Source: a virus
Length of the DNA: 40,822 nucleotides
IMG/VR virus record: IMGVR_UViG_3300009506_000086
Span: 1-40,822 of that record
Reading direction: 5' to 3' (one strand)
The first letter of the stretch is position 1; the number at the start of each line of letters is the position of its first letter. Of this stretch, positions 1 through 40,822 are shown piece by piece. Both the position numbers and the translations under genes were made by a program. The notes below the pieces were generated by a model, which was not told where the DNA came from, did not search any database, and worked only from the letters and a program-made list of their open reading frames with translations.

Positions 1-144
1 AAAAACAACTTGATCAACTTAAACGGAAACATGAAGAAGATCTTATTCAGGCCAGACAACAAATAAGGGAAGAAAAAGCCAAAGCTGATTTCCAATCTAT
101 GCTAGATAAAAGTGCTTTGAAGATTCAATCGATGTTAGATAAGC
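1..144. repeat. Terminal direct repeat, left copy
   Basis: These 144 bases are identical to 40679-40822. The reading frame of the portal gene crosses from one copy into the unique sequence after the other without interruption, so the repeat marks the join of a circular or circularly permuted molecule. It is most simply an assembly overlap, not a biological terminal repeat, because it lies inside a coding sequence. Confidence 0.95.
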
Positions 145-176
145 AGGCCGCAAGACTACAGCGCCAAGCGGGGTAA
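1..176 (+). CDS. Portal protein, C-terminal end (continues from 38806)
   Basis: This is the tail of the portal gene that starts at 38806. Base 1 is the second position of a codon, full codons begin at base 3, and the TAA stop is at 174-176. The encoded end is rich in Lys, Glu and Gln and reads as a long charged helix ending near RLQRQAG. Joined across the repeat, the full gene is 2049 nt, giving 682 residues. The stop lies 3 nt before the GTG of the next gene, in line with one late operon. Confidence 0.9.
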   Translation, partial: KQLDQLKRKHEEDLIQARQQIREEKAKADFQSMLDKSALKIQSMLDKQAARLQRQAG

Positions 177-179
177 ACT

Positions 180-587
180 GTGCCAATATACGAATACAAG
201 TGTTATAAGGGCCATTATTTTACCCGTTATTTAGCCCTTGCAGACTACAAAGAGCCTCAAACTTGCGAGTGCGGTGAGAAGTCTATCAAGCTTCTTTCTA
301 AACCCATGATTGCGCCGACTTTCGAAGCTTATGAATCGCCTATCACCGGTAAACCTATTACAACCAAACAACAGCGAATTGAAGACCTCAAACGTTCTGG
401 GTGTGTGCCTTACGAATCCGGCATGGTGGAAGAGGGAAATCGTCGCTTAGCTGCTGAGGAATACAAACTCGAAAAAGCGTTAGATGAAACCGTGGATGAA
501 CAGATTGAAAAAATGAGTCCACGACAACACGAAAAGCTTGAAGAGAGCTTAAAGTCCGGTGTAGAAGTCGAATACGGACGGAATTAG
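180..587 (+). CDS. FmdB-like zinc-ribbon protein
   Basis: The 135-residue product begins MPIYEYKC, the typical start of FmdB-type zinc ribbons, followed by GHYF and then C-x-C-G near residues 29-32. One cysteine of the usual first CxxC is missing (CYKG), so metal binding may use a histidine. The C-terminal two thirds is charged and helical. The gene starts with GTG three bases after the portal stop. Small FmdB-like genes are often seen beside portal genes in podovirus genomes; their role is unknown, and a part in head assembly is only suggested by position. Confidence 0.7.
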   Translation: MPIYEYKCYKGHYFTRYLALADYKEPQTCECGEKSIKLLSKPMIAPTFEAYESPITGKPITTKQQRIEDLKRSGCVPYESGMVEEGNRRLAAEEYKLEKALDETVDEQIEKMSPRQHEKLEESLKSGVEVEYGRN

Positions 588-736
588 CTTAGTTGCCGCT
601 AAGCTAAAGCGGGAAAGCTGTGGCATAACCTTTCGTCGCTTAAAACGAAGCCGGAGCGAGTAACCGGCATTTTTACTGTCGTGATGACAGCAACCTTCCT
701 TAGGGCCCTTCGGGGCCCTTTTTACTGGAGAAAAAA
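584..736 (+). promoter_or_regulatory. String of five hairpins ahead of the scaffold gene
   Basis: The interval between the FmdB-like gene and the scaffold gene can fold into five successive stem-loops. They are a perfect 9-bp stem at 584-592/599-607 over the upstream stop codon, TTCGT/ACGAA at 632-636/645-649, GCCGG/CCGGC at 650-654/664-668, CTGTC/GACAG at 676-680/686-690, and GGGCCC-TTCG-GGGCCC at 703-718 followed by five T. The last is terminator-like. The scaffold start follows with TGGAG about nine bases before ATG. I infer control of capsid-gene expression by termination, processing or mRNA stability. Confidence 0.6.
702..723 (+). terminator. Rho-independent terminator-like hairpin (TTCG loop)
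   Basis: GGGCCC, loop TTCG, GGGCCC and then five T lie only 13 bases before the scaffold ATG. Inside the late operon it would have to be read through, as expected for a Q-type antiterminated transcript, or act as a partial terminator or processing site. A second hairpin of the same design follows the decoration gene at 3193. Confidence 0.6.
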
Positions 737-1699
737 ATGTCTGAAGAGATGGCCGCAGACAGCGGTTTTGATATGGACGCCGGGGTTTCAGAACTCGGAG
801 ATAGTTTATTTGGTAGCGAACCGGACATTCAACCGGACAACCCCGAACCAGAAATAGCCGAAACTCCTGAAGAATCAAAGCTTTTAGAAGAAGAAACACC
901 GGACATTGAACCGGACAAAGAACAAACACGTGAAGCTCCTCAATCTTGGAAAAAGGAGATGCGGGATCATTGGTCCGCCCTCACTCCCGAGGTTCAAGAC
1001 TACATAGAGCAACGCGAAAACCAAATGAAAGAAGGTCTTGAGAAAGACCGGGGAGACGCCAATCTTGGCCGCATGATGCGGGACGTGATGGCCCCTTATT
1101 CTCAGATCTTGCAACAATCCCAGGTCGACGAACCCACTATGGTTCGCAACCTCATGAACGCTCATTACCGGCTTTCGACAGCGAGCCCGGAAGAGCGGCA
1201 ACAACTATTTTCACAACTTGCCCAAAACTACGGCGTCAAGCTGGATGGGCAAGAAACTGAAATAGATCCATTGGTACAGCAGCTTCAAAATGAACTGTAT
1301 CAAATTAAATCTTCTCTGAACGCGCGAGACCAAGCAACCCTACAGGAACAACGGCAGCGCGTAGAAGAGGAGGTTGGGGCATTCGCCTCAGAGCATCCTT
1401 TATTTGATGAAGTATCCGAAGACCTCATTCCGTTCGTAAATGCAGGTTTATCTCTGGAGGAAGCGTACGAAAAGGCTATTTGGGCCAACCCTGTGACACG
1501 CGAAAAAGAAGTTGAACGTCTTGCAAAAGAACGCGAAGACGCCAGCCGCGAAAAAGCGAAACAGGCCGCCGAGAAAGCCAAGAAAGCTAAATCAGCAAAC
1601 GTCAGAGGTCGTGATACCGTAAAAGCCCCCACAGGGCCGCTCGGATCGATGGAAGACACCTTACGTAATACCTATCACGAAATCCAACAACGTTCATAA
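737..1699 (+). CDS. Capsid scaffolding protein
   Basis: This 320-residue, very acidic protein has a disordered N-terminus of repeated Glu/Asp/Pro segments (EPDIQPDN and PDIEPDKE) and a helical middle. Its C-terminal stretch, around residues 255-290, is rich in Lys, Ala and Glu and should form a basic coiled helix of the kind that binds coat protein. It lies directly upstream of the coat gene, the normal place for a scaffold in P22-like phages. No protease domain is visible. The ATG follows TGGAG. Assignment rests on composition and position, not on a conserved motif. Confidence 0.75.
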   Translation: MSEEMAADSGFDMDAGVSELGDSLFGSEPDIQPDNPEPEIAETPEESKLLEEETPDIEPDKEQTREAPQSWKKEMRDHWSALTPEVQDYIEQRENQMKEGLEKDRGDANLGRMMRDVMAPYSQILQQSQVDEPTMVRNLMNAHYRLSTASPEERQQLFSQLAQNYGVKLDGQETEIDPLVQQLQNELYQIKSSLNARDQATLQEQRQRVEEEVGAFASEHPLFDEVSEDLIPFVNAGLSLEEAYEKAIWANPVTREKEVERLAKEREDASREKAKQAAEKAKKAKSANVRGRDTVKAPTGPLGSMEDTLRNTYHEIQQRS

Positions 1700-1710
1700 G
1701 GAGCTAAGTT

Positions 1711-2673
1711 ATGGCATCTCCAAATAGTACGTTTACGGAATTGGTTTCAACCACTTTCCGTAAGCATCGTAAAGAAATCATGGATAACGTTTCAAATCGC
1801 AACGCGCTTTTGAAACGCATGATGGCAAAGGGTAATTATGAGAAAGAAGACGGCGGCCTTACCATCGTCACGCCTCTTGATTACGCTGAAAACTCCACCT
1901 ACCAGCGTTACAGCGACTGGGACACCCTAAATATTCAGGCTTCCGATGTAATTTCGGCCGCTGAGTATCAATGGCGTCAAATCGCGCTGAATGTGGTTTC
2001 GAGTGGTCGCGAACTGCGCATTAACTCAGGTGGTCCGAAGATCATCAAACTGGCCAAGTCAAAAATCAAAAATGCACTGAGAACCTTCAATAACAACTTC
2101 TCAAGTGACATTTACTCGGATGGTACAGCGTCTAACCAGATCAATGGCCTCCAAGCCCTGGTTGCTGATGCTGGCACCGGTACTGTGGGTGGTATTAACT
2201 CCACTACCTTCAGTTTTTGGCAAAACCAAGTTTTTGACTGTTCAGCCAACTCGGTAACTTCGAGCGCTACCACTATCGAAAACTCCATGCTCTTGCCGCT
2301 TTGGCTGGACCTGGATCGTGGTCCAGATGATCAACCTGATCTTATCGTCATGGATAACACCTACTACCAGTATTTCGAAGCCTCTCAAACTTCCTTGAAG
2401 CGTTATATGAGCGAAAGCAGCGCCGATGCCGGTTTGACCACGCTGAAATACAAAGGTGCTGATGTTTTGTTCGATGGCAACTCAGGTATCCCAGCCTCCC
2501 ATGCTTACATGCTGAATACTCAGTATTTGAGCATGTGCGTTCATCGTGACGCAGACCTGGAGATTATGGAAGGTCAACGCCCAATTAACCAAGACGGTGA
2601 AGTTATTCCGATTCTTTGGATGGGCAACATGACCCTGAGCAATCGTAATCAGCAAGGCGTAATCGTCGAGTAA
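1711..2673 (+). CDS. Major capsid (coat) protein
   Basis: The 320-residue product follows the scaffold gene and has the features of a HK97-fold coat protein. An N-terminal helix (TFTELVSTTFRKHRKEIMDN) is followed by a segment rich in Tyr and Trp (YQRYSDWDTLN), a helical spine with SGRELRINSGGPKI, and a C-terminal part with LIVMDNTYYQYF and a Gly/Asn-rich loop. No N-terminal protease domain or pro-sequence is obvious. The ATG has AAGGAG a few bases upstream. It is shorter than P22 coat (430 residues), so there is no large inserted domain. Confidence 0.85.
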   Translation: MASPNSTFTELVSTTFRKHRKEIMDNVSNRNALLKRMMAKGNYEKEDGGLTIVTPLDYAENSTYQRYSDWDTLNIQASDVISAAEYQWRQIALNVVSSGRELRINSGGPKIIKLAKSKIKNALRTFNNNFSSDIYSDGTASNQINGLQALVADAGTGTVGGINSTTFSFWQNQVFDCSANSVTSSATTIENSMLLPLWLDLDRGPDDQPDLIVMDNTYYQYFEASQTSLKRYMSESSADAGLTTLKYKGADVLFDGNSGIPASHAYMLNTQYLSMCVHRDADLEIMEGQRPINQDGEVIPILWMGNMTLSNRNQQGVIVE

Positions 2674-2697
2674 CCCACAACTAAAGGAGTCAATAAA

Positions 2698-3186
2698 ATG
2701 ACGTATATCATCACCGATACGGTTGCCGGTACTCAAGCGATTGCAACCAATTCGACTACTCAAAATCACCCCTTGGGTACGATCGTTCGCGCGAAAGATC
2801 CAACTTATGGTGAAGCTGAGTTCATCTATCTACAAGGTGTTGCATCGACTACTGTCGGGGCCCTGGTGACTTACAACGTAAGTTATCAATCAGCCCTAGC
2901 CACTAGCGCGGTTGGCACCTCTAACCCCCATGCTGTCGCAATGAGTGCATGTGTAGCAAGTGAATATGGTTGGTACCAAATCAGCGGCCTTGCCGTTGTG
3001 AGTAAAGCCAATACCACTTCGTTTGCTGCAAGTGCCGCTTTAGCTTCTGCTTCTGGTGAAGCAATTGCCGCAGCTACAACCAATCGTCTCACCAGTGCCC
3101 TGGTCGCCGTAGTGGCTTCCGCTAAGTCTGATGTGACGACCGTCCAAGTTATGATCGATCGGCCTTCTGGTCCCGCATCTGACTAA
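2698..3186 (+). CDS. Capsid decoration or head-stabilising protein
   Basis: The 162-residue protein has a small beta-rich N-terminal part (GTIVRAKDPTYGEAEFIYLQGV) and an Ala/Thr/Ser-rich C-terminal half. Placed immediately after the coat gene with its own AAAGGAG site, it fits the family of small head-decoration proteins often found there in tailed phages. A terminator-like hairpin follows at once, so scaffold, coat and this gene are bracketed by two TTCG-loop hairpins as one unit. The function is inferred from position and general sequence character. Confidence 0.6.
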   Translation: MTYIITDTVAGTQAIATNSTTQNHPLGTIVRAKDPTYGEAEFIYLQGVASTTVGALVTYNVSYQSALATSAVGTSNPHAVAMSACVASEYGWYQISGLAVVSKANTTSFAASAALASASGEAIAAATTNRLTSALVAVVASAKSDVTTVQVMIDRPSGPASD

Positions 3187-3192
3187 CAACTA

Positions 3193-3216
3193 GGGGGCTT
3201 CGGCCCCCTTTTTTTT
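3193..3216 (+). terminator. Rho-independent terminator after capsid genes
   Basis: GGGGGC, loop TTCG, GCCCCC and eight T form a textbook intrinsic terminator seven bases after the decoration gene stop. It would lower transcription of the next gene relative to the coat gene unless the polymerase is antiterminated. Confidence 0.85.
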
Positions 3217-3227
3217 AAGGAGAATTT

Positions 3228-4592
3228 ATGGCCGCACCCAATAATGAAGTCATTCAGATGGAATATCAAAATCCTGATGCTTCAGCCCCCCTGTTTGTGC
3301 CTGTATTAGTAATTTCTAATACGCCTGATGAAATCCTCGCAGAGAATATCAGGATCAATTCAGCAAAAGATTTGCCTTGGTTAAAGTCTTGCCCGGCTCA
3401 TGATGGGGTAGCTGTGATGATTGGGGGTGGTCCTTCCATTAAAGATGAAATCGAAACAATCTGTCATCTTATGATGGAAAAAGACGTTGCTGTTTTTGCT
3501 ATGAATGCCGCTAGTCACTATCTCCATGCTGAAGGCATTCCGGTAGATTATCAATGTATCGTCGACGCTAAGCCTGAATCAAAGGATCTTATTGATCCAA
3601 TGGCTGAGAATCATATTTTTGCTTCCCAAGTTAATCCAGAAACGATGGATTCGATTGATTCACCGATTGTCTGTCATCTTGAAATTGGTGAAGTAGAGCA
3701 GTTTTTCCCACCTGAGAAAAGAGCTAAAGGCGGTTATGTTCTTCTTGGAGGTGGAGCAGCGGTAGGTAATTCTGCGCTTTGCATGGCTTATGCCTTAGGT
3801 TTTCGTGAGTTTCACATCTTCGGTTATGACTCATGTCATAAAGAGGGTAAGTCCCATGCTTATCCCCAGGATATGAATCTTTTCATCCCGACCACCGAGG
3901 TTACTTGGGCCGGTAAAAAGTTTACTGCTTCGGTCGCAATGAAAGCCCAGGCTGAGCGTTTTCAATTTACCTCAAAGGCTTTAAAAAATCGCGGTTGCAA
4001 ACTTCATGTTTATGGTGAAGGCCTTCTTCAGACGATGTATTACGCTAAACCTGAAGATCTCACCGAAAAAGAAAAATATCAACTTATGTGGGAATTTGAC
4101 ACTTATCGTGAGCATTCGCCCGGTGAGAAGGTCGCTGAACTGTTCCTAAACCTGTTTGAACCTCATGGCACCATTATCGATTTTGGTTGCGGTACCGGTC
4201 GGGCTGGGATCATTTTCGTTGAAAATGGCCTAGATACGCTTTTGGTTGATTTCGCTTCAAATTGCCGCGATGAGGAAGCCCAAGTCATCCCGTTTGTCGA
4301 ATGGGATCTGACTAATCCAATGCCTTTCCAATCTGATTATGGATATTGCACCGATGTTATGGAGCATATTCCACCAGAAGATGTGGAAAAGGTTATCAAA
4401 AATATTTTGAATTCGGCCGGGAAAGTATTTTTTCAAATCTCGACCGTCCAAGATGAAATGGGTGAAGCGATAGATCAACCCCTTCATCTTACCGTAATGC
4501 CCCATGAATGGTGGAAAGAGATATTTTCAGAGTATTCCATCGAATGGGAACAGAAACTTCCTGAAGCCTCTATTTTTTATGTGAGTAAATAA
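3228..4592 (+). CDS. MptE-like (DUF115) domain fused to SAM-dependent methyltransferase
   Basis: The 454-residue protein has two recognisable parts. Residues about 50-270 resemble the MptE-like/DUF115 fold also found in flagellin-modifying Maf proteins: AVMIGGGPSIKDE near 64, YQCIVDAKPES, a second glycine loop LLGGGAAVGNSAL near 176 and FHIFGYDS. Residues about 300-454 form a class I methyltransferase with motif I IIDFGCGTGRAG near 318 and a later CTDVMEHIPP. The gene lies between capsid and adaptor genes, right after a terminator, with its own AAGGAG site. It may modify a glycan, a virion protein or another small molecule; the substrate cannot be told from the sequence. Confidence 0.7.
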   Translation: MAAPNNEVIQMEYQNPDASAPLFVPVLVISNTPDEILAENIRINSAKDLPWLKSCPAHDGVAVMIGGGPSIKDEIETICHLMMEKDVAVFAMNAASHYLHAEGIPVDYQCIVDAKPESKDLIDPMAENHIFASQVNPETMDSIDSPIVCHLEIGEVEQFFPPEKRAKGGYVLLGGGAAVGNSALCMAYALGFREFHIFGYDSCHKEGKSHAYPQDMNLFIPTTEVTWAGKKFTASVAMKAQAERFQFTSKALKNRGCKLHVYGEGLLQTMYYAKPEDLTEKEKYQLMWEFDTYREHSPGEKVAELFLNLFEPHGTIIDFGCGTGRAGIIFVENGLDTLLVDFASNCRDEEAQVIPFVEWDLTNPMPFQSDYGYCTDVMEHIPPEDVEKVIKNILNSAGKVFFQISTVQDEMGEAIDQPLHLTVMPHEWWKEIFSEYSIEWEQKLPEASIFYVSK

Positions 4593-4594
4593 TT

Positions 4595-5356
4595 ATGCAA
4601 GCAGAATTCTCAGACAGAGAAGAACGCCCAGCTTGGGTGCAATTCGAGCAACGACCTATCGAAGACAAAAAAGCATCGTTGGCCGCTGGTCACACGGTCA
4701 TGAAAAACGTTGAATTTGCCTTGGTGACTCCACCTTATTCTAAGGACTGTTTTGAGTTCAAGGTTGAGCAATGGTTCAAGAATCAAGAACAGAATGTTCG
4801 AAATGGTCGTATCCCCGAAAGCTGGTTGAAACACTGGAAAGCTGGCTATGAGGCATGGAAACAAGGCCTAGAAACGCCTCTTCATGGTACCGATATACGA
4901 AACTGGCCAGTCCTTTCGCCCGCCCAGGTAAAGAATCTCATAAATGCCGGTTGCCGCACCATCGAAGATTTGGCCGCCGCGAACGAAGAAGGCCTAAGAC
5001 GTATTGGCATGGGGGGTATTGAGCTCAAAAATAAGGCTAATGCTTATCTTCAAGCCGCTAAGGATCATGGCCCCCTAGTCCTTGAAAATACCGAGTTAAA
5101 GAACCAAGTCGCCCAACTACAGGGCTCTGTCGAGTCCCTTTCGGCTCAAGTTCAAGCACTTTTAAACCAGACTGAAAAGCCTATTGAAATCGATGCCATC
5201 GAACTTGATGATTTGATGAACGAAGATCCAATTCAAGACTTGGGAATTTCCAGCCCAATCTCGCTCGAAGATCAATATGAGCAAAAATTCGGTGAAAAAC
5301 CACATCACCGGATGAAACCCGAAACCATCAAACAAAAGCTTGACGAGGCCATCTAA
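4595..5356 (+). CDS. Hypothetical virion-region protein with helix-hairpin-helix motif and coiled coil
   Basis: The 253-residue protein starts 2 nt after the preceding stop. Around residues 105-155 it has a helix-hairpin-helix-like segment (INAGCRTIEDLAAANEEGLRRIGMG), a type of non-specific DNA-binding unit. This is followed by a coiled coil at about 163-195 (LKNQVAQLQGSVESLSAQVQ) and an acidic tail. Its stop overlaps the next ATG (TAATG). In many phages a protein with such a motif lies in the head-completion region, but I do not recognise a named family here. Confidence 0.6.
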   Translation: MQAEFSDREERPAWVQFEQRPIEDKKASLAAGHTVMKNVEFALVTPPYSKDCFEFKVEQWFKNQEQNVRNGRIPESWLKHWKAGYEAWKQGLETPLHGTDIRNWPVLSPAQVKNLINAGCRTIEDLAAANEEGLRRIGMGGIELKNKANAYLQAAKDHGPLVLENTELKNQVAQLQGSVESLSAQVQALLNQTEKPIEIDAIELDDLMNEDPIQDLGISSPISLEDQYEQKFGEKPHHRMKPETIKQKLDEAI

Positions 5357-6063
5357 TGACCATGCTAACCACGGTTCAGCGATTTTGTCGCCGGACAGGT
5401 CTTTCTGTTCCCACCACTGTCTATGGTACTACTGATGAGCAAGTACTTCAGATTATGGCACTACTTGAGGAAGAGGGAAATGATCTCGCTGGCCGTGGTA
5501 ACTGGGAAGCCCTGACATTTGAAGCAACCCATACAACTGTAGCAACTGAAAGCCAGGGAGCCATTACAAGTATTGCAACCAACAACTTTCGTTACATCAA
5601 AGATGAGACGCTTTGGGATCGCACCGAAAACCTCCCGCTCTATGTGATCGATGGCCAAGACTGGCAGGCTGAGAAAGGCTTCTCGACAACTTCCCCTCAT
5701 TATATGGTACGCATCCGGGGTGGGGCTCTGCTTGCTTCTCCGACTCCCACGGCGGGCAATACGTGGGCATTTGAATATGTTTCATGGAATTGGATCTTAG
5801 ATACTGATGGATCTACCTATAAACAGTATTTCACCGCTGATACCGATACGCTTCTACTTCCTGAACCGATCATCATGATGGGTCTTCGATGGCGCTGGAA
5901 GAAGGAAAAAGGTTTCGATTATGAAGAAGACTTTAATACCTACGAAGAGATGGTGAAGAACGAACTAGGTCGCCAAGGCGTCAAGAAGACTCTCCACTTT
6001 GATCGTGATCCACGCGATAAACAACCTCATATTGTTGTAAACCAAGGTAATTGGAATCTATGA
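5356..6063 (+). CDS. Head-to-tail adaptor / tail accessory factor (P22 gp4-like)
   Basis: The 235-residue protein opens with a helical MLTTVQRFCRRTGLSVPTTVYG segment, then an all-helical and mixed body with LEEEGNDLAGRGNWEALT and a C-terminal helix after MMGLRWRWKKEKGFDYEED. This order is typical of podovirus adaptor proteins that extend the portal. It precedes the tail-hub gene, and the two genes overlap by four bases (ATGA at 6060-6063), indicating translational coupling. The exact family relation to P22 gp4 would need a profile search. Confidence 0.7.
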   Translation: MTMLTTVQRFCRRTGLSVPTTVYGTTDEQVLQIMALLEEEGNDLAGRGNWEALTFEATHTTVATESQGAITSIATNNFRYIKDETLWDRTENLPLYVIDGQDWQAEKGFSTTSPHYMVRIRGGALLASPTPTAGNTWAFEYVSWNWILDTDGSTYKQYFTADTDTLLLPEPIIMMGLRWRWKKEKGFDYEEDFNTYEEMVKNELGRQGVKKTLHFDRDPRDKQPHIVVNQGNWNL

Positions 6064-7628
6064 GAAGACCAGCCCGACAAAAAGGAGCCGGATCACCGCG
6101 AGGGCAAACTAGCTGGGTTCAAAGTTTATCTGCACCGGTTGGCGGTTGGAATGCCCGCGATCCTCTTCAGGAGATGGACCCGAAAGATGCAATTAAACTC
6201 GTTAATTGGTTTCCGACGACTACCGATTGTGTGTTAAGGGGTGGCAATACTGATTATGCCTCTGGCATTACAGGGTTAGTTGAAACTCTTGCTGTCTATA
6301 ATGCCATGGATGGTACTAGCGAAATGTTCGCCGTCGATAGCAATGATGTTTGGGACGTAAGTTCTTCTGGAGCAGCTTCAGCTCAATCGGCCACTGTGAC
6401 TAATGGTCGTTTTCAATGGCTGAATTTTGGCGATGGCACGAACAACTATTTAATGATGTTTAATGGGGTAGATTCTCCCCTATATTATAATGGTAGTACC
6501 TGGACTTCCATTACTGGTGCTTCTTCTCCAGCACTAACCGGGCTTACTACTACCTCTATTATTCATGCTAATGAATATAAAGGCCGACTTTTCTTTATCG
6601 AGAAAAATTCGCTTTCTTTCTGGTATTTAGGAGCCGGGGCCGCTGGAGGCGCTTTAACTGAGTTCGATTTATCTTCTTTTTGTAAAAAGGGTGGCTATTT
6701 AATGTGGATGGCTACTTGGTCGTTTGACTCGGGAAATGGCCCAGATGATGCCGCTGTTTTCATGACTTCCGAAGGTGAGGTTATCGTTTACCGGGGAACA
6801 GATCCTTCTACCGCTGCCGACTGGGTTTTGATCGGTGTTTACCAACTCAGTGACCCACTGGGTCGAAGAAGTTACGTCAAATTTGGTGGTGATCTCCTGG
6901 TTCTTACTCAGAATGGGGTTTTCCCACTTTCTAAGGCCCTCCAACGATCAGATATCGATAACCTTTCCGCCGTCACCAACAAGATCGAAAAAGCTTTCAC
7001 CGCGATAGCCAAATCATATGGGTCAAATTTCGGCTGGGAAGCAACTCAATACCCGGTTGAATCAGCCATGGTCGTCAATATCCCCATTGCTGAAGGTGGT
7101 GAGCATAAACAATATGTCATGAACACCATTACTAAGAATTGGTGCGAATTTGATTCTTGGAACGGGGAATGTTTCGTCGTCTATAACGATGAGCTTTATT
7201 TCGGCGCTTCCACTGTCGTTCAAAAGGCCTGGAATGGGACCAGTGATGATAGTTCGGACATTGTAGGGATCGGAAAGACTTCTTTCAATTATTTCGGCCA
7301 ATCTTCCCAGCAGAAAAAGATCTCACTTTTCCGCCCCATGCTTCAGGTCAATGGAAATATCAGTTTTCTAACTGGGTTTGATATCGACTTCAGTGATAAT
7401 GAAATTACCGGTACAGCGACTTATTCAGTCACATCTAAAGCTCTTTGGGACGTTAGTTATTGGGACGTGGGATTTTGGGCGGCCGGGCTCGAAGTCGTTA
7501 AGCAATGGACCTCTCCAACGCCTAATGTGGGTTATTGCGTCTCGGGAGGGCTTAAAGTCAATACCAGCGATTTGGAAATCCATTGGGTAGCAAATGACTA
7601 TGTATATGAGACCGGGGGTATTTTGTGA
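6060..7628 (+). CDS. Tail hub / packaged-DNA stabilisation protein (P22 gp10-like)
   Basis: I take the ATG at 6060, which overlaps the previous stop, over a TTG at 6051; this gives 522 residues. The N-terminus has PVGGWNARDPLQEMDP and a set of repeated beta blades (for example AVDSNDVWDVSS, YLMMFNGVDSPLYYN, VFMTSEGEVIVYRG, FGGDLLVLTQNGVFPLS). This fits the beta-propeller tail hubs that cap the podovirus adaptor and hold DNA in the head. The stop overlaps the GTG of the next gene (GTGA). Confidence 0.65.
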   Translation: MRRPARQKGAGSPRGQTSWVQSLSAPVGGWNARDPLQEMDPKDAIKLVNWFPTTTDCVLRGGNTDYASGITGLVETLAVYNAMDGTSEMFAVDSNDVWDVSSSGAASAQSATVTNGRFQWLNFGDGTNNYLMMFNGVDSPLYYNGSTWTSITGASSPALTGLTTTSIIHANEYKGRLFFIEKNSLSFWYLGAGAAGGALTEFDLSSFCKKGGYLMWMATWSFDSGNGPDDAAVFMTSEGEVIVYRGTDPSTAADWVLIGVYQLSDPLGRRSYVKFGGDLLVLTQNGVFPLSKALQRSDIDNLSAVTNKIEKAFTAIAKSYGSNFGWEATQYPVESAMVVNIPIAEGGEHKQYVMNTITKNWCEFDSWNGECFVVYNDELYFGASTVVQKAWNGTSDDSSDIVGIGKTSFNYFGQSSQQKKISLFRPMLQVNGNISFLTGFDIDFSDNEITGTATYSVTSKALWDVSYWDVGFWAAGLEVVKQWTSPTPNVGYCVSGGLKVNTSDLEIHWVANDYVYETGGIL

Positions 7629-8068
7629 TTTTTGCTAATGAGTCTATCCGCGAATGCTGGGATGAAGCCTATGAACTTTTCCAAAAACATTGGTTGGAAA
7701 CTGAATCCTATCGCCATCAGCAAGAATTTAACCCCGATAAAGAACGGTTTTTTCAATATGAAACCATGGGTGCCTATTTCTATTTTACCGCCAGAAATGG
7801 TGATGAACTGATCGGCCATTGCGGCATGTATGTAATGCCCTCCATGCACACCCAAGAGCTTGTGGCTACCGAGGATACTTGGTTTCTTCTGCCAGATTAT
7901 CGTAAATCAGGTATCGGGGTGCGACTCCATAACTTCGTTAAAGACGAAATGAAAAAAATGGGAGTAGTGGAAATTACCATGACTGCAAAACTTTCCAATA
8001 AAGCCGGGCAGATTATGGAAAAGCTCGGTTATTCCCATGTCGCTAATCAATATTCACTTCATTTGTAG
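7625..8068 (+). CDS. GNAT-family N-acetyltransferase
   Basis: The 147-residue protein contains the acetyl-CoA-binding motif A of GNAT enzymes, LLPDYRKSGIGVRLHNFV near residues 92-109 (Arg/Gln-x-x-Gly-x-Gly). Beta strands precede it and a C-terminal KAGQIMEKLGYS block, seen in many GNATs, follows. It starts with GTG inside the stop of the tail-hub gene. GNAT genes recur among podovirus tail genes, where acetylation of a virion or host protein has been suggested. The substrate is unknown. Confidence 0.85.
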   Translation: MIFANESIRECWDEAYELFQKHWLETESYRHQQEFNPDKERFFQYETMGAYFYFTARNGDELIGHCGMYVMPSMHTQELVATEDTWFLLPDYRKSGIGVRLHNFVKDEMKKMGVVEITMTAKLSNKAGQIMEKLGYSHVANQYSLHL

Positions 8069-8077
8069 GGGTTAATT

Positions 8078-9202
8078 ATGTGTTCATCCTCACCACCACC
8101 AGCACCTGACTATAAGGGAGCCGCTGAAGCCACTGCCGCTGGAAATTTAGAAGCCGCCCAGGCCGTCACCCAGGCAAACCGCCCCAACGAATATACGCCT
8201 TTTGGTCAAAAAATCTGGACGAATCTAGGCCAAGAACAATTTGATCAGCCTGCTTATGATACGGCGATGCAAAAGTATCAGGCTGATCTAGCTACTTATG
8301 AGGCTAATAAAGCGGGAAATCCATTATTAACTGCTCCAACAGCGCCGACCAAAGAACAATTCACCAATATGGTGGATGAGAATAAATGGCAATCAGAGAC
8401 TACTTTTTCTCCTGAAGTTCAATCGGTCATTGATCAGATACTTGCGGCAAAAGGTGGTTTAGCTGGTTTGAGTAGTACAGCGGTCACTCAGGCGGGGGAA
8501 GCACTTAGCCAGCCTCTTAATCTCCCAAGTAATATGCCAACCTATGAAGGCCCGGGAACAGGAATCCCACAATTCCAAGGCCCGGAAGGGCAGGTTAAAG
8601 GATTCGAGCCCGCTAAACAAGAAGTTATGGATCGCATGTTGTCGCGGGTAACTTCCGATATTCAGCGGGAAAAACAATCTACCCATGACAAGCTTGTCGC
8701 TCAAGGTATTCCCCCCGGTAGTGAAGCTTATAACCGCCAAATGGAGCAGATCAACCGTAAAGAAGTCGACGCCCGTCAACAAGCAGAACTGGCGGCTAGT
8801 CAAATGGCCGGCCAGGAGTATCAAAACTACCTGCGAGGCCGTGGGGCTCAGAATGTCGAAGATCAGAATCGGTTTGTCAACCAGATGCAACAATATGGTT
8901 TAAGCCGTCAAGAGGCGATGGATCTCTACAACACTGGAACCGAAGGATATCGGCAGAAAATTTCTGACGCACTTCTGCGCCGCCAAACCCCGCTTAATGA
9001 GCTAACAGCGATTCTTTCAGGTTCTCAGGTGCAAACACCTACTTTTGGGGCGGGTGGTTCTATGCCATTTACTGGGGGGCCTGATTATCTAGGAGCAGCA
9101 CAAGGGCAGTCCGCTTTTGATCTTGGTGGCTACAACGCTCAACAAGCACAACAGAATGCCATTATGAGCGGATTATTTACACTTGGTGCAGCAGCGATTT
9201 AG
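8078..9202 (+). CDS. Internal virion / ejection protein candidate
   Basis: The 374-residue protein starts MCSSSPPPAPDYKGAAEATAAGN and is rich in Ala, Gln, Gly and Pro, with long helical segments (FEPAKQEVMDRMLSRVTSDI and HDKLVAQGIPPGSEAYNRQM). The end is Gly/Gln-rich and low complexity. Position after the tail hub and before two other large helical proteins matches the ejection-protein block of podoviruses, whose products enter the host with the DNA. The Cys at position 2 is not part of a convincing signal peptide. Assigned by position and composition. Confidence 0.55.
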   Translation: MCSSSPPPAPDYKGAAEATAAGNLEAAQAVTQANRPNEYTPFGQKIWTNLGQEQFDQPAYDTAMQKYQADLATYEANKAGNPLLTAPTAPTKEQFTNMVDENKWQSETTFSPEVQSVIDQILAAKGGLAGLSSTAVTQAGEALSQPLNLPSNMPTYEGPGTGIPQFQGPEGQVKGFEPAKQEVMDRMLSRVTSDIQREKQSTHDKLVAQGIPPGSEAYNRQMEQINRKEVDARQQAELAASQMAGQEYQNYLRGRGAQNVEDQNRFVNQMQQYGLSRQEAMDLYNTGTEGYRQKISDALLRRQTPLNELTAILSGSQVQTPTFGAGGSMPFTGGPDYLGAAQGQSAFDLGGYNAQQAQQNAIMSGLFTLGAAAI

Positions 9203-9210
9203 GTGAAAAT

Positions 9211-10335
9211 ATGGACGGATATATTCAACAACAAAGCCAGCTAGACCGCCGGAGAAAGCTTCTACAGGCTCTTCAGGCCCAAGCCTTGGCCCCGACTCAA
9301 AGTCAGACAGTTGGTGATAGGGTCGTGCCTTATTCGCCTATTCAAGGCCTTTCTCAATTAGCCCAAGCCTATTTGGCTAAAAAGGGTCTATCGGGGGTCA
9401 ACGAAAAGGAAGCGCAATTAGTCCAACAGCGTCAAGGACAGACCAAGGAAGCGACTCAAAGAGTCATCGATATGATGATGGGCAAACCTCAGACCGGTGG
9501 ACCGCTTCAAAATCCGCCTGGAGGGGAATACCAGCCTGTGACGCCCGCTGTCGCTCCTAACCTTCCAGGGGCCGCCATAACCGCTGCCACTGAGCCCGCG
9601 CTTGCCGAAAATAAGGGACTCCAGGGAATTACTCAGGCAATGCTAAAAAACAAATTTAGTAATGCTGGAGGAACACCTTATTATCAATTTTTACCCACTG
9701 CTGAAGGGTATGCCGTAGGAAATGCTAGAACGGGTGAGATTAATCGTCCTGGCGACTCGGTAGTCAGAAGTCAAGATGATCCAACATTACAAGCGGAGTT
9801 AGCGGGAGCCAAGAAAAGTGCAGTACTTGAAGCTGAGTCAAAAGCCGCTGATGAAGCCCGTTATCGTGGCTTGCCTGAAATGACAAAGATGGCTCGCACT
9901 ATATTGGAGTCAGGAAAACCAACTCAAAGCGGCGTGGGTTCAATGTATGATTATTTAGGATCAGTCTTTGGATTTACGCCAGAAGGAGCTACGCAAGCCG
10001 ATCAACTACGGGCTATCGGTGGAGCTTTAGTTTCTAAAATGCCTCGTATGGAAGGTCCACAATCTGATAGAGACACAATGCTTTATCGTGAGATGGCGGG
10101 TCAAATAGGTGATTCAAATATTCCAATTGCTCGACGCTTGGCAGCGCTTCAGGTCGTCGAAAATATGTGGGCAAAACCTCCAGGGACTCCCTATGATGAA
10201 TATGCCAAAGCTCATCCGATAAGTGAAGTTTCGAATGCTACAGATGAAACCGACATGCAAGGCGTACTAGATCAAGCTAATCAGCTTAAAAATGCCTATG
10301 GAGGCGGTCAAAAAGTAATTGAGGTTGATTGGTAA
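9211..10335 (+). CDS. Internal virion / ejection protein candidate
   Basis: The 374-residue protein begins MDGYIQQQSQLDRRRKLLQA and has a Gln/Ala-rich helical start, a Gly/Pro-rich middle near residues 90-120 and a helical second half. I recognise no enzyme motif. It is the second of three consecutive large proteins between tail hub and tail fibre, and its stop overlaps the next ATG by one base (TAATG). A role inside the virion is inferred only from context. Confidence 0.5.
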   Translation: MDGYIQQQSQLDRRRKLLQALQAQALAPTQSQTVGDRVVPYSPIQGLSQLAQAYLAKKGLSGVNEKEAQLVQQRQGQTKEATQRVIDMMMGKPQTGGPLQNPPGGEYQPVTPAVAPNLPGAAITAATEPALAENKGLQGITQAMLKNKFSNAGGTPYYQFLPTAEGYAVGNARTGEINRPGDSVVRSQDDPTLQAELAGAKKSAVLEAESKAADEARYRGLPEMTKMARTILESGKPTQSGVGSMYDYLGSVFGFTPEGATQADQLRAIGGALVSKMPRMEGPQSDRDTMLYREMAGQIGDSNIPIARRLAALQVVENMWAKPPGTPYDEYAKAHPISEVSNATDETDMQGVLDQANQLKNAYGGGQKVIEVDW

Positions 10336-12116
10336 TGCGAACCTTCAAAACAAAAGATGGAATTGTTCTTAACAATATTCCCGATGATGTGCCAGATGAT
10401 GAAATTAAGGCCAGAATTCAAAAGATTCGCGCTGAACGTGGAGGTAATGCGGTTGATAGCGCCCCTGAAAGCAATATTCCTGTTTTTCAAATGGCTCGTG
10501 AAAGTGGATTCCTTAAAGGCCTTATTGATCCTGCTGCAGGTGCTGCGCAATTAGTATCTGAAATTGGTAAAACGACAAGTCTTAAAGACCAAATGCCAGA
10601 TATTTCCAAACAAGTAAAACAGGAAGAGGAAATTTACAAAAAGGGTCGCAAAGGGGAAGGAATTGACTGGGCCCGTATGGGAGGGAATATTCTAAGTCCA
10701 ATGTCATTGGCTTCGGCCGGGACAAAGCTTCCGCTGACTGTCGGGAAACGAGTTTTAGCAGGTGGCGCAATGGGTGGCGCATATGGTTTGGCTCAGCCCG
10801 CGACCGATGAAGATTATTGGAAACAAAAGAAAGAGCAAATGCTTTTAGGTACTACTATTGGTGGTGCTACACCATTGGTTACTGCTGGAACCAGTGGTTT
10901 ACTGAAGAAAGGGAAAGAATTTATCGAACCTCTTTCTAAAACTGGCATTCGAAGAGGTGCCGAAAGATTTGTTAAAGAAACTGCTGAACCTCAAAAGCAA
11001 CAAATAATTGCCGCTACTCAACAAGCAAAACCAGGGGAAACATCTGGACAAACTCTTTCGAGAGCTAGTACACAAGAAGAAATCGGCGGGCCTCTCATGA
11101 AACTTGAGCAAGAATTATCTGGAGAGCCTGAATCTGGTCGTGCCTTGAGAAATATATATTTGAAACAAGCAGCAGGGCGTGAAAAAGCGATTAGTAAACT
11201 TCGAGGTACCCCAGAACAGTATTCAGAAGCCATTACACGAAGAAGAGAAGCAACTAAACCATTGTATGATGCTGTAAAAGAATCAGATGCAGTTGTCGAT
11301 ACCACCCCAGTAATGGCCAAAATTGATCAATATATTTCTGAAAATCCTAAATATACTTCAATCACACGACCTCTAGAACGCATCAAAAAAGATTTAGATG
11401 TTTCAGATGCTCGATCATTATATTCATTGCATAAGCAAATTAAGACAATGATGGGTAAAACTGATCCCCAAGGTCAAAAGATCTATGATGAAGGCGTTTT
11501 ACAAGATATTCGTGACACTCTTGGTCAACAGATTGGAGAAGCAGAACCAGCTTTTCAAGCCGCCCAAGCAAAATACGGGCAATTATCTAAACCGATCAAT
11601 CAAATGGATGTTGGGAAAGAACTACAAAAAGCATTAATTAGTTCAAGAGAAACTGAATCTCCGACTACATTTTTGAATGCGGTTAAAAATGCTCCTAAAA
11701 CATTAAAGAGAGCGACTGGATTCCCCCGTTATCGGGAAATGTCTCAAGTTATGCCTCCTCAACAAAATCAAGCCATAAAAAATGTTGCGGATGAACTTGT
11801 AAATCAGGCTCGTATAAATGCCAGAGTTTCACAGATCAAATCAGTGGCTAAAGATGTTCCTACTGATGCCAAAATTTCATTGCCTCGGATTTTAAGTCGG
11901 CCTGTTGTTATTGCTAACCATCTTTTATCTAAGATAGGACACGACAAATCAGATGAATATAAGAAAGTTCTGATTGATATTCTAAGCGATCCTAACAAAC
12001 TTCGGGAAATCGTTGAAGGTGGCGGCAGGAGAAGCATGGTTGCACAAGATATTTTAGCAAAATTGAGTGTATATGGTTTTGGTCAATCGGGAGCTAGAAA
12101 CGTAGGCCAACCCTAA
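10335..12116 (+). CDS. Large internal virion / ejection protein
   Basis: I choose the ATG at 10335, overlapping the preceding stop, over a TTG six bases earlier; the product has 593 residues. The N-terminal MRTFKTKDGIVLNNIPDDVP segment with DDEIKARIQKIRAE is a short module seen at the start of many podovirus internal proteins. Residues about 115-185 are Gly/Ala-rich and could be membrane-active (GGAMGGAYGLAQPAT, TTIGGATPLVTAGTSGLL). The rest is charged helix. The length, helical content and place just before the tail fibre fit an ejection protein. Confidence 0.6.
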   Translation: MRTFKTKDGIVLNNIPDDVPDDEIKARIQKIRAERGGNAVDSAPESNIPVFQMARESGFLKGLIDPAAGAAQLVSEIGKTTSLKDQMPDISKQVKQEEEIYKKGRKGEGIDWARMGGNILSPMSLASAGTKLPLTVGKRVLAGGAMGGAYGLAQPATDEDYWKQKKEQMLLGTTIGGATPLVTAGTSGLLKKGKEFIEPLSKTGIRRGAERFVKETAEPQKQQIIAATQQAKPGETSGQTLSRASTQEEIGGPLMKLEQELSGEPESGRALRNIYLKQAAGREKAISKLRGTPEQYSEAITRRREATKPLYDAVKESDAVVDTTPVMAKIDQYISENPKYTSITRPLERIKKDLDVSDARSLYSLHKQIKTMMGKTDPQGQKIYDEGVLQDIRDTLGQQIGEAEPAFQAAQAKYGQLSKPINQMDVGKELQKALISSRETESPTTFLNAVKNAPKTLKRATGFPRYREMSQVMPPQQNQAIKNVADELVNQARINARVSQIKSVAKDVPTDAKISLPRILSRPVVIANHLLSKIGHDKSDEYKKVLIDILSDPNKLREIVEGGGRRSMVAQDILAKLSVYGFGQSGARNVGQP

Positions 12117-12119
12117 TAA

Positions 12120-12141
12120 TTTTACTGTCGGGAGACAGCAA
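12120..12141 (+). promoter_or_regulatory. Hairpin repeated from 671-693
   Basis: TTTTACTGTC, loop GGGA and GACAGCAA precede the tail-fibre ribosome site (AAGGAG). The same arms with a five-base loop occur at 671-693 before the scaffold gene. Both copies sit in short gaps ahead of structural genes, suggesting a shared mRNA-level element such as a processing or stability hairpin. Confidence 0.5.
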
Positions 12142-12153
12142 GGAGTTTAAATT

Positions 12154-13350
12154 ATGGCTTTCAACGGGTCAGGCAGCTATAGCCCGCCAGGGGCATCTTT
12201 CCCAGCGGTCGCTAGCACACTTATCGAAAGTGCTAAATATAATGCCGTTGTCAATGATATTGCGACTGCGCTTTCAACATGTATTGCTAAAGATGGTCAA
12301 ACTACAGTTACAGCTAATCTACCTATGGCTACTTATCGCCATACTGGGGTTGGTAATGCGGCCGCTTTAACTGATTATGCTAGTGCTGATCAGGTTGTTG
12401 ATAATGCACTCACTTATGCCGGGGCGAGTTCTGCCGGTACAGATACTTATGCAGTAACGCTTGCTATTTCGCCGGGGGCATATGCTACTGGGCAGTGTTA
12501 TCAATTCATTACTGATGTGGCGAACACCGGCGCTTGTACTGTAAATTTTAATAGTCTTGGTGCGAAATCCATTAAATTAATGGATGGATCAGACCCATAT
12601 GACGGAGCCATCCCGGCAACTGCTCCTGTGGTTGTTCTTTATGATGGGACCAATATGGTTTTACTTAATCCCCATATGTCGGCAGCGCAAATACTCGCTT
12701 ATTTGCTTACTGTCGATGGGGCTGGAAGTACACTTGATGCTGATACATTGGATGGCGTTCAACTTGCCAACATTGCTCAAACAAATATTGCAGAAACTTT
12801 TTCGTCAACACTAACAATTAATGGTGCAGTACTTACTGTTGCGCCATCTTCACCATCCGGGGCCGGGATTGAACTCGGATATGTTGGGGGAGCGGCGTAT
12901 TCTGCAAACATAGATTTTCACAGTGGGGCCACTGCCGTCGACTATGACGTTAGAATTGAGTCTTCTGGCGGATCAGGTGCTAACGGAGGTGGTACTTTTG
13001 GTATAGCTGCTGCTGCTGTACAAATAAACAGTAATGAAGTATGGCATGATGGAAATGTTGCAAATTCCGATCAAGAATTGCTTGGTATTTATCATGGGCG
13101 TTTTGATAGTACTGGTGCTGATGTAAGAAAACCGAGCAGTTTTAGTGCTACCTCAAAGGCTTCAACTGGTCTTTATACAGTTACTCATAATTTAGGTACT
13201 ACCAATTTCACGCCAATAGCTACTGCTTGGGCTAGTGCGCAATATGCTGAAGTCACAAATATAACCTCAAGTACTTTTCAAGTATCTACCCGAGATGCGG
13301 CAGGAACTTTAACTGATTCAGGTGCTACTTATAGCATCCATGTAGATTAG
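12154..13350 (+). CDS. Tail fibre / receptor-binding protein
   Basis: The 398-residue protein has a fibre-like composition rich in Ala, Ser, Thr, Gly and Asn with little charge. The N-terminal MAFNGSGSYSPPGASFPAVA and IAKDGQTTVTANLPMATYRH are found at the start of many podovirus tail fibres, followed by beta-rich repeats. The C-terminus (STGLYTVTHNLGTTNFTPIA and the stretch after it) resembles the small beta domains that end such fibres. It is the last structural gene before lysis. Receptor specificity cannot be read from it. Confidence 0.75.
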   Translation: MAFNGSGSYSPPGASFPAVASTLIESAKYNAVVNDIATALSTCIAKDGQTTVTANLPMATYRHTGVGNAAALTDYASADQVVDNALTYAGASSAGTDTYAVTLAISPGAYATGQCYQFITDVANTGACTVNFNSLGAKSIKLMDGSDPYDGAIPATAPVVVLYDGTNMVLLNPHMSAAQILAYLLTVDGAGSTLDADTLDGVQLANIAQTNIAETFSSTLTINGAVLTVAPSSPSGAGIELGYVGGAAYSANIDFHSGATAVDYDVRIESSGGSGANGGGTFGIAAAAVQINSNEVWHDGNVANSDQELLGIYHGRFDSTGADVRKPSSFSATSKASTGLYTVTHNLGTTNFTPIATAWASAQYAEVTNITSSTFQVSTRDAAGTLTDSGATYSIHVD

Positions 13351-13358
13351 AGGTTTAT

Positions 13359-13637
13359 ATGATCTCAAAATCTATGATAACTGAAGTTTCTCATTATATT
13401 CCTTTCATCAGCATGATGGTAACTGCTAAAGAAACTACGCCTATCGTGACAAGACTTTTGGAAGCCGGGATCATAGGAGTAATTGTAATGTATGGCGTCC
13501 AGAATTCTCAGTCTGAAAAAATCGACTCTATTAAACAAGATCTCACTGAAATCAAGCAACAAAATCAAAAATTCAATGATGACATGGTGAACGTTCGTAT
13601 TGAGGTTGAGCGTCTAAAATTGCGGGTCAATCCATGA
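13359..13637 (+). CDS. Membrane-anchored coiled-coil protein of the lysis region (holin or spanin candidate)
   Basis: The 92-residue protein has a short N-terminus, a single hydrophobic helix at about 29-47 (VTRLLEAGIIGVIVMYGV) and a C-terminal coiled coil with heptads (SIKQDLTEIKQQNQKFNDDM). One membrane anchor followed by a coiled coil is seen in inner-membrane spanins and in some holin-like proteins. Its stop overlaps the endolysin start by four bases, supporting a lysis role. The choice between holin and spanin is open. Confidence 0.55.
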   Translation: MISKSMITEVSHYIPFISMMVTAKETTPIVTRLLEAGIIGVIVMYGVQNSQSEKIDSIKQDLTEIKQQNQKFNDDMVNVRIEVERLKLRVNP

Positions 13638-14050
13638 GTTTTCAATTTAGTTTAACCTCAAAACGCCGCAGAGAAGGGGTAGAACAGCCTCTTATCGAGA
13701 TTAGTGATTATGCGATAGGCATTTCACTTATTGACTTCGGAATCTCTGAAGATGGTGGTTTAAGATCTGCCGAACGTCAACATGAATTGTTCAAACTTCG
13801 TCGTTCTCTTTGTGATGGATATGAAAATAAATCCTACCATCAAACCGGTAAAGCGCTCGATGTTTATGCCTTTATAGATGGACATGCTTCTTGGGAGCCC
13901 GAACATTTGACTATGGTCGCTTGTGCGATGTTACAGGCCGCCTCACACCTCGGGTATAAGCTTGAATGGGGTGGCCTATGGAAACCCCCAAAAGTCCTAA
14001 ATGGCATCCCTAGAGGCTGGGACATGCCGCATTTCCAATTAGTGGAGTAA
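13634..14050 (+). CDS. Endolysin: M15-family L-alanyl-D-glutamate peptidase
   Basis: The 138-residue protein is a single M15/VanY-type zinc peptidase domain that cuts peptide cross-bridges of peptidoglycan. The zinc-site motif SYHQTGKALDV gives His69 and Asp76, and WDMPHFQL near the end gives Asp130 (catalytic acid) and His133 (third zinc ligand). Ligand spacing and total length match the T5 endolysin closely. There is no signal peptide, so it needs a holin for release. It sits between two small membrane-protein genes in a lysis cassette. Confidence 0.9.
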   Translation: MSFQFSLTSKRRREGVEQPLIEISDYAIGISLIDFGISEDGGLRSAERQHELFKLRRSLCDGYENKSYHQTGKALDVYAFIDGHASWEPEHLTMVACAMLQAASHLGYKLEWGGLWKPPKVLNGIPRGWDMPHFQLVE

Positions 14051-14053
14051 ATT

Positions 14054-14185
14054 ATGAAATTTGACTGGAAAACACTTAAAAAGAAAAAGGTATTTTGGGC
14101 CGCGATTGTCGCTGTGATTAGTGCTGTTGGGATTGTCTTGCCTCCTGGCACTGCTGATGCGCTGTTGGTAATATTCGGCAGCTAG
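14054..14185 (+). CDS. Small membrane protein, holin candidate (43 aa)
   Basis: This short gene starts three bases after the endolysin stop. The product has a basic N-terminus (MKFDWKTLKKKK) and then hydrophobic segments AAIVAVISAVGIVLPPG and ALLVIFGS. Size, topology and place directly behind the endolysin suggest a holin or a small lysis regulator. No clear Shine-Dalgarno site is seen, so translation may be coupled to the endolysin. Confidence 0.55.
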   Translation: MKFDWKTLKKKKVFWAAIVAVISAVGIVLPPGTADALLVIFGS

Positions 14186-14187
14186 TT

Positions 14188-14256
14188 TTGATCATCCGAG
14201 TAGCAATCCTTGCCGTATTTTGTATAGGGTTATTACTCGGAGCCGTTATTTTTTGA
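14188..14256 (+). CDS. Possible 22-aa hydrophobic peptide
   Basis: A TTG just after the previous stop opens a 22-codon frame encoding MIIRVAILAVFCIGLLLGAV plus two residues, almost entirely a membrane helix. It has no Shine-Dalgarno site and overlaps an inverted repeat that may serve as a terminator, so it may be chance. It is recorded because it continues the run of small membrane peptides after the endolysin. Confidence 0.2.
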   Translation: MIIRVAILAVFCIGLLLGAVIF

Positions 14257-14259
14257 TTT
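14196..14259 (+). terminator. Possible end of the late transcript
   Basis: CCGAGTA at 14196-14202 pairs perfectly with TACTCGG at 14234-14240, and two T-runs follow from about 14249. The loop is long (31 nt), so this is a weak intrinsic terminator candidate. It lies where the rightward late genes meet the leftward AP2 genes, where a terminator is expected. Confidence 0.35.
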
Positions 14260-14788
14260 TTTCGAATGGAACCGGCGGGCGGCAGGGCAAATCTGATATT
14301 TTTCCATTCAAAGACAAAATACCATGTTGTTCATATCGAGCTTCGCAAGCTAATTTGAAGGCTCCTTTCTCTCCCCATTTTCTAATGGTAAACGTTTTAC
14401 TCCATTTTTGGCCTTCTTTGCATCCTTCAGCCCTCCAAATTGGATTCTCGTAGTAAAACCCATCGGCAGCTAATTGATATTTAATTTCATGACGAATGCC
14501 AATAATACCGCTCTGATTTCGAACATCTCTTTTGCGAATTCTTCCGTGAATTCCTGATGAAAAAACCGTTTTTTTCTCAAGCAAGTAAGATTGACCAGTT
14601 TCTTCCAAATATTTATCACGATATGCGATAGCAGCTTTCTTAGCTTTATTTTTCCCACCGTATATACCATCGGCAAAATTTTTGCTATGGAAATTCTTTG
14701 GATTCTCGCTGTGATCTTTTGGAACGCGAACCACGTAGCCATGGTCATATTTATAGTCTTTTCGACAGATATACTTAAGTTTTTTCAT
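14246..14788 (-). CDS. AP2-domain DNA-binding protein (copy 1)
   Basis: The 180-residue protein carries two AP2-like repeats. The first is at about 15-62 (GYVVRVP with NFHSKNFADG and KKAAIAYRDKYLEE). The second is at about 92-155, with NQSGIIGIRHE, a Trp in PIWRAE, and AFKLACEARYEQHG. Bacterial and phage AP2 domains bind DNA and often occur in homing endonucleases, but no HNH or other nuclease motif is seen here. The C-terminus, ISDLPCRPPVPFEKIKK, is shared with the neighbouring copy. Its ATG overlaps the stop of that copy (four bases), so the pair is co-translated. Confidence 0.7.
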   Translation of the reverse strand: MKKLKYICRKDYKYDHGYVVRVPKDHSENPKNFHSKNFADGIYGGKNKAKKAAIAYRDKYLEETGQSYLLEKKTVFSSGIHGRIRKRDVRNQSGIIGIRHEIKYQLAADGFYYENPIWRAEGCKEGQKWSKTFTIRKWGEKGAFKLACEARYEQHGILSLNGKISDLPCRPPVPFEKIKK

Positions 14789-15318
14789 ATATTTTTAACC
14801 TTTTCATATGGAACTGATGGCCGACAAGGTAGATCTGAAATTTTCCCAACAATATATAAAATACCATGTTCCCTATATCTCGCTTGGCAAGCTAATTTAA
14901 AGGCTTCTTTTTCGCCAAATTTGATTACAGAAAAGCTTTTTCTCCAGATTTTTCCATCTTTTTTCCCATATCCTTCCCAAGCAGCATATGAATAAATATA
15001 TCCATCTGCTGATTCTTTATTAGAATAGGCTAATCTTACACCGGTGATGCCACTAGAATTTTTACTGTCTTTAGGCCTTATTCGAGTATTTGAACGAGCG
15101 CCATCCAATAATAAATAATTTTGTTTGGTTTGCTCTAGATATTGATTTCTATATTCTATTGCTAAATTTTTTGCCTGTTGACTTCCTCCATTTCTTTTGT
15201 TAGCAAAAAATTTAAGATGGAGATCTTGAGGATTTTTTTTAAAATCAATCGGAATTCTGACTTGCCAACCCCGAGAGCGTTCATAATTAAAGGGGATGAT
15301 ATATTTTGGATTTTTCAT
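14785..15318 (-). CDS. AP2-domain DNA-binding protein (copy 2)
   Basis: The 177-residue protein is a diverged tandem paralogue of the downstream gene, with the same layout. A first AP2-like unit (GWQVRIPIDFKKNP and NLAIEYRNQYLEQ) is followed by a second one (NSSGITGVRLAY, AAWEGYG, KEAFKLACQARYREHG) and the shared end GKISDLPCRPSVPYEKVK. The second unit is the better match to canonical AP2 domains. No catalytic nuclease residues are recognised. The two copies may act as a pair of regulators or be remnants of a mobile endonuclease. About 85 bases without a gene lie upstream. Confidence 0.7.
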   Translation of the reverse strand: MKNPKYIIPFNYERSRGWQVRIPIDFKKNPQDLHLKFFANKRNGGSQQAKNLAIEYRNQYLEQTKQNYLLLDGARSNTRIRPKDSKNSSGITGVRLAYSNKESADGYIYSYAAWEGYGKKDGKIWRKSFSVIKFGEKEAFKLACQARYREHGILYIVGKISDLPCRPSVPYEKVKNI

Positions 15319-15404
15319 GGAGGGGGCCGCCAGGACTTAGAATGAACACACGGGAATGTAGGCAAAAGGCCAAGCCCCGACGACCTGGCCCCAGATTGCC
15401 ATAA

Positions 15405-15740
15405 TTATTCCTCGTTTTCAATTAGCTTATAGACACCTCGGGAAGTTTTCTCAAGAATCCCTTCTTCGGCCATTTTGCCGAGCTTATTATTGGTAGCTGG
15501 GCGGGTGATTACTTTCTGTTGGGTTTTGTAGACCTCTATGATCAGGTGATCCACCGTAGCAATCCCTCCCAGGCTTTTAAATGCCTCGATCAGATCAGAG
15601 TACTTCTGAATGGGGGAAGTGTTCTTAGCGGCCTCAGAGAGCTGTTTTAGCACCTCTTCCGGTAGCCCCTCCAAATCCTCTTTGTTAATAGGTTTGATTT
15701 TCTTTTCTCGATGCTGGCTTAGATCAGTGACATTTGTCAT
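15405..15740 (-). CDS. Small winged-helix-like protein
   Basis: I choose the ATG at 15740 because GAGGG lies about ten bases upstream; a TTG at 15755 is the alternative. The 111-residue product has a charged N-terminal half and, from about residue 60, a segment that reads as a winged helix: IEAFKSLGGIATVDHLIIEV, then RPATNNKLGKMAEEGILEKT and RGVYKL at the end, the form of the wing in small DNA-binding domains. The start lies inside the upstream gene. Regulation of the leftward genes or of the integrase region is possible but not shown. Confidence 0.55.
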   Translation of the reverse strand: MTNVTDLSQHREKKIKPINKEDLEGLPEEVLKQLSEAAKNTSPIQKYSDLIEAFKSLGGIATVDHLIIEVYKTQQKVITRPATNNKLGKMAEEGILEKTSRGVYKLIENEE

Positions 15741-15996
15741 TTTTGGTTCCCTCAAAAAGTTCTTTTAATCCTTCGGTAATTTGACCGGCTTTAAATTCAG
15801 CGACCATACTCATCATAATGTCAATACACTTCGATGTTTCTACATTGCTAGCGAGCATAGAAACAACCGGCATAATTTTCCCCCGATCATCTTCCGCAAT
15901 CGGATCTAAAATTTCAAATGGGATAAGAATAAATCCCATCTCACCTCCGGCCGCCTTATCGATCCGTTCTTCTAGCTCATCAGCGATATCAGACAT
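15724..15996 (-). CDS. Hypothetical small acidic protein
   Basis: The 90-residue product (MSDIADELEERIDKAAGGEM at the start) is acidic and helical with a central hydrophobic stretch (GFILIPFEILDPIA). I do not recognise a family. Its ATG lies inside a 20-codon leader frame with a strong ribosome site, so translation may be coupled. It overlaps the downstream small winged-helix gene by 17 bases. Confidence 0.5.
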   Translation of the reverse strand: MSDIADELEERIDKAAGGEMGFILIPFEILDPIAEDDRGKIMPVVSMLASNVETSKCIDIMMSMVAEFKAGQITEGLKELFEGTKNDKCH

Positions 15997-16034
15997 GCTT
16001 TTTTAAGCTGATTTATCTTCAGTTCTTTAGTCAT
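15972..16034 (-). CDS. Possible 20-aa leader peptide
   Basis: A GGAGGAG Shine-Dalgarno site directly precedes an ATG at 16034 that opens a 20-codon frame (MTKELKINQLKKACLISLMS). This frame runs over the start of the 90-residue gene in a different phase. It is the best ribosome site of this operon, and the 90-residue gene itself has only a weak one. I infer a short leader peptide that couples translation; a frameshift error fusing it to the next gene is an alternative. Confidence 0.4.
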   Translation of the reverse strand: MTKELKINQLKKACLISLMS

Positions 16035-16059
16035 TTTCTCCTCCATATTCTGCCCATAA

Positions 16060-16088
16060 TTATTACCCTATATTGCAAACCGCGTCAA
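16060..16088 (-). promoter_or_regulatory. Leftward sigma-70 promoter
   Basis: On the minus strand TTGACG (16088-16083), a 17-base spacer and TAATAA (16065-16060) form a good promoter for the leftward operon ending with the AP2 genes. The -35 box overlaps the outer inverted repeat of the att-like region, so integrase binding could affect it. Confidence 0.6.
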
Positions 16089-16332
16089 ACTGTGCCAAAC
16101 TGTTGGACATATATTGGACATGAGGCTTATAAGTTGTTGATTTAACAGGTTGCTACCTGCCTTCGGGAGGGAGTCAAAACGGCTATGAAAATAGCTAAAA
16201 ACTACTTAAATATCAGCAACTTATAGCGGTTTTGAAAATGTCCAATATTTGGTTGTGTCCAGAAAAATAACGCGTTTTAAAACAATTAGTTACAGTTTGG
16301 CGCAGTTTGTCAGTGGACATAAAAGTGGACAC
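16084..16332. repeat. attP: Repeat-rich attP-like region upstream of integrase
   Basis: Nested repeats surround a centre near 16177. An outer 20-bp inverted repeat (16084-16103 and 16292-16311) matches at 18 of 20 bases. An inner one, TATAAGTTGYTGAT (16128-16141) against 16212-16225, matches at 13 of 14. Six octamers of the form KTGGACAY or its complement lie at 16103, 16114, 16238, 16255, 16313 and 16325, the outer pairs spaced 11 and 12 bp. This layout fits arm-type integrase sites with the core somewhere in 16142-16211. The exact crossover is not identifiable without a host sequence. Confidence 0.6.
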
Positions 16333-16363
16333 GAACTAAGCTTGGCTTAGTGATATACGGGAT

Positions 16364-17347
16364 ATGAAAATGGCACGTAAAACCGAAACCGGAAAATGGC
16401 AAGGAATCGTTCGCAAGAAAGGACATAAAACACGGACCAAAGTCTTCAGCAAAAAAACGCTTGCTGAACGCTGGGAACGCCAAACTCTTGATGAAATTGA
16501 GAAGCAAATTATAACCCCGGTAGCTGATCGAATATTGGTTACTGAATTGGTTGAGAAATACGAAAGAGAATTTATGGCTGAGCGCGGCCGGAGAGATCCT
16601 GAAATGTATCATCTTCAGGTCATAAAAAATAAGCTTGGTGAAATTGTTATTTCGCAACTTACGGCAACGATGATTATCGATTATGTGAAAGACAGATTGA
16701 AGACCGTTACTTCGGGAACCATTCGGAAAGAAATTGGTAAGTTTTCAGTGATCATCGATACTGCAATTGCTTTGGGGGAAATCGATCTACCAGCCAACCC
16801 AATTCATACAGCTAAGTCAATTATGCAAAAGCATAAAATTCTAAAGCCTGGTAATAAGCGCGATAGACGATTCACTGATGAAGAACTAACCGCTCTTTAC
16901 AAGACCAAACATGGTCGATTATTCGAGTTCGCAGTTGAAACAGCCATGAGGCGATCAGAGATCCTTAATATGAAACCTCACCATATAAAGGGAAATACAT
17001 TACATATTCCCCATACCAAAACCGGTGTTGCTCGGACCATTCCACTTTCCAAACGGGCTCTTGAGCTATTAACAGGCTGGGAGAAATGGGGAATACTGCC
17101 TGAAGGCCTTTCTAAGGCGTTTCGACGCGCATGCCAGCAGCTAGATATAGAAGGTGCTAGATTTCACGATCTACGCCACGAGGCGACCAGTAGACTATTT
17201 GAGAAAGGCTGGCATATACCCCAGGTAGCCGCTGTCACAGGCCACGCCGATTGGGAAAGTCTAAAAATCTATACCAATTTGAAAGCTTCGGATTTGGCAG
17301 ACAAATTACACGAAGAAGAAAGACCAAAACTATATGCAGTAAAATGA
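16364..17347 (+). CDS. int: Tyrosine recombinase (phage integrase)
   Basis: The 327-residue protein has an N-terminal DNA-binding part (KWQGIVRKKGHKTRTKVFSK, arm-binding type), a helical core-binding domain at about 55-150 and a C-terminal catalytic domain. All active-site residues are present: Arg196 (AMRRSEIL), Lys219 (HTKTG), His268 and Arg271 (FHDLRHEATS), His294 (VTGHAD) and the nucleophile Tyr303 (KIYTNL). It lacks the extra insert that marks integron integrases. It directly follows the att-like repeats, supporting site-specific integration and a temperate life cycle. A second in-frame ATG lies two codons in. Confidence 0.95.
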   Translation: MKMARKTETGKWQGIVRKKGHKTRTKVFSKKTLAERWERQTLDEIEKQIITPVADRILVTELVEKYEREFMAERGRRDPEMYHLQVIKNKLGEIVISQLTATMIIDYVKDRLKTVTSGTIRKEIGKFSVIIDTAIALGEIDLPANPIHTAKSIMQKHKILKPGNKRDRRFTDEELTALYKTKHGRLFEFAVETAMRRSEILNMKPHHIKGNTLHIPHTKTGVARTIPLSKRALELLTGWEKWGILPEGLSKAFRRACQQLDIEGARFHDLRHEATSRLFEKGWHIPQVAAVTGHADWESLKIYTNLKASDLADKLHEEERPKLYAVK

Positions 17348-17360
17348 GGGGAGGGGATTG

Positions 17361-17386
17361 AGCCCAGGAAGCTGGGCTCTTTTTTA
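17361..17386 (+). terminator. Rho-independent terminator after integrase
   Basis: AGCCCAG, loop GAAG, CTGGGCT, then CTTTTTT lie 14 bases after the integrase stop. The T-run slightly overlaps the end of the converging leftward gene. Confidence 0.85.
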
Positions 17387-17743
17387 ATATAGCTGAATTG
17401 TCTTTACATCCATATTTAAAGGATATGTCCGACCAAAAACGCATTGAATTTCAGATTCCGCGATGATTCTATCAATCTTCATTTTGACGGCTTTATATCC
17501 GAACTTTTTCAACTTCTCATATTCAGATTTATCAAACCATCTTTTTAATTGATCTAAATTTTTACAACCACAGCCGAACGTTTCTCCCACTATAATTTGA
17601 TCACGGACAAATTCAAATCCAAATTCTTCAGCCCAAGTCCGCAAATTTCTATGGTCTTTTCTAAAGTTTATCCATTGGTGAGAGAATCCAGGTTTAAATG
17701 GTCCTCTCCCATCTGAATCCTGAATTCGATAAATTATTTCCAT
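17384..17743 (-). CDS. Hypothetical protein
   Basis: The 119-residue product begins MEIIYRIQDSDGRGPFKPGF and has a central HRNLRTWAEEFGFEFV segment. Next come a Cys pair (FGCGCKNLDQLKRWF) and a C-terminal KMKIDRIIAESEIQCVFGR. I recognise it as the type of small conserved protein carried in phage early regions, but no function is known to me. Its start follows the stop of the upstream gene by two bases, so it is the last gene of a three-gene leftward unit facing the integrase terminator. Confidence 0.6.
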   Translation of the reverse strand: MEIIYRIQDSDGRGPFKPGFSHQWINFRKDHRNLRTWAEEFGFEFVRDQIIVGETFGCGCKNLDQLKRWFDKSEYEKLKKFGYKAVKMKIDRIIAESEIQCVFGRTYPLNMDVKTIQLY

Positions 17744-17745
17744 AA

Positions 17746-18024
17746 TTAATTAACAGTCAAAAAATCTTCTTCAATCGAGGAATCCATCTTATCGCACAGC
17801 AACAAAGTATCATCCACAAAACAATACTTATTCAAGAAAGCAATCACACCATTTATAGTATCTGGAATTTCAACATTAGTGACAGAAAAATCACTAAAAG
17901 TATTTTCATTTCCCTCTATAAAATGATTAGCATGTTCTTCTGTCTTAAAAAAACGCTGAGTTCTAGCATGTTCATCGGTAAACATTCCAATATCATCATT
18001 AAAACCTACAATCCAAATTTCCAT
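17746..18024 (-). CDS. Hypothetical protein
   Basis: The 92-residue acidic product (MEIWIVGFNDDIGMFTDEHA at the start) has RFFKTEEHANHFIEGNEN and a hydrophobic CFVDDTLLLCD stretch. No family is recognised. It starts one base after the stop of the upstream gene and lies in a compact leftward unit with GGATAAT as a weak ribosome site. Confidence 0.55.
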   Translation of the reverse strand: MEIWIVGFNDDIGMFTDEHARTQRFFKTEEHANHFIEGNENTFSDFSVTNVEIPDTINGVIAFLNKYCFVDDTLLLCDKMDSSIEEDFLTVN

Positions 18025-18025
18025 A

Positions 18026-18256
18026 TTAATCGATTATCCTCTCCACTAATTCGATCAAATCTTTCCAGTCATCACCGAGCTTATCTTTATCATCTTCATA
18101 CAAAGCTCTAATATTTTTAAGAAGACAATATGGACATTCTAGCCGTCTATCTTCCCTCGATGCAATTACATGGATACTAATAAGCTGATGATCGCAAGGC
18201 CAACTTATATTGATAACCTTCTTAACGATATCAGTATTATTATCTTTTTCAGACAT
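18026..18256 (-). CDS. Hypothetical protein with possible zinc site
   Basis: The 76-residue product has CDHQLISIHV followed about 18 residues later by ECPYCLLKN, giving Cys-x-His and Cys-x-x-Cys that could bind one zinc ion. The rest is acidic and helical (DDWKDLIELVERIID at the end). The ATG follows AAAGGA. No named family is recognised. It is the first gene of a leftward trio and lies just past a terminator, so its transcription probably depends on readthrough. Confidence 0.55.
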   Translation of the reverse strand: MSEKDNNTDIVKKVINISWPCDHQLISIHVIASREDRRLECPYCLLKNIRALYEDDKDKLGDDWKDLIELVERIID

Positions 18257-18280
18257 GAAAATCCTTTACTGCCTTAAGAT

Positions 18281-18305
18281 AAAAAAGCCCCTAGAAAAAG
18301 GGGCT
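18281..18305 (-). terminator. Leftward rho-independent terminator
   Basis: On the minus strand AGCCCC, an eight-base loop, GGGGCT and a run of T (18286-18281) follow the HTH gene that ends at 18321. It separates that gene from the next leftward trio. Confidence 0.8.
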
Positions 18306-18320
18306 GTGGAGTGCCTATAG

Positions 18321-18590
18321 TTATTTAACTGCGCGAAGCTTAGGTTTACTCTTTTGCCCAGATTTGACCCATTGAAGTTCCAGACCAATAGTGCGACCGA
18401 CTTTGATGACATTGACAAGACGACCAACACGTTTACCTTCAAGCCAAAAATAAATTGTTGACATTCCTACGCCAGATTCTTCAGCAACACTTTCTATATT
18501 CCAGCTTTTTAACTCAGCCAACAGATCATAAAAAATAGCTAATTCCTGTGAATCACTTACGCCTAATTGTCTTGCTAATTGATTTGCCAT
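18321..18590 (-). CDS. Small HTH DNA-binding protein under the phage operator
   Basis: I place the start at the ATG at 18590 (89 residues), where AAGGATGGGG gives a usable ribosome site; the ATG at 18599 has its purine-rich site too close. Residues about 30-60 (WNIESVAEESGVGMSTIYFWLEGK) form a helix-turn-helix of the Xre or resolvase type, followed by VIKVGRTIGLELQWV. It stands alone between its own promoter and a terminator. That promoter carries the same operator half-site as the repressor region, so the gene is probably controlled by the phage repressor. Confidence 0.65.
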   Translation of the reverse strand: MANQLARQLGVSDSQELAIFYDLLAELKSWNIESVAEESGVGMSTIYFWLEGKRVGRLVNVIKVGRTIGLELQWVKSGQKSKPKLRAVK

Positions 18591-18636
18591 CTTCCCCATC
18601 CTTTTAAGTTATTGATTATCAAATACTACGGTTATA

Positions 18637-18671
18637 TAAATAAAGCACAGCTTAACTCGTGTCAAGTACTT
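18637..18671 (-). promoter_or_regulatory. Leftward promoter with third operator-like site
   Basis: Minus-strand TTGACA (18665-18660), a 17-base spacer and TATTTA (18642-18637) form a promoter for the small HTH gene. The spacer and -35 (18646-18671) match 21343-21368 in the immunity region: CACAGCTTAAC, three variable bases and TGTCAAGYACTT. The shared sequence covers the same promoter parts at both places. Confidence 0.65.
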
Positions 18672-18925
18672 TGTTTATAATATTCGGAATTTGTGATTTG
18701 CCCAAAGTTTGATTCGATGTAAATTGCAACGTCCTGATAGTTAGCTAGAATTCTTTTGTTTTTCCGATGGACAGCAGAAAAAGGTTTTTCAGGATCAGGA
18801 AACAAACCGGTATTCAAAGACTCTTGCACGCTTCTAGCATTCTTATATTTGAAAACCTTAGCTAGATCTTCAGTAGTAAGAAGAGGGCCATAGTCATCTA
18901 ATAATTTATCGGCTAGCTTACTCAT
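18662..18925 (-). CDS. Small HTH (excisionase-like) protein
   Basis: The 87-residue product starts MSKLADKLLDDYGPLLTTED. The segment LLTTEDLAKVFKYKNARSVQESLNTG has the form of a MerR/excisionase-type winged helix, with the following LFPDPEKPF as the wing. This resembles small directionality factors or pyocin-activator-like proteins. It has a clear AGGTGA site overlapping the upstream stop. Its stop lies inside the promoter of the next HTH gene. A role as excisionase is possible because no other candidate is seen near the integrase. Confidence 0.55.
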   Translation of the reverse strand: MSKLADKLLDDYGPLLTTEDLAKVFKYKNARSVQESLNTGLFPDPEKPFSAVHRKNKRILANYQDVAIYIESNFGQITNSEYYKQST

Positions 18926-18932
18926 AAATCAC

Positions 18933-19166
18933 CTAGAAAGGGATATCATCATCGAAAGGATCATTTGGTTTTTGCTGCTGTTGTGGTGCTTGTTGCTGAG
19001 AGGCTGGACGTGGTTCTTTCTCAAAGGCAAAATAACTTTGACCGGTACGAGGATCATATAAAGTCATTTTCCCATCATCGCGTTGACTGAGAACCATACC
19101 AGTATCAGGCCAGACAGTTTTTCCGTCGATTTCCAGACGGGCGCAAATACGATATTTTTTTGCCAT
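18933..19166 (-). CDS. Short SSB-like protein with acidic C-terminal tip
   Basis: The 77-residue product has a compact beta-rich N-terminus (KKYRICARLEIDGKTVWPDT), then a Gln/Pro linker (residues about 53-66) and the tip DPFDDDIPF. That tip closely copies the end of bacterial single-strand DNA-binding proteins, which recruits repair and replication partners. The body is too short for a normal OB fold of about 110 residues. It lies between Gp157 and an HTH gene in the recombination operon. It may be a minimal ssDNA-binding protein or a decoy for SSB partners. Confidence 0.65.
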   Translation of the reverse strand: MAKKYRICARLEIDGKTVWPDTGMVLSQRDDGKMTLYDPRTGQSYFAFEKEPRPASQQQAPQQQQKPNDPFDDDIPF

Positions 19167-19175
19167 TAGAATTCC

Positions 19176-19655
19176 TTATTTGATTCGAATTGAAGATTTG
19201 GATTTGATAAGTTCAGCGCCGGGGACTTCTTCACCAGCCTTGAGCTTTTTGAGGATTTCGGCCTTGTCAGGATCGATAATAACTTTAGTTTTCACGCAAT
19301 CATCTGGAAGGGCTTCTTCGTCGATGACATTAGCCATATCTCGACCTTTTACACAACTGATGGTAAAGAGAGGGCATTCGATTTTGCTAATGCCTGAGCG
19401 CTCCATATTGTCCCTAAGATAGTCTTTCATCGAAGAGATTCGATTATTGAGAGATTTTTTGCGGGCTTGAAGGCGTTTTATCTCTGAATCGATTCCTTCA
19501 ATATATGAGTTGATATTCCGCTCATAGAGAACAATATTGTTGGCCTTGTCGTTAAACTCCATCTCTAGGCCTTCAAGGGTATCAATGACGGCTTGGTCTT
19601 CTTCCATTTCTGCTAGAGCGGCCATCGCGCCAGTAAGTTCATAGAGTTTAGCCAT
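19176..19655 (-). CDS. Siphovirus Gp157-family protein
   Basis: I choose the ATG at 19655 with GAGGAAA upstream over a TTG at 19679; the product has 159 residues. The sequence MAKLYELTGAMAALAEMEED, the long coiled coil, SMKDYLRDNMERSGISKIE, CPLFTISCVKG and the ending EEVPGAELIKSKSSIRIK are diagnostic of the Gp157 family (PF05565). Members are found next to annealing recombinases and SSBs in phage recombination modules, exactly as here. The biochemical role is not settled. The start overlaps the recombinase end by eight bases. Confidence 0.85.
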   Translation of the reverse strand: MAKLYELTGAMAALAEMEEDQAVIDTLEGLEMEFNDKANNIVLYERNINSYIEGIDSEIKRLQARKKSLNNRISSMKDYLRDNMERSGISKIECPLFTISCVKGRDMANVIDEEALPDDCVKTKVIIDPDKAEILKKLKAGEEVPGAELIKSKSSIRIK

Positions 19656-20367
19656 GCTGAATTTCCTCAATCTTAGCAATCATCTTGTCTTTGGTTTCAG
19701 TAAATCGGAGAATTGCCTTTTTATCATTGCGGGCATTAGCCTTACGGACTGCTGTTTTAAAAAGTCCCTCAAGCATCGGGAGAGTTTTAGATTCTTCCAT
19801 CAAACGAATGGTATTATTGAACCAGTCCTTATATTCCATCTCTTGCTTGGTCTGGACTTCGGCACGATTGTCGGCTTTTTCAAGTTCTTCTTTGGCGGCC
19901 TGGGCCTCTACATAATCTTGATCGTCGAATTGGCCTAGGAAGATATCAGCAGAGAACCCGAGCAATGACAGGCATTTTTTCATGGCATCCGTCAAAGTCT
20001 TTTTAGGGGCTTCGGAATCTACGGTAAAACCGTATTTGGACTTGTAGATATATTTTGTATGGCCAAATTGGGAAACTGTGCCAATTTCATTGCCGACCTT
20101 ATACCAAAGGCGAAGTAAGATCGTATGGTTCTTAGCGTGGCAGAGAAGTTCACCATTATTAACATCAAAAATAGGCCCGGCGTCATCGTAGCGTTCTTCG
20201 ATAATGTCATAACCCCAGCCTGTACCAATGGGACCAAATAACTCGGTTGCTTTCTTGGCCATGTATGTAGCATTAATGGAGCTATGGGGATAACCATCAG
20301 AAGTAGTTTTTTTAACAGCACTTGGCGCGGTGTGGGCTCCGAATTCCCATATTGTCATATTATCCAT
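19648..20367 (-). CDS. Single-strand annealing recombinase, Rad52/Sak type
   Basis: With the ATG at 20367 the protein has 239 residues. The N-terminal part has YPHSSINATYMAKKATELFG and GWGYDIIEERYDDAGPIFD, then a beta-rich block (CHAKNHTILLRLWYKVGNEI). The core ending TLTDAMKKCLSLLGFSADIF with LGQFDDQDY is typical of Rad52/22-like annealing proteins of phages. The C-terminal third is charged helix. It would anneal single-stranded DNA during recombination-dependent replication, together with the neighbouring Gp157 and SSB-like proteins. An ERF assignment is less likely. Confidence 0.7.
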   Translation of the reverse strand: MDNMTIWEFGAHTAPSAVKKTTSDGYPHSSINATYMAKKATELFGPIGTGWGYDIIEERYDDAGPIFDVNNGELLCHAKNHTILLRLWYKVGNEIGTVSQFGHTKYIYKSKYGFTVDSEAPKKTLTDAMKKCLSLLGFSADIFLGQFDDQDYVEAQAAKEELEKADNRAEVQTKQEMEYKDWFNNTIRLMEESKTLPMLEGLFKTAVRKANARNDKKAILRFTETKDKMIAKIEEIQHG

Positions 20368-20369
20368 GT

Positions 20370-20594
20370 TCAACCCGCCTGTTTAACAAGAAAAATCGGC
20401 GCAATCTCACAAGCGCAACAGAGATAATCTAAACAACCGTCAATATGATTAGAATCACATAGATCCACGCAAGGAACGCTATCCACGCCACTGCTTGAAA
20501 TATCAACATAGCTAACATTTTCATAAAGGTTTTGTGCTGTCGTTGATTCTTTGGATGAATCGTTGTTTGGCTTGTGGGCTTTGCTGATCTTCAT
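20370..20594 (-). CDS. Cysteine-rich small protein
   Basis: The proposed 74-residue product starts MKISKAHKPNNDSSKES and ends with a Cys-rich part, VPCVDLCDSNHIDGCLDYL then CCACEIAPIF, with six cysteines that could bind metal. Its stop lies two bases before the recombinase ATG, which argues for a real coupled gene. Its 5' part overlaps the upstream gene by about 74 bases, and an alternative frame for a membrane peptide lies inside it. The start is uncertain. Confidence 0.45.
   Translation of the reverse strand: MKISKAHKPNNDSSKESTTAQNLYENVSYVDISSSGVDSVPCVDLCDSNHIDGCLDYLCCACEIAPIFLVKQAG
20429..20524 (-). CDS. Alternative frame: 31-aa membrane peptide
   Basis: An ATG overlapping the stop of the upstream gene (ATGA) opens a 31-codon frame for a very hydrophobic peptide (MKMLAMLIFQAVAWIAFLAW, then IYVILIILTVV), one clear membrane helix. 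It lies wholly inside the Cys-rich frame in another phase. Only one of the two may be real, or both may be made. Coupling by ATGA favours this one; the tight join to the recombinase favours the other. Confidence 0.35.
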   Translation of the reverse strand: MKMLAMLIFQAVAWIAFLAWIYVILIILTVV

Positions 20595-20823
20595 CTTCTT
20601 CAATCCCTTCAAAATATTCACGGGCACCTTTAATAAGTAATTCCCAGACTTCCAGACTAAAATCTTGCCCGGTCTCCATGCCATCAATAACCCGTTTAAT
20701 GATCTGTTCGAAGGTCGAAACCTCAGTAATAGGTTCATAAAAACAGTTATGATTTCTCCAGGCGAGCGCATAAATTAGATCTTTCCTAATCTGGGCATAA
20801 TGGGCTTGTAATTCTTGGTCCAT
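20521..20823 (-). CDS. Hypothetical first protein of leftward early operon
   Basis: The 100-residue acidic product begins MDQELQAHYAQIRKDLIYAL and is helical, with TFEQIIKRVIDGMETGQDFS and a Glu/Asp cluster (FEGIEEDEDQQS). No family is recognised. It is the first gene after the leftward operator-promoter, in the position of early leftward genes of lambdoid phages, followed by the recombination genes. Only a weak ribosome site is visible. Confidence 0.55.
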   Translation of the reverse strand: MDQELQAHYAQIRKDLIYALAWRNHNCFYEPITEVSTFEQIIKRVIDGMETGQDFSLEVWELLIKGAREYFEGIEEDEDQQSPQAKQRFIQRINDSTKPL

Positions 20824-20832
20824 TGGATTTAG

Positions 20833-20880
20833 TCAAGTGAATACTTGACAAAGTAAAGCATGACTTGACAAGTCAATCAA
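20833..20880 (-). promoter_or_regulatory. Left operator and leftward early promoter
   Basis: Minus-strand TTGATT (20880-20875), 17 bases and TTTACT (20857-20852) form the promoter. The palindrome GACTTGACAAGTC at 20862-20874 lies exactly between the two boxes, and a second site, TCAAGT-GAAT-ACTTGA (20833-20848), lies just downstream of the -10. Binding of the repressor to either would block the leftward recombination operon. The motif ACTTGACAAGT recurs at 21372-21382. Confidence 0.75.
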
Positions 20881-20901
20881 GAGATAAATGAAATTTTGGG
20901 C

Positions 20902-20925
20902 AAAAAAAACTCGCCGGGCGGCGAG
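20902..20925 (-). terminator. Leftward terminator after the repressor gene
   Basis: On the minus strand CTCGCC, loop GCCC, GGCGAG and eight T (20909-20902) follow the repressor stop and insulate the repressor transcript from the early leftward promoter. Confidence 0.85.
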
Positions 20926-20946
20926 CTAGGAAGAGATAGAATGATA

Positions 20947-21303
20947 TTACTTTTGATTCAATCGCCGGGCAGTATTCAATAATAAGGCTCGATCGGCTTC
21001 GTTAAGACGGGTAAAAACATCTAACCATTCAAGGAGATCTTTATTTTCATTATGATTTTCAGTTGTCACCTTCCAACCGGCTGTTATTTCGATAGAATCT
21101 TCAACAAGCATTTCAAGAGGTACTTTTACAAGATCACAAAAAATATCTAACTGATCTTTTGAAGGGTTAGTACCCCCAGATTCTTTTTCCCATAGGGCCA
21201 CGGCTTGTTTAGTAATAGGGGGTTTGCAGGCTTTCCCAACTTGTTCAAGCGTGACTTTGGCTTGCTGCCTAAATTGGCGAAGTTTTTTCGCTGCTACTTT
21301 CAT
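20947..21303 (-). CDS. CI-like Xre-family repressor
   Basis: The 118-residue protein has an N-terminal Xre helix-turn-helix (LRQFRQQAKVTLEQVGKACK with TKQAVALWEKESG as the recognition region, residues about 8-65). A short C-terminal helical part (LLEWLDVFTRLNEADRALLL) is probably used for dimer formation. It lacks the LexA-like self-cleavage domain of lambda CI, so induction must work differently from RecA-driven autoproteolysis. Operator-containing regions lie on both sides. The ribosome site is AGGAAAG. By position it is the lysogeny repressor. Confidence 0.8.
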   Translation of the reverse strand: MKVAAKKLRQFRQQAKVTLEQVGKACKPPITKQAVALWEKESGGTNPSKDQLDIFCDLVKVPLEMLVEDSIEITAGWKVTTENHNENKDLLEWLDVFTRLNEADRALLLNTARRLNQK

Positions 21304-21333
21304 GATCTTCTTTCCTGTGAGCTATTAAGGACA

Positions 21334-21402
21334 ACATTAATCCACAGCTTAACAAATGTCAAGCACTTAACACTTGACAAGTAAACTTGACCACGCTTTA
21401 CT
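21334..21402. promoter_or_regulatory. Right operator with divergent promoters (pRM/pR-like)
   Basis: Leftward: TTGACA at 21362-21357, 17 bases, TAATGT (21339-21334) for the repressor. Rightward: TTGACA at 21374-21379, 17 bases, TTTACT (21397-21402) for the Cro-like gene. The two -35 boxes are arms of one inverted repeat, TGTCAAG (21357-21363) and CTTGACA (21373-21379). The palindrome ACTTGACAAGT covers 21372-21382. A repressor bound here could act on both promoters, as in lambda OR. Confidence 0.75.
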
Positions 21403-21409
21403 AACCGAC

Positions 21410-21646
21410 ATGGTTACAGTCCGCGATCTCTTACAGATATTTCGAAATAAGGTGGCAATTGCCCAGGCCTTCAACGTAAGCCGTCAGGCCGTCACATTAT
21501 GGGGAATTGATAATCCCATACCAGAAGACCGGGAAAAGCAATTTGTTGATGAAATTTTGCCCAATCTCCCGAAACCAAAAATCACTATCTCCCAAGATTT
21601 TGAAACCTTATTAAAGGATCATTGGTATGGATCAAATAGATCTTGA
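21410..21646 (+). CDS. Cro-like HTH regulator
   Basis: I place the start at ATG 21410 (78 residues), because the upstream TTG at 21374 is the promoter -35 box. MVTVRDLLQIFRNKVAIAQA with FNVSRQAVTLWG is a P22-Cro/YdaS-type helix-turn-helix, followed by IPEDREKQFVDEILP. The ATG lies where the predicted rightward transcript begins (seven bases past the -10) and has no Shine-Dalgarno site, so it is probably a leaderless message. The gene overlaps the next one by 20 bases. Confidence 0.75.
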   Translation: MVTVRDLLQIFRNKVAIAQAFNVSRQAVTLWGIDNPIPEDREKQFVDEILPNLPKPKITISQDFETLLKDHWYGSNRS

Positions 21647-21833
21647 ACATGAGTTCAATGAAACCCTCAGAGCGATCAACGCTCGATTAGAGTACGCGCT
21701 TTCTAAGCGTGGTATGGGCGACTTCGATGAATCCGCATGGAAAGTAATCATTGAGCTTTCAAGTCGTCTTCCTGCCCCTCAGGCTCGTCATAAAATGGCT
21801 GCTATGGGCCTATGTCCTAAGGCAGAACGCTAG
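21627..21833 (+). CDS. Hypothetical early protein
   Basis: The 68-residue helical product (MDQIDLEHEFNETLRAINAR at the start, ending QARHKMAAMGLCPKAER) is not a family I recognise. It begins within the Cro-like gene after AAGGAT and ends on the TAGTG that starts the replication gene, so it is part of the compact rightward early operon between regulator and replication genes, where lambdoid phages carry a CII-like activator. No clear HTH is visible. Confidence 0.55.
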   Translation: MDQIDLEHEFNETLRAINARLEYALSKRGMGDFDESAWKVIIELSSRLPAPQARHKMAAMGLCPKAER

Positions 21834-22516
21834 TGGCGGGAGATTGGTTAAAAATGCGAATCGACCTACAAAGTCATCCGAAAGTTGTCCGCATTTTGTC
21901 CGCAACTGATTCGGACAAGTTTCGGGTCATCGGTGGACTACATGCGGTATGGAGTGTATTTGATGCACATTCAGAGAACGGTCAACTTTTAGGGTACACC
22001 CCAAAAACCATGGATCACATCATTGGTTGGGATGGGTTTAGTCAGGCCATGATTGACGTTGGTTGGCTATTCTATGATGGTGGTCAAGTTCTTGAAATGC
22101 CAGACTTTTTGGAACATAACGGCAAGTCTGGAAAACGTCGAGCCGAGGACCAAAAGCGCAAGCGAAATGTCCGTAAAAAATCCACAAGCAGTCCCGAAAA
22201 TAGTCCACAAGAAAGCGGACAAATTGCGGACAAAAAGCGGACTAGAGAAGAGAAGAGAAGAGAAGATAATAAAACCCCCTATATCCCCCTTTCTGGAGGG
22301 CAAAAAAAATTCATCCCTCCAACAGTCGAAGAGGTGAAAGGGTATTGCCAAGAACGCGGTAATGATGTTGATCCTGAGCAATGGGTAAATTTTTACCAAG
22401 CTAAAGGCTGGTATGTCGGCAAGAACAAAATGATCGACTGGAAAGCCGCTGTGAGAACCTGGGAGAAAAACAGCAAGCAGCAAACGTTCGATGATGGTTT
22501 AGCAGGTGCGATATGA
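21833..22516 (+). CDS. Replication initiator (O-like / replisome organiser)
   Basis: The 227-residue protein starts with GTG overlapping the previous stop. Its N-terminal domain (DWLKMRIDLQSHPKVVRILS with VIGGLHAVWSVFDAHSENG and DFLEHNGKSGKRR) is the winged-helix type used by many phage replication initiators. A charged linker (RKRNVRKKS to REEKRREDN) follows. The C-terminus (EEVKGYCQERGNDVDPEQWV, FYQAKGWYVGKN, WKAAVRTWEKN) is the helicase-loader-like tail seen in DnaT/replisome-organiser proteins. It precedes a helicase gene and holds repeated GCGGACAA octamers that may be the origin. Confidence 0.8.
   Translation: MAGDWLKMRIDLQSHPKVVRILSATDSDKFRVIGGLHAVWSVFDAHSENGQLLGYTPKTMDHIIGWDGFSQAMIDVGWLFYDGGQVLEMPDFLEHNGKSGKRRAEDQKRKRNVRKKSTSSPENSPQESGQIADKKRTREEKRREDNKTPYIPLSGGQKKFIPPTVEEVKGYCQERGNDVDPEQWVNFYQAKGWYVGKNKMIDWKAAVRTWEKNSKQQTFDDGLAGAI
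21885..21918. repeat. Iteron-like octamers, group 1
   Basis: TTGTCCGC occurs at 21885-21892 and 21896-21903, exactly 11 bp apart, followed by CGGACAA in the opposite orientation at 21912-21918. The same octamer (GCGGACAA) forms a second 11-bp-spaced group at 22215. One helical turn of spacing is typical of initiator binding sites. Confidence 0.55.
22215..22265. repeat. Iteron-like octamers, group 2, with purine tract
   Basis: GCGGACAAA at 22215 and 22226 and GCGGACTAG at 22237 are spaced exactly 11 bp. They run into a purine tract of repeated AGAAG units and then AT-rich DNA near 22265-22275. This is the arrangement of the lambda origin inside gene O: iterons followed by an easily opened segment. 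It encodes the charged linker of the initiator, so codon constraint may account for part of it. Confidence 0.55.
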
Positions 22517-22740
22517 ACAATCGCGAAATCGTACTTCACGCTGTAGATCTGTTTTTGGATCAATGTCCAAAGATCGTTAATCCTCAAACCGAACAAATTC
22601 ACCAAGATTTTTACCTCTTAGCCTTGGCTGCCTCTAAGCGTCACCACGGCGTTAAATTATCAAATCGTCAGATGACCATGGAGTTAGAGGCGTTCGCCCG
22701 GCTACGAGGATTAGGATTTATCTGGAAGGTGAAATCATGA
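22513..22740 (+). CDS. Hypothetical protein between initiator and helicase
   Basis: The 75-residue helical product starts MNNREIVLHAVDLFLDQCPK and contains KLSNRQMTMELEAFARLRG. Its ATG and its stop both overlap neighbours by four bases (ATGA), so it is translationally coupled to the initiator and the helicase. This suggests a small accessory factor for loading or regulation of the helicase. I do not recognise a family. Confidence 0.6.
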   Translation: MNNREIVLHAVDLFLDQCPKIVNPQTEQIHQDFYLLALAASKRHHGVKLSNRQMTMELEAFARLRGLGFIWKVKS

Positions 22741-23648
22741 AGATTTTACACGACGAAGACGTTTTAAACCTCATTGCTGAGCAACAAAGCCAATTCATCG
22801 GCAAAGCAAGCGATTGGTCCGAAGAAGTTGTTCAGCGCCTTAGTGGGGATCTTGAAGTCATTGGCGACCCAATGCCTTGGCAAAAGACTCAGGATAAAAT
22901 TCGCCATCGTATGGGTGAAGTTACATTGTGGGGTGGATTTAATGGACATGGCAAATCCCAGGTTCTCAATCAGGTTTGTGCTTGGAGTCTTCAAAAAACC
23001 AAGTGGCTAATTGCTTCCATGGAAATGAAACCCGCTGCCACAATGTTTCGAATGACTCGCCAAATCGCAGGGTGCCGAGATGTAAATCCCAACTTTGCTA
23101 GACAGTTTATGTCATGGACTGATAATCGGCTTTGGATTTATGACCAGACTGATACCGTCGAAAGTGAGCGGATCTTAGGGGTGGTTTTATACGCCGCTCG
23201 CAATCTAGGCGTGAAACATATCGTTATCGATAGCCTTATGAAATGCGGTTTTAGAGGGGGTAAAGACAAGATAGCCAGTGATCAAGTGGCATTTGTAGAC
23301 CGCCTTTGCTGGGCTGCTAAAACCAATAATGTCCATATCCATCTTGTCCACCATATGCGCAAAGGTGAGCATGGCGAATATGATATCCCTGGGAAACATG
23401 ATTTTCGGGGACAAGGGGAAATCGTCGACCTCGTAGACAATGCCATAGTGGTCTTCAGAAACAAGCGAAAAGAGGAGTCTTTGGCTAAAGGCAAGACTGA
23501 TATGCAAGACGCCCCGGATAGTATTTTATCGGTGGTTAAACAACGTCATGGCGAATGGGAAGGGAAAATCATGTTGTGGTTTCATCCTGACAGCTTCCAA
23601 TATTTGCCCCGACAAACTACTTATCCTATGCAGTTTAAATTGAACTAA
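22737..23648 (+). CDS. DnaB-like replicative helicase (RecA-fold ATPase)
   Basis: The 303-residue protein is a single RecA-like domain. Walker A is GGFNGHGKS (residues about 66-74), the catalytic Glu lies in SMEM near 94-97, Walker B is HIVIDSLMK (161-169), and a DnaB-type motif IHLVHHMRKG is at 201-210. FRGQGEIVDLVDN near 234 fits the motif-3 region. The N-terminal domain of DnaB is absent, making it like the short helicases of several podoviruses. It would unwind DNA after loading by the upstream initiator. Primase motifs are not seen. Confidence 0.85.
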   Translation: MKILHDEDVLNLIAEQQSQFIGKASDWSEEVVQRLSGDLEVIGDPMPWQKTQDKIRHRMGEVTLWGGFNGHGKSQVLNQVCAWSLQKTKWLIASMEMKPAATMFRMTRQIAGCRDVNPNFARQFMSWTDNRLWIYDQTDTVESERILGVVLYAARNLGVKHIVIDSLMKCGFRGGKDKIASDQVAFVDRLCWAAKTNNVHIHLVHHMRKGEHGEYDIPGKHDFRGQGEIVDLVDNAIVVFRNKRKEESLAKGKTDMQDAPDSILSVVKQRHGEWEGKIMLWFHPDSFQYLPRQTTYPMQFKLN

Positions 23649-23830
23649 TGAATAAGCGAGCGGAACAGGCTAAGAAGAATCGCGATAAAATGCCGCAAAT
23701 AGCAGCCTTTATGGATGAACTCAAACAGTTTATCCCTGAGGCTAAGGTTGTTTATGCAAAAGAGGGCGGGATAGAAATTGGCAACCAAGACGAAAAAACG
23801 ACCCGAACGATTTGCCCTAAAAGTTATTAA
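23648..23830 (+). CDS. Hypothetical small basic protein
   Basis: The 60-residue product (MNKRAEQAKKNRDKMPQIAA at the start) overlaps the helicase stop by one base (TAATG) and is charged and helical, ending in a short beta-like stretch (VVYAKEGGIEIG). Its last 53 bases overlap the next gene. No family is recognised. Coupling suggests it is translated with the replication genes. Confidence 0.5.
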   Translation: MNKRAEQAKKNRDKMPQIAAFMDELKQFIPEAKVVYAKEGGIEIGNQDEKTTRTICPKSY

Positions 23831-24254
23831 GGATGGGTTTTGTCCGGCAGATAACTACACAACGGCAAGGTTGAGAGAGAAAGGTTTTAAGGTTGGCGAT
23901 GTAATTTTTTCCGAGCTGAAGAAGCCACGCAATCCTAGGTTTCATGCGCTAGGCCATGCGCTGGGTAGTATTGTCGCCCACAATATCCAGGCGTTTAATG
24001 GGATGGACGCCCATAAGGTTTTAAAGCGTTTGCAAATGGAAGCAAATATTGGTTGCGAGGAAATCGCTTTTAATATGCCAGGGGTTGGGATGCTAATACA
24101 ACGAGTGCCAAAGAGTTTAAGTTTTGAAAGCATGGATGAAGGCGAGTTTCATGAAGTGCTGAGGGGAATGTGCCGCCATATAGCTGAGCGATATTGGCCT
24201 AATATGGATGCGCAACAAATCGAAGAAATGGCAAAATTGATGGTAGGGGAATGA
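23778..24254 (+). CDS. DUF1367-like protein
   Basis: The 158-residue product starts at a TTG with GAGGGCGGG about eight bases upstream and a natural-looking MATKTKKRPERF. The block KKPRNPRFHALGHALGSIVA and the later KSLSFESMDEGEFHEVLRGM match the two conserved parts of the DUF1367 family common in the nin-like region of lambdoid phages. The function is unknown; its genes lie beside those for recombination nucleases such as NinB/NinG and RusA, as here. Confidence 0.6.
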   Translation: MATKTKKRPERFALKVIKDGFCPADNYTTARLREKGFKVGDVIFSELKKPRNPRFHALGHALGSIVAHNIQAFNGMDAHKVLKRLQMEANIGCEEIAFNMPGVGMLIQRVPKSLSFESMDEGEFHEVLRGMCRHIAERYWPNMDAQQIEEMAKLMVGE

Positions 24255-24454
24255 TTTTAATGGAATTAGATGAAGAAACAATCAAAGAAGTAGTTAATGA
24301 GCTATCACTTTTTAGATTGGCCGAAAGAAAATTTCCAGATATGAAAATTGGCCAAGTTCGTGCCTGTGCCTGTATAGGGCCTTTGCCTGAATGCAAATGC
24401 AAGAAACGCGAGCGATTAGTGGCGGAATTTATTAGAGAATTTAAAAACGCCTAA
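24251..24454 (+). CDS. Hypothetical protein ending in an attC site
   Basis: The 67-residue product (MILMELDEETIKEVVNELSL at the start) has a Cys cluster ACACIGPLPECKCKKRERL that may bind metal and a helical end. It starts on ATGA overlapping the upstream gene. Its stop codon lies inside the first arm of an attC-like site, as is common for genes in integron cassettes. This gene may therefore be the remaining part of an older cassette whose left edge has been lost. Confidence 0.55.
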   Translation: MILMELDEETIKEVVNELSLFRLAERKFPDMKIGQVRACACIGPLPECKCKKRERLVAEFIREFKNA

Positions 24455-24532
24455 CGCTCTAATCAGCCGGGCGCCACCGGCTTTAAATAATTGTGCGACG
24501 ACAGCCGCCTCGGCTGAATTTGAATGTTAGGC
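24449..24532. other. attC: attC-like recombination site 1
   Basis: The site has the complete integron attC architecture: GCCTAAC (R'', fits RYYYAAC) at 24449-24455, TCAGCCG (L'') at 24463-24469, CGGCTGA (L') at 24511-24517 and GTTAGGC (R', fits GTTRRRY) at 24526-24532. R''/R' pair over nine bases (ACGCCTAAC/GTTAGGCGT) and L''/L' over seven. The spacers of 7 and 8 bases do not match each other, as in real attC hairpins. The 41-base centre can extend the stem. Confidence 0.75.
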
Positions 24533-24858
24533 GTGAACGAAGCCTGCGTAAACTAAGGAATAAAAAAAATGAGTAAGTGTAAATTATGCGGAGAACCAAT
24601 GCCTGAAGGTGAAGAGATTTTTAAGTATCACGGGTTTAGCGGCCCATGCCCAAAATCTCCATTGCCGCGAGACGACGGAGCGGAAGAAGTGAGGGATATG
24701 TTTAAGCGCGTAACCGGAGTTGATGTGAAGGTGCGAGTCGTGAACGGTGAATTCTTTGTTACTGATCCTGATGGACAGGAATTTAAAACCGGTCTCGTGC
24801 GGATACATTAACGCCTAACAAAAAGATAAGCCGCCCGCAGGATCGGCTTAATCAAAAG
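24527..24858 (+). mobile_element. Integron-style gene cassette (about 332 bp)
   Basis: The segment between the G^TT points of two successive attC-like sites holds one gene in the expected orientation. Its first bases (TTAGGCGT) pair with the R'' arm near its own right end (ACGCCTAAC). This self-complementarity is the signature of a cassette, because excision would rejoin the two as one intact attC. No integron integrase gene is present in the genome, so the cassette was probably captured in a host that has one. Confidence 0.7.
24569..24811 (+). CDS. Cassette-encoded zinc-ribbon-like protein
   Basis: The 80-residue product starts MSKCKLCGEPMPEGEEIFKY. Cys-x-x-Cys near residues 4-7 and a later HGFSGPCP could form one zinc site. 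The second half (VRDMFKRVTGVDVKVRVVNG and then FFVTDPDGQEF) looks like a small alpha/beta unit. It is the only gene between two attC-like sites and has AAGGA upstream of ATG. The stop lies one base before the R'' arm. I recognise no family. Confidence 0.65.
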   Translation: MSKCKLCGEPMPEGEEIFKYHGFSGPCPKSPLPRDDGAEEVRDMFKRVTGVDVKVRVVNGEFFVTDPDGQEFKTGLVRIH

Positions 24859-24864
24859 TTATAA
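24813..24864. other. attC: attC-like recombination site 2
   Basis: GCCTAAC (R'') at 24813-24819, seven bases, TAAGCCG (L'') at 24827-24833, a ten-base centre, CGGCTTA (L') at 24844-24850, seven bases and GTTATAA (R') at 24858-24864. The L arms and layout closely resemble the short attC sites of aadA-type cassettes. R' departs from GTTRRRY at two positions, as expected where the flank is not another cassette. Confidence 0.7.
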
Positions 24865-24869
24865 ATAAT

Positions 24870-25211
24870 ATGCAGCGAAAACCAACTAAAAACACACGCG
24901 GTCCCAATGCCAAAGAAAAACAATTTATGGCTTGGGTCAAATGGCGTCCCTGTATTTGTTGCTCTGCGCCAGCTCCTTCTATCGTGCATCATGCCGAAGG
25001 GGCGACATTTAAACACCAAAAAATATTAGTCGGTCATTGGTTTATATTGCCACTTTGCCAAGATTGCGATGATGTAATAACCCAAGGAAGTAGGAGAGCT
25101 TTTAGGGATCGATTTGGGCCTCAATCAAAGCTGTGGCTTAAATTGATTTATAAAACTCCTATTTGGCCACCGGATAATGTAATAGAAGCCATTAAGGATT
25201 GGGGTAGATGA
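24870..25211 (+). CDS. HNH/Ref-like nuclease
   Basis: The 113-residue protein has a Cys-rich metal site, RPCICCSAPAPSIVHHAEG, followed by GHWFILPLCQDCDDVITQGS. This is the double-Cys, His-His and Leu-Cys layout of small HNH-fold nucleases related to phage Ref and similar nin-region proteins. The end is helical (LWLKLIYKTPIWPPDNVIEA). It starts six bases after attC site 2 and its stop overlaps the RusA start. It probably acts in recombination or DNA processing. Full nuclease activity is not certain from sequence. Confidence 0.65.
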   Translation: MQRKPTKNTRGPNAKEKQFMAWVKWRPCICCSAPAPSIVHHAEGATFKHQKILVGHWFILPLCQDCDDVITQGSRRAFRDRFGPQSKLWLKLIYKTPIWPPDNVIEAIKDWGR

Positions 25212-25504
25212 GTGAAAGTAATAATCGAATTGACTTATCCTTTGCCGACTTGGAACAGAATTTTGGCCATGAACCCATGGGAAAGAAAGAAGCTAAGGGA
25301 TTTGATACACGAGTCAATATTAAAGTTATCAGTTATCGAAAACGAACCCATGACCCAGACGGTATATCAGTTAAAGCCGTCTTGGATGGTATTACGAGGC
25401 GAGGAATACTTACAGACGATTCGACCAAGCAAGTCAAGAGCATTACATTTGAAAGCATCCAAAGCAAAGAAGAAAAAACGATCATAGAAATTGAATCGGA
25501 GTAG
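25208..25504 (+). CDS. rusA: RusA-type Holliday junction resolvase, C-terminal frame
   Basis: This 98-codon frame carries the conserved RusA core in its second half: VNIKVISYRKRTHDPDGISV, KAVLDGITRRGILTDDSTKQ and VKSITFES, including the Asp residues that bind metal (DPDG, with Gly where Asn is usual, and LTDDS). Its own first 35 residues do not look like RusA. The expected N-terminus lies in the overlapping frame that begins at 25212. A -1 shift between about 25290 and 25325 would give one RusA-like protein of about 95 residues. The ATG overlaps the upstream stop (ATGA). Confidence 0.65.
   Translation: MSESNNRIDLSFADLEQNFGHEPMGKKEAKGFDTRVNIKVISYRKRTHDPDGISVKAVLDGITRRGILTDDSTKQVKSITFESIQSKEEKTIIEIESE
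25212..25487 (+). CDS. rusA: RusA-type resolvase, N-terminal frame
   Basis: From a GTG at 25212 (GGGG at a good distance upstream) this frame encodes MKVIIELTYPLPTWNRILAM and then NPWERKKLRDLIHESI, the form of a RusA N-terminus. Beyond about residue 36 it becomes low complexity and basic, as expected once the true product has moved to the other frame. Candidate slippage points such as A-AAG in the run near 25285 are weak. Programmed -1 shifting, a recent mutation or a sequencing error are all possible. Confidence 0.5.
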   Translation: MKVIIELTYPLPTWNRILAMNPWERKKLRDLIHESILKLSVIENEPMTQTVYQLKPSWMVLRGEEYLQTIRPSKSRALHLKASKAKKKKRS

Positions 25505-25506
25505 CA

Positions 25507-25971
25507 ATGCGAAAAGATAATAAGATAATCCGCGAAACTCTACGATCTTGGGGAGCCTATAAACGTCGATCACTTGGGGCTCTAGGGTTTCCTAAAAGTT
25601 GCCCGGCTTTCGACCCTGAGAACTATGAATATATCTATGGGTCAGAGCCAAACTGGAATAGAAAGCGCATTTTGCCACAGGATGAGCCAAGATATAGAAC
25701 GGGAAAACAACAATCCACCCGGCCAGATATGAAACCACGTATTCCCAATTACATTGGAAACCACAGCATGAACTACGTGGATAATATTATTTCCGGTCTT
25801 CCTAAAAACTATCAGCAAATAGCGACCATGAAATTTGTGGAAGAGCTTAAAAACGAAGAGATAGCCAAGGAAATCAATCGAACTTGTAAGCTAGTGGAGG
25901 CCAGGATTTCTAATCTATATCGCCGGTTAAATGATGAAATTGATAGGTCTATGTTGAGAAACCATAATTAA
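25507..25971 (+). CDS. Q-like late transcription regulator (antiterminator/activator)
   Basis: The 154-residue protein ends with a sigma-region-4-like helix-turn-helix: LPKNYQQIATMKFVEELKNE, EIAKEINRTCKLVEARISNL, YRRLNDEID. The N-terminal half is basic, with RSWGAYKRRSLGALGFPK. Small proteins of this kind at the end of the rightward early operon act as Q-type antiterminators or RinA-like activators of late genes. A promoter and an intrinsic terminator follow immediately, which supports a Q-type mechanism. Confidence 0.7.
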   Translation: MRKDNKIIRETLRSWGAYKRRSLGALGFPKSCPAFDPENYEYIYGSEPNWNRKRILPQDEPRYRTGKQQSTRPDMKPRIPNYIGNHSMNYVDNIISGLPKNYQQIATMKFVEELKNEEIAKEINRTCKLVEARISNLYRRLNDEIDRSMLRNHN

Positions 25972-25994
25972 ACCCTAAAAGTAATGTTTGCCTA

Positions 25995-26023
25995 TTCAAT
26001 TCAATGGGGTTTTATTCTATAAA
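25995..26023 (+). promoter_or_regulatory. Candidate late promoter (pR'-like)
   Basis: TTCAAT (25995-26000), 17 bases and TATAAA (26018-26023) form a promoter with a good -10 and a weak -35. A transcript starting near 26030 would meet the terminator at 26062 after about 60 bases, as in lambda pR'-tR'. Confidence 0.6.
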
Positions 26024-26061
26024 GTAATCAGAATAGCAAAAATTGCCTCCTTTCCTTTTGG

Positions 26062-26093
26062 CCCTTATCGAGTATTCGGTAAGGGTTTTTTTT
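26062..26093 (+). terminator. Strong intrinsic terminator (tR'-like)
   Basis: CCCTTATCG (26062-26070) pairs with CGGTAAGGG (26077-26085) over nine base pairs including one G-T, loop AGTATT, followed by eight T. It stands between the candidate late promoter and all late genes, so late expression would require antitermination. Confidence 0.9.
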
Positions 26094-26102
26094 GGTCAAA
26101 AT

Positions 26103-26666
26103 ATGCCCTTTATTATTGTTGCCGTAGATTTAGAATTTGAAGCCGGTAGTACAACTGTTAGGACTTGGCCGTCACCATTGTTACTTGATGGTATGCGTAG
26201 TTCTGAAATGCGTACCGATGCTACTACTTCGGGTAAAGTTTTGGTTTATGGAAATGTAACTGATGCCCAATATATTGAGATCAAAAAAATAATCGGGTTA
26301 GTCGATTTTACTTTAATAGATTTGGCTAATGTTCCTTTGAACCCTACAGATTTAATATCATTAGCAGCTAATTATTTAACTTCAAGTTTAACTGCAAATT
26401 CCTATTGTTTTCCGACAAGCGATTTATCAGGAACAAATTTTGTCAATGATTATTATCAACGCCTCATAAGACGTGGAAAACTTCGCGATCTTTTGGGTAA
26501 AGATGATTTAATTGCATTAACTGATACCGCTTCTGGGATGAAGTTATCCGCAATACAAACAAAACTTGGGGCGATTGGCGTAGATATAACAAAAATAAAA
26601 AGCACTACTACTGCCGATCAGATGATCATTGAATCATTAAAATCAACTAATCAAGTTCTCAAATGA
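26103..26666 (+). CDS. Hypothetical virion-region protein, first late gene
   Basis: The ATG at 26103 is chosen because the frame upstream of it is the terminator itself; the product has 187 residues. It begins MPFIIVAVDLEFEAGSTTVR and has a Leu/Thr-rich centre with LTSSLTANSYCFPTSDLSG and a helical end (LRDLLGKDDLIALTDTASGM, SAIQTKLGAIGVDITKI). No family is recognised. It overlaps the next gene by four bases. The company of fibre-like genes suggests a virion appendage or assembly factor. The ribosome site is weak. Confidence 0.5.
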   Translation: MPFIIVAVDLEFEAGSTTVRTWPSPLLLDGMRSSEMRTDATTSGKVLVYGNVTDAQYIEIKKIIGLVDFTLIDLANVPLNPTDLISLAANYLTSSLTANSYCFPTSDLSGTNFVNDYYQRLIRRGKLRDLLGKDDLIALTDTASGMKLSAIQTKLGAIGVDITKIKSTTTADQMIIESLKSTNQVLK

Positions 26667-27292
26667 GCATCAAAGTTTTAGATGATTTTACTGGCTTAAG
26701 TGCAGCTCAAGATATCGGCGGCACTACTCCCGATACAACCAATACTCCCGGTGGAACTTGGAATCAGTCAGGCGCTAACACTATTGAGGGGGATGGCTCT
26801 GGTTCATGTACTTGGGCAGCGGCTAATGATCAAGCTTGGATTTTGTTTACTGGCGCTAATCAAGATATAACGGTTCTTTTTAATGCGGGCGGTGCTGATA
26901 ATAGAATTTCAATCGAAGCCCGAAGAGATAATGGTTCAGCAGGTGCTGAATCATGTTATTCATTCAATTTCCGAACTGGGGATACTGGGGGGAAATTGAA
27001 TATGTATAAAACAATTTCTGGTTCACCAACACTTATTGGTACGACAGCTTTTACAATATCAAATACTACTGATTACAATGTAGAAATTAAAGTTAATGGT
27101 ACTTCAATTCAAGGCTATATCGATTCCGTTTTAAAACTTGATATTACTGATTCAGCCATAACAACTGGGGATTATGCTGGATTTGTTGGAAATCTAAGAA
27201 CTTCGGCGGCAGGCTTATTCAAATCTTTTACTGCTTCTGCCACTACAAATTATTTAACAAATAAACTTTCCCTTCTTGGTGTTGGTATCTAA
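26663..27292 (+). CDS. Lectin-like beta-sandwich virion protein
   Basis: The 209-residue protein begins MSIKVLDDFTGLSAAQDIGG and reads as a concanavalin-A/laminin-G-like beta sandwich: TWNQSGANTIEGDGSG, DNRISIEARRDNGSAGAESC, then NVEIKVNGTSIQGYIDSVLK and GDYAGFVGNLRTSAAGLFKS. Such domains bind glycans at phage tail tips. It is coupled at both ends (ATGA before, TAATG after) to its neighbours. It probably forms part of a second receptor-binding or decoration structure apart from the fibre at 12154. Fold assignment is by pattern only. Confidence 0.55.
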   Translation: MSIKVLDDFTGLSAAQDIGGTTPDTTNTPGGTWNQSGANTIEGDGSGSCTWAAANDQAWILFTGANQDITVLFNAGGADNRISIEARRDNGSAGAESCYSFNFRTGDTGGKLNMYKTISGSPTLIGTTAFTISNTTDYNVEIKVNGTSIQGYIDSVLKLDITDSAITTGDYAGFVGNLRTSAAGLFKSFTASATTNYLTNKLSLLGVGI

Positions 27293-28608
27293 TGGCCGAT
27301 AATACACAATTAAATACCGGCGCCGGTGGCGATGTTATCGCAACTGATGACATAGGAGGCGTCAAGCACCAGCGCGTCAAAGTCCAATATGGTGTTGATG
27401 GTAGTGCTACAGACGTTTCTAGCACAGCCCCTTTACCGGTAATTACTCAAAACCTGGTTTCGACAAATAATTCATCCACTACTCCTTTAGTGGGAGCCGC
27501 TACTTTTACGGGGACTGCCGATAATATTGCGAATTATGCCGCAATAAATATTGTAGTTTTTACCGATGTAAGTTCAGCCGCTAATGGTTTATCGCTTGAA
27601 TGGTCTAGTGATGGTACCAATTGGGATGAAATCGAAACTCATACTGTCACTGGTGGTACTACTTTCTCTAAACAAGCTATGGGAGAAGGTAATTATTTCC
27701 GGGTAGTCTATACAAATGGTGGATCTGCACAAACCACATTTAGGCTCCATGTTATTTACAAACAAGTACCCCCAAATGGGGAAATCACCGAACTAGATCA
27801 AGCACTGTCAGATGGTTCTGACGCTCAGTTAGTAAGAGCTGTTATCGCTGGTAAACAGCCTGGGGGCACTTACACCAATATCCAGACCACCACCGCCGGA
27901 AATCTAAAAGTCTCCATCGAAGAGGCAGACGTTTCCGCATCTGGTTTGGCTAAAGCTGAAGATGCCGCCCATACAACCGGTGATACCGGCGTAATGAGTC
28001 TTTCAGTTCGTTCCGATACGGCCGCCGCAACCTCAGGGACTGATGGGGATTATCAACCTCTAATCACTGATGCAAATGGCCGCCTTCATGTATTAGATCA
28101 GAATAGCGCCGCAATTTTAGCTGATACGGCCAATATGGATACCAATCTAGGTACCGTGGCTGGTGCGGTGGCTGGTACTGAAATGCAAGTTGATGTGGTG
28201 GCATCTTTGCCAGCAGGTACCAATGTTATAGGTGATGTAGGCATCTCGGGGACTCGAACTTCGGGCGGCACTACTCTTTACCGAAATGTTGATGTAGATG
28301 AAACGGAAGACCAAGTAAAAGCGACAGGGGGGCAACTCTATTGGCTCCATGCAATGAATTTAACCGCTGCTGTGCTTTACCTTCAGATTTATAACGCAAC
28401 AGCGGCGAGTGTCACAGTGGGAACGACTACGCCAGACCTTACCTTTCCTTTGCCGACCCAAGGCGATACAAACGGGGCAGGTTTTACACTTGCCATCCCT
28501 AACGGCATTGCTTTTAGCACCGCGATCACAATCGCAGCAACTACCACTTTTGGTGGTGCTAGTGGCCCGGCAGCAAATGGTTGTTTCGTCAATTTGGGGT
28601 ATGCCTAA
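27292..28608 (+). CDS. Fibre-like virion structural protein
   Basis: The 438-residue product is rich in Ala, Thr, Gly, Ser and Asn and contains few charged residues. The start, with DDIGGVKHQRVKVQYGVDGS, is a widespread module of phage structural proteins. The body has a beta-rich part (YAAINIVVFTDVSSAANGLS), a repeat-like NGRLHVLDQNSAAILADTAN stretch and a C-terminal domain (LHAMNLTAAVLYLQIYNATA, FTLAIPNGIAFSTAITIAAT) like those in head- or tail-surface proteins. A virion surface role is likely, the exact place unknown. Confidence 0.6.
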   Translation: MADNTQLNTGAGGDVIATDDIGGVKHQRVKVQYGVDGSATDVSSTAPLPVITQNLVSTNNSSTTPLVGAATFTGTADNIANYAAINIVVFTDVSSAANGLSLEWSSDGTNWDEIETHTVTGGTTFSKQAMGEGNYFRVVYTNGGSAQTTFRLHVIYKQVPPNGEITELDQALSDGSDAQLVRAVIAGKQPGGTYTNIQTTTAGNLKVSIEEADVSASGLAKAEDAAHTTGDTGVMSLSVRSDTAAATSGTDGDYQPLITDANGRLHVLDQNSAAILADTANMDTNLGTVAGAVAGTEMQVDVVASLPAGTNVIGDVGISGTRTSGGTTLYRNVDVDETEDQVKATGGQLYWLHAMNLTAAVLYLQIYNATAASVTVGTTTPDLTFPLPTQGDTNGAGFTLAIPNGIAFSTAITIAATTTFGGASGPAANGCFVNLGYA

Positions 28609-28707
28609 ATGATTATGTGGCTAATGAATATTGATTTTGCTGGCGGTGGTGCCCAACCCAAGGTACGCCGGTTTATCTCAAACGTTAATCGAATGGGTCT
28701 TAGATAG
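28609..28707 (+). CDS. Small 32-aa protein
   Basis: An ATG directly after the previous stop opens a 32-codon frame (MIMWLMNIDFAGGGAQPKVR at the start, ending NRMGLR). Short proteins with a Gly-rich turn and basic end are sometimes found between fibre genes. There is no strong ribosome site, but termination-reinitiation is plausible at TAAATG. It fills most of the gap to the next gene. Confidence 0.35.
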   Translation: MIMWLMNIDFAGGGAQPKVRRFISNVNRMGLR

Positions 28708-28720
28708 TGGGAGATAGAAA

Positions 28721-29029
28721 GTGGCTGTAATGTACATAAGAGAATATAACTACGTTTGCCGGGACTCTGGTGGCAATGTAGTCCAAGCTGGCCTTGAAGA
28801 CGGTTACAGAACGGGTCAAGCAGTGACTTACACGACCTCAACGGCTTCAGCTGCTTTTCAGAGTGACACGGTTATGGTGCGTATTAGCTGTGATGCTGAA
28901 GCTTTTCTTGATTTCGGCTCTGCTCCAGTTGGCACCACAGCTAAAGGCATAAATGTCCAAGCGAATACACCGGAGTTTTTCGGTGTGGCTGCTGGTCAAA
29001 AAGTTGCCGCCTATGACGGGATAAGCTAA
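28721..29029 (+). CDS. Small beta-rich virion-associated protein
   Basis: The 102-residue product starts at GTG (or an internal ATG three codons later) with MAVMYIREYNYVCRDSGGNV. It has TASAAFQSDTVMVRISCDAE and FLDFGSAPVGTTAKGINVQA, then a glycine-containing end. Small beta-barrel proteins of this appearance occur beside fibre genes and on phage heads. Its stop overlaps the next ATG by one base. No firm family can be named. Confidence 0.5.
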   Translation: MAVMYIREYNYVCRDSGGNVVQAGLEDGYRTGQAVTYTTSTASAAFQSDTVMVRISCDAEAFLDFGSAPVGTTAKGINVQANTPEFFGVAAGQKVAAYDGIS

Positions 29030-29553
29030 TGATCGGCCCAAAGTCCAGTAATTTCATCAAAGTTGATAATCCGCCCGGCGTCAAAGACCTTGCTAGCCTG
29101 ATAGAGTTCCTGAAAAGCCCTAAGGCAGTCGAGGATCAGCTAGCTAAGCTGCAGGCCTATATTGACAAGGCAAATGCCACTGTAGAGCATCTAGGAACGG
29201 CTGAGGAGATCGACCGGCTTTTGACCGATGCGAAACTCAAGTCTGCTAAAGCGAATGAGGAACTAGATCAAGCCGATGAGCAAGCCAATAAGCTGAAGAC
29301 CGAAGCTAAACTTCAAGCAGAAAATATCCTCATGACGGCTAAGCAATCTGCCCAATTAGTAGAGGAAGAAGCGGCGGCTAAGATGAAAGAAGCCACCGCC
29401 ATGGCCGATGATGTAGGAAAGGCCCGAGCCAGGGTAGATAATGACCTCCAAGATGCTCACAACCTAGCTAACCAGCTAATGGAAAAGCAAAGAGACTTGG
29501 AGGCCAGGGAGGCAGAGATTAAGCGGAAAGAGGCGGTACTAAGCCAACTTTGA
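29029..29553 (+). CDS. Coiled-coil protein
   Basis: The 174-residue protein is almost entirely alpha-helical coiled coil after the first 30 residues (QLAKLQAYIDKANATVEHLG, then DQADEQANKLKTEAKLQAEN and DLEAREAEIKRKEAVLSQL). Composition is dominated by Ala, Glu, Lys and Asp. It ends the first late sub-block, where rightward genes meet a leftward set, and its last 35 bases overlap the converging gene. A structural stalk or chaperone role is possible; I recognise no family. Confidence 0.55.
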   Translation: MIGPKSSNFIKVDNPPGVKDLASLIEFLKSPKAVEDQLAKLQAYIDKANATVEHLGTAEEIDRLLTDAKLKSAKANEELDQADEQANKLKTEAKLQAENILMTAKQSAQLVEEEAAAKMKEATAMADDVGKARARVDNDLQDAHNLANQLMEKQRDLEAREAEIKRKEAVLSQL

Positions 29554-29737
29554 TCCTAAAAAGCTCCAAGGTGATAGAAGACATAGCCCGATAATAGGTT
29601 TTTGAAGGATCGATACAACGCCAAGCAGAGATATTTGATCGATCAACTCCAAGATCCCGTGGGAAATTGAAGATCTTAATGATCTGGGCAGGCGTCATAC
29701 CCTGAGTAAGCGTAGCGAATTCTTCGTTATTGGTCAT
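29519..29737 (-). CDS. Small HTH-like protein
   Basis: The 72-residue product (MTNNEEFATLTQGMTPAQII at the start) contains AQIIKIFNFPRDLGVDRSNI followed by SAWRCIDPSKTYYRAM, which has the helix-turn-helix pattern of Cro-like regulators. It is the last gene of a leftward set of four, its ATG overlapping the previous stop (ATGA). It overlaps the end of the rightward coiled-coil gene. Regulation of its own set is possible. Confidence 0.5.
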   Translation of the reverse strand: MTNNEEFATLTQGMTPAQIIKIFNFPRDLGVDRSNISAWRCIDPSKTYYRAMSSITLELFRIKVGLVPPLSA

Positions 29738-29949
29738 GACTTCATATCCTGGCGTTTAAACTTCTCAGTAGCTTCAACAGTGGCTTCGCCCTTACTGTTG
29801 ACATAGATGTACACGTAGTTATCTACCGGCGAGCTTTTAGCCAACAGGCCCCGGCCAATCAAAGATCGAGTGACTGAAGCGGTAGTCCAAAAGCTTTCTT
29901 GATCCTCAGTAATGAGGTTATAAGCCTTGTTATAGTCGAGTGTTAGCAT
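29734..29949 (-). CDS. Hypothetical small protein, winged-helix-like
   Basis: The 71-residue product starts MLTLDYNKAYNLITEDQESF and has a middle TASVTRSLIGRGLLAKSSPV followed by NYVYIYVNSKGEATVEATEK, the shape of a small winged helix (helix, then two strands). It starts inside the upstream gene and overlaps the downstream one. No family is named. It belongs to the leftward block driven from 30338. Confidence 0.5.
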   Translation of the reverse strand: MLTLDYNKAYNLITEDQESFWTTASVTRSLIGRGLLAKSSPVDNYVYIYVNSKGEATVEATEKFKRQDMKS

Positions 29950-30103
29950 TTTGTACCTTTGATTTAATAGGCATTAGATAAGAGCTTTTACCATGGGCAG
30001 GTTCGGTCATTTTATAGCCGATGGCTTTAAGATCGTTTTGCATATCGTCCCATGAGATCAAGCCGAACTTATAGCGGTTGACGATTTGGATAGGTGTTTG
30101 CAT
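29930..30103 (-). CDS. Hypothetical 57-aa protein
   Basis: The ATG at 30103, with AAGAGA upstream, opens a 57-codon frame (MQTPIQIVNRYKFGLISWDD at the start, ending QNANTRL). It overlaps the next gene by 20 bases and fills the gap between two other leftward genes. The Trp-Asp-Asp and the basic end are typical of small phage accessory proteins. No function can be given. Confidence 0.5.
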   Translation of the reverse strand: MQTPIQIVNRYKFGLISWDDMQNDLKAIGYKMTEPAHGKSSYLMPIKSKVQNANTRL

Positions 30104-30113
30104 GGTTAGTCTC

Positions 30114-30302
30114 TTAAAGAGTAGCGCGATTGGCTAGAGCATCAGAAATCTGACCATCTCGGTGAAGATTGTCGACATGCTCGCCAAAAGCACAACGAAC
30201 ATCACAAGAATATTCGTTATGGCGCTTGGTCTTACGATATTCAATTAAATATTGTGGATGAGCTTCCCAGAAAGAAACACGAATTGCATTAACAGTTTTC
30301 AT
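30114..30302 (-). CDS. Hypothetical small protein, first of leftward block 1
   Basis: The ATG at 30302 is preferred because GGAGATAAGG lies before it; the 62-residue product begins MKTVNAIRVSFWEAHPQYLI. It has EYRKTKRHNEYSCDVRCAFG and a charged end. An ATG at 30326 is an alternative. It follows a strong leftward promoter at 30338-30366 and is thus the first gene of an independent transcription unit antisense to the late operon. No family is recognised. Confidence 0.5.
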   Translation of the reverse strand: MKTVNAIRVSFWEAHPQYLIEYRKTKRHNEYSCDVRCAFGEHVDNLHRDGQISDALANRATL

Positions 30303-30337
30303 TGCCTTATCTCCCGTAAGTGTCATTGTTCATTTAC

Positions 30338-30379
30338 AGCATAATCAAAGACTACATGCATGTCAACAGAGAATACAAA
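30338..30379 (-). promoter_or_regulatory. Leftward promoter of block 1 with repeated upstream element
   Basis: Minus-strand TTGACA (30366-30361), 17 bases and TATGCT (30343-30338) form a strong promoter. The plus-strand sequence TGTCAACAGAGAATACAAA at 30361-30379 recurs with one change at 31898-31916 in front of the other leftward block, extending from the -35 box upstream. Confidence 0.75.
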
Positions 30380-30403
30380 CTATTTTAAGCAGGAACTATA
30401 AAA

Positions 30404-30448
30404 ATGTGCAGGAAAGGAAAAAAAGGCGGCGGCGGTCGTAAAAAGTAG
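30404..30448 (+). CDS. Possible 14-aa basic peptide
   Basis: ATG at 30404, with AGGA about nine bases upstream, opens a 14-codon frame for MCRKGKKGGGGRKK. Similar tiny Cys-Gly-Lys peptides occur in phage late regions, but at this length chance cannot be excluded. It lies between the divergent promoter and the next rightward gene. Confidence 0.25.
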   Translation: MCRKGKKGGGGRKK

Positions 30449-30482
30449 GTAATCTTTTGGTGAGTCAATTAGAGGCCTACCA

Positions 30483-30818
30483 ATGGATAAACACGAGATT
30501 TGCACGATTGGGGATGCACCCCTCCTGGCTACGCTCTTAAAAGGCGGCGAGAACGTCCTATTTAGCTATAGCCCGGATGAAATAAACGCCTATATCATTT
30601 TAATCTGCCCAGACTTTACGACAGTTGGGAAAATGCTTTTTGGCGGTATTCCTCATGGGTTTTATGTGGGAATTACTTTTAAGGGTGCATTCCATTTTGA
30701 TCTATCAACTGATTTATATGCAGATTATGTAGGGGAAAAGCTGAATCTCAGCCGCCTTGATTCTGAGTATTTAACTCAAATGCTAAATGCAATAGGCAAG
30801 GAATACTATGGCAAATAG
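30483..30818 (+). CDS. Hypothetical protein
   Basis: The 111-residue product starts MDKHEICTIGDAPLLATLLK and has a hydrophobic beta-rich middle (NAYIILICPDFTTVGKMLFG, HGFYVGITFKGAFHFDLSTD) and a helical end (SEYLTQMLNAIGKEYYGK). No known family. Its stop region overlaps the next gene by 11 bases, so both are probably translated together in the late direction. Confidence 0.5.
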   Translation: MDKHEICTIGDAPLLATLLKGGENVLFSYSPDEINAYIILICPDFTTVGKMLFGGIPHGFYVGITFKGAFHFDLSTDLYADYVGEKLNLSRLDSEYLTQMLNAIGKEYYGK

Positions 30819-30999
30819 GCCAACCGTCTGGGTTTGTATGACATGCGGTAAGCGTTCTAAAGACAGAGCTGGCCACCAGCCCCTAACAAGAGGCTGGGAT
30901 ATAAGTTGTTCCCTAGCAGCTCAAGAATGCTATGAGGATGCCCTGATCCTCAACGACCAGGGCCGGGTAACAGCGTTTAAGACTAATGCCTTTGTTTGA
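30808..30999 (+). CDS. Small protein with possible zinc site
   Basis: The 63-residue product starts MANRPTVWVCMTCGKRSKDR. Cys-x-x-Cys-Gly near residues 10-14, His23 and two later cysteines (SCSLAAQEC) could form a zinc ribbon. It overlaps the preceding gene. The last 11 bases before 31011 are empty, and a leftward gene then converges on it. Function unknown. Confidence 0.5.
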   Translation: MANRPTVWVCMTCGKRSKDRAGHQPLTRGWDISCSLAAQECYEDALILNDQGRVTAFKTNAFV

Positions 31000-31010
31000 T
31001 CGATTGATAA

Positions 31011-31148
31011 TTAACAAACGGGTATTAATAAAACGTAAAACCTGATACAAAACAGAACAAATGCTATTTTAATTAAAAAACCGCTATCGAGCGCGTGGCC
31101 TAATAGTGCCAAAATTAAGCCAATCGGTAAAAAATATTCAGTATTCAA
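31011..31148 (-). CDS. Small membrane protein (45 aa, TTG start)
   Basis: A TTG three bases after the stop of the upstream gene opens a 45-codon frame that fills the whole gap to the converging gene. The product is mostly hydrophobic (FLPIGLILALLGHALDSGFL, then IKIAFVLFCIRFYVLLIPVC), with two likely membrane helices. No ribosome site is visible, so it would depend on reinitiation. It is the last gene of leftward block 2. Confidence 0.4.
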   Translation of the reverse strand: MNTEYFLPIGLILALLGHALDSGFLIKIAFVLFCIRFYVLLIPVC

Positions 31149-31151
31149 TGG

Positions 31152-31409
31152 TCATTTGCTCAAATCTGGGTAAAAGTCTTTAAACCGCCATTTAGTGATT
31201 TCAAAAGCTAATTTACTTGCTGATGTATTGACAATATCATCTAATTGCCCTAAATAAATATTAGGATAAATACCTGTTTTAGCCAATTCAATGGCTTTAT
31301 CACCTATTATCTCTAAGGCTTTCATTTGATATTTAGCTATCAATCTAACCCGATAGATAAAAATAATCTCAAGAATAACTATAAGAAGCATTGTTTCATC
31401 GAATGACAT
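31152..31409 (-). CDS. Membrane-anchored hypothetical protein
   Basis: The 85-residue product has an N-terminal membrane helix (MLLIVILEIIFIYRVRLIA) and a helical cytoplasmic part (KALEIIGDKAIELAKTG, LDDIVNTSASKLAFEITKW). The ATG has AGGAAAG upstream. It lies in leftward block 2, antisense to the late genes, in the manner of a lysogenic-conversion or superinfection-exclusion gene. That role is only inferred from its membrane anchor and independent transcription. Confidence 0.5.
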   Translation of the reverse strand: MSFDETMLLIVILEIIFIYRVRLIAKYQMKALEIIGDKAIELAKTGIYPNIYLGQLDDIVNTSASKLAFEITKWRFKDFYPDLSK

Positions 31410-31467
31410 AGCTACTTTCCTAAAGTAAAGCTTAATACTAGCCCAATAAGCTCATTGAGATAAAGCA

Positions 31468-31671
31468 CTAACACTCTTCGATGGGTTCGAGTACGCAAGT
31501 CCACCCATTGATGCGGATCATCTCTTGTTCGTCATGGTCGAAAGCTTCAAAGGTATCATCTGTATCAGTACCTGGCTTAATCGAGATATGGAGATCGCAA
31601 TTATCGAAAGAGGCTAAATATTGCTCAATGTAACCAGCCATGTGTGCGCCGTTGTCAGTGGTGATAGGCAT
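31468..31671 (-). CDS. Hypothetical small acidic protein
   Basis: The ATG at 31671, with AAGGGTAGA upstream, gives 67 residues beginning MPITTDNGAHMAGYIEQYLA. It is acidic (KPGTDTDDTFEAFDHDEQEM) and ends with two cysteines (WTCVLEPIEEC). It follows the previous stop by four bases. No family is recognised. About 58 bases without a gene separate it from the next leftward gene. Confidence 0.5.
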   Translation of the reverse strand: MPITTDNGAHMAGYIEQYLASFDNCDLHISIKPGTDTDDTFEAFDHDEQEMIRINGWTCVLEPIEEC

Positions 31672-31675
31672 TGTT

Positions 31676-31840
31676 CTACCCTTTGTTTTTCCAGTCATTG
31701 CAAGGACGTGATGAAAGATAGTAGTAGCCACTAGGATCGCTTAATCGATATTCGGCTAGCATTTCCCGCGCCTCTTTGTGAGTACTAAATTCGTCTACAG
31801 TCTCAAGATAGCGGCCATCTTTGCGTTGGATATATGTCAT
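31676..31840 (-). CDS. Conserved small protein, first of leftward block 2
   Basis: The ATG at 31840 with GGGATAAG upstream gives 54 residues: MTYIQRKDGRYLETVDEFST, then HKEAREMLAEYRLSDPSGYY and the end SSRPCNDWKNKG. I recognise this as a short family widely found in phages and prophages of proteobacteria, with no known function. It follows the promoter at 31875 and so begins an independent leftward unit. The ribosome site resembles that of the first gene in block 1. Confidence 0.6.
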   Translation of the reverse strand: MTYIQRKDGRYLETVDEFSTHKEAREMLAEYRLSDPSGYYYLSSRPCNDWKNKG

Positions 31841-31874
31841 TGTCTTATCCCGTGTTGTTGTTGATCGTGTAGTC

Positions 31875-31916
31875 ATAGTATACAAATAAAACAATCTTGT
31901 CAACAGAGATTACAAA
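31875..31916 (-). promoter_or_regulatory. Leftward promoter of block 2 with repeated upstream element
   Basis: Minus-strand TTGACA (31903-31898), 17 bases and TACTAT (31880-31875) form a strong promoter. The plus-strand element TGTCAACAGAGATTACAAA at 31898-31916 matches 18 of 19 bases at 30361-30379. A shared regulator site is likely. Confidence 0.75.
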
Positions 31917-31920
31917 ATAA

Positions 31921-32127
31921 ATGGACCTACGCACGCAAAACTGTCTTGTCTTCGCTGCCCGATATGCCCATGATCGCAACACAGGCGCCGCCATGCAGGT
32001 AGTTAATTCTATTCTGATGAATTGGGACAGCTTAAGCGAAAACGTAAAACGCACCATCCAGGAGGAGGCAGAGCATGCGCCTTACAATCGGGAAGATTGG
32101 CAAAAGCTGATAGACAAGGAGATCTAA
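31921..32127 (+). CDS. Hypothetical protein
   Basis: The 68-residue helical product (MDLRTQNCLVFAARYAHDRN at the start, then GAAMQVVNSILMNWDSLSEN and a charged end) is a type of small protein common before terminase genes; I recognise no function. It starts five bases after the repeated promoter element on the other strand and has no clear ribosome site. Its stop overlaps the next ATG (TAATG). Confidence 0.5.
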   Translation: MDLRTQNCLVFAARYAHDRNTGAAMQVVNSILMNWDSLSENVKRTIQEEAEHAPYNREDWQKLIDKEI

Positions 32128-32300
32128 TGGAACGGGAAATGACTCCAGAACGCCGCCATGAACTAGAGGAAGGCGATTCTTCTCTAACACCGGATGAACA
32201 ACTCCAGGGCTATCATTTCTGCCCAGACTGGGACTTCATGTTAGTAGGCCCTGAAGATCCTGAGCAAGAAGGCTGTACGTGCAGCAAGATTCCAATATAA
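32127..32300 (+). CDS. Hypothetical small acidic protein
   Basis: The 57-residue product (MEREMTPERRHELEEGDSSL at the start) has QGYHFCPDWDFMLVGPEDPE and the end GCTCSKIPI. The three cysteines and a histidine could bind zinc. It is coupled to the gene before by TAATG and stands in a row of small Cys-containing proteins before the small terminase. No family is named. Confidence 0.55.
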   Translation: MEREMTPERRHELEEGDSSLTPDEQLQGYHFCPDWDFMLVGPEDPEQEGCTCSKIPI

Positions 32301-32311
32301 CGAGGTGATTT

Positions 32312-32497
32312 ATGACCCAATCCCTTGAACAAGCGCAATTAGAACGTTGCCCAGAATGTAAAAAACCAGCCAAGACCTTTGGTAGCGAACTCTCTGGATG
32401 GTTCATAGGCTGTAACACCCCTAACTGCTACCACCCCGAAGCTTTCTCGCCAAATAGACTAGAAGCCATCCAATTATGGAACAACAGAGCTAAATAG
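32312..32497 (+). CDS. Lar-like zinc-ribbon protein
   Basis: The 61-residue product has two Cys pairs (CPECKKP and, about 20 residues later, CNTPNC) around a Trp (SGWFIGC) and ends with a LEAIQLWNNRAK box. This is the layout of Lar-family restriction-alleviation proteins, in which a zinc ribbon is followed by a helix with Ala-x-x-x-Trp-Asn-x-Arg. Lar of Rac eases type I restriction; whether this one does so is unknown. The ATG follows GAGGTG. Confidence 0.65.
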   Translation: MTQSLEQAQLERCPECKKPAKTFGSELSGWFIGCNTPNCYHPEAFSPNRLEAIQLWNNRAK

Positions 32498-32505
32498 GTG
32501 AACAT

Positions 32506-32703
32506 ATGGGCACACGACTAGAAGAACTACATTGCCCCTATTGCTCATCTAAACAAGTAGAACTAACTAGCAACAAGCAAAATGGAACATTCCAGATTCA
32601 TTGCCGCCATTGTCATTCAATGGATCCACCAGCATTCACCAAACTTGATGCTATCCACGATTGGCTCACTAAATGTGAGGAAAGAAAATGGCTAATCAGC
32701 TAG
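32506..32703 (+). CDS. Second Lar-like zinc-ribbon protein
   Basis: The 65-residue product again has CPYCSSKQVELTSNK and IHCRHCHSMD, two Cys pairs of a zinc ribbon, and a C-terminal KLDAIHDWLTKCEE in place of the Trp-Asn-Arg box. It is a diverged neighbour of the preceding gene, probably from an old tandem duplication. The ATG has AGGTGAA upstream. It overlaps the small-terminase start by 16 bases. Confidence 0.55.
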   Translation: MGTRLEELHCPYCSSKQVELTSNKQNGTFQIHCRHCHSMDPPAFTKLDAIHDWLTKCEERKWLIS

Positions 32704-33143
32704 AACACCTTGCAGAACTCACTCCCAAGCAGCTTAAAAGAACCTTAGGACGTCCTACTAAGTACAATTCCACTATCTTGACCAAAGCTATTGAGTACTT
32801 GAGAACGTACCAAGACAATGGCGAACCGATCCCAACAAAAGAGGGAATGGCGCTAGCCCTTGGTATAGATAGACGTACGTTGATGGAATGGAATCGGGAT
32901 AAGGATAAAGCTGAATTTTCTCACATCGTGTCTGTGATGGACAGTCAACAAGCACGAGACATTATAGCAGGCGGCGTAAGAGGGGACATTCCTTCGAAGG
33001 TAGTATCCCTGCTCTTATACCAGCATGGCTATTCTGAGGCTTCTCAGGGCGTCTCAGGCGTATCTATTACTGTAAACGTGCAACGAGACTTCCAAGACCT
33101 TACCATCGAAGGTGAGCTGGTCGACGACAAATCAACAACTTAG
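32688..33143 (+). CDS. terS: Small terminase subunit
   Basis: The 151-residue protein has the small-terminase layout. GRPTKYNSTILTKAIEYLRT is followed by the helix-turn-helix PTKEGMALALGIDRRTLMEW, a helical oligomerisation part (EFSHIVSVMDSQQARDIIAG) and VVSLLLYQHGYSEASQG before an acidic tail. It would recognise the packaging site and feed DNA to the large subunit. Unusually the large-subunit gene lies about 4.1 kb further on, with many small genes between. The ribosome site is GGAAAG. Confidence 0.85.
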   Translation: MANQLEHLAELTPKQLKRTLGRPTKYNSTILTKAIEYLRTYQDNGEPIPTKEGMALALGIDRRTLMEWNRDKDKAEFSHIVSVMDSQQARDIIAGGVRGDIPSKVVSLLLYQHGYSEASQGVSGVSITVNVQRDFQDLTIEGELVDDKSTT

Positions 33144-33413
33144 CGTGTCCATTCCCTACATCAGGGAACGTACATCCTTATAGATCAATGACTTAGCTGT
33201 CCCGTGTCCACAATCTGTCCGATAAGTGTCTGACAGCGTGAAAATAGGGGGGGTGGGTCAAAGGCAGGCGGGGGCCGAGGCGGCGGGACTCCATATACCC
33301 CACCCCCACCAGCCCTACAATTTCAAGAAATCGGCATAGGCTACGCCCGAAAGGTCTGACAGCAAGAGCATATGCGCCGGATAATCGTAACCGGCAATTT
33401 TTGAGGAATTCTC
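33144..33413. other. Non-coding G-rich region beside the small terminase gene
   Basis: About 270 bases without a supported gene. GTCTGACAGC occurs twice (33228-33237, 33354-33363). Between them lie a G-rich stretch with four runs of three or more G from 33247 to 33288 and a 9-bp inverted repeat, GGGGGTGGG (33249-33257) with CCCACCCCC (33299-33307). The place and repeats make it a candidate packaging site (pac or cos) or a structured RNA. It differs strongly in composition from all neighbouring DNA. Confidence 0.45.
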
Positions 33414-33491
33414 ATGAAAGAAGCCCGATTTTTCTGGCTAGGCTACCTGATTGGGATGGGATTGGGGGTTACTGCGCTGCTTTTGTACTAA
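33414..33491 (+). CDS. 25-aa single-pass membrane peptide
   Basis: An ATG with GAGGAA six to seven bases upstream opens a 25-codon frame: MKEARFFWLGYLIGMGLGVT, then ALLLY. A basic start and one Gly-rich membrane helix are seen. The good ribosome site in otherwise non-coding DNA supports a real micropeptide. Function unknown. Confidence 0.5.
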   Translation: MKEARFFWLGYLIGMGLGVTALLLY

Positions 33492-33585
33492 TTGGCTATT
33501 TTTTAGCCAATAGCTAAGTTATTGATTTATATAGGCTGGGTTTCAAAAATCTCGGGGAAATACTTTTAAACCTGTGGATAACTTT

Positions 33586-33849
33586 ATGCTGGAAAATACT
33601 TTTAAAGCTCTAAAGTTCATCAAAGGCGAAATTCCCGCAGACTGCGAAGCGAATTTTGAGCTTATCCATGGTGCGCTAGCCATCCGATTCACCGGATATA
33701 TTGACGGAGAAATTGTGCAGCAGCTATCCGTCATCAGCGAAGCCGAAATATGTTCAGTGGATGCGGAATTAGCACTCAGATACCGTTGCAAAAGTTTTAC
33801 AAAGACTTTTGAAAATCTCAAGAACTCTGTTTATGAGGAGGAAAAGTGA
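33586..33849 (+). CDS. Hypothetical protein
   Basis: The ATG at 33586 (GGATAAC upstream) gives 87 residues, beginning MLENTFKALKFIKGEIPADC; a GTG four codons earlier is the alternative. A beta-hairpin-like part (LIHGALAIRFTGYIDGEIVQ) and helical end are seen. Its stop overlaps the GTG of the next gene (GTGA). No family is recognised. Confidence 0.5.
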   Translation: MLENTFKALKFIKGEIPADCEANFELIHGALAIRFTGYIDGEIVQQLSVISEAEICSVDAELALRYRCKSFTKTFENLKNSVYEEEK

Positions 33850-34079
33850 GGAAGCCAACGATTTCCGAAGTATTTAACGGTCTACCTGATTCAATGAGTC
33901 TCAATAGTCGCGATGTTTTGCAGATGTTTGGTTATAAAGATAACGGCCAGCAAAGTGGGACTTGGGGGTTGATCAAAAAAGGTCTTTTACCAGAGCCCGA
34001 TTTTCGTCAATCCCGAGGCAAACTAAAGCCAAAGCTTTTTTGGAGACTTGGCACAATCCGCCAATGTGCAACAAAATAA
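33846..34079 (+). CDS. Small HTH-like protein
   Basis: The 77-residue product starts at GTG with MRKPTISEVFNGLPDSMSLN. SLNSRDVLQMFGYKDNGQQS followed by TWGLIKKGLLPEPDFRQSRG is the pattern of an excisionase/MerR-type winged helix that includes a short wing and basic end. It is similar in type, not sequence, to the HTH gene at 18662. It overlaps the next gene by 16 bases. Confidence 0.5.
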   Translation: MRKPTISEVFNGLPDSMSLNSRDVLQMFGYKDNGQQSGTWGLIKKGLLPEPDFRQSRGKLKPKLFWRLGTIRQCATK

Positions 34080-34261
34080 CCTACTTCACGCGCTCAGATG
34101 CGTTGGAGGATGCGAAACTAATCTCCCACCGGATCAAGCACTTCAAAACTCCCAGAACGTTGAATGGAGACAAGTTCAAGAAGTACCAGGCTTATGAGTG
34201 TCCGATCTGTGGGTTGTGGCATTTGACTACCTCTCGACGGCGCAAAGAGTATCGGTCATGA
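34064..34261 (+). CDS. Small zinc-finger-like protein
   Basis: With the ATG at 34064 the product has 65 residues, beginning MCNKITYFTRSDALEDAKLI. A C-terminal YECPICGLWHLTTSRRRKEY has Cys-x-x-Cys and a His with basic residues. This form is common in small phage proteins next to terminase genes. The function is unknown. Confidence 0.55.
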   Translation: MCNKITYFTRSDALEDAKLISHRIKHFKTPRTLNGDKFKKYQAYECPICGLWHLTTSRRRKEYRS

Positions 34262-34283
34262 TAGGGCCTCTAAGGAGGTGCTT

Positions 34284-34628
34284 ATGTTGGAATATTACAT
34301 TCTTGATGGTAAAAAAACGGTTAAAGTCGATTTATTGACCTGGGCGGAATGGTTTGAGACCGCTAACCGCCGGGTCGCGCTGAACAAGATCGGAATTCGC
34401 TTACAAAGCCGGGCTGGAAAGAAGTCCGGCAAGGACAAGGTTTTACGTGTCTCCACAGTCTTTCTTGGCCTAGACCATAACTATGGAGAAGGCCCGCCCC
34501 ATATCTTTGAGACGATGGTTTTGGATGATAGGGGACATGGTTACACCATGGCCCGCTGTTCAACCTACGAAGAAGCCGAAGAGCAGCACCGACAGATGGT
34601 CGAGCATGTGAGGTTTTTTGGGGTATGA
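34284..34628 (+). CDS. Conserved phage hypothetical protein
   Basis: ATG 34284 is preceded by a perfect TAAGGAGGTG. The 114-residue product contains VSTVFLGLDHNYGEGPPHIF followed by ETMVLDDRGHGYTMARCSTY and EEAEEQHRQMVEHV. I recognise this block from many phage and prophage proteins of unknown role. The strong ribosome site suggests high expression. Its stop overlaps the next ATG. Confidence 0.65.
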   Translation: MLEYYILDGKKTVKVDLLTWAEWFETANRRVALNKIGIRLQSRAGKKSGKDKVLRVSTVFLGLDHNYGEGPPHIFETMVLDDRGHGYTMARCSTYEEAEEQHRQMVEHVRFFGV

Positions 34629-34786
34629 AGATTAACGGGTTAAATGTAGTTATTTTTGTCCTTGGAATCTTTGCGATCGCCGGAATTTTCGAATTTATCC
34701 ACTATGAGTCATGGTGGCCAATAATTCCCGGTTTTATCTGGGGATATATAGGTCGGAAATATTTCCCAATACTTGAGAAAAAGTAA
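34625..34786 (+). CDS. Small two-helix membrane protein (53 aa)
   Basis: The ATG overlaps the preceding stop (ATGA). The product (MKINGLNVVIFVLGIFAIAG at the start) has a first membrane helix, a short loop (EFIHYESWW), a second hydrophobic helix (PIIPGFIWGYIG) and a basic end. This could be a holin-like or exclusion protein. It is far from the lysis genes, so an exclusion or envelope role is more likely, but not shown. Confidence 0.6.
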   Translation: MKINGLNVVIFVLGIFAIAGIFEFIHYESWWPIIPGFIWGYIGRKYFPILEKK

Positions 34787-34811
34787 TGCCCTCTTCATTA
34801 TGATGAAAATC
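34781..34811 (+). repeat. Intergenic direct repeat, copy 1
   Basis: This 31-base segment, starting AAGTAATG and holding CCTCTTCATTAT, matches 35034-35064 at 27 of 31 positions. Both copies cover the stop of one small gene and lead into the start of the next. This suggests duplication of a gene-end/gene-start module or a shared translation element. Confidence 0.6.
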
Positions 34812-35039
34812 TATAAGTTACCAATGCCGGAGAACGTAGCGAGACTGGAAACAGGGGCGGTACAATTTGGCGATGATTGGCCGGGAGTATTTATCAGAGG
34901 TGATCATGCGCTACATCATGCAAACAATTTGTCTAAAGTGATCGAAATACTCGAATGTAATGATCCGGGCAAGGTTTTGGAAGTAGCAATGTTGAAAGGG
35001 CTTTTACAAGATCTTAGATCATGTATTGAGATTAAGTAA
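34800..35039 (+). CDS. Hypothetical small protein
   Basis: The 79-residue product starts at one of two adjacent ATGs (34800 or 34803) as MMKIYKLPMPENVARLETGA. GDDWPGVFIRGDHALHHANN and LEVAMLKGLLQDLRSC follow. No family is recognised. There is no clear ribosome site, so it may be coupled to the preceding membrane protein. It is bounded by the two copies of the 31-base repeat. Confidence 0.5.
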   Translation: MMKIYKLPMPENVARLETGAVQFGDDWPGVFIRGDHALHHANNLSKVIEILECNDPGKVLEVAMLKGLLQDLRSCIEIK

Positions 35040-35064
35040 TGTCCTCTTCATTATAATGAGGATC
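35034..35064 (+). repeat. Intergenic direct repeat, copy 2
   Basis: This copy differs from 34781-34811 at four positions and, by two of these changes, gains the GAGGATC ribosome site used by the following gene. It contains the palindrome TCATTATAATGA. Confidence 0.6.
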
Positions 35065-35066
35065 AT

Positions 35067-35294
35067 ATGAAACGCGAAAATATTTCTAAGGCTCAAGCTT
35101 TATCAGACTTGCTTCAAAATGTTGAATCTATATCTGGGAGAATCAAAGTAGGGCATCGCATTTCGATTCATTCGCCAGATTTAGGCACAGTAGTAGTCAC
35201 TGCTACAGAATCAATGATTGACAATATTGAATCTATTTTCGATGAAGTTTCTTTAGATTTAAGAGAAAAATTATCTGAATTAGGTGTTGAATAA
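35067..35294 (+). CDS. Hypothetical small protein
   Basis: The 75-residue product (MKRENISKAQALSDLLQNVE at the start) has a beta pair (GHRISIHSPDLGTVVVTATE) and an acidic helical end. No family. The ATG follows GAGGATCAT. After its stop about 78 bases hold no gene and lead to a strong AAAGGAGGG site for the next one. Confidence 0.5.
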   Translation: MKRENISKAQALSDLLQNVESISGRIKVGHRISIHSPDLGTVVVTATESMIDNIESIFDEVSLDLREKLSELGVE

Positions 35295-35372
35295 TGCCCT
35301 ACACTGGATAAATCCCCAGTTTTGCAAAACAGGATTTGATGATAATTTGGTTCTTTCTTAAAGGAGGGACTG

Positions 35373-36113
35373 ATGAAACAGCATGAAATCCTAGCAATTG
35401 AAGGCACCAAAGAGAAGGTTGCCAAGAAGTTGATGAAAGAGTCCCTGGTGACTCTGAAAAAAGACTCACTATTCAAAGGTCAGACGCGTGTTTTGGAGAT
35501 GTTTAAGGATGAAGACAAGCATCTAGAAACCACCGAACACCAAGAACTGACTTCGACAGTTGATGAGAACCTTGATTATTTGGTTGATCCGATTGCCGAT
35601 TGGCTGGATGTGGTCTTGATCAAGGAACGTGGTAATCAAGTTGCCAATGCTGATCTTGAAGTAGATGGTCAAGTTCTAATCAAGGCGGTACCGGCGACAT
35701 TTTTACTCGGTTTAGAGAAAAAACTAATCGAATTGCGTCTAGTTTACGAGGCTATCCCGACCTTGGCCCCTGGAATTAAATGGATTCCTGACACTCAGGA
35801 CCGAAAAGGGGTGTTTATTTCGAATGATGAGGTAGTTTCCTTCAAGACAAAGAAAGATTTGGAATTCAAAGTCGCGTATGAGGCTACTAAAGAGCATCCG
35901 GCCCAAATCGCCCAGGTGCAAACCGAAATTAATATTGGGAAGTACCGTACCTCAGTTAAATCGGGGATGATGACCCCATTTGAAAAAGCGACTCGCCTTG
36001 ATCGCATAGACAAGCTTCTAGCCGCCACTAAAAAGGCTAGAATGCGTGCGAACAATATCGATGTTGCGAACGAACACCATTGCAAAGCGCTTTTAGATTT
36101 TATCAATTCGTAG
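35373..36113 (+). CDS. Conserved phage protein of unknown function (DUF7873-like)
   Basis: The 246-residue product begins MKQHEILAIEGTKEKVAKKL and contains TRVLEMFKDEDKHLETTEHQ, QVLIKAVPATFLLGLEKKLI, and LAPGIKWIPDTQDRKGVFIS. I recognise this as a family found in diverse phages and bacteria, beginning with an IAIEKGVK-like segment; its role is unknown. The perfect AAAGGAGGG site points to strong expression. It is the largest gene between the two terminase genes and precedes the tRNA-like region. Confidence 0.6.
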   Translation: MKQHEILAIEGTKEKVAKKLMKESLVTLKKDSLFKGQTRVLEMFKDEDKHLETTEHQELTSTVDENLDYLVDPIADWLDVVLIKERGNQVANADLEVDGQVLIKAVPATFLLGLEKKLIELRLVYEAIPTLAPGIKWIPDTQDRKGVFISNDEVVSFKTKKDLEFKVAYEATKEHPAQIAQVQTEINIGKYRTSVKSGMMTPFEKATRLDRIDKLLAATKKARMRANNIDVANEHHCKALLDFINS

Positions 36114-36230
36114 TAAGTGGAGTGGTAGTGTTAGATATCCCTAGATTCTGTGGGATTATTTGTTGATTTGATGTTTCGCTACGACAGCATTGACATATAG
36201 TTAAGCAATAGGGGTTTTTGCAATTTTATT

Positions 36231-36264
36231 GGAGACGTGGGTTCGAATCCCACCCCCCCCGCCA
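36231..36264 (+). tRNA. tRNA 3' half without a 5' half upstream
   Basis: A complete T arm (GTGGG, TTCGAAT, CCCAC at 36237-36253) is followed by a seven-base acceptor strand of C only (36254-36260), a G discriminator and an encoded CCA (36262-36264). G73 and CCA fit tRNA-Asp or tRNA-Ser. The bases upstream do not form a matching G-rich acceptor strand or D arm. A matching 5' half occurs 24 bases downstream. It is either part of a permuted tRNA gene, a degraded tRNA, or a captured piece of a host tRNA such as an attachment site. Confidence 0.55.
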
Positions 36265-36288
36265 ATGAGCATTTAGGGTGTTTATTGG

Positions 36289-36342
36289 GGGAGGGTAGTT
36301 CAGTGGCTCAGAACACCGTAATGGATTATCACGCAAAAACGG
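36289..36342 (+). tRNA. tRNA 5' half-like sequence
   Basis: GGGAGGG (36289-36295), TA, then a proper D arm GTTC-AGTGGCTCA-GAAC (36298-36314) and A look like the first half of a tRNA. CCGT (36316) could pair with ACGG (36339) around an oversize loop. No T arm follows. The acceptor strand would pair at six of seven positions with the C tract of the 3' half at 36254-36260, so the two pieces together would form a tRNA in permuted order. Confidence 0.4.
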
Positions 36343-36368
36343 CCAAACTTTAGTAACTGGTCAACTGT

Positions 36369-36442
36369 TTAGGTATAGCTCAACAGGTTAGAGCAACTGA
36401 TTTTGATTCAGTGGGTTATGGGTTCGAGTCCCATTTCCATTT
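36369..36442 (+). tRNA. tRNA-Gln(TTG)-like gene with unpaired acceptor stem
   Basis: D arm GCTC-AACAGGTTA-GAGC, anticodon arm ACTGA-TTTTGAT-TCAGT (anticodon TTG), five-base variable loop and T arm ATGGG-TTCGAGT-CCCAT are all perf­ect in size and pairing. The expected acceptor strands (36369-36375 and 36435-36441) pair at only three of seven positions and CCA is not encoded. Just outside, CTGTTT and AAACAG are complementary. It may be a decaying tRNA gene or a tRNA-like RNA. Confidence 0.55.
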
Positions 36443-36451
36443 AAAACAGCT

Positions 36452-36490
36452 AAACCCCCGTTTCCTGGCTATGGAGGCGGGGGTTTCTTT
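36452..36490 (+). terminator. Terminator-like hairpin after tRNA-like elements
   Basis: AAACCCCCG (36452-36460) and CGGGGGTTT (36478-36486) form a perfect nine-base stem with a 17-base loop, followed by CTTT. The T-run is short, so termination may be partial; it may instead mark the 3' end of the processed tRNA region. Confidence 0.55.
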
Positions 36491-36502
36491 ATGGTGGAGT
36501 AT

Positions 36503-36640
36503 ATGCCCTACACCCCTGCCCAACATCGCCTATTCTGCGCCCTGGCCAACAAAAAACAGCGCAAGCACCCCAGCATGAGCGAAGCTAAAAAGATGTGCCG
36601 GGAAGGAGTCATCCACGCACTAATGAAGCGTAAAAAATGA
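36503..36640 (+). CDS. Conserved small basic protein (45 aa)
   Basis: The ATG at 36503 with GGAG six bases upstream is favoured over one at 36491. The product, MPYTPAQHRLFCALANKKQR followed by KHPSMSEAKKMCREGVIHAL and MKRKK, belongs to a type of short basic phage protein that starts with a TPAQHRLF-like box and is common near terminase genes. Function unknown. Its stop overlaps the next ATG (ATGA). Confidence 0.6.
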   Translation: MPYTPAQHRLFCALANKKQRKHPSMSEAKKMCREGVIHALMKRKK

Positions 36641-37020
36641 GCTGGGTTCTAGCTGCGCTACTATGGCCGGTCAATCAAGTAGAGTACCGCTACTCTGCAG
36701 ACGGTCTTTTGTTCAAATATGACACCACTTGCCTTTTAGTCAGAAATCGGGTGTTAGAAGATCGCACCGCTGAATGGCAAACCACCACCATAGCCCAAGG
36801 TACCCATAACTGTGACGGACCCTATTGGAAGGTCAAGACCAACGGCACTAGAAAGACCCGGCCGGCCAGTTATTTTTTAGATGGGGACATGATCGATTCA
36901 GGCAAGAGAATTCCTGTAGGCGCTCCCTGTACCGGCCCAGCGGTTAAGATTACATCTGCTGGCTACTGGAAAGAGGTAGAGAATGACGGAAATCCGTTGT
37001 ATGCGCTTTGTGGGGAATAG
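36637..37020 (+). CDS. Hypothetical protein, possibly exported
   Basis: The 127-residue product has a hydrophobic start (MSWVLAALLWPVNQVEYRYS) that might act as a signal or anchor. A beta-rich body with four cysteines follows (TTCLLVRNRVLEDRTAEWQT, GTHNCDGPYWKVKTNG, GAPCTGPAVKITSAGYW, YALCGE). Paired cysteines are in line with an exported, disulphide-bonded protein. I recognise no family. It ends against a tRNA-like gene on the other strand. Confidence 0.5.
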   Translation: MSWVLAALLWPVNQVEYRYSADGLLFKYDTTCLLVRNRVLEDRTAEWQTTTIAQGTHNCDGPYWKVKTNGTRKTRPASYFLDGDMIDSGKRIPVGAPCTGPAVKITSAGYWKEVENDGNPLYALCGE

Positions 37021-37146
37021 GGTGGGAATGGCAGGACTCGAACCTGCACGCAGTCTTTGTCAAAGGCCCCAAAATTCCAGTTTATGAACTGGTCTGCAAG
37101 AATGACGGGCATACCATCTCGCGTCTACCTATTCCGCCACATTCCC
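37021..37146 (-). tRNA. Oversized class II (Leu-like) tRNA gene
   Basis: On the minus strand GGGAATG (37146-37140), TG, D arm GCG-GAATAGGTAGA-CGC, T arm GCAGG-TTCGAGT-CCTGC and CATTCCC with A73 form a perfect acceptor, D and T arm set. The D arm copies bacterial tRNA-Leu. The region between D and T arms is about 72 bases, against about 40 in normal tRNA-Leu, and holds hairpins CCAGTT-CATA-AACTGG and CTTT-GAC-AAAG. I cannot assign a normal anticodon arm. An insertion, intron or unusual variable arm is likely. Only CC of CCA is encoded. Confidence 0.6.
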
Positions 37147-37150
37147 AAAT

Positions 37151-37185
37151 AAAAAAGGCGAACCGATGGGGGTCAGTCCGCCTTT
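37151..37185 (-). terminator. Leftward terminator-like hairpin upstream of the tRNA gene
   Basis: AAAGGCG (37154-37160) pairs with CGCCTTT (37179-37185). Read leftward the stem is followed by six T. It stands directly before the 5' end of the leftward tRNA, so it would block transcription coming from further right; the tRNA would need expression by another route. Confidence 0.5.
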
Positions 37186-37240
37186 ACTACAATTACAACG
37201 GTTTTTGATGGCCGCAGGGATAATCTAGCCTAACTATTTA

Positions 37241-38644
37241 ATGAAGTCAATAAACTTGCCCTATAACTGGCGGCCGCGGGGCTATCAGTTAAACCTATGG
37301 AATTACTTACGGGATGGGGGCAAGCGGGCGGCAGCGTGTTGGCATCGCCGGGCGGGTAAAGATGCGGTACTCCTCCATCACAACGCTTGTGCAGTTTTTG
37401 AGAGAGTCGGCAACTACTGGTATCTACTTCCTGAGTACAACCAGTGTAGAAAAGCCATCTGGGACGCGGTAAACCCTCATACGGGCAAAAAACGCTTAGA
37501 TGAGGTCTTTCCCCCTGAGGTCCGGTCCAAGACTCTCTCCCAGGAAATGAAGATCGAATTCCCTAATGGATCGACTTGGCAGCTCATGGGGTCCGATAAC
37601 TTCGATGCGCTTGTAGGTTCTACGCCATTCGGTCTCACTTTTTCTGAATACGCACTATCTAACCCCTCCTCATGGGGGTTTTTAAGTCCTATTCTCTTAG
37701 AAAATGGAGGCTGGGCGGTCTTTAACTCGACTCCTCGGGGTAAAAACCACTTCTACAAGATGATCCAGCACGCCAAACGTGATGATGAGTGGTTTGGCGA
37801 AGTTTTAACAGCAGATCAGACCGGGGTTTTCAGTAACGAAGACCTTCTAAGAGAGCTAACGAGACTACAGGATGAACATGGCGATGCGTACGGTAAGGCG
37901 ATATGGCTCCAAGAGTACTATTCCTCATTTGAAGCAGCTTTGCCCGGTTCGGTATGGGGTGAGAGCCTCGCCAAAGTTTCACAAGACGGCAGAATTACAG
38001 ATGTGCCGCATCAAGAGGGATTCCCCGTTTTTACAGCGTGGGATATTGGCCGGACAGATGAAACGGCCATTTGGTTTTATCAAGTTATCTCGAACGAAAT
38101 TCGGGTCATTGACTACCATGCGGATAATTTCAAAGAAATTCCAGATTACGCACGCGTTTTAAGAGAAAAACAAGCTCAATGGGGCTACGAATATGGCCTT
38201 CACTGGCTCCCCCATGATGCCGTACCCAAAAAAATGGGGATGGGGGGCAAGTCGATCCTCCAACAATTCATGGATGAGAACGTAGGAAAATTCGCCATCA
38301 CGCCGAACCTGAAAAAAGAAGATGGCCATCAAGCGGCCCGCGCCACTTTCCATAAATGTTGGTTTGATGAAGACAAATGTTTTGACGGGATCGAGCATCT
38401 TAAGGGCTATCGTCGTCAGTACGACGAAGTGAAAAAGGTCTTCTCCAAAGACACTGTTCATGATGAACATTCCCATGCGGCTGATGCTTTCCGCTATCTG
38501 TCGCTGACCTGGAAACAAAGTAAAAACCAGGTGCCTGATATCACCCAGGCCCAGAAATTCCATGTTGGAAATATCACCCAAGTTAACTTCGGCCAGATTA
38601 AAAAGGCCCATTTTCAGAAAATGAGGGAAAAACGTGAATTCTGA
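37241..38644 (+). CDS. terL: Large terminase subunit
   Basis: The 467-residue packaging motor has a Walker A of the HRRAGKD form (residues 35-41), Walker B TFSEYA with the catalytic Glu near 136 and motif III NSTPRGKNH (162-170). The C-terminal RNase-H-like nuclease has acidic residues at AWDIG (Asp268), HDAVP (Asp326) and HAADAFRY (Asp416). It pumps DNA through the portal and cuts it. The gene follows about 50 bases after the tRNA region without a strong ribosome site and overlaps the next small gene. Confidence 0.95.
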   Translation: MKSINLPYNWRPRGYQLNLWNYLRDGGKRAAACWHRRAGKDAVLLHHNACAVFERVGNYWYLLPEYNQCRKAIWDAVNPHTGKKRLDEVFPPEVRSKTLSQEMKIEFPNGSTWQLMGSDNFDALVGSTPFGLTFSEYALSNPSSWGFLSPILLENGGWAVFNSTPRGKNHFYKMIQHAKRDDEWFGEVLTADQTGVFSNEDLLRELTRLQDEHGDAYGKAIWLQEYYSSFEAALPGSVWGESLAKVSQDGRITDVPHQEGFPVFTAWDIGRTDETAIWFYQVISNEIRVIDYHADNFKEIPDYARVLREKQAQWGYEYGLHWLPHDAVPKKMGMGGKSILQQFMDENVGKFAITPNLKKEDGHQAARATFHKCWFDEDKCFDGIEHLKGYRRQYDEVKKVFSKDTVHDEHSHAADAFRYLSLTWKQSKNQVPDITQAQKFHVGNITQVNFGQIKKAHFQKMREKREF

Positions 38645-38819
38645 CTTGATTAAGCGAATTGATGACATTTTACCATCTGTCATGCTTGGATCGAGAATAA
38701 AAGTTGGTACTTGTCAACTATTAAAAGACCTTGATTATCCAATGGATTCTAACTTTCGAGCAAATGATGTGCGCGAATTTCTGAAAAATAAACGAGAAGA
38801 ACTAAATGGAAGAGACTAG
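38634..38819 (+). CDS. Hypothetical small protein between terminase and portal
   Basis: The 61-residue product starts at a GTG inside the terminase gene (MNSDLIKRIDDILPSVMLGS). It is helical with DSNFRANDVREFLKNKREEL near the end. It overlaps both neighbours, so it is probably co-translated with them. The role is unknown; the place suggests assembly of the packaging complex. Confidence 0.5.
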   Translation: MNSDLIKRIDDILPSVMLGSRIKVGTCQLLKDLDYPMDSNFRANDVREFLKNKREELNGRD

Positions 38820-40822
38820 CGTCACTGTTTGGCTAGAAGAGATCAAAACCGCTAAGAAGCGTGAAAAAGATTTCCATGAGAATGGTGAGAAGATCATCAA
38901 ACTCTACGAAGCCGACAAGGAAACACCGTTCAATATCCTCTACTCGAATACTGAAACGATGCTGCCCGCGCTCTTCTCAGATATGCCGCGCCCCGTCATT
39001 CAGCGCCGTTTTCGTGACGAAGATCCTATGGCTAAGGCCGCCTCTCAGGCTGCCCAGCGCATGCTTGAATATCTTCTTGACACCGACCTTGAAGGTTATG
39101 ACAAATTCGCTGATTCAATCGAGAACGCCGTTTTAGATGGTCTACTCCCTGGGCGCGGGGTCACGTCTATTAAATACGAGGCAGATATCACCGAAACCGA
39201 TGATGAAGACGATATCCCAACTATCAACTATGAAACGATTTGTACTGATGCGCGTGTTTGGAATCGGGTCTACTTCGGCTATGCCAAAAAATGGTCAAAA
39301 GTGCCCTGGATTGCCTTCGAAGACCACCTCGATGAGGAAGAATGCGAAAAACTTTTCGGAGAAGAAGTAACCGATAAAATCACCTTCACCGAGGGCGAGG
39401 AAGACGACGAGGAGCGAACAGAAAATGAGAACAGGGGAAAGCGCAAAACTGCCCTAATTTACCAGATCTGGGACAAGTCAGATCGCACCATCAAATACAT
39501 AACACCTCAGTATAAAGATGATTTTCTCAAGACCCAAGAAGATCCTCTAGGGTTGACAGGGTTTTTTAATATTCCCGAGCCGATCCAGTTTATCAAAAAA
39601 TCTTCGAATCTGACGCCTACCTCTCCTTACAAAATGTATGAGAACCAAGCCGAAGAGCTAAATCGGATTCAACGCCGCCTAAACCGAGTGATTGAGTCTA
39701 TCAAGGCCCGTGGTTGTTATGATGGGGCCCTCGGTGAGGAAATCGCCAATATTCTGAAAGAAGACGATAACGCCTTAGTCCCAACCGACCAAGGGGCCAC
39801 GATTGCCACCCAGGGGGGACTAGATAAAGCTATCTGGATGCTACCGATTGAGAAACTGATTGTGGTCGCCCAGCAGCTCATTCAGGCCCGCGAATCAGCC
39901 AAACGTGTCATCTACGAAATTACAGGTATCTCCGATATTATCCGTGGGCAAAGTATGGCCTCCGAGACCTTAGGTGCCCAGCAAATTAAGCAAGCCTGGG
40001 GAACCATGCGCCTCAAACGCCTCCAAAAACGCGTTCAAAAATATGTATTAGACTCAATGACGATCATGCTGGAAATCGCCATTTCTAAGCTATCGGAGGA
40101 AACCTGGAAGAAAATGACAAATCTTCCTTTCCCGACAGCAGACGAAAAAGCAAAAGCCCAGCAAATGCTACAGCTTATGCAACAACAACAAATGCAGCAA
40201 ATGGGACCACCACAACCAGGACAACAACCACCAAAACCTGATCCTAAATTGGTTCAGGCAGCCCAACTACCATCCTGGTCAGAAATCCTCAAACTTCTGA
40301 AGACCGATCGTAGTTTCAGAATCGATATTGAAACCAATTCTACGCTTGATGTGGAAGCAACCGAAGATAAACAGATCGTCTCTGAGTTCATGAACGCCTT
40401 TGCTCAGTTCTTAAATGGGGTGAGTCCTTTAGTACAACAAGGGGCTTTAGATTTTGAGGTCGCTAAGTCAATGATGTTAGCGATTGTCAGACGATATCGC
40501 TTCGGCCGGGAGGTTGAAGATCAACTGAAGACCATGAAACCACCCCAACAAGGTGGCCAAGAGGCCCAACAGCTCGCGAAAGAAAAACAAAAATTTGATC
40601 AAGAGCGGAATAAGGCCGGGCAGGAGCTTGATAAGCAGTTCAATGATCTAAACGTTCAAAAAGCTAAGTTCGAATTTGAAAAACAACTTGATCAACTTAA
40701 ACGGAAACATGAAGAAGATCTTATTCAGGCCAGACAACAAATAAGGGAAGAAAAAGCCAAAGCTGATTTCCAATCTATGCTAGATAAAAGTGCTTTGAAG
40801 ATTCAATCGATGTTAGATAAGC
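38806..40822 (+). CDS. Portal protein (P22-type), continues at base 1
   Basis: The frame from ATG 38806 is open to the end of the window and continues at bases 145-176, giving 682 residues. Features of podovirus portals are an N-terminal ETMLPALFSDMPRPVIQRRF, then LTPTSPYKMYENQAEELNRI with QRRLNRVIESIKARG, a central ESAKRVIYEITGISDIIRGQ and the helix after SMASETLGAQQIKQAWGTMR. A Gln/Pro-rich insert and a long charged C-terminal helix follow. Twelve copies would form the ring through which DNA enters. The length is close to P22 gp1 (725). Confidence 0.88.
   Translation, partial: MEETSVTVWLEEIKTAKKREKDFHENGEKIIKLYEADKETPFNILYSNTETMLPALFSDMPRPVIQRRFRDEDPMAKAASQAAQRMLEYLLDTDLEGYDKFADSIENAVLDGLLPGRGVTSIKYEADITETDDEDDIPTINYETICTDARVWNRVYFGYAKKWSKVPWIAFEDHLDEEECEKLFGEEVTDKITFTEGEEDDEERTENENRGKRKTALIYQIWDKSDRTIKYITPQYKDDFLKTQEDPLGLTGFFNIPEPIQFIKKSSNLTPTSPYKMYENQAEELNRIQRRLNRVIESIKARGCYDGALGEEIANILKEDDNALVPTDQGATIATQGGLDKAIWMLPIEKLIVVAQQLIQARESAKRVIYEITGISDIIRGQSMASETLGAQQIKQAWGTMRLKRLQKRVQKYVLDSMTIMLEIAISKLSEETWKKMTNLPFPTADEKAKAQQMLQLMQQQQMQQMGPPQPGQQPPKPDPKLVQAAQLPSWSEILKLLKTDRSFRIDIETNSTLDVEATEDKQIVSEFMNAFAQFLNGVSPLVQQGALDFEVAKSMMLAIVRRYRFGREVEDQLKTMKPPQQGGQEAQQLAKEKQKFDQERNKAGQELDKQFNDLNVQKAKFEFEKQLDQLKRKHEEDLIQARQQIREEKAKADFQSMLDKSALKIQSMLDK
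40679..40822. repeat. Terminal direct repeat, right copy
   Basis: Identical over all 144 bases to 1-144. Removing one copy gives a circular unit of 40,678 bp with an intact portal gene. Confidence 0.95.

Follow-up and report, generated by a model that had tools for sequence, protein, structure and literature searches.

The window, a 40,822-nt stretch of viral DNA recorded in IMG/VR, encodes a phage gene set that includes a major head protein, a terminase, NinB, RusA and a tyrosine integrase, as in a temperate phage. The integrase gene (16364–17347, plus strand; PHROG_1, PF00589) lies well away from the region described here, which falls within a cluster of recombination genes. The order in this region is NinB, ORF67, attC1, ORF80, attC2 and an HNH gene, with RusA completing the cluster. 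The left phage flank is a NinB/Orf-like recombination mediator (23778–24254, plus; PHROG_319, E = 2e-28), while the right flank is a DUF968-like HNH endonuclease (24870–25211, plus; PHROG_96/PF06147). ORF80 is an 80-codon gene (24569–24811, plus) that is co-directional with the cluster, and the AAGGA upstream of it could serve as a ribosome-binding site. ORF67, a 67-codon frame (24251–24454, plus), overlaps the end of NinB and stops inside attC1. It is either a phage gene or what is left of another cassette whose attC has disappeared; no recognisable left end of a cassette was seen, and a search of viral contigs found no relatives of it. Among annotated phages, the window has no nucleotide relative. 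Elsewhere in the window, an Rfam tRNA match extends over 124 nt of the minus strand (37023–37146), a span that implies a long insertion in the tRNA or a pseudo-tRNA, and a second tRNA is located at 36372–36438.

The two attC-like imperfect palindromes that the initial annotation placed around the 80-codon frame are both present, one strong and one weaker. The first, attC1 (24449–24532, minus strand), has the R boxes GCCTAAC (24449–24455) and GTTAGGC (24526–24532), which are complementary at all seven positions, an L stem of 9 bp that includes extrahelical bases and a 1-nt bulge, and a variable terminal structure. Folded as single-stranded DNA, its minus strand has a z-score of −4.6. In a strict search for R boxes together with an L stem, attC1 was the only match in the window, with none in ∼300 shuffled window-equivalents. 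The second site, attC2 (24813–24864, minus), is a decayed attC-like site comprising the R box GCCTAAC (24813–24819), a hairpin (GATAAGCCG/CGGCTTAATC) and a degenerate far R box (GTTATAA, 24858–24864; TTATAAC on the minus strand), and its fold z-score reaches only −1.6.

Because an Rfam scan returned no attC-type match, we trained our own attC covariance model on 20 reference attCs, a set that excluded the window and the contigs L001, L015 and L016 (described below). With this model, attC1 ranked first in the window, with a modest score of 15.6 bits on the minus strand (E = 0.048) compared with 11.1 bits on the plus strand, while attC2 gave no match. The runner-up in the window, at 15.4 bits, was spurious. 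The match at 37772–37798 was rejected, as it has R-box-like ends without a stem. From its anatomy, attC1 is convincing as an attC-type site.

The polarity of the sites could be read from their extrahelical bases. In almost all reference attCs of known polarity, from class 1 and chromosomal integrons, the gene-sense strand carries the extrahelical base in its 5′ arm. Both window sites carry it in the 3′ arm of the plus strand, and the extrahelical bases and bulge side of attC1 fit the reference attCs on the minus strand only. The side of the bulge and the strand preferred by the covariance model therefore define attCs that read on the minus strand and a gene, ORF80, that is reversed on the plus strand, correcting the normal orientation that had been assigned to it. 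Normal orientation is usual for cassettes rather than defining, since ∼4% of the chromosomal cassettes analysed here are reversed. The covariance model placed every match in L001, L015, L016 and L029 on the minus strand, with the ORF80 relative there on the plus strand, and thus ORF80 opposes attC polarity in every context examined.

Minus polarity also changes the limits of the cassette. Applying the G↓TTRRRY boundary logic, the predicted excised unit is 364 bp on the minus strand (24455–24818), running from G↓TTAGGCG through the reversed ORF80 to attC1, and replaces the interval 24527–24858 proposed initially. The complementarity of the cassette ends, as expected of a former closed circle, is nevertheless real: the predicted excised circle restores a perfect attC that is identical to attC1.

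ORF80 is rare, with full relatives found in a phage contig (L001, 80% identical), a metagenome-assembled genome (MAG) contig (L015, 78%) and a Methylotenera MAG contig (L016, 74%), all in attC-flanked cassettes; none was found when annotated phages and plasmids were searched. L015 is a chromosomal integron, with six attCs (32–58 bits) and a tyrosine recombinase to which the integron-integrase model gives 491 bits (cut-off 265), so that looking for the 80-residue protein in integron arrays, as had been suggested, does recover it beside an IntI. From the Mu-like order of the neighbouring genes, we read L016 as a Mu-like prophage. Its attC at 5245–5301 (51.8 bits) is of the host's own chromosomal type, closely resembling at least 44 attCs of the chromosomal integron in the same genome. 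Clear attCs of 26–52 bits lie on both sides of the ORF80 homologues in L015 and L016, and attC-like sites also surround the homologue in L001. Judged by homology, ORF80 is a genuine integron cassette gene, and together with the anatomy of attC1 its homologues in attC arrays bear out the proposal of an integron-type cassette inside a phage.

The same homologues weigh against reading the palindromes as terminators, or as hairpins that arose by chance between phage genes, instead of recombination sites. Such a reading would draw on the weakness of attC2 and on the position of both sites directly after stop codons, but the R boxes fit the attC consensus with the correct spacing and extrahelical bases, the shuffled sequences held no equal of attC1, the homologues in L015 and L016 have clear attCs on either side, and one of them belongs to an IntI-adjacent array. 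We consider it very improbable.

The ORF80 protein has no Pfam family above cut-off and no PHROG or NCBIfam match. Across four homologues, residues C4, C7, H21 and C27 are invariant, which suggests a small zinc-binding accessory protein; a role in counter-defence or regulation is a guess. The predicted structure is poor (pLDDT 66), and the matches of this model in the PDB were dismissed as meaningless, leaving no fold match. The N-terminal segment alone is found in L002 and L029 and may be a module shuffled among proteins. In L029 (G294:C13:599-703), the segment is part of a longer open frame ∼3.3 kb from an IntI.

As stated in the initial annotation, the window encodes no IntI: a search across it with the TIGR02249 model found none, and its sole detected tyrosine recombinase, the phage integrase, scores 23.5 bits against the cut-off of 265. 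CALINs are recognised by at least two attCs close together and no intI, and here there is one strong and one decayed site without IntI. We also looked for an empty site through relatives of NinB, the HNH protein and the helicase, none of which was close enough in the collections searched. In a single case, L008, an HNH gene directly follows NinB (34% identical) without a cassette.

We then compared gene direction with attC polarity in viral and chromosomal arrays, the material being MAG and virome contigs. Two DNA pattern scans of viral contigs, followed by the attC model, yielded ∼70 arrays with at least three attCs; the attC patterns used were of betaproteobacterial type, and the sample is biased accordingly. 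As a control, 19 IntI-adjacent chromosomal arrays were taken through the same pipeline, with gene orientation called from ORF length, start codon and SD signals. The contrast was pronounced. In the viral arrays, 166 of 195 cassette genes (85%) oppose attC polarity and 29 follow it, whereas 85 of 89 genes in the chromosomal integrons follow it and four (∼4%) are reversed. Counted per array, 56 viral arrays are mostly reversed and six mostly normal, compared with 19 of 19 chromosomal arrays that are mostly normal. Dereplication of the viral set into 71 clusters left 28 genes in the same and 166 in the reverse direction. The model, being of betaproteobacterial type, found no match in the known attC phages TJE1, P12002L and part of H101, whose polarity is thus not comparable.

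Such a reversal could in principle be spurious, produced by ORF calling or by the attC model's choice of strand, as antisense ORFs are long in GC-rich DNA and a few sites score on both strands. This is very improbable, and an SD-led ATG, present in 151 of 258 viral-array ORFs opposing attC (59%) and in 6 of 222 following it (3%), argues directly against it. The same pipeline gave the opposite result in chromosomes (85 against 4), reading array L145 by eye agreed with the reversed orientation, and at the IntI loci the result can be expressed with intI as the reference, leaving aside the fine structure of attC.

Most of the large genes tested at the flanks of the viral arrays encode phage portal, terminase, tail, primase, polymerase or recombination proteins. 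These flanks run mostly opposite to attC polarity in 24 arrays and mostly with it in 16, the rest being mixed, and on this ground flanking-gene direction was rejected as a sufficient cause of the reversal. The cassette genes common to several arrays form 15 homologue groups in which every member is reversed, and the two chromosomal members of these groups are among the rare reversed chromosomal cassettes.

Several features of individual cassettes were also observed. An identical 94-residue cassette protein is encoded in two different viral contigs (L075:734 and L103:2236), which suggests recent exchange. DNA methyltransferases recur as reversed phage cassettes (L090:1518-2274, L102:816, L112:6248 and L191:2553), and match the methyltransferase cassettes that figure in the phage integron survey of Qi et al. 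(PMC9892861). In L145:547-1494 and L016:4892-5340, the same SD-bearing leader is repeated right after attC, as if the two travelled together; an ‘attC plus leader’ module was rejected as a general feature, being seen in 4 of 70 arrays.

A full IntI is encoded in four of 50 array-bearing viral records and absent from 46. One of the IntI-bearing records, G506, has genes for a tape-measure protein, tail, portal, endolysin and phage integrase. A scan of viral contigs with the phage IntIs recovered 224 relatives, and 80 of them were retained. Where attCs were detected at the viral IntI loci, they are nearly always upstream of intI and have the usual polarity, and the cassette genes beside viral intI are co-directional with it in 49 of 53 cases (arrays, 20 versus 0). 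Ten loci were tested, all selected because intI has a co-directional neighbour; in nine of these, the first such gene past intI encodes a phage integrase.

A tree that also included 32 chromosomal IntIs grouped 56 viral IntIs in a clade free of chromosomal sequences (support 98/97). An enlarged tree, built by a quick method with added bacterial IntIs picked for their similarity to the phage ones and with a few fast-evolving viral sequences omitted, gave a clade of 53 of the 56 viral IntIs and one of 82 bacterial IntIs (G864), with an SH-aLRT of 98. An IntI-like recombinase is also encoded by Virus Rctr41k, an annotated phage from a DAMO enrichment (KX853513.1, 4680-5678), where it is co-directional with a run of small genes that precede it; no site was detected there with the attC model.

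Taken together, we regard it as highly probable that 24455–24818 is a cassette of phage-specific type, comprising attC1 and a gene that runs against its polarity, with the decayed attC2 on the right, and that it belongs to a pool of reversed phage cassettes. It lies in a phage, its gene opposes attC polarity, and its homologues occur in other reversed cassettes; an IntI of the phage clade in cis, a trait of the minority in this pool, is absent from the window. A little less firmly, it is probable that phages carry an integron lineage of their own, with a distinct IntI clade often encoded beside the phage integrase and inverted cassette genes read with the intI–int operon, and that the resulting separate pool has members in IntI-less phages such as the one analysed here.

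The phage pool is therefore a more likely source of the ORF80 cassette than a host integron, given that host cassettes are predominantly normal (85/89) and phage cassettes predominantly reversed (166/195), that shared genes are all reversed and that the phage IntI clade is distinct. The initial annotation had proposed that the cassette was picked up from an integron-bearing host. The presence of the same gene in the chromosomal integron L015 favours this, but with the orientation contrast between hosts and phages a simple host pick-up is not the best account, and the reversed ORF80 copy in that chromosome may itself be of phage origin. From the homologues in different contexts, the cassette may have been transferred between hosts.

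In a more conventional scenario, the locus would be an ordinary CALIN, formed when a host IntI placed a normal host cassette at a secondary site in the phage, and the reversal would be part of the few-per-cent background of any integron. The ∼4% of reversed genes in chromosomal arrays, the presence of ORF80 in one chromosomal integron and the phage CALINs already known (PMC9892861) are all compatible with this. We nonetheless find it unlikely, as ORF80 is reversed in all contexts examined, 85% of viral-array genes are reversed, and the genes shared between arrays are of the reversed type only.

A phage cassette pool of this kind could arise through selection on gene direction. Recombination between attI and attC would fix attC polarity relative to intI, as in bacteria, and if the phage operon extends across the array to intI and int, expression would be limited to cassettes in which the gene is reversed. 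Such cassettes would then be selected, creating a pool separate from the bacterial one. The direction of the flanking genes relative to the cassette genes varies among the viral arrays, so operon read-through is a possible, not an established, cause of reversal. In the window, ORF80 is co-directional with the recombination cluster and so could be expressed by read-through of that operon, with no need for an integron Pc promoter. IntI-less phages, including that of the window, may gain and lose cassettes through an IntI supplied by the host or by a co-resident prophage.

Phage integrons have been described before. Qi et al. found 17 CALINs and three complete integrons in 10,705 genomes, with attC sites and cassettes lacking IntI in temperate and virulent phages, and IntI1 recombined five of the six phage attCs that they tested (PMC9892861). 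Their CALINs resemble the window in having an attC and a cassette without IntI in a phage. The passages of that article describing these elements present the Vibrio and Shewanella phage integrons as close to host ones and that of P1 as a mosaic of class 1 integrons, and report no genes reversed relative to attC, phage IntI clade or shared phage cassette pool (PMC9892861). In the open-access journal literature searched, we found neither reversed phage cassettes nor a phage IntI clade described. Apparently, then, reversed phage cassettes form a large and undescribed pool, with many of the carrier phages encoding their own IntI lineage.

Integrons are usually seen as bacterial devices that phages now and then carry off. 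The direction of genes relative to attC, together with an IntI clade almost exclusive to phages, suggests rather that phages operate integrons of their own with a common cassette pool. If so, phage accessory genes would be swapped one at a time by recombination, and reversed orientation would offer a simple sequence signature separating phage-derived from bacterial cassettes within host arrays. It also raises the question of which attC strand is exposed in phages.

Co-direction of intI and cassette genes is also a feature of bacterial integrons termed ‘inverted’, for example in Treponema denticola, where intI is the element that has been turned round with respect to attI and the array. In the phage arrays, by contrast, attC has its standard polarity with respect to intI, and it is the cassette genes that are inverted. 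The sedentary chromosomal integrons of Proteobacteria (G001 and the Methylotenera arrays), which have a TIGR02249 IntI, share the attC architecture of the phage arrays, but their genes point in the direction of attC polarity and away from intI, the reverse of the phage cassettes. One Methylotenera chromosomal integron, L030 (G002:C5:3001-23000), contains ∼19 cassettes of 247–250 bp with little or no ORF and near-identical attCs.
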